Source: an uncultured Opitutia bacterium | Lineage (GTDB): Bacteria; Verrucomicrobiota; Verrucomicrobiia; Opitutales; Opitutaceae | DNA: 35,012 nucleotides | Assembly (NCBI GenBank): GCA_903896015.1 | Contig: CAITWF010000087.1 | Coordinates: forward strand, 1 to 35,012 | Direction of reading: 5' to 3' | Part shown: positions 1 through 35,012 of the stretch, piece after piece | How positions within the stretch are numbered: the stretch's first letter is position 1 | How the letters are laid out: each line of letters opens with the position of its first letter | Position numbers and translations under genes: made by a program | Notes under the pieces: model-generated | Seen by the model: only the letters and a program-made list of their open reading frames with translations | What the model was told of the DNA's origin: nothing | Database searches by the model: none

Positions 1-47
1 CGGCCCACGAGTTCACGCCCCAGCGCTTCGCCCAATTCGCGCGCTGA
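1..47 (+). CDS. Possible C-terminal end of a plus-strand gene cut by the left edge
   Basis: Reading from base 3, the plus strand gives 14 sense codons (translation ending FAQFAR) and then TGA at 45-47. Thirteen of the 14 codons end in G or C, mostly C, which resembles the confirmed plus-strand genes of the window. No family can be named from 14 residues. A competing minus-strand reading starts at an ATG at 80-78 and leaves the window to the left, but its third positions are less biased. Either could be the real gene, and the call is weak. Confidence 0.25.
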   Translation, partial: AHEFTPQRFAQFAR

Positions 48-274
48 TTCCACCGCCGCTGTCTTCGACCTCGTCCGCATCGCGCGCACTATAGCGCCGC
101 GCCGTTCGCCCGGCTACGCTGTGGCCGGCTTTCCGCTTACGGTAGGGGTAGGTTGAGGTTAACGAGGCGACTGCGTCTTTATCATCGCGGCTCATTAGGA
201 TACCTCAAGATACAATTCCCTGAGATAAGTTATTTCACTGCTGGCCAGAAGGGCACCCGGCCTCTGACTGCGGC

Positions 275-3220
275 CTATCGCGCGCCTGTCACCCACAACA
301 ACCACGCGTCGCCGCTTGGCTTAGCGATCACCTTCCCATCGCCGAGATCCGCCGGCGGCGTTTTTCCATCGCGCGGATTGAACCACGTCGCGTTTTGCCC
401 CGCCATCGGTTGTGCGAGCGCCATCGTCGGGCCGCTCATCGAGTAGAGAAGCACATTCGATCGCTTTGCATCGGCGAGACACCACGCATCCCCCGCAAAT
501 CCGTCGAGCGGCCTCATCGCAGGGAGCACGTCCGCCAGTCGCTCGCTCACGAACGCATAAAACGCCGCGTCGTTCCGCGGCCCACCCGCAAACGGCGCCG
601 CCGACTCAGCCGACACCGGTGAGGCGCCACCGGCCATCAACACCGGAATCGGCCCGAACCCGCCATGTCCAGTGACGACGGCCTTCCCAGGGAATTTGTC
701 GCGATACTCGCGCACCTGCCGGTAGACGAATTCCGCCTTCGTCGGCATAATCGCGTCGCGCCCGAAGGTGTTCGTGCGGATTTCCCGAAAGGCCAGTTTG
801 CCGAGTCCATCCGGCGCGAAAAGTTTTCCATCCTCCAGATACTGCCAGTAGCGCGTGTCGATCACATCGATGTGCGCGCCGCGAACGGAATCGGAAAGAA
901 TCGCATCGGTCACGGCCTTGCTCGTCTGCAGCTGCAGCCGGATGCGTTTGCCGTGCGCCTTCTCCCACGCCGACACGGTATCGATAAAGAACAGCTGAAA
1001 CGGCAGTGGGCCCGCGAACTGATAGCCAAGTGTCAGCACGAAGTTTGGCTCGTCGCCAAGGACGTCGAGGATGTGCCGAATGTAGAGTTCGTGGAGGGGA
1101 CGCCGGCGCGCATCCGTCACGTCGTAGAACTCCTCGGCGATGTGGTGCCGGCTCTGCGTCGCACCCTCCCAGTTCGGCGGCTCCGGAAATCCGACGTCGT
1201 TGATGCAGTTCGCCTGTCGCCACGCATACTCGGCCCAGTGCGCCGCTGCCTCCTCGACGTTGTGGTTGTCGTAGGCTTGATAGACGAAAACCAATCCCTT
1301 CGCCGCGCAGTCGTCCGCCAGCTCGCGTAGCCGCGCAAAATACCACGGGTTGAATTTAGTCAGGTCGTATTTGCTCAGGCCGTCGGTCGCCCGACCCTGC
1401 CCGCTCCGCGCCCACGGCGACTCGAAAAATGGCGCATACACTTCGCCGTCCTCCCATTTCGTGATGAGGTGACTGTCGCGCCGCCGGTCATACCACAGGC
1501 CGGGAAACGCATAATAAAACTCGGTGTGCTGCGCGACCATCGTGTCCGTCAGCGCCTCAAGATCCTCTGTCATCGTCGGCCCGACATGACCCGGCGCCCA
1601 GCGTGTCGGACTCGTTCCCATCTCCCGCACGCGACCGAGCACGACCTGCCCCTTCCACAACGCGCTGCCTATCGACGGTCCGAACACCGCCTTCCCGCCA
1701 ACCATGAAATAGCCGTTCGACATCGACAGAGCCTTCACCGGCCCCACCACAGGCGGTTGCACCACGCCGGAAAACGCTGCGACGCCCTCTGGTTCGCGCC
1801 GGATAATCTGCAGCTGCAATGCCGCGATCGCTCCGTCACCCGCGCGCTTCGCAAGTTGCGCGCGATACAGCGACGGCGTCGCCGGATCGATCACCACTCG
1901 ATTAGGCGCGCCGGGCGGATCCTCGACGTTGATCCGGCTCTGCGACGCGCAATTCCACAGCACGCAATTCGCCGCCGTCCACGCAGCGCCCTGTGTTTTC
2001 GCCCCAAGGTTCGCGAGCGCCAACGCCGCGCCCTGAATCGAAACGCGATCGTAGAGCACCCCACTCGCCCAGCTCTCAAACGGCCCGCTGTCCGCATTCG
2101 CGCGCAGCGCCTTGCAATCGAGAAACACGATCGGCCCCGTCGCGCAGTGGCCGGCCGCGAAATCTCGTTCCCCGTCCTCAGCCGTGCAGCGCTGCACTAG
2201 CACCTGTTGCCCACCCGCATAAAAACTAATCCGCCGCCACCCCCCGATCTCCGACACCGGCTCCGTGCTCACGCAATCCTGCACCGTCACCGCGCGCGCC
2301 GTGGCTCCAATCCACACGCAGGAGCTCACGAAATGCTTCGCCGTGACGCCGCGCACCCAGACTTCCTTCACGTTTTCCAGCGACACACACATCCACGCGT
2401 GCTCTTCGTCGAGCGGATTTACCGGGCTAAACTCGCTCAGGCACGTCAGATTCTCGACGCCGACATGGTGCAGCCGATCCGGCCACTCGAACGTGTGCAC
2501 GGTCGCGCCGCCGAACTTCTGCTCCAGCGCCGTCGTGATCGGCGCATCGAGTGTAATCGTTTTTGCCACCGCATCGACGGTCGTGACGGTGCGCTCCCAC
2601 TCGATGTCGCGCGACCCCGGCACCCAATCGAGCCGTTGCTCCTTGTATTGGCCGGGCCCTGGAAAGTTATTTGCCCCGATCGCCGTGATCCACTCCTTCG
2701 TGCTTGGCCGGCGCACGAGCACCCGTTCGCCCGGCGCGAGGCCCTCGACGCTGGCGAGCGTGAGCGACGTCGCGCCCGCCGCCACGAGTTCATCCGTCAC
2801 GCGCACGCCCGCGCTCACCATGCGGTTCGCCGCGCTGCCACGGATCTCGATCAACGTGCGGCGCGAATTGCCCGCCGCGACCAGCGTCGCACCGTCGCCG
2901 CGCAACACCACGCCCGATTCGGCCAGCCGCAACTGCCCCTCGACGCGAAACACCCCGCCGCGCAGCAGCACCGCGCCGCGAAAACCGTTCGCGTCCTTCG
3001 GCAGCATTCCCACCGCATCGATCGCCGCCTGAATCACCCGCGTTTCATCGCGCCCCGTCGGGGTAACGGCGAACTTCGCTGGCACGTCGGGAATCGCCAC
3101 GCCCCCACCGCCATAGCCCGCAGTCGAAAAATCCATGATCGGCACCGGAGCTTCGGCCGCGAGACCCGACGCTGCGCGGCCAATTAACACCAAAAGCGAA
3201 ATCAGTGCGCGCGTTTTCAT
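275..3220 (-). CDS. Secreted pectate-lyase-like beta-helix protein with a large C-terminal domain (DUF6298-like)
   Basis: The 981-residue product begins with a Sec signal peptide (about residues 1-22, ending GLAAEA), so it is exported. Residues about 45-450 look like a right-handed parallel beta-helix of the pectate_lyase_3 type: an N-terminal segment with DETRVIQAAIDA, then a GAVLLRGGVFRV strand and repeated short beta turns. From about residue 490 a second domain begins (VGGKAVFGPSIG) and runs to the end. It is rich in Trp/Tyr/Asp and resembles a (beta/alpha)-barrel glycosidase-like region; I recall such C-termini being labelled DUF6298. The gene is last in a three-gene operon, 16 nt after the GH105 gene. 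The exact reaction is unknown: lyase, hydrolase or epimerase are all possible, most likely on pectin or another uronic-acid polymer given the neighbour. The ATG start is supported by the signal peptide directly after it. Confidence 0.8.
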   Translation of the reverse strand: MKTRALISLLVLIGRAASGLAAEAPVPIMDFSTAGYGGGGVAIPDVPAKFAVTPTGRDETRVIQAAIDAVGMLPKDANGFRGAVLLRGGVFRVEGQLRLAESGVVLRGDGATLVAAGNSRRTLIEIRGSAANRMVSAGVRVTDELVAAGATSLTLASVEGLAPGERVLVRRPSTKEWITAIGANNFPGPGQYKEQRLDWVPGSRDIEWERTVTTVDAVAKTITLDAPITTALEQKFGGATVHTFEWPDRLHHVGVENLTCLSEFSPVNPLDEEHAWMCVSLENVKEVWVRGVTAKHFVSSCVWIGATARAVTVQDCVSTEPVSEIGGWRRISFYAGGQQVLVQRCTAEDGERDFAAGHCATGPIVFLDCKALRANADSGPFESWASGVLYDRVSIQGAALALANLGAKTQGAAWTAANCVLWNCASQSRINVEDPPGAPNRVVIDPATPSLYRAQLAKRAGDGAIAALQLQIIRREPEGVAAFSGVVQPPVVGPVKALSMSNGYFMVGGKAVFGPSIGSALWKGQVVLGRVREMGTSPTRWAPGHVGPTMTEDLEALTDTMVAQHTEFYYAFPGLWYDRRRDSHLITKWEDGEVYAPFFESPWARSGQGRATDGLSKYDLTKFNPWYFARLRELADDCAAKGLVFVYQAYDNHNVEEAAAHWAEYAWRQANCINDVGFPEPPNWEGATQSRHHIAEEFYDVTDARRRPLHELYIRHILDVLGDEPNFVLTLGYQFAGPLPFQLFFIDTVSAWEKAHGKRIRLQLQTSKAVTDAILSDSVRGAHIDVIDTRYWQYLEDGKLFAPDGLGKLAFREIRTNTFGRDAIMPTKAEFVYRQVREYRDKFPGKAVVTGHGGFGPIPVLMAGGASPVSAESAAPFAGGPRNDAAFYAFVSERLADVLPAMRPLDGFAGDAWCLADAKRSNVLLYSMSGPTMALAQPMAGQNATWFNPRDGKTPPADLGDGKVIAKPSGDAWLLWVTGAR

Positions 3221-3236
3221 GGCGATTCAATCGCGC

Positions 3237-4652
3237 TCACAGATGCTCTCGGTAGCTCGTCGCCGAGTCCTTCGGCACGTAGTGATAGGTGCGCAGCTTG
3301 TAATCGATAATGAACGCCGGATTTTTTAGCAGCCGGATCATCTCCACACCTGCGAGCATCGTCGTGCCGTAGCCGTGCAGCGCCTTCGTGCTCGTCGGAC
3401 GGTTGTAGTAGTAAACCTGATCGCCAGCGAACGTTGTGCCGACGCAGCTGCCCTCGACCTGACCCTGCGCATTGATCTTCGTCGCGAGCGCGCACCAGCC
3501 CGCCTGCGCAATCGATCCATACGTCGTCGCGTTGATCCAACCCTCGTTGATCGCGTGCGCGATTCCGTAGACGAACATCGCACTCGCCGAGGTCTCAAGA
3601 TACGAATCATTGCGATCGACCATTTGGTGCCAGAGGCCCGAGCCCGATTGAAACCCTGCCACGCCGTGGAGCGCCGCGCGGAGTTGCTCGAGCACTTTTT
3701 CGCGGCCCGGATGATCCTTCGGCAGCACGTCGAGCACGTCGCACATCGCGATGATGATCCAACCGCTCGCGCGGCCCCAATAGAAGTGCGGCGCGTCGGG
3801 GTTGTGCGCGTTCCAACCGTGCGTGTAGAGGTCGATGTGGTGGTTGAACAGCTTCGCTGACATCAACTCGATCTGCTTCACCGCGTCGTCGAAATACGCG
3901 CGATCGCCGGTCATCCGGCCGGCCTCGGCGAGCGCGGGGATGCCCATGTAGGCGTCGTCCGCCCAGAGCGATTGCGCCTGCGGCCGCTGCCGCGCAAGCG
4001 TGCCGTCCTTCATTCGATACTGTTTGTGCGCGACCCAGTCCGTCCACGTGTCGATCACCGGTTTGAGATCAGGACCGACGCCCGCGAGGCGCGCGCGAAT
4101 GAGCGCGGCGTCCATCGAGCCGCAGTCGTCGAGCGCGCGCGGCTCAAGCACGGCACGCAAGCCGTTCTTGTCGGTGCCGAATTTTTCCGCAGTCGTGCGG
4201 AAGAACGGAAGCACCTTCGCGAGAAACTCCGTGTGCTTCTTCACGTAGTCGTTGAACTTCGTTTCGCCAGTCACGGCCGCCGCGCGCAGCATCGCCGAGT
4301 CCACCACACCCATCTCGTATTGCAGCGGGCTGAACTCCATCCCGCCGCGATCGAGCACAGCCGTCGCTACCGGCGTCGAAAAGTCGGTGATCTCCTTGCC
4401 GGTCTGGCTGTCGATCACGCGCGTCGGCGCGGCGAGATCGAGGTAGTTGCGGATGCGGGCGAGCGCCTCGGTCACTTCCGTGACGGTCGGAAGTTGATAC
4501 GGGATCGGATAAGTGCCCTCGGCGGAATCTTTCCCAGCGTTCTTGTTATCGCGGTTGCGAAACGGCCCTTCGGCGAACGCGGGCAACGCTGCGGCGACGA
4601 TGAACGCGAGGCCGGCAAGCGCTGGCCGATGGAAGCGGTGGAGTTTTTTCAT
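3237..4652 (-). CDS. GH88/GH105 unsaturated uronyl (rhamnogalacturonyl) hydrolase, secreted
   Basis: The 471-residue protein has a signal peptide (MKKLHRFHRP start, hydrophobic stretch, cleavage near AFA-EG) followed by an (alpha/alpha)6-barrel of the GH88/GH105 family. Visible family signatures are WADDAYMGIPALAEAG, with the Asp pair expected to include the general acid/base, and GRASGWIIIAMCDVLDVLP. Family members remove the 4,5-unsaturated uronic acid that polysaccharide lyases leave at the non-reducing end, typically of rhamnogalacturonan fragments. That fits a lyase-like partner immediately downstream. The length is longer than the roughly 370 residues of YteR-type enzymes because of the signal peptide and an N-terminal extension. 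It lies 9 nt after the preceding glycosidase and 16 nt before the beta-helix gene, so the three are probably co-transcribed. The exact oligosaccharide substrate cannot be read from the sequence. Confidence 0.88.
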   Translation of the reverse strand: MKKLHRFHRPALAGLAFIVAAALPAFAEGPFRNRDNKNAGKDSAEGTYPIPYQLPTVTEVTEALARIRNYLDLAAPTRVIDSQTGKEITDFSTPVATAVLDRGGMEFSPLQYEMGVVDSAMLRAAAVTGETKFNDYVKKHTEFLAKVLPFFRTTAEKFGTDKNGLRAVLEPRALDDCGSMDAALIRARLAGVGPDLKPVIDTWTDWVAHKQYRMKDGTLARQRPQAQSLWADDAYMGIPALAEAGRMTGDRAYFDDAVKQIELMSAKLFNHHIDLYTHGWNAHNPDAPHFYWGRASGWIIIAMCDVLDVLPKDHPGREKVLEQLRAALHGVAGFQSGSGLWHQMVDRNDSYLETSASAMFVYGIAHAINEGWINATTYGSIAQAGWCALATKINAQGQVEGSCVGTTFAGDQVYYYNRPTSTKALHGYGTTMLAGVEMIRLLKNPAFIIDYKLRTYHYVPKDSATSYREHL

Positions 4653-4661
4653 GGCAAAAAT

Positions 4662-6797
4662 TTAGGGCAATGGATGCAGCCCCTCGCTGCGCACGACCCA
4701 CGTTCCGTCGTGGGGGAAACCGGGCGCGTCGTGCGTCGGCGCGCCGTCCCAACCCACAGCCATCATCGCGACCGCCGAGAGAAGCGCGCCGTTGCCCGGC
4801 AGATAAATCGGCAGATCGTCGCGCTGCTTGTTGTGGCCATTGGGCATGTAGCTGTTGTTGGGGCCGTCCCTCTTGAGCAACACGTCGACGGCTTTCTTCG
4901 GCTCGCCGAGCCGCGCCGCCGTCATGGCGATCATCGGGTAGTCCCAGCCCCAAATCTTTGTTTCCCAGTCCCACGACTTCAGCACCGCGTCGAGCGTCCG
5001 CGCCATCGTCGCGCGATCGACGCCATCTCCAGGCAATTGACCAAGCGCCATCAGGAACGACGGATGGTCATGCCGACTGGCGACGTTGTCCCACGTGTCG
5101 GGGTGCGATTCGAGCGCGACGTATTTGCCATCGTTCACCGGCAGTGGCGCAATCGCTTTGATCATTTCGTCCCACTCGGGATTGCGGCCTAGGCCGAGCC
5201 GCTCGCGCCACTGCTGAGCAATTTGAAGGCCGCGCGACCAGTAGCTGAGTTCGTAGCAGGGATTCATGCTCGTCGCTTGATCGTAGATTTCCTGCGCGAT
5301 CCAGAGCGGCGGGCCAAGGTTGTAGCACTTCCGCGTCTCATCCCAGTGCAGCATCGACGCCATGCAGTCCGCGGTCTCAAGCACGAGATCGCGGTAACGC
5401 GCGAGCGTCGCGGGCGTGGGCGTGTTGCGATACAGCAATTCGGCGAGATGGATCGGATGCGGCTGGTTCCAGACGATGAGCGGATTGCCGCCCGGGCTCT
5501 CGCGAAAGTCAGGGCCAATCATTTTCGGCCAGCGCGCGCCGCGCAGATCGCGGCCCGTGGCGATGCGCCGGGCGATCGGGAGCGCGTTGACGAAGCTGTC
5601 AAGGTTGCGCGCCAAAAACGCGTCCCGCCCCCACAGCGCAAAGTGCGCCGTGTGCCACCAGATCATTTCGGTGTGATGCTTCTGATACCACGTGCTGAGA
5701 GTGAGGCCGCTCTCCGACGGCGGAAAATCACCCGCCATCTGGATGGCCATGAGATATTGCGAGAGCACGACGCGCCGCTCGAGCTCCGTCGCACGCGGAT
5801 CCGTGCTGCCCGAAAAATCGATCGCGCCACCGGACGACCAGAATTTCTCCCATGCCGTCGCGCTCGCCCGGAACACCGTGCCGGCCTCGGGAGCGGGATT
5901 GGCACCGCCGGCCACATATCGAATGGAAAACTCGAGGACCTCGCCCGTAAGAGTGCTAAGGCGCATCTCGTGCGCGCCGTTCGACCAAAAAGTGATCGGC
6001 ACCGAGCCGAGCACGGAGCCCAAATAGCGCGCGCCATCGCGATCGTGCTCGAATAACACCGAGCGCTCGTTGCGGGCGAGGATCGTCGTGCGGTGCGAGT
6101 CGGGCTCCGACCAGTCGAGCGCGGAATTATTTTTGGTGGCGAGCGCGTGCCCGCGCGGCAGCGCGAGCCGCACGCCGAGCCGGCCTCCAGCCACCAGCGG
6201 AGACTCGATGTGAATCGCGAGCGCATCCCGCACGGGATCGCACGCGACGACGACCTTCACCTTTGCGCCCGTCAGTTGATATTCGCTGGTGATCGTGCCC
6301 GACCAAAGATCGAGAGTCTGTGAAATGGCGCTCAACTCGTCGGGCGCGATCGGCGCGCCGCCATCGCGCGCCAAGTCGAGCACGAGTTCCGGTAGAGGCA
6401 GCGCGTGCGGATTTTCGCGCAGCCATTTTCCAGCCGGGCTGCCCTGGTTGGTCGGATAGCCGATCGTTTTGCCATAAGCGGAGAACGCGCGATTCGCGTC
6501 GCGCAGCCGGTAGTTGAAAGGGTTTTCCTCCTCGTGCCACGACCAGCGCGCCTGTGTCTCTAGGCCAATGCCGCTCTTGTGATAATAATCGGAGAAGGTC
6601 TGCAGACCCGTCACGTCCGCCGTGAAACAGAATTCGCCATTGCCCACCGACAGCGGCGCCCACGGATCGATCGCGGTGACGTGCGGGTTGTGGCGGGTGA
6701 CGAGCGCATGGCGGTCAATTTTGTCGGCGGCGAGCGCGGCGATATAGCGCAGCGCGAGCACAGCGATGACGACAAGGCGACGAGGGGCGGGGCGCAT
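4662..6797 (-). CDS. Secreted (alpha/alpha)6-barrel glycoside hydrolase, GH65/GH95-like
   Basis: About 711 residues from the ATG at 6797. An adjacent ATG at 6800 is equally possible. The longer open frame upstream is not used here, because the signal peptide (MRPAPRRLVVIAVLALRY, then AALA) begins at these codons. The mature protein has an N-terminal beta-sandwich-like half (PLSVGNGEFCFTADVTGLQ) and a helical barrel half with HHTEMIWWHTAHFALWGRD and YLPGNGALLSAVAMMA. This layout is typical of six-hairpin glycosidases such as GH65 and GH95, but I cannot assign a family with certainty. It is first in the operon with the GH105 and beta-helix genes, so it probably trims side chains or terminal sugars of the same polymer outside the cytoplasm. 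The substrate is unknown. Confidence 0.75.
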   Translation of the reverse strand: MRPAPRRLVVIAVLALRYIAALAADKIDRHALVTRHNPHVTAIDPWAPLSVGNGEFCFTADVTGLQTFSDYYHKSGIGLETQARWSWHEEENPFNYRLRDANRAFSAYGKTIGYPTNQGSPAGKWLRENPHALPLPELVLDLARDGGAPIAPDELSAISQTLDLWSGTITSEYQLTGAKVKVVVACDPVRDALAIHIESPLVAGGRLGVRLALPRGHALATKNNSALDWSEPDSHRTTILARNERSVLFEHDRDGARYLGSVLGSVPITFWSNGAHEMRLSTLTGEVLEFSIRYVAGGANPAPEAGTVFRASATAWEKFWSSGGAIDFSGSTDPRATELERRVVLSQYLMAIQMAGDFPPSESGLTLSTWYQKHHTEMIWWHTAHFALWGRDAFLARNLDSFVNALPIARRIATGRDLRGARWPKMIGPDFRESPGGNPLIVWNQPHPIHLAELLYRNTPTPATLARYRDLVLETADCMASMLHWDETRKCYNLGPPLWIAQEIYDQATSMNPCYELSYWSRGLQIAQQWRERLGLGRNPEWDEMIKAIAPLPVNDGKYVALESHPDTWDNVASRHDHPSFLMALGQLPGDGVDRATMARTLDAVLKSWDWETKIWGWDYPMIAMTAARLGEPKKAVDVLLKRDGPNNSYMPNGHNKQRDDLPIYLPGNGALLSAVAMMAVGWDGAPTHDAPGFPHDGTWVVRSEGLHPLP

Positions 6798-6877
6798 CAT
6801 GGGGATAAAAGATGTGTCGCCCACCTTACGCGTGCGCAACGCCAAAGGACTCGTGTCCGCGTGTCCTAAAATTAGAC

Positions 6878-6889
6878 GGTAACGTTTCG
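6878..6889. promoter_or_regulatory. LacI-type operator-like palindrome in the divergent intergenic region
   Basis: The region between the glycosidase operon and the ABC exporter (6798-6931) contains GGTAACGTTTCG, whose centre AACGTT is a perfect palindrome and which resembles LacI-family operators (consensus near TGAAACGTTTCA). On the plus strand a TAAAAT hexamer at 6867-6872 could be a -10 element for the exporter, but I see no good -35. LacI-family control would suit a sugar-degrading operon. No regulator gene is in the window, so this is only a candidate. Confidence 0.22.
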
Positions 6890-6931
6890 TTTCGGTTCGA
6901 GTTTCCTCTCCATCCATCCACAACTGGTCCC

Positions 6932-7849
6932 ATGCTGCAACTCCACTCCGTCACCAAGCGCTACGGCGACCTCGTCGCGCTCAACGACGTTTCGCTCGAA
7001 CTCGCGCGTGGCGAATTCTTCGGCCTGCTCGGGCCCAACGGCGCCGGCAAGTCCACGACCATGTCGCTCATCGCGGGCCTGCGCGCTGCCGATTCCGGCA
7101 CGCTTACGCTCGACGGGCAGCCGCTGACCGCCGCCAATTCCGCCTCCCGCCTTTCGCTCGGCCTCGTACCGCAGCACATCGCGCTCTACCCCGAGCTCAA
7201 CGCGGTCGAGAACCTCCGTATCTTCGGCGAACTCTATGGCCTCCGCGGCCCCGACCTGCGCGCGCGCATCGACGCCGCACTCGAAGCCGTGCAGCTCGCC
7301 GATCGCCGCAAGGACCCGGTGAAAAATTTCTCCGGCGGCATGCAGCGCCGCCTCAACCTCGTCGCCGCTCTCCTCCACCGGCCGAAGCTTCTGCTATGCG
7401 ACGAGCCGACCGTCGGCGTCGATCCCCAGTCGCGCAACGCCATCTTCGAATACCTTGAACAGCTCAACCGCGAAGGCCTCACGATCATCTACTCGACGCA
7501 CTACATGGAGGAGGCCACGCGACTCTGCTCGCGCATCGGCATCATCGATCATGGCAAACTCCATGCGCTCGGCACGCTCGATGAGTTGCTGCTGACGTTA
7601 CCATTCGAGGAGGAAGTCCGTTTCCACGCGACGCCCGCCACCGGCCTGCTCGCCTCGCAACTTGGCGCCTACGGCGAACTCACCACGGTCGACGGCACCC
7701 ACCGTTTCCGCCCGCGCGCGGACTTCAAGTTCTCGAAACTCTACGCGCTCGCCGAATCGCTCGAACTGCCTGCTCGCCTCTTCGCGAGCCAGCGCCCGAC
7801 ACTCGAAGCCGTCTTCCTCCACCTCACCGGCCGCTCCCTCCGCGAGTAA
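6932..7849 (+). CDS. ABC-2 type exporter, ATP-binding subunit
   Basis: The 305-residue product is a cytoplasmic nucleotide-binding protein. It has Walker A (GPNGAGKST), a Q-loop region (LVPQHIALYPELNAVENL), the ABC signature (NFSGGMQRR), Walker B with catalytic Glu (LLLCDEPTVGVD) and the switch His (STHYMEEA). This is the DrrA/CcmA-like class that powers ABC-2 exporters. The open frame extends upstream to 6812, but the ATG at 6932 (MLQLHSVTKRYGDL) is the usual family start. The C-terminal 70 residues form the small accessory domain common in this class. The stop codon is 9 nt before the permease gene, so the two form a transporter. The exported substrate could be a drug, lipid or polysaccharide and cannot be told from sequence. 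Confidence 0.93.
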   Translation: MLQLHSVTKRYGDLVALNDVSLELARGEFFGLLGPNGAGKSTTMSLIAGLRAADSGTLTLDGQPLTAANSASRLSLGLVPQHIALYPELNAVENLRIFGELYGLRGPDLRARIDAALEAVQLADRRKDPVKNFSGGMQRRLNLVAALLHRPKLLLCDEPTVGVDPQSRNAIFEYLEQLNREGLTIIYSTHYMEEATRLCSRIGIIDHGKLHALGTLDELLLTLPFEEEVRFHATPATGLLASQLGAYGELTTVDGTHRFRPRADFKFSKLYALAESLELPARLFASQRPTLEAVFLHLTGRSLRE

Positions 7850-7858
7850 CTCACCACC

Positions 7859-9232
7859 ATGCGCCCCGTCTTTGTTCTCGTCCGCAAGGACCTCACCAAT
7901 TTTCTCCGCAACAAGGCCGCCGTCTCGCTTACGTTCGCGATCCCGTTCGCGATGATTTATCTCTTCGGCCAGATCTTCGGCATCAACCAAAAGGACTCCG
8001 GCCCCAGCGGCATTCCGATCGCAGTCGTCAACGCCAGCACCAACATCGCCGCCGCTAAACTCGTCGATGCGCTCAAGTCCGAGAACAGCCTGCGCATCAT
8101 CACTGAGACCGGCCCGAAGGAAAAGCGCCGCCCACTCACCGAGTCCGACCTCCGCCCAATGATGCAGGCCGCCGGCGCCGATTTCCGCTTCGCGATCGTG
8201 ATCCCCGAGGACGTGATCAGTGACACGCGCCTCGGCCTGCACCTCAAATTCCTCTCCAACCCGCGTAACGAAATCGAAACGCAGACCGTCAACGGCCTCC
8301 TGCAAAAAACGATTTTCTCTAACGTCCCCGAACTGCTGGGCGCCTCGCTTCAGGCTCGCGCAAAAAATTTTCTCGGCGACGCCAGCCTGAACACCTTCAA
8401 CCGCGGCATCGCGAATGCGATCGCCGGCGCGTTCGGCGGCAACATCGATGAAATCCTGGCACGCATCGAAAATGGCAATTTTGGGTTTGATCAGCTCACC
8501 AAAGCCGCCACCACCCCCGGCTCGAACACCGGCACGGCGGGCGCCGATCAGAAATCCGCGATGGCCGACGTGTTTTCCCGGATTGTGCGGATTGATACCG
8601 AGCAGGTCGTGGGCGCGAAAGTGAAGAGTCCAATGGCGACCGCGCTCGTCGGCGGCTGGGCCATTCAGTTTCTGCTCTTCGCGTTGAGCGCCTCCGCGAC
8701 CAGCCTGTTTCGCGAGCGCGACGCAGGCATCTTTCAGCGTCTTCTCGCGGCTCCTGTCACGCGCGCACAGATTCTGTGGAGCAAATTCGTTTATGGCGTG
8801 CTGCTCGGACTCGTGCAACTGCTCGTGCTGTTTTTCGCCGCCGGCCTGCTCTTCGGCATCGAGATTCTGCCCCATCTGCCGCTGCTCGCACTCACCTGCG
8901 TGTTCGCCGCCGCCGCATGCACTTCGTTTGGTATGCTGCTCGCGGCCGTGTCGTCGTCGCCCGAAGCGGCGAGCGGCCTCGCCACCTTTACAATTATGCT
9001 GATGAGCGCGATCGGCGGCGCGTGGTTTCCGATCAGCTTCATGCCTCAGTTCATCCAGCAGTTCAGTAAGCTCACGCTCGTCTACTGGTCGATGGAGGGC
9101 TTCAGCGCCGTGCTTTGGGCGAATCAAGGTTTCGTGCAACTGCTCCCCATCCTCAGCATTCTGGGCGGCATCGCCGTGGTCGTCATGAGCCTCGCCGTCT
9201 GGCGCTTCAATCGCGGCAAAATCTTCGGCTGA
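7859..9232 (+). CDS. ABC-2 type exporter, permease subunit
   Basis: This 457-residue membrane protein pairs with the ATPase just upstream. The first membrane segment is at about residues 21-40 (VSLTFAIPFAMIYLFGQIFG). Next comes a long extracytoplasmic loop of roughly 200 residues, rich in Asn, Gly and Ala. About five more hydrophobic segments lie between about 258 and 450, for example GGWAIQFLLFALSASA and GVLLGLVQLLVLFFAAGLLF. This is the ABC2_membrane_3 arrangement seen in YhaP/NatB/DrrB-like exporters, where the large loop distinguishes the subclass. The segment IFQRLLAAPVTRAQILWSKF is the conserved coupling region before the second half. Only one permease gene is present, so the working unit is probably a homodimer with two ATPases. 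The substrate is not determined. Confidence 0.9.
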   Translation: MRPVFVLVRKDLTNFLRNKAAVSLTFAIPFAMIYLFGQIFGINQKDSGPSGIPIAVVNASTNIAAAKLVDALKSENSLRIITETGPKEKRRPLTESDLRPMMQAAGADFRFAIVIPEDVISDTRLGLHLKFLSNPRNEIETQTVNGLLQKTIFSNVPELLGASLQARAKNFLGDASLNTFNRGIANAIAGAFGGNIDEILARIENGNFGFDQLTKAATTPGSNTGTAGADQKSAMADVFSRIVRIDTEQVVGAKVKSPMATALVGGWAIQFLLFALSASATSLFRERDAGIFQRLLAAPVTRAQILWSKFVYGVLLGLVQLLVLFFAAGLLFGIEILPHLPLLALTCVFAAAACTSFGMLLAAVSSSPEAASGLATFTIMLMSAIGGAWFPISFMPQFIQQFSKLTLVYWSMEGFSAVLWANQGFVQLLPILSILGGIAVVVMSLAVWRFNRGKIFG

Positions 9233-9270
9233 GGTCGGACCAATCCAGGGGTCCGTCGCGATCCGCAGAT

Positions 9271-9303
9271 TCTCTTTGCGCCTTGACGACTTTGCGTGAA
9301 ATT
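9271..9303. repeat. Half-site of the 9-nt-period intergenic repeat (ACGCAAAG variant)
   Basis: The 83-nt gap between the permease and proA contains CTTTGCGCC, a degenerate unit, and CTTTGCGTG in tandem, with starts 18 nt apart (two 9-nt periods). The opposite strand reads ACGCAAAGT, CGTCAAGGC, GCAAAGA. The unit belongs to the same style as the repeats at 20200, 31763 and 33250, but here I find only one arm, so it may be a decayed copy. Confidence 0.5.
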
Positions 9304-9315
9304 CACCGCTCTTCC

Positions 9316-10590
9316 ATGTCCGCCGATCTCGCCCGTCTCGTCACGTCCCTCGCGCAGCGCGCCCGCGCCGCGTCGCTCGTGCTCGCAACCGCGCAGGTGG
9401 AGAAGAAAAACGCTACACTCGCGATACTGGCCGACCTGATCGACGCCTCGCACGCCGCGCTTCTCGCCGTCAACGCCCACGACCTTGCATCGCCCGAAGC
9501 CACCGCGCTTTCGACCGCATCCCGCGAACGCCTCACACTCACCGAAAAGAAACTCGCCCACCTCGCCCAGTCCGTCCGCGAAGTGATCGCTTTGCCCGAT
9601 CCGATCGGCACCGAACTCGACGCTTGGACGCGCCCGAACGGCCTGCGCATCCGCAAACTCCGCGTGCCGATCGGCGTGATCGGCATCATCTATGAAGCGC
9701 GTCCCAACGTCACCGTCGACTGCGCCATCCTCTGCCTCAAGAGCGGCAACGCCTCGATCCTCCGCGGCGGCAAGGAGTGCTTCCACACCAACACCGCCCT
9801 TGCTGCGCTGATCACGCAGGCGCTCACCGCCGCGGGCCTTCCCGCCGACGCCGTGCAACTCATCCCCACGACCGACCGCGCCGCGCTCACCACGCTCCTC
9901 AAGCTCGACACGCTGATCCACTGCATCATCCCGCGCGGCGGCGAGAGCCTCATCCGCTACGTCGTCCAAAATTCGACGATCCCCGTCATCAAGCACTACA
10001 CCGGCGTGTGCTTCATTTACGTGGATCGCGAAGCGGACTCTGACCTCGCGGAGAAAATCCTTGTCAACGCCAAGACTCAGCGCCCCGGCGTTTGCAACGC
10101 CGCCGAGCAACTTCTCGTCCACGCCGCTGTCGCCGAAAATCTTCTGCCGCGCCTCGCCTCAGCGCTCCTCGCTAAGAACGTCCAACTCCGCTGCGACGCC
10201 GCCAGCGCCGCGCTTCTGGAAAAAGCGAAACTCGCGCACACCGCGGCCGGGCCCGCCGATTTCACCGCTGAGTTTCTCGATCTCATCATCGCCGTCCGTA
10301 TCGTCGACTCACTCGACACCGCGATTGCCACAATCAACCGCGATAGCTCCGGTCACAGCGAATCGATCGTAACGCGGGACGAAGCTGCCGCGCGCAAATT
10401 CCAAGCGAGCGTCGACAGCGCCGCCGTTTTTTGGAATGCGAGCACACGCTTTAACGACGGCTTCGAATTCGGTTTCGGCGCCGAGATCGGTATCAGCACC
10501 GATCGCCTCCACGCCCGCGGCCCAATGGGCCTGCCCGAGCTCTGCACCTACAAGTTCGTGATCGACGGCACCGGCCAGGTGCGCGGCTGA
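9316..10590 (+). CDS. proA: Gamma-glutamyl phosphate reductase (ProA)
   Basis: The 424-residue product catalyses the NADPH-dependent reduction of L-glutamyl 5-phosphate to glutamate 5-semialdehyde, the second step of proline synthesis, in the cytosol. It is an aldehyde-dehydrogenase-fold enzyme. The conserved catalytic-Cys segment NAKTQRPGVCNAAEQLLVH is intact, as are the N-terminal nucleotide-binding part (GVIGIIYEARPNVTVD) and the C-terminal signature (RGPMGLPELCTYKFV). An in-frame extension reaches back to 9115 inside the permease gene, but the ATG at 9316 (MSADLARLV) gives the usual family length of about 420. There is no proB next to it. The gene is plus-strand and 83 nt after the exporter, with a repeat half-site between them, so co-transcription is possible but not assured. 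Confidence 0.95.
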   Translation: MSADLARLVTSLAQRARAASLVLATAQVEKKNATLAILADLIDASHAALLAVNAHDLASPEATALSTASRERLTLTEKKLAHLAQSVREVIALPDPIGTELDAWTRPNGLRIRKLRVPIGVIGIIYEARPNVTVDCAILCLKSGNASILRGGKECFHTNTALAALITQALTAAGLPADAVQLIPTTDRAALTTLLKLDTLIHCIIPRGGESLIRYVVQNSTIPVIKHYTGVCFIYVDREADSDLAEKILVNAKTQRPGVCNAAEQLLVHAAVAENLLPRLASALLAKNVQLRCDAASAALLEKAKLAHTAAGPADFTAEFLDLIIAVRIVDSLDTAIATINRDSSGHSESIVTRDEAAARKFQASVDSAAVFWNASTRFNDGFEFGFGAEIGISTDRLHARGPMGLPELCTYKFVIDGTGQVRG

Positions 10591-10602
10591 TTCGCGACGC
10601 TT

Positions 10603-11976
10603 CTACGGATTCAGCGCCATCAGAGCCGACGGGAGCTCAGCCCGCAACCCGACGAACCCCGCCAGCTTCATCCCGCGGCGAACTTCGGGTGCTTGCATGA
10701 AATGCCGCCAGACAAAGCCCGACCGCAGATTTTCCGCCATCAGCAGCGTGATCCCGAGATCGATGCCAATCACATCGGGTGACGCCCACCCGGTCTGCGG
10801 ATTAAACGCGTTCACGAAGCCGTAGTGTTTCCAAATTCGATCGCCGCCCGTTGCCCGCATCGCCTGCAGTGATGCAAGGCACTCGCTCGGCGCAAACGGT
10901 AGCGATCCACCCGGCGCTCCCGGCACGAGCGTGCCGTCCGCGCAATTCGGATCGTCTGACGGCCCGCCCCACGCGACGTAGCCGTGCACGCTGTCCGACG
11001 CCGTGAGCCCCCACATCACGCGCGACCAGCGCGCAAAATGCGCGGACATGACGCCGCTCCAGTCGCGTTGCGCGAGCGTGGCCTCCACCGAGTTCTTCCA
11101 ATAATCCGCCCGGCCGTCGCTCCACGCGCGAAAATCGAACCACGCGTGCGTGTATTGGTGCACGAAGAGCGGCGCGCCAGACAGAAACGTGTGCCCACCG
11201 TAGCGCTCGATCGGCCCGCGCTGCCACGCCTGCCATGTGTCGGACGGGAGCGGTTGTGTGGGCGCGCCGATCCCGAGCAGGTAGAGCCCGAGCATTTCCG
11301 CGTAGCTATCCCACCGGGCCGCCAAAAATCCCGTTTCCGGCCGCCAACCGTGCGAGAGTGTGCTTCCGCCATTCAGAGCCCACCGCCAGTTAATCCGCGC
11401 ATAAATGCGATCGGCGAGCGTCGTGACCTCAGGGTCGGCGAGATATTCGCGCGCGAGCAGCACGCCTTGCAGAAACAGCGCCGTATCGATCGTCGAGACT
11501 TCGCACTGCCACTCGCGCTGACCCGTGCGCGCCTCGATGAAATGATAAAACCAGCCGTGCTCCTGTTGAACATGTTCAAGTGCGAAACGCATCGTCTGCT
11601 CGACGCGCTGCCGCGCCTCGCCCGGCCGCAGCCATCCGCGATCGTCGGCGATGCACCAGGCGGTGAGTGCAAATCCCGTCGCCGCGATGCTCGCCGGCCC
11701 GCCGCTCCGCCCGCCGTCCGCCGGCGCACGATCGCGCGCGAGCCCAGACACGGGATCAGTTTGCTCGACGAAATAATTCACCGCGCCCCGCTGGCATTGC
11801 TCCAGCAGCCGCGCATCGGCCGCGCTCACGCGTTGATCGAGCAGCGCCATAGCGGGATGCGCCGACCACCCGGGACTCGCCAGCCATGCCGCACCCAGCA
11901 GAAATTGGAGCAGGCTCCGCACCCACCACCCCTGCGGGTGACCCGGGGATTCCTTCGAACTGTGGGGTAAACGCAT
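10603..11976 (-). CDS. Glucoamylase-like (PF10091) / GH144-type secreted glycosidase
   Basis: The 457-residue protein belongs to the glycoamylase-like family PF10091, which includes GH144 endo-beta-1,2-glucanases. Seen directly are GAVNYFVEQTDPVSGLARDRAP near the N-terminus, a central GHTFLSGAPLFVHQYTHAWFDFR, and near the C-terminus the FNPQTGWASPDVIGIDLGITLLMAENLRSG block. These are typical of this (alpha/alpha)6-barrel. A hydrophobic signal segment (SLLQFLLGAAWLASPGWSA) begins about residue 20. A GTG at 11922 would remove the odd 18-residue leader and give a standard signal peptide, so the true start may be 11922. Family activity on beta-1,2-glucan is established for some members, but the substrate here is inferred. 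It converges with proA, leaving only 12 nt between stop codons. Confidence 0.82.
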   Translation of the reverse strand: MRLPHSSKESPGHPQGWWVRSLLQFLLGAAWLASPGWSAHPAMALLDQRVSAADARLLEQCQRGAVNYFVEQTDPVSGLARDRAPADGGRSGGPASIAATGFALTAWCIADDRGWLRPGEARQRVEQTMRFALEHVQQEHGWFYHFIEARTGQREWQCEVSTIDTALFLQGVLLAREYLADPEVTTLADRIYARINWRWALNGGSTLSHGWRPETGFLAARWDSYAEMLGLYLLGIGAPTQPLPSDTWQAWQRGPIERYGGHTFLSGAPLFVHQYTHAWFDFRAWSDGRADYWKNSVEATLAQRDWSGVMSAHFARWSRVMWGLTASDSVHGYVAWGGPSDDPNCADGTLVPGAPGGSLPFAPSECLASLQAMRATGGDRIWKHYGFVNAFNPQTGWASPDVIGIDLGITLLMAENLRSGFVWRHFMQAPEVRRGMKLAGFVGLRAELPSALMALNP

Positions 11977-12215
11977 TATGCGACAGTCCTGACTATCCCT
12001 CTATCGGCACAACCGGACACTGGATGCAGTGCCGCACGGACGCGATCGAAAATTTCTTGCGGGCACCTTTTCTTAACTCTGAGCGCGCTTCTCATTTCGC
12101 AAAAACGCAATCGGGCGTCGCTGAAGGAAGACGCGAGCCGGCCGGACAAGTTTGTCACCTTCAAAAAATCGTCGCCCCCGGCTCGTCCGCCGGCTGGGAT
12201 ATTTTCAATCCAACC
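11977..12215. other. Intergenic region between the divergent glycosidase and cupin genes
   Basis: This 239-nt stretch separates two divergently transcribed genes and must hold promoters for both. I see no convincing -35/-10 pair. One short perfect inverted repeat, GACAAGTTTGTC (5-nt arms, 2-nt spacer), lies at 12145-12156, about 60 nt before the cupin start, and could be an operator. The open frame of the cupin extends leftwards through this region, but its translation there looks non-coding. Confidence 0.3.
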
Positions 12216-12572
12216 ATGCCCACGCTCATCGCCACCCCGTCCATCATTACCGCCGCCGGTCATCCGCCGAAAAAGATCGAGGAGTTCATCGGCCGCGTAA
12301 ACTCGAAGACCGACGCCCTCAGCATCGCGCGCATGACGAGCCCCGCCGGCTGGGTCGAACCGGGGCAGACACCCGAGTTCGACGAGTTCACCGTGGTCCT
12401 GCGCGGCCTGCTCAAAGTCGAATCCAAGACCGGAACGGTCGAAGTCCCTGCCGGCTCCGCGATCATCACGCACCAAGGCGAATGGGTCCGCTATTCGACG
12501 CCGCACGGCGCGGAATACATCGCCGTGTGCCTGCCGGCGTTCTCGCCAGCGACGGTGCGGCGGGACTCGTAG
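12216..12572 (+). CDS. Small single-domain cupin protein
   Basis: The 118-residue product is a one-domain cupin. The stretch WVEPGQTPEFDEFTVVLRGLLKVE corresponds to cupin motif 1 and GSAIITHQGEWVRYSTPHGAEYIAVCLPAF to motif 2. The His-rich metal site of classical cupins is only partly present: Glu residues in motif 1 and a single His in motif 2. It may be a binding protein rather than an enzyme. The N-terminal KKIEEFIGRVNSKTDALSIARM is, as I recall, typical of a widespread uncharacterised subgroup. The ATG at 12216 is chosen because residues upstream of it do not look like protein. It converges with the xanthine dehydrogenase gene (5 nt between stops) and is therefore not part of the purine operon. 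Its role is unknown. Confidence 0.72.
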   Translation: MPTLIATPSIITAAGHPPKKIEEFIGRVNSKTDALSIARMTSPAGWVEPGQTPEFDEFTVVLRGLLKVESKTGTVEVPAGSAIITHQGEWVRYSTPHGAEYIAVCLPAFSPATVRRDS

Positions 12573-12577
12573 TCAGG

Positions 12578-15500
12578 CTAAATCGACCTCGCCTGGATTT
12601 CTTTCCACACCGCCTCGCCCGTCGCCGGTGAGGCGAGCGGGATTTGGCCGCCGGGTTTCCCGAAATTCGCCACGGCGTCGCGAATCGCTTCGCGCACGGA
12701 AAATGCCAGCATCAGCGGCGGTTCGCCCACGGCTTTGCTGCCGTGAATCGTGTTGGGCTGCGCGGCGTTGGCGAGCAGAGTGACGTTGAACTCCATCGGC
12801 GCGTCTCCGATCGCGGGAATCTGATAGGTACTCGCGCTGTGCGTGAGGAGGCGGCCCTTCGCGTCCCACTTCAATTCCTCGCTCGTGAGCCAGCCCATGC
12901 CCTGCACGAAGCCACCTTCGATCTGGCCGCGATCGATGCCGGGGTTGAGCGAGTCGCCGACGTCGTGCACGATGTCCACGCGGCGCACGCGGCTCATGCC
13001 GGTGTAGCCGTCGACCTCGACCTCCGCAACGGCGGCGCCGCACGCGAAGTAGTGAAACGGTCGGCCCGACGACGTCGTCCAGTCCCATTGGATACCGGGC
13101 GTCTTGTAGTAGCCGGTCGCCGCAAGACTCACGCGATCGAGGTAAGCCTGGTTGCAGATCTTGGCGAACGACACGCTCGCTCCGGAATTCTTCGCGCGCG
13201 CCTCACCGGCGACAAATTCGATTTGCTCCGGCGCCGTGCCGAGCAGCTTCGCGGCCACCGGGGCAAGCCGCTCCCTCAGGGTCACACACGCAGCGGCGAC
13301 CGCCATGCCGTTGAGGTCCGCGCCACTCGAGGCCGCAGTGGGCGACGTGTTGGGAATTTTGTCGGTCGCGGTCGCCATGATGCGAATCGCATCGGCCTTC
13401 AGGCCGAGCTCGCGCATCGCGACACCAAGGATCTTCACGTAAAGCCCCTGCCCCATCTCGGTGCCGCCATGGTTCACCTGCACCGAACCATCGGCATAAA
13501 TCAGCACGTAGGCGCCTGCTTGGTTGTAGTGCGTCAGCGTAAACGAAATGCCGAACTTCAGCGGCGTGATCGCGAGCCCGCGTTTCACGCCTGCGTGGGC
13601 GGCATTCCATTGCGCGATCTCGGTGCGGCGCGCGGCGAAGTTTGCCTGCACCTTCGCCTGCGCCCAAATCGCCTGGAGGCGGTTGTCGCCAATGTCCTCG
13701 CGGTAGTGCGTGCGGTTGGTCTCGCCGGCGCCGTGGTAAAGGTTGCGCTCGCGCACGACCTCGGGTGCGAGCCCGCAGGCGCGGGCCACCCGATCGACGA
13801 TCTCCTCGACCACGAGCATACCCTGCGGTCCGCCGAACCCGCGGAACGCCGTGTGGGAGGAGGTGTTGGTCTTCGCGATCTGTCCGGTGAACCGCACCGC
13901 CGGAATGTAGTAGGCGTTGTCCAAGTGAAAGAGCGCGCGATCGAGAATCGGCTGCGAAAGGTCGAGGGACCAGCCGCCGTCCGAAACAAGCTCGACCTGC
14001 GAGGCCAGCAAACGTCCGTCGCGATCGTGGCCGACGGAAAACTTCGCGTGGAACGGGTGCCGCTTGCCCGTGAGCGCCATGTCGAGATCGCGATCGAGCT
14101 GCACGCGCACAGGCCGGCCCGTCTTCACGGCAGCGAGCGCGACGTAGGCCGCCCAAGCGTTGCCCTGCGTTTCCTTGCCGCCAAAACCGCCGCCCATGCG
14201 CGGCGACTGTACGACGACTTTGTTGCGCGCCACGTGCAACACCTCGGCGACGATCGCCTGGATTTCAGACGGATGCTGCGTCGAGGAATTCACGAGCACG
14301 GCGCCGTCTTCGCCGGCCTCGGCCCAAGCGGCGTGCGTCTCGAGGTAAAAATGCTCCTGCCCACCAAAGAAAAACTCGCCCTCGATCTTTGCCGGCGCCA
14401 CGGCGAGTTCCGCCGCACAGTCGCCGCGCGTGAGCGTGTGCGGCTCCGCATGGTAACTACCCGCCGCGATCGCCGCGGGAATTCCAACGAGCGCCGGCAA
14501 CGGCTCATATTCCACCTCGACGAGCGCCGCCGCCGCGCGGCACGCCTCGACCGACTCGCCCACCACGAGCGCGACGATCTGGCCGTGAAACAATATCTCA
14601 TCGGTGGCGAGCAGCGGCTCGTCGTGGCGCACCGGTCCGCTGTTGTTCTCACCCGGGATATCCTCCGCGAGAAGCACGGCCGCGATACCCGGCATCCGGA
14701 GCGCGACGCCGGCATCGCGCTTTTTGATTTTCGCGCGCGCGTGCGGCGCCATCACCGGCCAAACATCGAGCATCTGCCGCTTCTGTGCCGTGTCGTCGAC
14801 ATAGTGGGCGCGGCCCGTCACGTGGCCGACCGCGCTCTCGTGGCGCAGCTTTTTTGAGGCATCCGCCACCTGCCACGGCGCGCTGACAGCGAAACTCGCC
14901 GGCACATCCGCCACCTCGCTCGCCTCACCGGCGACAAATTTTTCCCAAAGCGACACCACCACGCCGCGCCGGTAGTCCGCACTCCCGCGCACGTCGTCGA
15001 TCGGTTTGAATTCGCCCCGCAAAATTTCTTTAATCACACCGGCTGATTCGCTCAACTTTTTCCCGAGGAGCGCGGCCTCAGCCTGCTTCGCGCGGGTGGG
15101 CATTGCCGCCACGCCACCGAAGGCAATTCGCGCGTGCCGCACGAGGCCGGCGGCATCGACGTCCACGCAAAAAGCGCCCGCCACGATGCTGATGTCGAGT
15201 TCTCGCCGATGGGAGATTTTCTGGAAATCCACGCGCCGCGTCAGCTCCTTCGCCGGCCCGCCGCGCGCCAGCAAAACCTCCTTCATAACTTCGTCCGGCC
15301 GGAGTTGGGTCTGCCGGTAAGCCGTGAAAAATTCCGCCAGCGGCACTGTGCGCTCGCCGAACGTCGAGGCGAGGACCACGCTCGCATCGAGCGTGAGCAG
15401 CACCGGCGCGCTGTCGCCGATCGGCGAGGCGGTCACGAGGTTGCCGCCGAGCGTCGCGCGATTGCGGATTTGCCGCGCCGCGAAGACCCAGAGCATCTTT

Positions 15501-16387
15501 GCGATGGACGGATATTCTCCGGCGAGTGCTTCTTCGACCGCAGTGAGCGTCGTGCCCGCGCCGATCCGCCACTCGGTAGGCGTCGCCACGATGGAAGTTA
15601 ATTCGGCCACACCTTCGACCGAGATGAGCGCCGGAAATTTTTTAAATTTCTTGTTCAGTTCGACCCCAATTTCAGTCGCCCCGGCGATAAGCTTCGCTTC
15701 GGGATGCCGGCTGCGTAGCGCAAAGAGTTCGGCGAGCGACGTCGGCCGAAAGAAATGCTCGCCGCCACCCGCGTAATTCAAAGCCGATGGCACCGCGACT
15801 TCTTCCAGCAACCGCTGCGCAAACGGATCCGTCGCGTCACTTTCCGGAGTGCGCCGCGCCCAGGCGTCGGTCGCGGCGTCGCGGATCGGCCGGTAGCCGG
15901 TGCAGCGGCAGAGGTTGCCGCACAGTTGATTGCAGAGCTGCGGCTGCGTCTTCGCGCCTTCGCGGTAGTAGCCCTCAAACATCGAAACCACGAAGCCCGG
16001 CGTGCAATAGCCGCACTGCGATCCGAAGTGCTCCACCATCGCGGCCTGCACCGGATGGAGCTCGTTTTGATCGTGCCCACTGCACGCGAGTCCCTCGACC
16101 GTCACGACCTCACGCCCAGCGAACATCGGCAGCAGCGCGATGCACGAGTTGATCGCCCGATAGGTCGGATGGCCGGCCGGATTGCGCTCGACGAGCGCGA
16201 CGGAGCACGCACCACAATCGCCCTCCGCACAACCGCACTTGCTGCCGGTGCGGCCGGTGGAGCGCAGCCAGTTTAGCAGTGTCGTCGTCGCGGCGACGCC
16301 GCCCACGCGAACGCGTTCGCCATTCAGCAAAAAATCAAACGACTCGGTTTGCGCCGCGCCGATCGCGACGGCGGAAGTGTTACTCAT
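12578..16387 (-). CDS. xdh: Single-chain xanthine dehydrogenase (2Fe-2S, FAD and molybdopterin domains fused)
   Basis: The 1269-residue enzyme oxidises hypoxanthine and xanthine to urate. Domains in order: a plant-type [2Fe-2S] domain with C53, C58, C61 and C82; a second [2Fe-2S] domain with C124, C127, C159 and C161 (GNLCRCTGY); an FAD domain (about 215-480, IAGATEIGVELNKKF and GGNLVTASPIGDSAPVLL); and the molybdopterin domains from about 525 on (ESAVGHVTGRAHYVDD). Active-site residues matching the bovine enzyme include the Gln of GGQEHFYLET (about 672), the Arg of AFRGFGG (about 847), which supports purine specificity, and the Glu of GEPPLM (about 1219). Many bacteria split this into XdhA and XdhB; here it is one chain, as in eukaryotes. 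It is last in the purine operon, 53 nt after the aminohydrolase gene. AAGGAG lies only 1 nt before the ATG. No xdhC is nearby. Confidence 0.95.
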   Translation of the reverse strand: MSNTSAVAIGAAQTESFDFLLNGERVRVGGVAATTTLLNWLRSTGRTGSKCGCAEGDCGACSVALVERNPAGHPTYRAINSCIALLPMFAGREVVTVEGLACSGHDQNELHPVQAAMVEHFGSQCGYCTPGFVVSMFEGYYREGAKTQPQLCNQLCGNLCRCTGYRPIRDAATDAWARRTPESDATDPFAQRLLEEVAVPSALNYAGGGEHFFRPTSLAELFALRSRHPEAKLIAGATEIGVELNKKFKKFPALISVEGVAELTSIVATPTEWRIGAGTTLTAVEEALAGEYPSIAKMLWVFAARQIRNRATLGGNLVTASPIGDSAPVLLTLDASVVLASTFGERTVPLAEFFTAYRQTQLRPDEVMKEVLLARGGPAKELTRRVDFQKISHRRELDISIVAGAFCVDVDAAGLVRHARIAFGGVAAMPTRAKQAEAALLGKKLSESAGVIKEILRGEFKPIDDVRGSADYRRGVVVSLWEKFVAGEASEVADVPASFAVSAPWQVADASKKLRHESAVGHVTGRAHYVDDTAQKRQMLDVWPVMAPHARAKIKKRDAGVALRMPGIAAVLLAEDIPGENNSGPVRHDEPLLATDEILFHGQIVALVVGESVEACRAAAALVEVEYEPLPALVGIPAAIAAGSYHAEPHTLTRGDCAAELAVAPAKIEGEFFFGGQEHFYLETHAAWAEAGEDGAVLVNSSTQHPSEIQAIVAEVLHVARNKVVVQSPRMGGGFGGKETQGNAWAAYVALAAVKTGRPVRVQLDRDLDMALTGKRHPFHAKFSVGHDRDGRLLASQVELVSDGGWSLDLSQPILDRALFHLDNAYYIPAVRFTGQIAKTNTSSHTAFRGFGGPQGMLVVEEIVDRVARACGLAPEVVRERNLYHGAGETNRTHYREDIGDNRLQAIWAQAKVQANFAARRTEIAQWNAAHAGVKRGLAITPLKFGISFTLTHYNQAGAYVLIYADGSVQVNHGGTEMGQGLYVKILGVAMRELGLKADAIRIMATATDKIPNTSPTAASSGADLNGMAVAAACVTLRERLAPVAAKLLGTAPEQIEFVAGEARAKNSGASVSFAKICNQAYLDRVSLAATGYYKTPGIQWDWTTSSGRPFHYFACGAAVAEVEVDGYTGMSRVRRVDIVHDVGDSLNPGIDRGQIEGGFVQGMGWLTSEELKWDAKGRLLTHSASTYQIPAIGDAPMEFNVTLLANAAQPNTIHGSKAVGEPPLMLAFSVREAIRDAVANFGKPGGQIPLASPATGEAVWKEIQARSI

Positions 16388-16440
16388 GCTCCTTATTTAC
16401 GCCAGGGCCCCTCGCGGGCAACTCAACTCTCGCGCCCGCC

Positions 16441-17184
16441 CTACAGCGCCGCGCGATTCACATCCTTGTAGTAGAGGTAGCTCGCGGGCGACTTGCCCAT
16501 CGCGACAAACCACTGCGGGCAATACGGCGCCATCCAGATCACATCACCGGCCGCGACCGGATACCAGCAGTCTTCAAGGCGGTAAACGCCCTGCCCCGCC
16601 AGCATCAGGAGCCCATGCTCCATCACGTGCGTCTCGACAAACGGCAGCGTCGCGCCCGGCTGATAAGTGAAAATGTTCATCGCCAGATCGAACGCCGGCA
16701 CGTCGGGCAGCAGCACCTGCAGCCGCGCATCCGGATCGCCGAGGAACGGCTGGCCCTCGATCTTTGCCGCATCCCCAATGATCGCCTGCGCCGCGGCCAC
16801 GCCGGTAAGCGGCGCGAATTTTTTCTGAAACAATGTCACGCGCGTGCCCGCTTTTGGTGCGGTGAGCGACCAAGCCTCGCCGGCCGGCGCGAAGAAAAAC
16901 GCGCCCGCTGACACGTTCTGCGTCACGTCGCCGATTGTCAGCAGGCCGCCGCCCGTCGCAAAATAGCCCGCGGTCTCCACGTCATTTGCCGGCAGCGTCG
17001 CGCGCCCGCCCGACTCAAACGTCACCATCACCTGCGCGAACTTCGCGCCCATCGCCCGGTTGATCAAAATAATCGTGGCGGCACCGGTGATGCCGGGGAC
17101 GTTGCTCTTGACGTGACCGTCCGGCGCGATGAGGGCGTGACGCGCGGCGATGCGCGTGCGGGTTTGTCCGTAAGGAATGCTCAT
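16441..17184 (-). CDS. allE: (S)-ureidoglycine aminohydrolase (bicupin, AllE type)
   Basis: The 247-residue bicupin is predicted to release ammonia from (S)-ureidoglycine, giving (S)-ureidoglycolate, directly after allantoate amidohydrolase. The N-terminal ALIAPDGHVKSNVPGITGA is characteristic of the family. The second cupin carries the expected Mn ligands: E, H and H in VETHVMEHG and Q in YCPQWFVA, with the conserved YYKDVNR near the C-terminus. The start is the ATG at 17184, which overlaps the allB stop in an ATGA. An upstream extension to 17337 would run inside allB and does not look like protein. The tight coupling with allB and allC supports the assignment. The product ureidoglycolate has no obvious consuming enzyme in the window. 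Confidence 0.9.
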   Translation of the reverse strand: MSIPYGQTRTRIAARHALIAPDGHVKSNVPGITGAATIILINRAMGAKFAQVMVTFESGGRATLPANDVETAGYFATGGGLLTIGDVTQNVSAGAFFFAPAGEAWSLTAPKAGTRVTLFQKKFAPLTGVAAAQAIIGDAAKIEGQPFLGDPDARLQVLLPDVPAFDLAMNIFTYQPGATLPFVETHVMEHGLLMLAGQGVYRLEDCWYPVAAGDVIWMAPYCPQWFVAMGKSPASYLYYKDVNRAAL

Positions 17185-18590
17185 GAGTTTCCGCGATGCG
17201 GTGCGAGAAATTGACCGGGTTGCGGCAGGTTCGTCAACCGCCCGGCGGCGTAGACCGCACAGCCGCGCACGTAGGTGTCCGTCACCCGCACCTTGCTCTT
17301 CAGGCCGACGTAGGCGCTGATCCGGTGGCGCGTCCACAGGCTCTCCGCTTCGATCTCGTGCTCGGTGCCATATTTAAACAGCGAGAAATCCGCGTCACGC
17401 CCGACAGCAAGTTCGCCCTTCCGCGCATCGATCCGGAAACGGCGCGCGACATTCCGCGCGAGTACCGCCGCCAGGATCGGCAGATCTTTTTCGGCGGTCT
17501 TCGCACACTCGGAAAACATCAGTTCATAGCCGTGCTGCACGCCCGCGATGCCGCCCCACACGGCAAACATGTTCGCGGAATCCTTCATCTCCGGGCGTGA
17601 CGGCGAATGATCGGAGCCGACGGTCTGGATGTTGCCCGCGCGCAACTCCGCCCACAAACCCACGCGCCGTTTCTCGTCGCGCAACGGCGGCGCGCACTTC
17701 GCGATCGCGCCGAGGCGGACGACGTCCTTGTCGTTGAGCAGAAGATAATGCGGGCACGTCTCCGCCGTCACGTCGACACGCAGATCGCGTGCCTCGGTGA
17801 TGAGCGCGATGCCCTCGGGGCTGCTCACGTGCACGATGTGCAACGCGCAGCCCGTCTCGCCCGCGAGTTCTAGCGCCGTGCTAATCGCGGCGAGTTCGAC
17901 CTCGACGGGACGGGATGCGAGATAGGCCTTCGCGTCAGTCTTGCCCTTGGCCTTCTGCTCGGCGGTGAGTTTGGCCGCGAGCGCGTCGTCTTCGGCATGC
18001 ACGGCGACAAGTAAACCGAGTTTCGCCGCGCGCTTCATGCCTTCGCGCAGCGACGCCGCATCGACGTTCAGGAAACTGTCGATGCCACTGTTGCACATGA
18101 ACGCCTTCAGCCCAATCGCGCCCGCGTCGCGCAGGCCAGCGAGCTTGTCGAGATTCGTCGGTGTAAGTCCGCCCCACAGCGCGAAGTCCGTGCACGATTT
18201 CTCCTCGGCCAACGCGCGTTTGATACGGAAATTCGCGGCGTCGAGCACCGGCGGCTCCGAGTTAAGCGGCATGTCGAAAAACATCGTGCCCCCACCCGCC
18301 GCGAGCGCAGCCGAACCGGTCGCGAGACCTTCCCAATCGGCGCGGCCCGGCTCGTTGAAGTGCACGTGCGCGTCGATAATGCCGGGAAAAAGGTAACGGC
18401 CGCGCGCGTCGAGCGTGCTTACGGTCCTCTCGTCGATCTCCGGCGCGATCTGCACGATCCGGCCGCGCAGCACTGCGAGGTCGGCCTCAACAATGCCGGA
18501 CGGCGTAACCAGTTTTCCGCCGCGCACGATGAGATCGAGCGGGTCGGGTTCGACGGGCGCTTTCTTGGCAAAGGACTTGAAGCTTTTCAT
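17181..18590 (-). CDS. allB: Allantoinase
   Basis: The 469-residue cytosolic metallo-amidohydrolase opens the hydantoin ring of allantoin to allantoate. The cyclic amidohydrolase fold shows the metal ligands in order: H75 and H77 in DAHVHFNEPGR, the carboxylated lysine K162 in GLKAFMCNSG, H198 in AVHAEDD, H254 in HIVHVSSPEG and D327 in GSDHSPS. NEPGR after the first His pair and the serine-rich SDHSPS are typical of allantoinase among dihydroorotase-like enzymes. The gene overlaps both neighbours by 4 nt: its ATG overlaps the allC stop, and its TGA overlaps the start of the ureidoglycine aminohydrolase gene. Translation of the three is therefore probably coupled. Dihydropyrimidinase is the main alternative, but the context argues against it. 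Confidence 0.94.
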   Translation of the reverse strand: MKSFKSFAKKAPVEPDPLDLIVRGGKLVTPSGIVEADLAVLRGRIVQIAPEIDERTVSTLDARGRYLFPGIIDAHVHFNEPGRADWEGLATGSAALAAGGGTMFFDMPLNSEPPVLDAANFRIKRALAEEKSCTDFALWGGLTPTNLDKLAGLRDAGAIGLKAFMCNSGIDSFLNVDAASLREGMKRAAKLGLLVAVHAEDDALAAKLTAEQKAKGKTDAKAYLASRPVEVELAAISTALELAGETGCALHIVHVSSPEGIALITEARDLRVDVTAETCPHYLLLNDKDVVRLGAIAKCAPPLRDEKRRVGLWAELRAGNIQTVGSDHSPSRPEMKDSANMFAVWGGIAGVQHGYELMFSECAKTAEKDLPILAAVLARNVARRFRIDARKGELAVGRDADFSLFKYGTEHEIEAESLWTRHRISAYVGLKSKVRVTDTYVRGCAVYAAGRLTNLPQPGQFLAPHRGNS

Positions 18591-19831
18591 GAAGAGGGTT
18601 GGCGGGAAGAACGGGCCAACCGTTCAAGAAAATCGATTATCACGCGCAACGCGACCTCGAGATCGGCCGGCGACGCATACTCGTCCGGATGGTGACTGAG
18701 TCCCTCGCGACAGCGGACAAACAACATCGCCACCGGCGTGAGTTCCGAGATGACGACTCCGTCGTGACCCGCGCCGCTCACAAGTGAGAGTGATTTCCCT
18801 TGGATGGCTTTCACGCTGCGAGCGAGTTGCGCGGTCAGCGCCGGCGAACACGCCACCGCGCCATTCTCCTGCGTGCGCTGCCACGCGCGCGAAACGTTTC
18901 GTCTCGCCGCGATCTGCGTCGCCAGCCGGCCAATAGCCACCAGCGCGCGGCGTCGCACGCGATCGTCTGCATGGCGCACATCGAGCGTGTGCGCGACTTC
19001 GCCAGGAATCACGTTGGCCGCACCCGGCGCGACAGTCATAGCACCGATCGTCGCGACGAGTCCCTTCGTGCGCCGCGCGATCGCTTCGATGCCCATCGCA
19101 AATTCCGCCGCCGCTGCGAGCGCATCGCGGCGCAACGCCATCGGCGTCGTGCCCGCGTGCCCGGCTTTGCCGATCCACGTCAGCTTGAAGCGGCTCTGCC
19201 CCGCGATCGCCGAGACTACGCCAACCGCGAGGTTCTTGTTTTCCAGCACAGGGCCCTGTTCGATGTGAACCTCTATGTAGCCGAGCAGATCGCGCGAGCG
19301 GTGTGCGGCCGCCGGCGGGGAAAATTTTCCGTTTCCAAAATCGCGCAGCACGTCGTGCACGGACACGCCCTTCGCATCATGAAATCGAAGATCAGTCGGG
19401 CGCAATTTTCCCGCGTAGCCTTTGCTACCGAGGTAGGCGCTCGCAAACCGCACGCCTTCTTCTTCGGAAAATCCAAGCACCTCGATGGCGAACGGCAGCA
19501 CGACACCGCGCCGCTTCAATTCACCGAGCGCGACGATCGGGAGCAGCACGCCGAGCGGGCCGTCGAACCGTCCGGCATCGCGCACCGAGTCGAGATGCGA
19601 ACCGAGCAGCAGTGTTTTCGCGCCCGGCGTTTCCCCTTCGAGACGGCCGATGAGACTGCCGACAGCATCTTCGCGCACCGCGAGCCCGGCTGCGCGCATC
19701 CATTGCGCCACTTGTGCATTGGCCCGCCGCATAGACGGCGAAAGAAAAGTCCGCGTCAACTTCCCCGGCTCGTCCGACACGCGGCCGAGTTCGTCGAGCA
19801 TCCGGACGAGTTGCTGGGCGGCGGTCGCCAT
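18587..19831 (-). CDS. allC: Allantoate amidohydrolase (M20 / carbamoylase family)
   Basis: The 414-residue di-metal hydrolase converts allantoate to ureidoglycine, CO2 and ammonia. M20-family signatures are visible: H79 in GSHLDSV, D90 in GRFDGPLGV, the FSEEEGVRF glutamates (about 122-126), HIEQGPVLE, and the final metal His in GAGHDGVVIS. The dimerisation domain lies between them (GKAGHAGTTPMALRRDA). The same family includes N-carbamoyl-amino-acid hydrolases and beta-ureidopropionase. The allantoate assignment rests mainly on its position between uraH and allB. The open frame extends back to 20110 within uraH, but the ATG at 19831 starts the recognisable protein and has a weak purine-rich GAAGGAAG just before it. 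The gap to uraH is 8 nt, and the stop overlaps allB by 4 nt. Confidence 0.92.
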   Translation of the reverse strand: MATAAQQLVRMLDELGRVSDEPGKLTRTFLSPSMRRANAQVAQWMRAAGLAVREDAVGSLIGRLEGETPGAKTLLLGSHLDSVRDAGRFDGPLGVLLPIVALGELKRRGVVLPFAIEVLGFSEEEGVRFASAYLGSKGYAGKLRPTDLRFHDAKGVSVHDVLRDFGNGKFSPPAAAHRSRDLLGYIEVHIEQGPVLENKNLAVGVVSAIAGQSRFKLTWIGKAGHAGTTPMALRRDALAAAAEFAMGIEAIARRTKGLVATIGAMTVAPGAANVIPGEVAHTLDVRHADDRVRRRALVAIGRLATQIAARRNVSRAWQRTQENGAVACSPALTAQLARSVKAIQGKSLSLVSGAGHDGVVISELTPVAMLFVRCREGLSHHPDEYASPADLEVALRVIIDFLERLARSSRQPSS

Positions 19832-19839
19832 CTTCCTTC

Positions 19840-20184
19840 TCAGCTCCCGCGGTAAGTCTGATAGGCCCACGGCGTCACAAGGAGCGGCACGTGATAGGCG
19901 GCCGCCGGATCGGCGATCGCGAAGCGCACGGGCACGCGATCGAGGAACGGGCTGTCGCGATGATGCGTGACGAAATAATCCTTCACGAAGAACAGCAGTT
20001 CGTAGGCGCCCGCCGCCATCTCCGTGCGATCGAGCACCGGCAGATCGGTGCGTCCGTCGACATTGGTCACGACCGCCTTGATGAGCGTGTGCTTGCCTTC
20101 GATTTTCCAAAGTTCGATGCGCATGCCGGCGGCGGGGCGGCCGGTGACGAGATCGAGGACGTGGGTGCTAAGTTTTGCGGACAT
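19840..20184 (-). CDS. uraH: 5-Hydroxyisourate hydrolase (transthyretin-like)
   Basis: The 114-residue product hydrolyses 5-hydroxyisourate, the unstable product of urate oxidation, to OHCU. It has all the hallmarks of the family: the N-terminal LSTHVLDL His, an Arg in NVDGRTD, the YHVPLLVTPWAYQTYRGS ending with its conserved His, and the C-terminal YRGS signature. The start is the ATG at 20184 (MSAKLSTHVLD); eight further in-frame codons upstream are not needed. It follows uraD after a 71-nt gap that is almost entirely a long imperfect inverted repeat. The working enzyme is normally a tetramer. Its presence implies that urate is oxidised in this cell, although no urate oxidase is encoded nearby. 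Confidence 0.95.
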   Translation of the reverse strand: MSAKLSTHVLDLVTGRPAAGMRIELWKIEGKHTLIKAVVTNVDGRTDLPVLDRTEMAAGAYELLFFVKDYFVTHHRDSPFLDRVPVRFAIADPAAAYHVPLLVTPWAYQTYRGS

Positions 20185-20199
20185 AAGAGTGGTTTGACG

Positions 20200-20255
20200 A
20201 CGGATCACGCGGATGTCGCGGATAAAACCACCCGCGCAATCCGTGTAATCCGCGG
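20200..20255. repeat. 9-nt-period inverted repeat between uraD and uraH (CGCGGATTA variant)
   Basis: Left arm (20201-20222) and right arm (20235-20255) are imperfect inverted copies made of CGGAT units in 9-nt steps. On the operon strand the sequence reads CGCGGATTACACGGATTG, continues to GCGCGG, loops, and returns as CCGCGACATCCGCGTGATCC. It fills the intergenic space and would form a stable hairpin in the mRNA. It could terminate, pause or protect the transcript, or be an inert repeat. No U-run follows, so it is not a classical terminator. Confidence 0.7.
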
Positions 20256-20777
20256 TTAATTTGTTTTCAGGAGATCGTTCAGGCGCAACAGGGCGATTTT
20301 TTCGACTTCGCCGAGGGCAGTCTGAAATTCCGCCTCGGACGAATTGCCGAGGCGCGACTGCATCGCCGCGAGAATCGTCGCGCGGTTATTGAGGCGCGCA
20401 CAGATGATGAACGGAAAACCGAAGCGCGCGAGATAGGCGGCGTTGTTAGTTTGAAACACGGCGAGTTCCTCGTCGGTCAACCGAGTGAGTCCGGCGCTGG
20501 CCTGCTCGCGCGTCGATTCCGCTGTCAGCTTGTTTTGCTGCGCGAGCCGGCCCGCGAGATCAGGGTGGGCGCGGATGAGCGCGAGTTGTTTCTTTTGCGA
20601 CTCCGCGCGCATGGTCGCGCACAGCGCGGCGTGGAGATGCGCGGCGTCACGAAAGGGCCGCCATGGCCACGTCTCGTCCGCGACCCACGGCGAGTGCTCG
20701 AAGAGGTGGCCAAGCGCCGAGGTGAACGCGGCGCGATTGAGCGAGTTGATTTCGGCGAGGGACGGCACGCGGCTCAC
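20256..20777 (-). CDS. uraD: OHCU decarboxylase
   Basis: The 173-residue product decarboxylates 2-oxo-4-hydroxy-4-carboxy-5-ureidoimidazoline stereospecifically to S-allantoin. The family signature HPDLAGRLAQ carries the catalytic His. The segment STREQASAGLTRLTDEE corresponds to the conserved SxxEQxxAGL region, and FGFPFIICAR is the third conserved block. Length matches single-domain bacterial enzymes. The start is GTG at 20777, and its GTGA overlaps the stop of aceB by 4 nt, so it is probably translationally coupled to malate synthase. With uraH it forms the two-step chaperoned conversion of 5-hydroxyisourate to S-allantoin. Confidence 0.95.
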   Translation of the reverse strand: MSRVPSLAEINSLNRAAFTSALGHLFEHSPWVADETWPWRPFRDAAHLHAALCATMRAESQKKQLALIRAHPDLAGRLAQQNKLTAESTREQASAGLTRLTDEELAVFQTNNAAYLARFGFPFIICARLNNRATILAAMQSRLGNSSEAEFQTALGEVEKIALLRLNDLLKTN

Positions 20778-22366
20778 GCGAGTTGTTCGTAGGCCGGCAA
20801 CGTGAGAAACTCGGCGAACTTGTCCGCCTTGATCATCTGCATGAAGAGTTCGATCGCCTTCGGGAAATTTCCCCTCGCGAAGCGCTCCGCACCGATCTCA
20901 CCCTGGATTTTCACGAGCTCCTCGGCCATGAATTGATCGTAGAGTGCGCTGTCGATCGTGCGGCCGTCGGCGAGCGAGGCGCCGAAGCGGTGCCACTGCC
21001 AGAGCTGGGCGCGCGAGATTTCGGCGGTCGCAGCGTCTTCCATCAGATTATAGAGCGGCACGCAGCCTAGACCGCCAAGCCAAGCTTCAAGGTATTGCAC
21101 GCCGACCGACAGGTTCAGTCGCACGCCAGCTTCCGTGATGCTGCCGGGCGGCGGCGCAAGCAGATCGGCGGCGGTGACGTTTACGTCGGGACGCTGTTTC
21201 GAAAGCTGATTCGGCGTCGGCATGTGCTTGTCGAACGCCTGCAGCGCGATCGGCACAAGGCCGGGATGCGCGACCCAAGTGCCGTCGTGGCCATCGCTAG
21301 CCTCGCGCTCCTTGTCGGCGAGGACCTTCGCCATCGCGGCCTCGTTGGCGGCCGGATTGTTTTTAATCGGAATCTGCGCAGCCATGCCACCCATCGCGAA
21401 CGCGCCGCGGCGGTGACAGATTTTGATCACGTGCAGCGAATAGGCGCGCATGAACGGCGAGGTCATCGTCACCAGCGCGCGATCGGGGAACATGCCGAGC
21501 TTCGGCAGTTTCTTGATGCGCGAAAAAATATAGTCCCAGCGCCCGCAGTTCAGCCCACTCGCGTGCTCTCGGAGTTCATAGAGCATCTCCTCCGCCTCAA
21601 ACGTCGCGAGGATCGTCTCGATCAGCATCGTGCCCCGCACGCTGCCGTGCGGGACGCCGAGCGTCGCCTCGGCATGCGTGAACACGTCGTTCCAGAGCCG
21701 CGCCTCCAAATGACTCTCCATTTTCGGCAAGTAAAAATACGGGCCGCTGCCGCGCGCGAGAAGTTCCTTGGCATTGTGGAAGAAGTAGACGCCAAAATCG
21801 AACAGCCCACCCGGGACCGGCTTGCCGCCGAACCACACGTGCTTCTCCGGCAGATGCCAGCCACGCGGACGCACGAGGAGTGTCGCGGTCTTTTCGTTCA
21901 GCTTGTAACTTTTCCCACCGGGAATCTCCAACGTGATCGTGCGGCGAATCGCATCGCGCAGATTGATGTGACCATCGAGGAGATTTTCCCAGGTCGGCGC
22001 GGTCGCATCCTCGAAGTCCGCCATGAAGACCTTCGCGCCAGAGTTGAGCGCGTTGATCACCATTTTGCGATCGACCGGCCCGGTGATCTCGGTGCGGCGA
22101 TCCTGAAGATCGGCAGGCGCGGGCGCGACGCGCCAGCTCGGGTCGTTGCGGATGTGCGCAGTCTCGGGGAGAAAATCGGGGAGTTTACCAGCGTCGAGTT
22201 CGCCCTGCCGCGCCACGCGGCGCGCGAGGAGTTCGTCGCGACGCGCGCCGAACTTCTGGAAAATTCCGGCGAGGAAGGCGCACGCCTCGGGCGTGAGCAC
22301 AGTTTGGTGGCGCGGAGCGATCGGTCCGCGAATCTCGAGACCGGAGATGACAGTGGAGGAACTCAT
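20774..22366 (-). CDS. aceB: Malate synthase A, first gene of the purine operon
   Basis: The 530-residue enzyme condenses glyoxylate with acetyl-CoA to give malate. It is the A-type: MADFEDATAPTWENLLDGH and RPRGWHLPEKH are diagnostic, and KNNPAANEAAMAKVLADKEREASDGHDGTWVAHPGL contains the C-terminal signature. There is no isocitrate lyase gene beside it. Instead it is promoter-proximal in an operon of purine-degrading enzymes and overlaps uraD by 4 nt. Inference: it is dedicated to using the glyoxylate that the allantoin pathway releases, rather than, or in addition to, the glyoxylate shunt. The ATG at 22366 has no clear Shine-Dalgarno sequence. It faces guaD across a 130-nt intergenic region. 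Confidence 0.96.
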   Translation of the reverse strand: MSSSTVISGLEIRGPIAPRHQTVLTPEACAFLAGIFQKFGARRDELLARRVARQGELDAGKLPDFLPETAHIRNDPSWRVAPAPADLQDRRTEITGPVDRKMVINALNSGAKVFMADFEDATAPTWENLLDGHINLRDAIRRTITLEIPGGKSYKLNEKTATLLVRPRGWHLPEKHVWFGGKPVPGGLFDFGVYFFHNAKELLARGSGPYFYLPKMESHLEARLWNDVFTHAEATLGVPHGSVRGTMLIETILATFEAEEMLYELREHASGLNCGRWDYIFSRIKKLPKLGMFPDRALVTMTSPFMRAYSLHVIKICHRRGAFAMGGMAAQIPIKNNPAANEAAMAKVLADKEREASDGHDGTWVAHPGLVPIALQAFDKHMPTPNQLSKQRPDVNVTAADLLAPPPGSITEAGVRLNLSVGVQYLEAWLGGLGCVPLYNLMEDAATAEISRAQLWQWHRFGASLADGRTIDSALYDQFMAEELVKIQGEIGAERFARGNFPKAIELFMQMIKADKFAEFLTLPAYEQLA

Positions 22367-22496
22367 GAGTGTGGGTCGTCAGGCTTGCTGACCCCGTCAT
22401 CCGAACGACGAATCACGGCGTCTGCAAGACAGAGGCGTTACGTTCTGCATTGTCACCTGTCAGCACGATAGTTCACCGTAACCCCTCGAAAAATTC
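22367..22496. promoter_or_regulatory. Divergent control region of the purine operon and guaD
   Basis: This 130-nt gap carries the start regions of both transcription units. Two inverted repeats stand out: GTCAGGCTTGCTGAC (5-nt arms) at 22378-22392 and GTCTGCAAGAC (4-nt arms) at 22420-22430. A tandem TGTCACC/TGTCAGC lies at 22451-22464. On the minus strand CTGACA (22463-22458) could be a -35 for aceB, but the expected -10 is poor. Co-regulation of guaD and the operon from this region is inferred. The regulator is not encoded in the window. Confidence 0.4.
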
Positions 22497-22967
22497 ATGA
22501 GCCAGGAAAAATACATGCGCGAGGCCCTGCACCTCGCCGAAATGGGGATGCGGGGCGGCCGCGGCGGCCCGTTTGGCTGCGTCGTCGTGCGCAAAGGTGA
22601 AATCGTCGGCCGCGGCCATAATCGCGTGACCTCGACCAACGATCCCACCGCGCACGCCGAGGTCGTCGCGATTCGCGATGCGTGTGCGAACCTCGAGACG
22701 TTTCAGCTCGACGACTGCGAACTCTACACGAGTTGCGAGCCCTGCCCGATGTGCCTCTCGGCGATTTACTGGGCGCGCATCCCGCAAATTTTCTACGGCA
22801 ACACCCGCACCGACGCCGCCGCCATCGGTTTCGACGACGATTTCATTTACCAGCAGGTGCCGCTGCCGCCGGAACAACGCACCGTGAAGATGCAGCTTTT
22901 CCTGCGCGACGAAGCGCAGGGCGCGTTCAAGGAGTGGGCGGCGAAGACAGACAAGGTGCGGTATTGA
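22497..22967 (+). CDS. guaD: Guanine deaminase (cytidine-deaminase fold)
   Basis: The 156-residue zinc enzyme deaminates guanine to xanthine, which feeds the xanthine dehydrogenase encoded in the opposite operon. It is the small CDA-fold type (as in Bacillus), not the larger amidohydrolase type. Zinc ligands are H53 in TAHAEVVAIR, with the proton-shuttling E55, and C83 and C86 in CEPCPMCL. The AAIGFDDDFIY segment is characteristic of guanine deaminase and separates it from tRNA adenosine deaminase (TadA), the closest relative. The KVRY C-terminus, expected to reach into the active site, is also typical. The gene is divergent from aceB, and the protease gene follows after 49 nt. There is no visible Shine-Dalgarno. 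Confidence 0.93.
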   Translation: MSQEKYMREALHLAEMGMRGGRGGPFGCVVVRKGEIVGRGHNRVTSTNDPTAHAEVVAIRDACANLETFQLDDCELYTSCEPCPMCLSAIYWARIPQIFYGNTRTDAAAIGFDDDFIYQQVPLPPEQRTVKMQLFLRDEAQGAFKEWAAKTDKVRY

Positions 22968-23016
22968 GAAAATCTGGCTGGCGTTCCTCCGCGCCGGCCT
23001 TTGCTTCGGAGGCGCC

Positions 23017-24597
23017 ATGCCCCTCCCCCTGCGCTTCCCCAGCGCGCGTCAGGTTGTTTCCCTGAGCGCAGTCCTTATTTTTTCCGCCTCGCTCGCGCTT
23101 GCTTACGAACCGGCGAAGTCCGACGCCGCCGCGTCCCCGGTGCCCGCGGCCGACGCCAAATCCAACGCCGTCGAAAACGCCGTCGTGAAAGTCTTCGCCA
23201 CGATGCGCTACCCCGACGCTTACAAACCGTGGACCAAGCAGGCGCCGACGGAGGCGACTGGGACCGGCGTGATCATCGAAGGCAAACGCATCCTGACCAA
23301 CGCGCACGTCGTCCTCTACGCGAGCCAGGTACAGGTGCAGGCCAACCAGGCGGGAGATAAGATATCCGCGACCGTCGAATCGATCGCGCAGGGCATCGAT
23401 CTCGCCGTGCTCAAGCTCGACGACGAATCGTTCTTCGACACGCGCCCACCACTCCCGCGCGCCGGCACCCTCCCCGACATCAAGGACGCCGTGCTCGCCT
23501 ACGGCTATCCAACGGGCGGCACAAGCCTCTCCATCACGAAGGGCATCGTCTCCCGTATCGAATTTACCGGTTACAACCTCTCGGCCTCCGGCCTCCGCAT
23601 CCAAATCGACGCCGCGATCAATCCCGGGAACAGCGGCGGCCCCGCCGTCGTTGGCGACAAAATGATCGGCCTCGCGTTCAGCCACCTCGGCGGCGCTCAG
23701 AACATCGGCTACATCATCCCCAACGAAGAAATCGAACTCTTCCTCAAGGACGTCGCCGACGGCAAATATGACGGCAAACCCGCGATGTTCGATGGATTGC
23801 AGACGCTCGAAAACCCCGCCCTTCGCACCTATCTCAAGCTCGGTAAAGACGTCGAGGGCATGGTCGTCCATGAAACCTACGGCTCGGACGCCGACTATCC
23901 GCTGAAGGAATGGGACGTAATCACGAAAATCGGTGACACCAAGATCGACGATCAAGGCATGATCAAACTCGGCGCGAATCTCCGCGTGCGTTTCCAATAT
24001 CTTATCCAGCAAATCGCGAAGAACGGCAAAGTGCCGATTACGATCGTGCGCGGCGGCAAGGAACAAGCGATCGATCTGCCGGTGAGCGCCGATCGTCCGC
24101 TGCTCATCCCCGACCTCAAGGGCAGCTATCCGTCGTATTTCGTGTTCGGCCCGCTGGTGTTTTCGACGGTAACGGCGCAGTTCACCGGCGGCTTTTCCGG
24201 CAACGCTGGCGCGCTCAACGCACTCAGCATCCTCGCCAGCCCGCTCAGCACGCGCCGGGGCGACCTCCCGGCGTTTCCCGGCGAGGAACTCGTTGTCGTG
24301 TCCTCGCCGTTCTTCCCGCACAAGCTCGCGAAAGGCTACGGCCAGCCCGCCACGCACGTCGTGAAAACCGTCAACGGCACGACGATCAAAAATCTCGCGC
24401 ATCTCGTCGAGGTGCTGCGCGACGCGAAGGACGAATTCGTCACGCTTGAATTCGAGGGCCGCAGCATGGAAGCGCTCGTATTTAATCGGAAAGACATGAT
24501 TGCCGCGACCGACGAAATCCTCACCGACAACGGCGTCCGCGCGCAGGGGTCCGCCGACACGCTGGCCGTGTGGAACGCTAAAGCTGCGGCGAAATGA
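23017..24597 (+). CDS. Deg/HtrA-type serine protease with DEG9-like PDZ region, secreted
   Basis: The 526-residue protein has a signal peptide (about 1-29, ending LALAY) and a trypsin-like domain with the complete triad H97 (LTNAHVV), D128 (QGIDLAVLKL) and S206 (NPGNSGGPA). A PDZ domain follows (about 275-355, EWDVITKIGDTKIDD). The C-terminal part (about 365-520) contains YPSYFVFGPLVF and VKTVNGTTIKNLAHLVEVL. This arrangement resembles plant DEG9/DEG2-type proteases (PDZ_3 domain, PF17815) rather than E. coli DegP/DegS. It is expected to degrade or process misfolded proteins in the periplasm. The ATG at 23017 is preceded by GGAGG at 23008-23012, one of the few clear ribosome binding sites in the window. 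The next gene, clpP, begins within about 50 nt. Confidence 0.88.
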   Translation: MPLPLRFPSARQVVSLSAVLIFSASLALAYEPAKSDAAASPVPAADAKSNAVENAVVKVFATMRYPDAYKPWTKQAPTEATGTGVIIEGKRILTNAHVVLYASQVQVQANQAGDKISATVESIAQGIDLAVLKLDDESFFDTRPPLPRAGTLPDIKDAVLAYGYPTGGTSLSITKGIVSRIEFTGYNLSASGLRIQIDAAINPGNSGGPAVVGDKMIGLAFSHLGGAQNIGYIIPNEEIELFLKDVADGKYDGKPAMFDGLQTLENPALRTYLKLGKDVEGMVVHETYGSDADYPLKEWDVITKIGDTKIDDQGMIKLGANLRVRFQYLIQQIAKNGKVPITIVRGGKEQAIDLPVSADRPLLIPDLKGSYPSYFVFGPLVFSTVTAQFTGGFSGNAGALNALSILASPLSTRRGDLPAFPGEELVVVSSPFFPHKLAKGYGQPATHVVKTVNGTTIKNLAHLVEVLRDAKDEFVTLEFEGRSMEALVFNRKDMIAATDEILTDNGVRAQGSADTLAVWNAKAAAK

Positions 24598-24644
24598 GCC
24601 GAAGCACTTGCCAAGCGACCGCCGACTCACAACGTTCGCGCTCT

Positions 24645-25301
24645 ATGCATTTCGACAATCTTCAGCCCAGTCTAGCCGCCCCGCTCCCGCGTCTCGACGA
24701 CGATGATGACGACGAGGAGGAGACGCCAGCGCCCGCCGAGAAAAAGGACGGCGGCCCGGTCGCGATGGTCATCCAGAAGAAATTCCTCGCGCAGCGAAAA
24801 ATCTTCCTCTGGGGCGCCGTAACCGACGCCACCGCGAAGGACCTCACGGAAAAACTGCTTTACCTCGAGTCCGACGCGCCCGGAAAACCGATCACGTTTT
24901 ATCTCAATTCTCCCGGCGGCTCGGTCACCGCCGGCATGGCGATCTTCGACACGATGAAACTCATCTCGTCGCCCATCACCGTCGTCGTCACCGGCATGGC
25001 CGCCTCGATGGGCTCCATCCTGCTGTGCGGCGCGGCGAAGGGCCAGCGCTACATCTATCCGCATGCCCGCGTGCTCATCCACCAGCCGCTCATCTCCGGC
25101 CGGATGATCGGTCCGGCGAGCGACATCAACATTCAGGCGAAGGAAATGGAAAAACTCCGCGCCGAGTTGAACCAAATTCTTGCAAGCACCTCCGGCCAGC
25201 CGATCGAAAAAATCGACCGCGACACCGACCGCGACTTCTACCTCAACGCCGAGGAAGCGATCGTCTACGGGCTCGCCGACAAGATCGTCGAGAAGATCTA
25301 A
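24645..25301 (+). CDS. clpP: ClpP-family protease with acidic N-terminal extension
   Basis: The 218-residue product is a ClpP-fold serine protease with catalytic S121 (GMAASMGS), H146 (ARVLIHQPL) and the Asp in KIDRDTDRDF. The N-terminus is unusual. An acidic stretch of six Asp and three Glu (about 18-26) is followed by a proline/lysine linker. The segment between MVI and RKIFLWG has only 7 residues, where E. coli ClpP has about 19 carrying the axial loop. This suggests altered docking with, or independence from, ClpX/ClpA. I chose the ATG at 24645. An ATG at 24594 overlaps the preceding stop in an ATGA and would add 17 residues, and neither has a clear ribosome binding site. No clpX, clpA or tig is adjacent. 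It is probably co-transcribed with the Deg protease. Confidence 0.9.
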   Translation: MHFDNLQPSLAAPLPRLDDDDDDEEETPAPAEKKDGGPVAMVIQKKFLAQRKIFLWGAVTDATAKDLTEKLLYLESDAPGKPITFYLNSPGGSVTAGMAIFDTMKLISSPITVVVTGMAASMGSILLCGAAKGQRYIYPHARVLIHQPLISGRMIGPASDINIQAKEMEKLRAELNQILASTSGQPIEKIDRDTDRDFYLNAEEAIVYGLADKIVEKI

Positions 25302-25327
25302 CTCCGCATGCTCGTTCGCTCGTTTTG

Positions 25328-25360
25328 AGGCCGGTCACCGCGACCGGCCTTATTTCTTTT
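25328..25360 (+). terminator. Intrinsic terminator after clpP
   Basis: A perfect 9-bp stem (AGGCCGGTC pairing with GACCGGCCT) with a 5-nt ACCGC loop is followed by TTATTTCTTTT. It begins 26 nt after the clpP stop. The T-run starts inside the stop codon of the convergent TIGR03790 gene. Read from the other strand, the hairpin is followed by CAAAACG and lacks a T-run, so it should mainly stop plus-strand transcription. Confidence 0.88.
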
Positions 25361-27011
25361 CCGGTACCGGCGGCGCAGTGAGTGACTCAAGTTGCTTCTG
25401 CCAAGCGTCGGCCTGCGCGTGATCGCCGGCGGAGACCGCGGATTTTTTGGCGTCGGGCAGCCAGGCAAGCAACAACTCGCGCGGCATCTCCGGCGCCGTG
25501 AGGAGCACATGCCAGACCTCGACGGCACGAGCGGTGCGGCCGTTTGCCTCAAGGAGTTGCGCCGCTTCACGGGCGATGGCCCATTCATTGGTCGGGAAAT
25601 TTTTCAGCGACGCGGCGAACGCCAACGCGCTCGCGGCGCCCGCACCGTCACCGGCCGCCACGAGTCGCCGCGCCAGCGCCACACCGAGGGCAAGGCTCGG
25701 CACCTCATGCTGGGCCTGACGCGCGAACGCCGTTGCTTCGTCGCGACTGTTGTCCGCGTCGAGCTGGTGCATCCGGCGCAACGCCGCGTAACCCGCAAGC
25801 AGCGGCGGCAGCTTCGGGAGATTTTTCCATTGCTCTTCAAATGGCACCGCGAACGGCCGGTAAAGCGGATCGCCAATCAGGATGCACTGCCAGCTCAACG
25901 CGGGCAGCGCATAGTAGGCGGCATCGACGAGTGGCGCACCGCGCACCAGTGCGCGCAGCAACAGATCGGGATGATGCGTCAGTTGGAGGTAGGGCTCGAA
26001 GACGTTTCCGACGGTCGCGGTCGCGCCGCGGGCGATGAGCGGCCCCACCCAGCCTGCGGTCGTCGAGCGTAGCGTGCGCGCGGAAAAACTGTGGATGTGG
26101 AGCGCAATCGCGCCGGGCGGAAATTGAAAACCAGGGAGTGCAAACGGCCCGTTGAGATCGCCGGTATACCAGCCGAAATAGATCGCGGGCGCGTCGATCC
26201 GCGCGGTCGCCGACATCGTCGTCGGCGCGCGATCGATGTCGGTGTCGAAGCCGAGCGCGTCGAGCTGTTTCGCGGCGGCCTCAAGCCAGCGATCACCGTC
26301 GGGGTGGTTGCCACCGAGGTCGAGATAGGCCCGACCGATCAGACCCGTGCGTTCGGCGGCGAGCGCGCGATCAACGAGGCCGAGGGCATCCTCGACGGTC
26401 GGGCCGTCGAGCCGCGCGACCTCGATCACTTTTTCGCGATCGAAGGGCGTGACGTGATCATTTTGAAAAAGGGGATTCGGGACGAAGGCGTTGATCGAAT
26501 AATTGGGGTGCGCGAGCAGGCTGAGCTCGGAGTCGACGGCGCCGGCATTGGTGCGGAATTCCGCGCGTGCGGTGAAGGGCGGGGCGTCCGCATAGAGCGC
26601 CGGATCATGCGCGATGGCGAGCGGCACGCCGCGGCACACGACGAGCGCCGTAAGCCGGTGTGTGTGCACATCGATTTTTTTCCGGCCGACGGCGTCGACC
26701 GTCGACATCGGGATCGCGTCGATCCACTTCGCGCGGATCAGTTCGTCCTCCAACGGCTGCCAGATCGTCGCGATGAATTCGCGCCACGTGATCGTCTCCG
26801 CGGTCGGCATCGGGAGCGCAACGATGTTTTCCAGCGGCACGCCGCGGGCTTCGGCGTAGCGGCGCGCGACGCGGAGCGAGTCGCGATCGGCGGAGTTGGC
26901 AAGAAGGACGAGGCGGGCAGCGGGATTTTCGTCGGCGGCGCGAGACGGGAGTGCCCCCAGCACGCCAAGGATCAGGACGGCTCGGAGCGCCGTCCTTACC
27001 CGGGCAATCAT
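25350..27011 (-). CDS. TIGR03790 family protein, secreted, function unknown
   Basis: The 553-residue product starts with a signal peptide (MIARVRTALRAVLILGVLG, ending SRAADE). The following VLLANSADRDSLRVARRYAEARGVPLENIVALPMP is the defining beginning of TIGR03790 proteins. No activity is known for this family. Central blocks include VVCRGVPLAI and GWYTGDLNGPF. The last 150 residues are helical and Ala-rich, resembling tetratricopeptide-like repeats. The open frame extends back to 27467 but would run through crcB, so the ATG at 27011, overlapping the crcB stop by 4 nt, is the start. It is last in a run of four overlapping genes with an amidase, a nuclease and a fluoride channel. It is probably exported to the periplasm or cell surface. 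Confidence 0.85.
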   Translation of the reverse strand: MIARVRTALRAVLILGVLGALPSRAADENPAARLVLLANSADRDSLRVARRYAEARGVPLENIVALPMPTAETITWREFIATIWQPLEDELIRAKWIDAIPMSTVDAVGRKKIDVHTHRLTALVVCRGVPLAIAHDPALYADAPPFTARAEFRTNAGAVDSELSLLAHPNYSINAFVPNPLFQNDHVTPFDREKVIEVARLDGPTVEDALGLVDRALAAERTGLIGRAYLDLGGNHPDGDRWLEAAAKQLDALGFDTDIDRAPTTMSATARIDAPAIYFGWYTGDLNGPFALPGFQFPPGAIALHIHSFSARTLRSTTAGWVGPLIARGATATVGNVFEPYLQLTHHPDLLLRALVRGAPLVDAAYYALPALSWQCILIGDPLYRPFAVPFEEQWKNLPKLPPLLAGYAALRRMHQLDADNSRDEATAFARQAQHEVPSLALGVALARRLVAAGDGAGAASALAFAASLKNFPTNEWAIAREAAQLLEANGRTARAVEVWHVLLTAPEMPRELLLAWLPDAKKSAVSAGDHAQADAWQKQLESLTAPPVPEKK

Positions 27012-27373
27012 CGCGCCAACCTCCAGCCGATCCAGGTCGCGATGAGGCAGGCCGTGACCGAGAGGACGACGTTGGCGATCGCGGCGCCGATGTTGCCCTT
27101 TTGGAGCTGCTCGATCGTCTGCCAACTGAACGCAGAGAAGGTAGTGAACCCGCCGCAGATTCCGACGACCCAAAAACTGTGTTCGCGCAGGTTGTGCTCG
27201 CTGACGGGCGTAAGGCGACCCATCAGCCAGCCGATGAGGAGCGAACCGGCGATGTTGATCGCGATGGTCGCCCACGGGAGCCGGCCGGCGGGAATCGCCC
27301 AAGCGACGAGTGCGCGGGCGACGGAGCCGAGCGCACCCCCCGCGGCAACGAGGCAAAGCGATGTGAAGTTCAC
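27008..27373 (-). CDS. crcB: Fluoride ion channel CrcB/Fluc
   Basis: The 121-residue inner-membrane protein has four hydrophobic segments and the Fluc signatures: GGALGSVARALV at the N-terminus, the Asn of INIAGSLLIGW, and GICGGFTTFSAFSWQTIE, where the TTFS and Phe residues form the ion path and the central Na site. Fluc proteins work as antiparallel dimers that export fluoride. The start is GTG at 27373, with GTGA overlapping the stop of the nuclease gene. The stop overlaps the TIGR03790 start by 4 nt. A fluoride riboswitch, common ahead of crcB, cannot lie directly upstream because the nuclease coding sequence is there. Only one copy is present, so a homodimer is expected. Confidence 0.95.
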   Translation of the reverse strand: MNFTSLCLVAAGGALGSVARALVAWAIPAGRLPWATIAINIAGSLLIGWLMGRLTPVSEHNLREHSFWVVGICGGFTTFSAFSWQTIEQLQKGNIGAAIANVVLSVTACLIATWIGWRLAR

Positions 27374-28449
27374 GGGGCCTTCTTCGCGCGCTTCTTTTTC
27401 GCCGGCGCGCCATCCGGGTTCGCGGCGGCCTGGCGCTTCGCGAGATCGTTGCGGAGATAGGTGTCAACCGGCGCAGTCTTCCAAGCCGTCAACCAGACGC
27501 GGGCCAGCATCGATCCACCGGTGAGCAGCTGGCCCTCGATGAACGCGCGGCCCTCGGGCGTGACCTCCTGTTCGCCGTGGCCGAGGAGCTTTTGCTTTTC
27601 GAGTTGGTAAAGCGGCTCGACGAGCGTGTTCGACGTTACGATGTAGTCGATCGCGACGGTGAAAAACGGATCGCTGCCGGGCGCGGGCGGGGTGAGCGCG
27701 AAGGGCTCGGCGGGCTTCACGCGTGGCGTCAGGTCCGCCGCGTTGACGTGCGCCTTCTCGATGAAGCCACTGTCAATCCACGAGTGAAAACCGGGCCAAG
27801 TCGTGTAACCCTTGGGGTTGTCGCCGACCCAGCCGTTGTGATGGATCGTGGTGTGGAGCGGCTGCGCGCAATCGCCGAAGTAGTGGCCCATGACACCCAT
27901 CGTGTAGACGATGTCGGCCTGGGCGTTGGCGATTTCCTCGGGCGTGCCTCCGAGATCCTCGAAGGCTTTGAGGTAGGAGAAACCGGATTGCAGCCGGTGA
28001 AACCATTCGGTCAGCGCCCAAGGCGCGAAGCCCGGCCACTCCCGCGTGTGGTCGGTGTTTTTTTCCGGATCGATCGGCGGAAACTTGTCGGCATGTGCGA
28101 CGCGGGCGGCGGCGAATTGCACCGCGAAATCGATCCGCAGCGGCGGGAGCTCACGAGCGTCGAGGCCCGCGGAGGCGAGTTGCTCGATGTCCAAGAAGTG
28201 ATCGGTCCAGCTGCTGCCGGACTGCTTGAGCGCGGGGTCGACGTTGCGCCAGCGATCGGGGAGGTTTGCGAGGTAGATGATGCGTGCGGCGTTGGCGGAC
28301 GTCTTTGCGAACGCGGGAAATTCCGGCGGCAACGCCGAGAGCGCGAGTTGGTTGACGATACGGTGGCCGTCGTAGCCCCAGGCTTGGAGCGCGGCGGGCG
28401 CGACGAGTAGCGAGGCAAAGGCGAAGGCAAGGAGGCGGAACGGTTTCAT
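27370..28449 (-). CDS. S1/P1-type zinc nuclease, secreted
   Basis: The 359-residue protein has a signal peptide (MKPFRLLAFAFASLL, cleaved after LQA), leaving tryptophan as the mature first residue (WGYDGHRIVNQLA). In S1/P1 nucleases and related phospholipase C enzymes this N-terminal Trp and the following His bind zinc. Further metal-ligand segments are DHFLDIE and MGHYFGDCAQPLHTT. The family cleaves single-stranded DNA and RNA and removes 3'-phosphates. The last 30 residues are Lys/Ala-rich and probably disordered. It overlaps the amidase stop and the crcB start by 4 nt each. Inference: it scavenges nucleic acid in the periplasm or outside, which would also supply purines to the degradative operon, although no direct link is visible. 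Confidence 0.88.
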   Translation of the reverse strand: MKPFRLLAFAFASLLVAPAALQAWGYDGHRIVNQLALSALPPEFPAFAKTSANAARIIYLANLPDRWRNVDPALKQSGSSWTDHFLDIEQLASAGLDARELPPLRIDFAVQFAAARVAHADKFPPIDPEKNTDHTREWPGFAPWALTEWFHRLQSGFSYLKAFEDLGGTPEEIANAQADIVYTMGVMGHYFGDCAQPLHTTIHHNGWVGDNPKGYTTWPGFHSWIDSGFIEKAHVNAADLTPRVKPAEPFALTPPAPGSDPFFTVAIDYIVTSNTLVEPLYQLEKQKLLGHGEQEVTPEGRAFIEGQLLTGGSMLARVWLTAWKTAPVDTYLRNDLAKRQAAANPDGAPAKKKRAKKAP

Positions 28450-29621
28450 CGGGAGTTTGACGCGGGCGTCGGGACGGCGGTTGCGGCGGCAGGTTGAGTT
28501 TTCGGGCGCAGCGAGTCGAGTGTGGCGGCGTAGTCCATGACGCCGGCGGCGAGCGCCTCGGCGATCTGCTGGCGGAAGGCGGGGACGGCGACGCGGCGCG
28601 CGTCGGAATCGTTGGTGATGATCGCGGGCTCAACGAGGACACCGGGGCAGTTGAGCGTTTTCAGGACGGCCCAGTGCGCGATTTTCTTGCCGCGGTCCTC
28701 AGTCTTGAGAGTTTGCAGCATGCGCCGGTGCAGCGCGCCGGCGAGCGCGGAGCTCCAGCGATCGAAGCGGTTTACAGGCTGCTCGGTCGTTTCGAGTGCG
28801 GAATCCTGGTGCGACAACTGGCCCCACCAATCGGCGGCGTGCTGCGCGCGCGGCGCGTAGGTGAAGACTTCGGTGCCGCGCGTGTCCTTCGCGGCGGCAT
28901 TGAAATGAATACTGATAAAAAGATCCGCGTGCGCGCGGTTCGCTAAATTCGGCCGCAGGGAGAGATCGATAACTTTGTTGCCGGAGAGCGCGGTGTCGCC
29001 TTCGCGCGTCATGACGGCTTGGAAGCCGGCGGCCTCGAGGAGTTTTTTCAAACGCAGCGCGACGTCGAGGGTGAGCGTCTTTTCGCGGAGCCCGAACGCT
29101 TTGTTTTCGGCGCCAGGATCTTCGCCACCGTGACCGGGATCAATTACGATGATTTTGGACGGGGGCGGAAGCACAGCGCCAAGGCCGGGGCGCAGGAGCG
29201 GCGCGAGCGCGCGTTCGGCGTCGGTGCGACTGATGTAGAGGTGGCCGTCGCGCTGGAAAACTTTTTCGCCGAGAAAGACGCGCAGGCCGTTCACGCCGGC
29301 CTCGCGGGCGTCGGCGGTGAGTTCGGCGTGATTGACGGGATTGATTTTGTCGACGAGCGCGATCGTTTTTAGCGGCTCGGTCCACGTGCCCTTGAATCCG
29401 AGCCACAGCGCGAGATCGGTCGCGGTGACGTAGTCGACGTTGCTAACGCGCAGGCCGGTCGCCAGCGCCGCCGGGCGGGCGGGCGCGGCGCGCAATGGCG
29501 CAGGCGCCGTCGTGATCGAGACGGAAGGCGCGGCGCTGCTCGACGTCTGCGCGGGCGTTTCGATCAAGAGCGCGAGCGCCAGTAGAGCGATCGCGGTAAG
29601 ACGAGGAGCCGCCGGGCGCAT
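28446..29621 (-). CDS. N-acetylmuramoyl-L-alanine amidase (Amidase_3)
   Basis: The 391-residue exported enzyme cuts the bond between N-acetylmuramic acid and L-alanine in peptidoglycan. After a signal peptide (ending about ETPAQ) there is a stalk-like domain of about 90 residues (VTATDLALWLGFKGTW), resembling copper-amine-oxidase N-terminal repeats. Then follows the Amidase_3 domain (about 160-370) with zinc ligands H in IDPGHGGEDPGA, E in REKTLTLDV and H in ISIHFNAAA, and the catalytic Glu in VLVEPAIITN. It resembles AmiC but lacks an obvious AMIN domain. It is 12 nt after infC, and its TGA overlaps the nuclease start. The C-terminal 20 residues are Ala/Thr/Pro-rich. Confidence 0.92.
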   Translation of the reverse strand: MRPAAPRLTAIALLALALLIETPAQTSSSAAPSVSITTAPAPLRAAPARPAALATGLRVSNVDYVTATDLALWLGFKGTWTEPLKTIALVDKINPVNHAELTADAREAGVNGLRVFLGEKVFQRDGHLYISRTDAERALAPLLRPGLGAVLPPPSKIIVIDPGHGGEDPGAENKAFGLREKTLTLDVALRLKKLLEAAGFQAVMTREGDTALSGNKVIDLSLRPNLANRAHADLFISIHFNAAAKDTRGTEVFTYAPRAQHAADWWGQLSHQDSALETTEQPVNRFDRWSSALAGALHRRMLQTLKTEDRGKKIAHWAVLKTLNCPGVLVEPAIITNDSDARRVAVPAFRQQIAEALAAGVMDYAATLDSLRPKTQPAAATAVPTPASNSR

Positions 29622-29633
29622 GGCGGCGACGTC

Positions 29634-30302
29634 TTACTCGCCGTTGTCGTCAGACTCGGATTTGCCCGAATCGTCGTGCTCCGGTTCCGCGTCGTCGGGA
29701 TGGATGAACTTCGGCTTGCGCTTGTTCACCGGGAGCGGCGTGAGCATCACATGAATGTTGCGGCCGATTAGTTTCGGGTCGGCGTCGGGGTGGCCCATGC
29801 CGGCGAGATCGGCGACGGCTCGCTTCATGACGTCGAAACCGATCTCCGTGTGCGCCATTTCACGGCCGCGAAACTTGAGACGGAGCTTCACCTTGTTGCC
29901 GTGGTTGAGAAAACCCTCGGCGTGGCGGAGCTTGGTTTCGAAGTCGTGCGTCTCGATGCGCGCGGTAAATTCGATTTCCTTGATCTTGCTCGCGGTGGTT
30001 TTCGCGTGCGAGTGCTTCTTCTGCTCCTCGTATACCCATTTGCCGAAGTCGACGATTTTGCAGACGGGCGGCGTAGCGTTAGGCGCGAATTCGACGAGGT
30101 CGAGCCCGTTGTCGAGCGCGAGGTTGATGGCCTTCGGCGTGTCCATAATCCCGAGCTGCTTGCCTTCGGGGGAGATCACGCGGACTTGCGGAACCTTGAT
30201 GCGATGGTTGCGGCGGATGGCCGCGAACGGGTCGACATTGCGACGCTGATAAGAGCCCGGGCGGTTGTTGCCGCCGCCGGCAGAGGGGAACGAAGTGGCC
30301 AT
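29634..30302 (-). CDS. infC: Translation initiation factor IF-3
   Basis: The 222-residue cytosolic factor binds the 30S subunit and checks start-codon pairing. The N-domain has HRIKVPQVRVISPEGKQLG and LDLVEFAPNATPPVCKI, and the C-domain has KEIEFTARIETHDFETK and KLRLKFRGREMAH. Compared with the usual 170-180 residues it carries an N-terminal Gly/Asn/Arg extension of about 30 residues and an acidic C-terminal tail (HDDSGKSESDDNGE). The ATG at 30302 is directly preceded by an in-frame TTG at 30305. No Shine-Dalgarno is visible. The 110-nt leader to the upstream Fe-S gene may hold its own promoter. rpmI and rplT, the usual partners, are absent, and the amidase follows instead. Confidence 0.95.
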   Translation of the reverse strand: MATSFPSAGGGNNRPGSYQRRNVDPFAAIRRNHRIKVPQVRVISPEGKQLGIMDTPKAINLALDNGLDLVEFAPNATPPVCKIVDFGKWVYEEQKKHSHAKTTASKIKEIEFTARIETHDFETKLRHAEGFLNHGNKVKLRLKFRGREMAHTEIGFDVMKRAVADLAGMGHPDADPKLIGRNIHVMLTPLPVNKRKPKFIHPDDAEPEHDDSGKSESDDNGE

Positions 30303-30412
30303 CAATAAGTGGTTGCGATGCGGTGCGGTGTTTTAGGTCGGCGAGGTATTTCGCTGGGAAATGCCCTCGGAGCAAGGGTTATTTGAGAGCGAAAATGCCT
30401 TCACGACGGAAC

Positions 30413-30829
30413 TCACACGCTGAAACTCTCGCCGCACGAGCAGCTCGCCTTGGCGTTCGGGTTGGAGAACTTAAAACCGCCAGCGACCATCGCATCGGAA
30501 TAATCGAGGTGCGTGCCCTTAAGGTATAGCGCGCTCTTGCTGTCAACGATGACGCGCGCGCCACCGGTGCGGACGAAGATGTCGCCGCGCTTCGGCTCCA
30601 GCACGAACCTCATCTTGTAACTTAGTCCATTGCATCCGCCGCCCGAGATTGCAACGCGGAGAAACTCGCCCTTTTGCTCGCGCGCGATGAGCGCGGCGAC
30701 TTTGCGGCCCGCGGCGGCCGTGAGCAGAATGAGATTCTCGTTTCCTTCGCGAACGCCGTCGGGCAATTTTGCAGTCGGCGAAGTGTCGAGGATTGTGGCG
30801 GAATCGGGCATGGATGTTTGGTTGGGCAC
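30413..30829 (-). CDS. A-type iron-sulfur cluster carrier (IscA/ErpA/HesB family)
   Basis: The 138-residue protein carries the three family cysteines, in GGGCNGLSY and in the C-terminal SCSCGESF, which hold the Fe-S cluster passed on to target enzymes. It includes a non-conserved N-terminal extension of about 30 residues. The start is uncertain: GTG at 30829 overlaps the pdxA stop by one base (TAGTG), while an ATG at 30811 would shorten it by six residues. The symbol erpA is plausible but cannot be separated from iscA or sufA by sequence alone. The xanthine dehydrogenase encoded elsewhere in the window needs such clusters, though no specific link is shown. Confidence 0.9.
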   Translation of the reverse strand: MPNQTSMPDSATILDTSPTAKLPDGVREGNENLILLTAAAGRKVAALIAREQKGEFLRVAISGGGCNGLSYKMRFVLEPKRGDIFVRTGGARVIVDSKSALYLKGTHLDYSDAMVAGGFKFSNPNAKASCSCGESFSV

Positions 30830-31764
30830 TATCGCGCGGCTCGAAATTTTATCAAGCGCTGCGCCACGCGCACCGCGTTCATGAAACTCGTCGCGCGCGC
30901 CAGGGCCTTCCCCGCGATTGCAAACGCCGTCCCGTGATCCGGGCTCGTGCGCACGTGCGGCAGCCCGAGCGTGACGTTCACAGATTCGTCAAAATCGATC
31001 ACCTTCAGCGGCGCGAGGCCCTGATCGTGGTAAAGGGCCACCACGACGTCGAACTCGCCGCGGAGTTGCCGCGCGAACAGCGTGTCTCCCGGTTCGCAGC
31101 GTGACAGACCCGGAAACCTTCCTCGCAAATGATCGAGCGCGGGGTTGATGAAATCTTTCTCCTCTTCGCCGATTAAACCGCCCTCGCCCGCGTGTGGATT
31201 GAGCCCGCACACGCCGATCCGCGGCGCTAAAATCTTTTCCGCACGGCACAACTCATCCGCTGCCGCGATCGTGCGGCGCAGCAACTGCGGGCCAAGCAAC
31301 TGCGGCACTTCGCAGAGCGGCACGTGCCACGTCGCCAGCGCCACGCGCAGCTTCCCGCCGCAAAATGCCATCACCGGTTCGCCGCCCCACCGCGCCGCAA
31401 AAAATTCCGTCTGCCCCGGAAATCCGTAGCCGATCTTCGCGAGTTCAGCCTTGCTCACTGGGCCGGTCACCACGCCCGAAAACTCGCCAAGCCGCGCGCC
31501 CGCCGCGGCGCGTTCCATCGCGGCCCATGCGACCAGCGCACCTTCACCCGTCGGCTGCCCCGGCGTCGCCGAAAACTCGTCGATTCCCACCGCGATCTTC
31601 TCCGCCGTCGTATCGAGTGACGCCAGCCAGCGCGCCGGTCCGATCACCGCGACCTCAACCGCTTCCGCCGCGTGATCCTTCAGCCACGCCGCGACGATCT
31701 CCGGGCCCACGCCCGCCGGATCGCCGCAGGTGAGGGCGAGTTTTGGAGATTCGGAATTTTTCAA
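30829..31764 (-). CDS. pdxA: 4-Hydroxythreonine-4-phosphate dehydrogenase
   Basis: The 311-residue enzyme performs the NAD-dependent oxidation step in pyridoxal phosphate synthesis (DXP-independent branch genes not seen). Metal ligands H147 (TWHVPLCEVP), H191 (LNPHAGEGG) and H246 (LYHDQGLAPLK) are present, and GDPAGVGPE opens the protein. The substrate-contacting motif is GQTEFF, where E. coli has GHTEF; the His to Gln change at residue 118 is read clearly (CAG). The start codon is TTG at 31764, with no ATG or GTG available. It lies directly at the foot of a long hairpin repeat, 72 nt after lpxA and in the same frame. The stop overlaps the next gene by 1 nt. Confidence 0.93.
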   Translation of the reverse strand: MKNSESPKLALTCGDPAGVGPEIVAAWLKDHAAEAVEVAVIGPARWLASLDTTAEKIAVGIDEFSATPGQPTGEGALVAWAAMERAAAGARLGEFSGVVTGPVSKAELAKIGYGFPGQTEFFAARWGGEPVMAFCGGKLRVALATWHVPLCEVPQLLGPQLLRRTIAAADELCRAEKILAPRIGVCGLNPHAGEGGLIGEEEKDFINPALDHLRGRFPGLSRCEPGDTLFARQLRGEFDVVVALYHDQGLAPLKVIDFDESVNVTLGLPHVRTSPDHGTAFAIAGKALARATSFMNAVRVAQRLIKFRAAR

Positions 31765-31838
31765 CGCGGAGGTCGCGGAGGTCGCGGAGGATTTTTGCGC
31801 GGAAGCAATTCTCCGCGCCCTCCGCGTTCTCCGCGTTT
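31763..31838. repeat. 9-nt-period inverted repeat between lpxA and pdxA (GCGGAGGTC variant)
   Basis: The left arm (31763-31791) consists of nearly three copies of GCGGAGGTC. The right arm (31810-31838) contains CTCCGCG three times at 9-nt spacing. The two arms pair over roughly 28 positions with few mismatches, around an 18-nt centre. The element occupies the whole intergenic space, reaching from the lpxA stop codon to the TTG of pdxA. In mRNA the hairpin foot would include the first bases of the pdxA start codon. Confidence 0.85.
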
Positions 31839-32601
31839 AATCGGTTTGGTCCGGTTCGTTTTCGGCAACGCGCCGAGCCCGCGCAAAACTGCGTTTGCCC
31901 GCCGCGAAAAACTCCAGGAATTTCCGCGCCTCGGCCGACGGAAATTTTCCGCCCGCCAGCGCCGCCGCCGCGACTTCCCGAATATTGCCCGGAGTGAAAT
32001 ACACCGCCTGAAACGCTGCCTTGAGCTCCCTGATCGCCGCGCGCGGCACCGCCCGGCGCCGCAGGCTGACAACGTTGAAGCCGATCACCTCGTCGCGCTC
32101 CGCGACCATCGTGTAGTGCGGCACATCCTTCGTGATGCGCGCCAGCCCGGCCACCATCACGCTCTCACCAATGCGCACGAACTGGTGGATGCCCGCGCCG
32201 CCACCGACAAACGTATGATCGCCCACGCTCACGTGACCCGCGAGCATCGCGTTGTTCGCGAGCACGACGTGCGCACCGAGCACGCAATCATGCGCCACAT
32301 GGGCGTTGGCCATGAGGAAGCCGTTTTCGCCGATCACCGTCGACTCGCCCGCCTTGATCGAACGATTGATTGTCACGTGCTCGCGGATGACCGTGCCCGC
32401 GCCGACGCGCACGCCGGCTGGCGTCGCCGGATCGAATTTCAAAAACTGCGGATCGCCGCCAATCACCGCGAAAGGATGCACCACGACCCGATCGCCAAGC
32501 GCGCACTGTTTTCTGACGATCGCGTAGGGCATGATTTCGCAATCGATGCCGAGCTGCGCGCCCGCTTCGACCATCGCGGTGGGATGGATCGTCGTCGCCA
32601 T
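31837..32601 (-). CDS. lpxA: UDP-N-acetylglucosamine O-acyltransferase
   Basis: The 254-residue trimeric left-handed beta-helix enzyme transfers a hydroxyacyl chain from ACP to UDP-GlcNAc, the first step of lipid A synthesis. Hexapeptide repeats fill residues about 1-170. The catalytic His lies in ANAHVAHDCVLG, and HQFVRIGESVMVAG is the conserved end of the helix. GFNVVSLRRRAVPRAAI begins the helical C-terminal domain. The sequence HPTAMVEAGAQLG at the start is typical. It shows that the organism builds a lipid-A-type outer membrane. The ATG at 32601 lies 3 nt after the stop of the upstream unrecognised gene. Other lpx genes are not in the window. Confidence 0.95.
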   Translation of the reverse strand: MATTIHPTAMVEAGAQLGIDCEIMPYAIVRKQCALGDRVVVHPFAVIGGDPQFLKFDPATPAGVRVGAGTVIREHVTINRSIKAGESTVIGENGFLMANAHVAHDCVLGAHVVLANNAMLAGHVSVGDHTFVGGGAGIHQFVRIGESVMVAGLARITKDVPHYTMVAERDEVIGFNVVSLRRRAVPRAAIRELKAAFQAVYFTPGNIREVAAAALAGGKFPSAEARKFLEFFAAGKRSFARARRVAENEPDQTD

Positions 32602-32604
32602 TGT

Positions 32605-33237
32605 TCAGGCTTTCCCGCGCCGGGGTGCGATCGCGCGCTCGCTGAGCAAATCGAGCTGGGTGTCCTTCAGTAGATCGTAGTTTTTCAGGAGGCGCATGAC
32701 CTGAAGCGTGTCGCTCTTCGAGTAGTTCTGGTTGGGCTCAATCTTGTCCAGAATATCCAGCAGCATCGCGCGAAACGAAATGATCGCATCGACCCCTTTG
32801 CCCTTCAGCAGCTCGACGCTCTGCGTGCGAAACGGCTCCGCCGTCGGCAGGCTCGGCAGCACGAGAATTTTCATCAGCGTGCCGCCCGGATCGTCGGGCG
32901 TGTCGGCGGGAAATAGCCGCGCCGCCTCCTTGAGCACGCTCTGCTGCAAAAACGAAAAGATTTCCGGGCTGCTCTTCAGGAGCGTCGGGCTGAACACGCC
33001 GGTGTGCCAGCCCTTCACGGAAATCACGGCCTTGTGCACAAACGGCAGCTCGTTCGAGAAGAGGAAAAAATCCGGCTTACGCGAGCCGCGCTGCCACGCC
33101 GGATTGAACACCACCAGATCGATCTCTTCCTCGCCGGTCTTGCGGCGCGCCGACACCTGATACTTGCGCGCCTGACGGACGAGAAATCCGTTTTGCTCGA
33201 AATACTCGCGGACAATGCCTTCGTCGATCGCGGACAT
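32605..33237 (-). CDS. Unrecognised conserved-looking protein, possible PD-(D/E)XK-like fold
   Basis: I do not recognise this 210-residue protein. It has no signal peptide or membrane segment and is well codon-biased, with an ATG at 33237 and tight 3-nt spacing to lpxA, so it is real. The N-terminal part has a helix (DEGIVREYFEQNGFLVRQAR), then EEEIDLVVFNP, then KAVISVKGWHTG. This helix-strand-strand order, with an Asp followed by x-x-K, recalls the restriction-endonuclease-like core. However, the expected E/D two residues before Lys is Ser, so catalysis may be lost. The C-terminal third (SDTLQVMRLLKNYDLLKDTQ) is helical. It sits between aroB and lpxA. Function unknown. Confidence 0.8.
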   Translation of the reverse strand: MSAIDEGIVREYFEQNGFLVRQARKYQVSARRKTGEEEIDLVVFNPAWQRGSRKPDFFLFSNELPFVHKAVISVKGWHTGVFSPTLLKSSPEIFSFLQQSVLKEAARLFPADTPDDPGGTLMKILVLPSLPTAEPFRTQSVELLKGKGVDAIISFRAMLLDILDKIEPNQNYSKSDTLQVMRLLKNYDLLKDTQLDLLSERAIAPRRGKA

Positions 33238-33249
33238 GGGAAGCTAATT

Positions 33250-33334
33250 AACCACGAAGGACGCGAAGGACGCGAAGTTTTTTTTAAAAGAGGTCGGTTC
33301 TTAACTCTTCGTGCATTCGTGTCCTTCGCGGTTT
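33250..33334. repeat. 9-nt-period inverted repeat downstream of aroB (CGAAGGACG variant)
   Basis: The left arm (33250-33277) contains CGAAGGACG units, and the right arm (33308-33334) reads CTTCGTGCATTCGTGTCCTT and then CGCGGTT. The arms are imperfect inverted copies of about 27 nt around a 30-nt centre with a run of eight T. The element fills the gap between aroB and the unrecognised gene and touches the aroB stop. It could act as an attenuator or a 3' end stabiliser, or be a selfish repeat. Confidence 0.8.
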
Positions 33335-34420
33335 TCAAACGGCCCCGATCGCGCGGAAGCACGCCTCGGCCTGCGCCGCGGTCACGCCGTCTCGGGTCGC
33401 GGCCTCGCCGATCTTGTTCAGCACGACAAACCGCGGCAAGCCCGCGCGCACTTTTTTGTCCCGCGCCATCGCCGCCAGCAGATCCGTCAGCGCCAGCGGC
33501 GCGCGCAGCTTCGTTGGCAACGCGTGCTCAGCGACGACCTTCGCCACGCGCGCCTCGTCCGCCGCCGAAATCAATTTCAATTCCGCCGATAGCCGCGCCG
33601 CCGCGCACAGCCCGATCGCGACGGCCTCGCCGTGCAGATACTCACCGTAGCCCGCCGCGTTTTCGATCGCGTGGCCAAACGTGTGGCCGAGGTTGAGCAG
33701 CGCGCGCCCACCGTCCTTCGCGGTTTCAAATTCGTCCGCCTCCACGATCCGCGCCTTGGCCGCGCAACAGCGGCGAACCACCGCCGCGAGTTCCGGGCTG
33801 GCGATCGTCAGCAAAGTTTTTTCCAACTGGGTGAAAAGCGCCGCGTCGCCGAGCAACCCATATTTGATCACCTCGGCGAGACCGGCGGCGAATTCGCGTG
33901 GCGGCAGCGTCGCGAGCAAACCGGTGGAAATGAAAACCGCGCGCGGCTGGTGAAACGCCCCGGCGAGATTCTTTCCGGCCGGGAGATTGATCCCAGTTTT
34001 GCCGCCGACGGAACTGTCGACCATCGCGAGTAGCGTCGTAGGCACCTGCACGAAATCGATCCCGCGCAGCCAGCTCGCGGCCGCGAAGCCGCCGAGGTCG
34101 CCGATCACCCCACCGCCGACGGCGAAGAGCGTGCCGCCGCGATCGAGTTTTTGCTCGGCGAGAAAATCGAGCACACGGCCGAGGCCCGCGAGCGACTTGC
34201 TCCCTTCGCCCGGCTCGACGGCGAGCACGGGCGCATCGCCCAGCATCGCTCGCAGCGCGGCGCCCTGAGCGCGCACGAAATTAGCGTCGGTCAGCACCGC
34301 CACCTTGCGTCCCGCCATCGTGAGTCGCGCAACCTCTCCGCGCACTTCGCCCGCGAGATCCGCGCCGAAGCGAATCGGGTAGCTGCGCGCATCGAGGTTG
34401 ACAGTGAGGGTTTCGATCAT
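33335..34420 (-). CDS. aroB: 3-Dehydroquinate synthase
   Basis: The 361-residue enzyme converts DAHP to 3-dehydroquinate in the shikimate pathway, using NAD and a divalent metal. The NAD-binding AVGGGVIGDLGGFAAA is present, as are the substrate-binding PTTLLAMVDSSVGGKTGIN and the metal ligands E in AEVIKYGLL, H in NLGHTFGHAIE and H in YLHGEAVAIG. Length is typical (about 360). The open frame continues upstream to 35002, but the ATG at 34420 (MIETLTVNLDARSYPI) is the normal N-terminus, and the extension lies antisense to the neighbouring gene. It is first in a ten-gene minus-strand run and divergent from the secreted protein at the right edge. The 142-nt gap between the two holds no clear promoter that I can identify. 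Confidence 0.96.
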   Translation of the reverse strand: MIETLTVNLDARSYPIRFGADLAGEVRGEVARLTMAGRKVAVLTDANFVRAQGAALRAMLGDAPVLAVEPGEGSKSLAGLGRVLDFLAEQKLDRGGTLFAVGGGVIGDLGGFAAASWLRGIDFVQVPTTLLAMVDSSVGGKTGINLPAGKNLAGAFHQPRAVFISTGLLATLPPREFAAGLAEVIKYGLLGDAALFTQLEKTLLTIASPELAAVVRRCCAAKARIVEADEFETAKDGGRALLNLGHTFGHAIENAAGYGEYLHGEAVAIGLCAAARLSAELKLISAADEARVAKVVAEHALPTKLRAPLALTDLLAAMARDKKVRAGLPRFVVLNKIGEAATRDGVTAAQAEACFRAIGAV

Positions 34421-34562
34421 CGCCGGCAGACAACGCGACGGCACCCGGTGCGTCGAGGAGAAGTTGCCCCGAAAATACGGCCATCCCGCGGGCCGGTATC
34501 GCGAAAAGGCGCCAGATGCAAAAAGTCGCTCTTTGGCCAATCTCTCGTTCCATAGGCGCGGC

Positions 34563-35012
34563 ATGAGTGTCGGATGCTTTTTTTTCCAGAGTCGCTGCAC
34601 GGTATTGGCAGCTTCGCTCGCGCTTTTATTCAGCGCGGCTCGCGCGCAGGTTACTGTGACGTGGGGCGGAAGCGGTGGAAGTTGGAACACCGGCACCAAC
34701 TGGCTCGGCAGCCTCCTTCCCGGTGCGAGCGACACAGCCCAGATTAACTCCGGGAGTCCCACCGTCAACAATGCTGTCTCGATCGCAAACCTCACCTTTT
34801 CCGGCGGCAATATCGGCGGTGCAGCCACCCTGACCCTTACAGGCACCGGTTCGGTGTGGAGTGGTGGCTCGATGAACGGCACCGGCACGCTCACGATCCA
34901 GAGCGGCGCCGCGCTCGCCATCTCCACCAACACCCACGACTTCAACCAGCGCGCCATCGTCAACAACGGCACCCTCACCTGGTCGGGCGGCACGTTGCGC
35001 ACCGGTAGCGGC
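34563..35012 (+). CDS. Secreted autotransporter-like beta-strand repeat protein, N-terminal part
   Basis: The frame from the ATG at 34563 is open for 150 codons to the window edge. It begins with a signal peptide (hydrophobic LAASLALLFSAARAQ). The mature start is VTVTWGGSGGSWNTGTNWLG, followed by Thr/Ser/Gly/Asn-rich repeated beta-strands (NLTFSGGNIGG, LTLTGTGSVWSGG, NGTLTWSGGTLRTG). This is the style of large autotransporter-associated beta-strand repeat proteins, which in Verrucomicrobiota often end in a PEP-CTERM sorting signal. The C-terminus is outside the window, so anchoring cannot be judged. Eight consecutive T fall in codons 6-8. It is divergent from aroB. Function is likely surface-related but not known. 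Confidence 0.82.
   Translation, partial: MSVGCFFFQSRCTVLAASLALLFSAARAQVTVTWGGSGGSWNTGTNWLGSLLPGASDTAQINSGSPTVNNAVSIANLTFSGGNIGGAATLTLTGTGSVWSGGSMNGTGTLTIQSGAALAISTNTHDFNQRAIVNNGTLTWSGGTLRTGSG

Follow-up and report, generated by a model that had tools for sequence, protein, structure and literature searches.

Malate synthase consumes one acetyl-CoA for each glyoxylate, so that net carbon gain is helped only if another substrate supplies acetyl-CoA. Alongside another carbon source, the enzyme serves both anaplerosis and detoxification; on its own, it feeds a glyoxylate-oxidizing cycle.

The closest described system is found in the yeast Saccharomyces cerevisiae. According to the available part of PMC3646786, DAL7 is a malate synthase encoded in the allantoin (DAL) gene cluster, where it disposes of excess glyoxylate, and the accessible sections of PMC3743077 assign it to purine degradation. 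The malate synthase for allantoin-derived glyoxylate is clustered there with allantoinase and later genes. In Escherichia coli and Pseudomonas aeruginosa, glyoxylate from allantoin is handled by the Gcl/glycerate route, which involves glyoxylate carboligase and tartronate semialdehyde reductase. In the sections of PMC12694930 that are available, this route is demonstrated in P. aeruginosa, and the malate synthase route is judged unsuitable for glyoxylate from allantoin because acetyl-CoA is not co-produced. In Arthrobacter Rue61a, glyoxylate is thought to go mainly via the glycerate route (PMC3534580, in its accessible portion).

Bacterial plasmid records offer further parallels. Seven Deinococcus records, out of 12 matches, were examined, and four of them (D. 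gobiensis, D. aquaticus, D. aetherius, and Deinococcus sp. QL22) have an annotated malate synthase gene directly before those for allantoate amidohydrolase and allantoinase; in two of the four, uraD, pucL, and uraH lie close by, and pucL/uraH or uraH stand at the edge of the others. D. grandis is less clearly alike, its aceB lying three genes ahead of those for a Zn-dependent hydrolase and allantoinase, and a gene of unknown function standing in between. In two of the seven records, no purine gene is visible around aceB. On plasmid p3 of Streptomyces angustmyceticus, aceB is located by nucleobase transporters, 8-oxoguanine deaminase, pucL, uraH, and uraD. Streptomyces AllR is reportedly the subject of a 2015 study by Navone.

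In a search of titles and abstract openings, no report of a malate synthase operon linked to purines came up for Verrucomicrobia or Opitutaceae, which does not disprove that one exists. Judged by title, none of the 15 papers listed, out of 46 matches on Verrucomicrobia, purine, and allantoin, concerned a verrucomicrobial purine operon, and the available parts of PMC8222616 and PMC12772271 are silent on purine-clustered malate synthases.

Here, we describe a locus from an uncultured Opitutia bacterium of the family Opitutaceae (Verrucomicrobiota), carried by a stretch of 35,012 nucleotides that was analyzed as a whole and is called the window below (contig CAITWF010000087.1). The locus is very probably a purine-catabolic operon equipped with its own glyoxylate sink, the malate synthase AceB. 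The idea of a purine-linked malate synthase is already known, and the Opitutaceae operon is a new, strikingly consistent case of it.

Organization of the operon

The genes occupy positions 12578-22967, in the minus-strand order aceB-uraD-uraH-allC-allB-allE-xdh, with guaD divergent on the plus strand:

22497-22967, plus strand: guaD, small guanine deaminase, divergent; PF00383, closest solved relatives 1tiy and 1wkq
22367-22496, no strand: divergent intergenic region of 130 bp between guaD and aceB, presumed promoter region, from the sequence
20774-22366, minus strand: aceB, malate synthase A, first gene of the operon; TIGR01344 at 787 bits (cut-off 594.5), Pfam MS_N, MS_TIM-barrel, and MS_C
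20256-20777, minus strand: uraD, OHCU decarboxylase; TIGR03164 at 203 bits (cut-off 96)
19840-20184, minus strand: uraH, hydroxyisourate hydrolase; TIGR02962 at 119 bits (cut-off 87)
18587-19831, minus strand: allC, allantoate amidohydrolase; NF006775 at 538 bits (cut-off 479)
17181-18590, minus strand: allB, allantoinase; TIGR03178 at 519 bits (cut-off 358)
16441-17184, minus strand: allE type, (S)-ureidoglycine aminohydrolase; TIGR03214 at 278 bits (cut-off 200)
12578-16387, minus strand: xdh, fused single-chain xanthine dehydrogenase (XdhA-XdhB); TIGR02965 at 984 bits and TIGR02963 at 473 bits, both above cut-off

The seven operon genes were named from Pfam and NCBIfam models, the NCBIfam scan using a longer upstream start for uraH (19840-20208), allC (18587-20110), and allE (16441-17337). 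Overlaps of 4 nt are found at three of the six junctions (aceB/uraD, allC/allB, and allB/allE), and the remaining gaps measure 71 nt (uraD/uraH), 8 nt (uraH/allC), and 53 nt (allE/xdh). Coordinates and models agree here with an earlier reading made from the letters of this DNA (the sequence-only reading), which had described eight genes on these strands with 4-nt overlaps at three of six junctions. The run from aceB to xdh is predicted to be co-transcribed.

The xdh product is one fused protein of 1269 amino acids, in which the XdhA and XdhB equivalogs both exceed their cut-offs. No NCBIfam guanine-deaminase model matched guaD, and its best NCBIfam match was TadA, below cut-off; the name GuaD was chosen because the closest solved relatives are the guanine deaminases 1tiy and 1wkq (E 8e-51).

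An alignment of seven regions of the guaD-aceB type held no conserved motif that could be a shared operator. A promoter scan gave one match for 1.8 expected, with none inside the guaD-aceB gap, and 17 terminator-like sites for 11.4 expected (sd 3.6). No regulator gene for the operon was noticed. The window also holds carbohydrate genes, of the GH88 and glucoamylase-type families.

The malate synthase

AceB aligns nearly full-length with the solved malate synthases 3cux (E 4e-217) and 3cuz (E 1e-177). Its assignment to malate synthase A rests on a score above the TIGR01344 equivalog cut-off and on the conservation of R166, E250, D278, and D444, none of which varies among 12 aligned homologues. 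We take these four residues to be the catalytic and metal-binding positions, in agreement with the 3cuz alignment. AceB is an ordinary, probably active malate synthase A.

A proposed route from guanine to malate in the host genome

The host assembly comprises 4.96 Mb in 123 contigs and is 97.9% complete. Its candidates for the way from guanine to glyoxylate are guaD, xdh, puuD, uraH, uraD, allB, allC, allE, and an M20 gene on another contig, C9. Classic uricase (PF01014) is absent from the genome, yet a PuuD-type membrane uricase (PF06181) is found there, unlinked to the operon, as in seven of nine genomes overall; the idea of a missing uricase was therefore rejected.

For the ureidoglycolate step, four relatives (L006, L007, L008, and L038) carry a second M20 hydrolase gene between allE and xdh. 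The unlinked C9 gene is 54% identical to this intervening gene, and no further purine gene of the query set is located near it. In NCBIfam, the relatives' protein exceeds the cut-off for the broad hydantoinase/carbamoylase family alone, the allantoate-amidohydrolase models ranking next, below their cut-offs. Since NCBIfam gives the broad family only, the more precise name draws on position and pathway logic: together with the similarity, the position in relatives and the logic of the pathway make the C9 gene probably a ureidoglycolate amidohydrolase. With this candidate, a missing ureidoglycolate step was also rejected. Hence, with the PuuD uricase and the M20 candidate located elsewhere, a candidate gene can be named for every step between guanine and malate.

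In the proposed pathway, GuaD would deaminate guanine to xanthine and Xdh would oxidize xanthine to urate. The unlinked PuuD-type membrane uricase, then UraH and UraD, would convert urate to allantoin, AllB allantoin to allantoate, AllC allantoate to ureidoglycine, and AllE ureidoglycine to ureidoglycolate, from which the unlinked second M20 hydrolase, the probable ureidoglycolate amidohydrolase, would produce glyoxylate. Finally, AceB would combine glyoxylate with acetyl-CoA to form malate, whereby a toxic aldehyde would be removed and the TCA cycle refilled. The activity of each enzyme and the flux of purine carbon into malate are predicted from the sequence. The genes for uricase and for the ureidoglycolate step lie apart from the operon here, an observation that counts against reading AceB as the sink.

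A genome profile search returned a single PF01274 match, which is the AceB of the operon. The sequence-only reading had named a neighboring, co-regulated isocitrate lyase as counter-evidence; no isocitrate lyase was found in this genome (97.9% complete), which gave two weak matches to the PF00463 family. The first is PrpB, a methylisocitrate lyase adjoining 2-methylcitrate synthase, and the second is a phosphonopyruvate hydrolase. A role in the glyoxylate shunt (aceBA) was rejected, no isocitrate lyase having been found in the assembly or adjoining aceB.

Glyoxylate carboligase (Gcl) exceeded the curated cut-off in none of nine genomes, this one and eight relatives: here there is one match at 335 bits for a cut-off of 711, and the matches of all nine genomes lie far below. 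Of the two assimilating routes searched, malate synthase and Gcl, the first alone is present. Transamination to glycine and the beta-hydroxyaspartate route may be other sinks, and glycolate oxidase may be another source of glyoxylate.

Conservation in the family

The family sample consisted of 150 genomes of the family of the window. A PF01274 match is present in 46 of them and uraD in 41; 34 genomes have a PF01274 match above 340 bits. The sequence-only reading had proposed that relatives be searched for aceB positioned with uraD, and the link is indeed there: uraD lies downstream of aceB, on the same strand and within 3 kb, in 32 of these 34 genomes, and in 33 if the split operon of genome G116 is counted, the linkage test covering uraD alone among the operon genes. 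In G116, scored as linked, a contig boundary falls inside aceB, whose tail adjoins uraD on a second contig; G035 was scored as linked through an incomplete uraD where its contig stops. The one genome outside the pattern is G094 (72% complete), in which guaD lies divergent to aceB and the genes downstream do not include uraD. This recurrence in 33 of 34 genomes means that the adjacency is not due to chance.

Ten family genomes have weaker PF01274 matches only, resembling malate synthase G by score and frame length rather than by a malate synthase G model, and in none of the ten does the match adjoin uraD. Conversely, eight of the 41 uraD genomes have no adjoining malate synthase. In two of them, G070 and G100, the operon is present minus aceB, which implies that the operon can function without it; G070 has another malate synthase elsewhere, and no PF01274 match was found in G100. 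The other six have a more divergent uraD, at 118-141 bits.

Isocitrate lyase was matched in both halves in two genomes (G014 and G132), where it adjoins an aceB of its own, with no uraD. Short matches to the isocitrate lyase family in other family genomes were read as PrpB-like by analogy with the host genome, whose own two were identified.

Because AceB is the sole PF01274 match in its genome, with no isocitrate lyase found, no Gcl above cut-off, and a conserved aceB-uraD link, the enzyme can be tied to purines and not to the shunt. Most likely, it serves purine breakdown as a dedicated glyoxylate sink.

Distribution and origin of the enzyme

Among 80 aceB loci from named genomes, eight lie in purine clusters, all of them in Verrucomicrobiota (L004-L008, L012, L015, and L038), and 36 adjoin isocitrate lyase, one 27% match being excluded; in many of the 80, the contig ends near aceB, and the tree label "neither" includes unseen neighbors. 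The order of the window is kept in seven of the eight purine loci as far as the contig extends. L004 has the whole operon in this order, L005 and L015 have it to the contig limit, and L006, L007, L008, and L038 have it with a single additional gene separating allE from xdh. The order is different in L012, where a ureidoglycolate-type gene directly precedes aceB. Three other Verrucomicrobiota loci (L010, L011, and L024) show no purine gene within the available stretch.

The nearest named relatives of the window aceB are on Opitutus and Opitutae contigs. In a tree of 85 malate synthases, built by a quick method, the ten purine-labeled rows require two label changes, one row (L114, from G094) bearing the label solely for its divergent guaD. 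The purine rows make up a supported group of 12 together with two rows from Verrucomicrobiota whose short contigs show other neighbors. Five Chloroflexota rows, of which four are isocitrate-lyase-linked, form the sister of this group. It seems that, in Verrucomicrobiota, purine breakdown recruited a shunt-type malate synthase.

Comparison with known systems

Clustering of the DAL7 kind, with a malate synthase gene among ureide-degrading genes, is found in the window operon. The yeast system differs in that it is eukaryotic, lacks urate genes, and uses allantoicase (PMC3646786, available part); it also has a shunt malate synthase and an isocitrate lyase (PMC3743077, accessible sections), neither of which was found in the window genome. 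Unlike the window, the four Deinococcus clusters carry a second malate synthase gene, as well as an IclR regulator. Deinococcus clusters also use the classic uricase pucL, and some have malic enzyme or a gcl operon alongside. On S. angustmyceticus p3, aceB is on the strand opposite to the urate genes and does not head one operon with them. The aceBA shunt operons use the same enzyme, malate synthase A, but its partner there, as in G014 and G132, is isocitrate lyase, which was not found here. The Gcl/glycerate route is distinguished by its two enzymes, Gcl not exceeding the cut-off here. On a Paenarthrobacter plasmid, aceB adjoins aceA.

The sequence-only reading had seen a malate synthase wired to purine breakdown and had called this wiring unusual. 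The wiring is upheld by the sole PF01274 match, the lack of isocitrate lyase, and the conserved link, whereas "unusual" is too strong a word in view of the parallels in yeast, Deinococcus, and Streptomyces. The assimilation of purine carbon that the sequence-only reading also suggested may occur where acetyl-CoA comes from elsewhere.

Role of the proposed glyoxylate sink

The reading of AceB as the glyoxylate sink of the operon also has a narrower form, in which the operon serves nitrogen alone and AceB merely detoxifies glyoxylate, malate being nutritionally negligible. We consider this a serious possibility, though we do not lean toward it. Yeast DAL7 is described as lowering the toxicity of allantoin catabolism (PMC3646786, available part), and the point that acetyl-CoA is not co-produced (PMC12694930, available sections) agrees with such a role, while the GH88 and glucoamylase-type genes would fit a sugar-fed organism wanting purine nitrogen most; what weakens it is that no Gcl above cut-off offers an alternative sink. 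Detoxification and anaplerosis are the same reaction, and sequence therefore cannot separate the two.

AceB could also draw its glyoxylate mainly from another source, for instance glycolate, its co-expression with purine genes being secondary. This is improbable given the 4-nt overlap of aceB with uraD and the attachment of uraD in 33 of the 34 family genomes that have such an aceB.

Finally, it is very hard to maintain that AceB is a general glyoxylate-shunt enzyme lying beside purine genes by accident: it is a canonical malate synthase A whose sister group in the Chloroflexota is isocitrate-lyase-linked in four cases of five, which allows descent from a shunt-type enzyme, but this explanation is largely refuted by the failure to find isocitrate lyase in the genome, and it is opposed as well by the count of two among 150 family genomes with isocitrate lyase matched in both halves vs. 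33 with a uraD-linked aceB, and by an adjacency too recurrent for chance.

DUF6986, a family in the same genomic place

In a phylum sample of 387 genomes, weak PF01274 matches occur near uraD, and a scan of three of these proteins identified them as DUF6986 (PF22484). There were 13 DUF6986 matches, ten of them above cut-off, and three short pieces (26-30 bits, from f28 genomes without uraD) were excluded from the strong class. Strong DUF6986 (at least 585 bits) occurs in seven of the 387 genomes, all seven being among the 29 that have uraD. It lies inside the uraD cluster in six of the seven, directly beside uraD in four, and on a separate contig from uraD in the remaining one (G317). Of the 29 uraD genomes, eight have malate synthase A adjoining uraD and 14 have neither; none has malate synthase A and DUF6986 in one cluster, though the sample is too small, and its genomes too closely related, for this to count as a test. 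One genome (G307) has both DUF6986 and aceB, the latter adjoining isocitrate lyase. In these other Verrucomicrobiota, DUF6986 occupies the place that malate synthase holds in the purine cluster of Opitutaceae. An allantoicase-like gene is present in the cluster at loci L106, L107, L108, L109, and L118.

Five plasmid records contain DUF6986, two of them without annotation there. DUF6986 lies within a purine cluster on a Tsukamurella plasmid, where it adjoins allantoicase/AllE, and it adjoins a nucleobase transporter on a Paenarthrobacter plasmid and urease genes on a Gordonia plasmid. In viral contigs, 77 pattern matches yielded no relative, and the literature search found no paper naming DUF6986.

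The sequence similarity of DUF6986 to the malate synthase / malyl-CoA lyase superfamily is weak. By hmmsearch, DUF6986 reaches the malyl-CoA lyase 5ugr at E 0.008 and malate synthase G at E 0.2-0.6, unrelated chains scoring comparably, at E 0.17-0.57. By hhalign, it aligns with malate synthase A at E 7.5e-4 (probability 25%), or at E 3e-4 (probability 39%) when 12 sequences are used. K187, E222, and D256 are kept in all 12 sequences, and the invariant Glu and Asp correspond, in weak alignments, to the metal ligands of malate synthase and malyl-CoA lyase. Near the C-terminus, an acidic pair (DD or DE) precedes [AP]-A-[TS], its first acidic residue being kept in 12 of 12; by eye, this motif resembles the EDAAT of malate synthase.

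We are slightly inclined to see DUF6986 as a purine-pathway enzyme acting at the glyoxylate end, either as a second kind of malate synthase or as a ureidoglycolate lyase. The latter activity fits because clusters bearing allantoicase need such an enzyme.

Concluding remarks

The operon is moderately interesting in itself; what most deserves bench work is the DUF6986 lead. Through the comparison, a family of unknown function came to light whose place in purine degradation can be tested. The operon also bears on the argument against malate synthase for allantoin-derived glyoxylate made in the available sections of PMC12694930. It offers a clean bacterial case in which a malate synthase has left the glyoxylate shunt and become attached to purine breakdown. 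Malate synthase A of the sampled family stands almost exclusively beside uraD and its shunt partner is mostly absent, and annotating aceB as "glyoxylate cycle" would mislead in these genomes.

Malate synthase in related purine clusters

In two genomes of the same family the purine operon lacks aceB, with guaD still divergent (L129 and L134). The L134 genome carries another malate synthase, on a contig separate from the purine operon; a search of the L129 genome for malate synthase found none. On a Chthoniobacterales contig (L012:3947-11569), the gene order is uraD, uraH, allE, a ureidoglycolate-amidohydrolase-like gene and, about 100 bp downstream of it, aceB. This amidohydrolase-like gene is the expected glyoxylate producer.

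Deinococcus clusters contain a malic enzyme of the NAD-dependent type or, next to malate synthase, a gcl-hyi-reductase-glycerate kinase set, and therefore two glyoxylate sinks seem to be kept in some species:
L145:15244-16956
L147:15161-16888
L148:2948-7821

DUF6986 (PF22484), whose likeness to malate synthase or malyl-CoA lyase is weak, was found at seven loci of other Verrucomicrobiota, six of these genes being housed in purine clusters of other families of the phylum:
L106:6804-8249
L107:6774-8234
L108:11714-13054
L109:7427-8779
L116:6940-8370
L117:3119-4507
L118:8083-9435

Sequences flanking the operon genes

Beyond guaD lie further genes:
23017-25301, HtrA-like protease and ClpP

ClpP is also near guaD in seven Verrucomicrobiota loci (L004-L008, L015, L038), and HtrA sits between the two in three of them (L004, L005, L015).

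At 20238-20255, the uraD-uraH gap contains CCGCGGATTACACGGATT and, judged by eye, a partly mirrored copy of it. Searched in the window with at most two mismatches, it gave one match (shuffled sequence, none); it may be a dispersed genome repeat.

Urate oxidation and pathway inputs

The candidate urate-oxidising gene of this genome is unlinked to the purine operon:
contig C71, 9155-10045 (L089, L115), PuuD-type uricase

A gene close by resembles, by eye, a pyrimidine-nucleoside phosphorylase gene. In one relative, an adenine deaminase gene (TIGR01178; L008:6459-8087) lies close to guaD, which would extend the pathway input to adenine.
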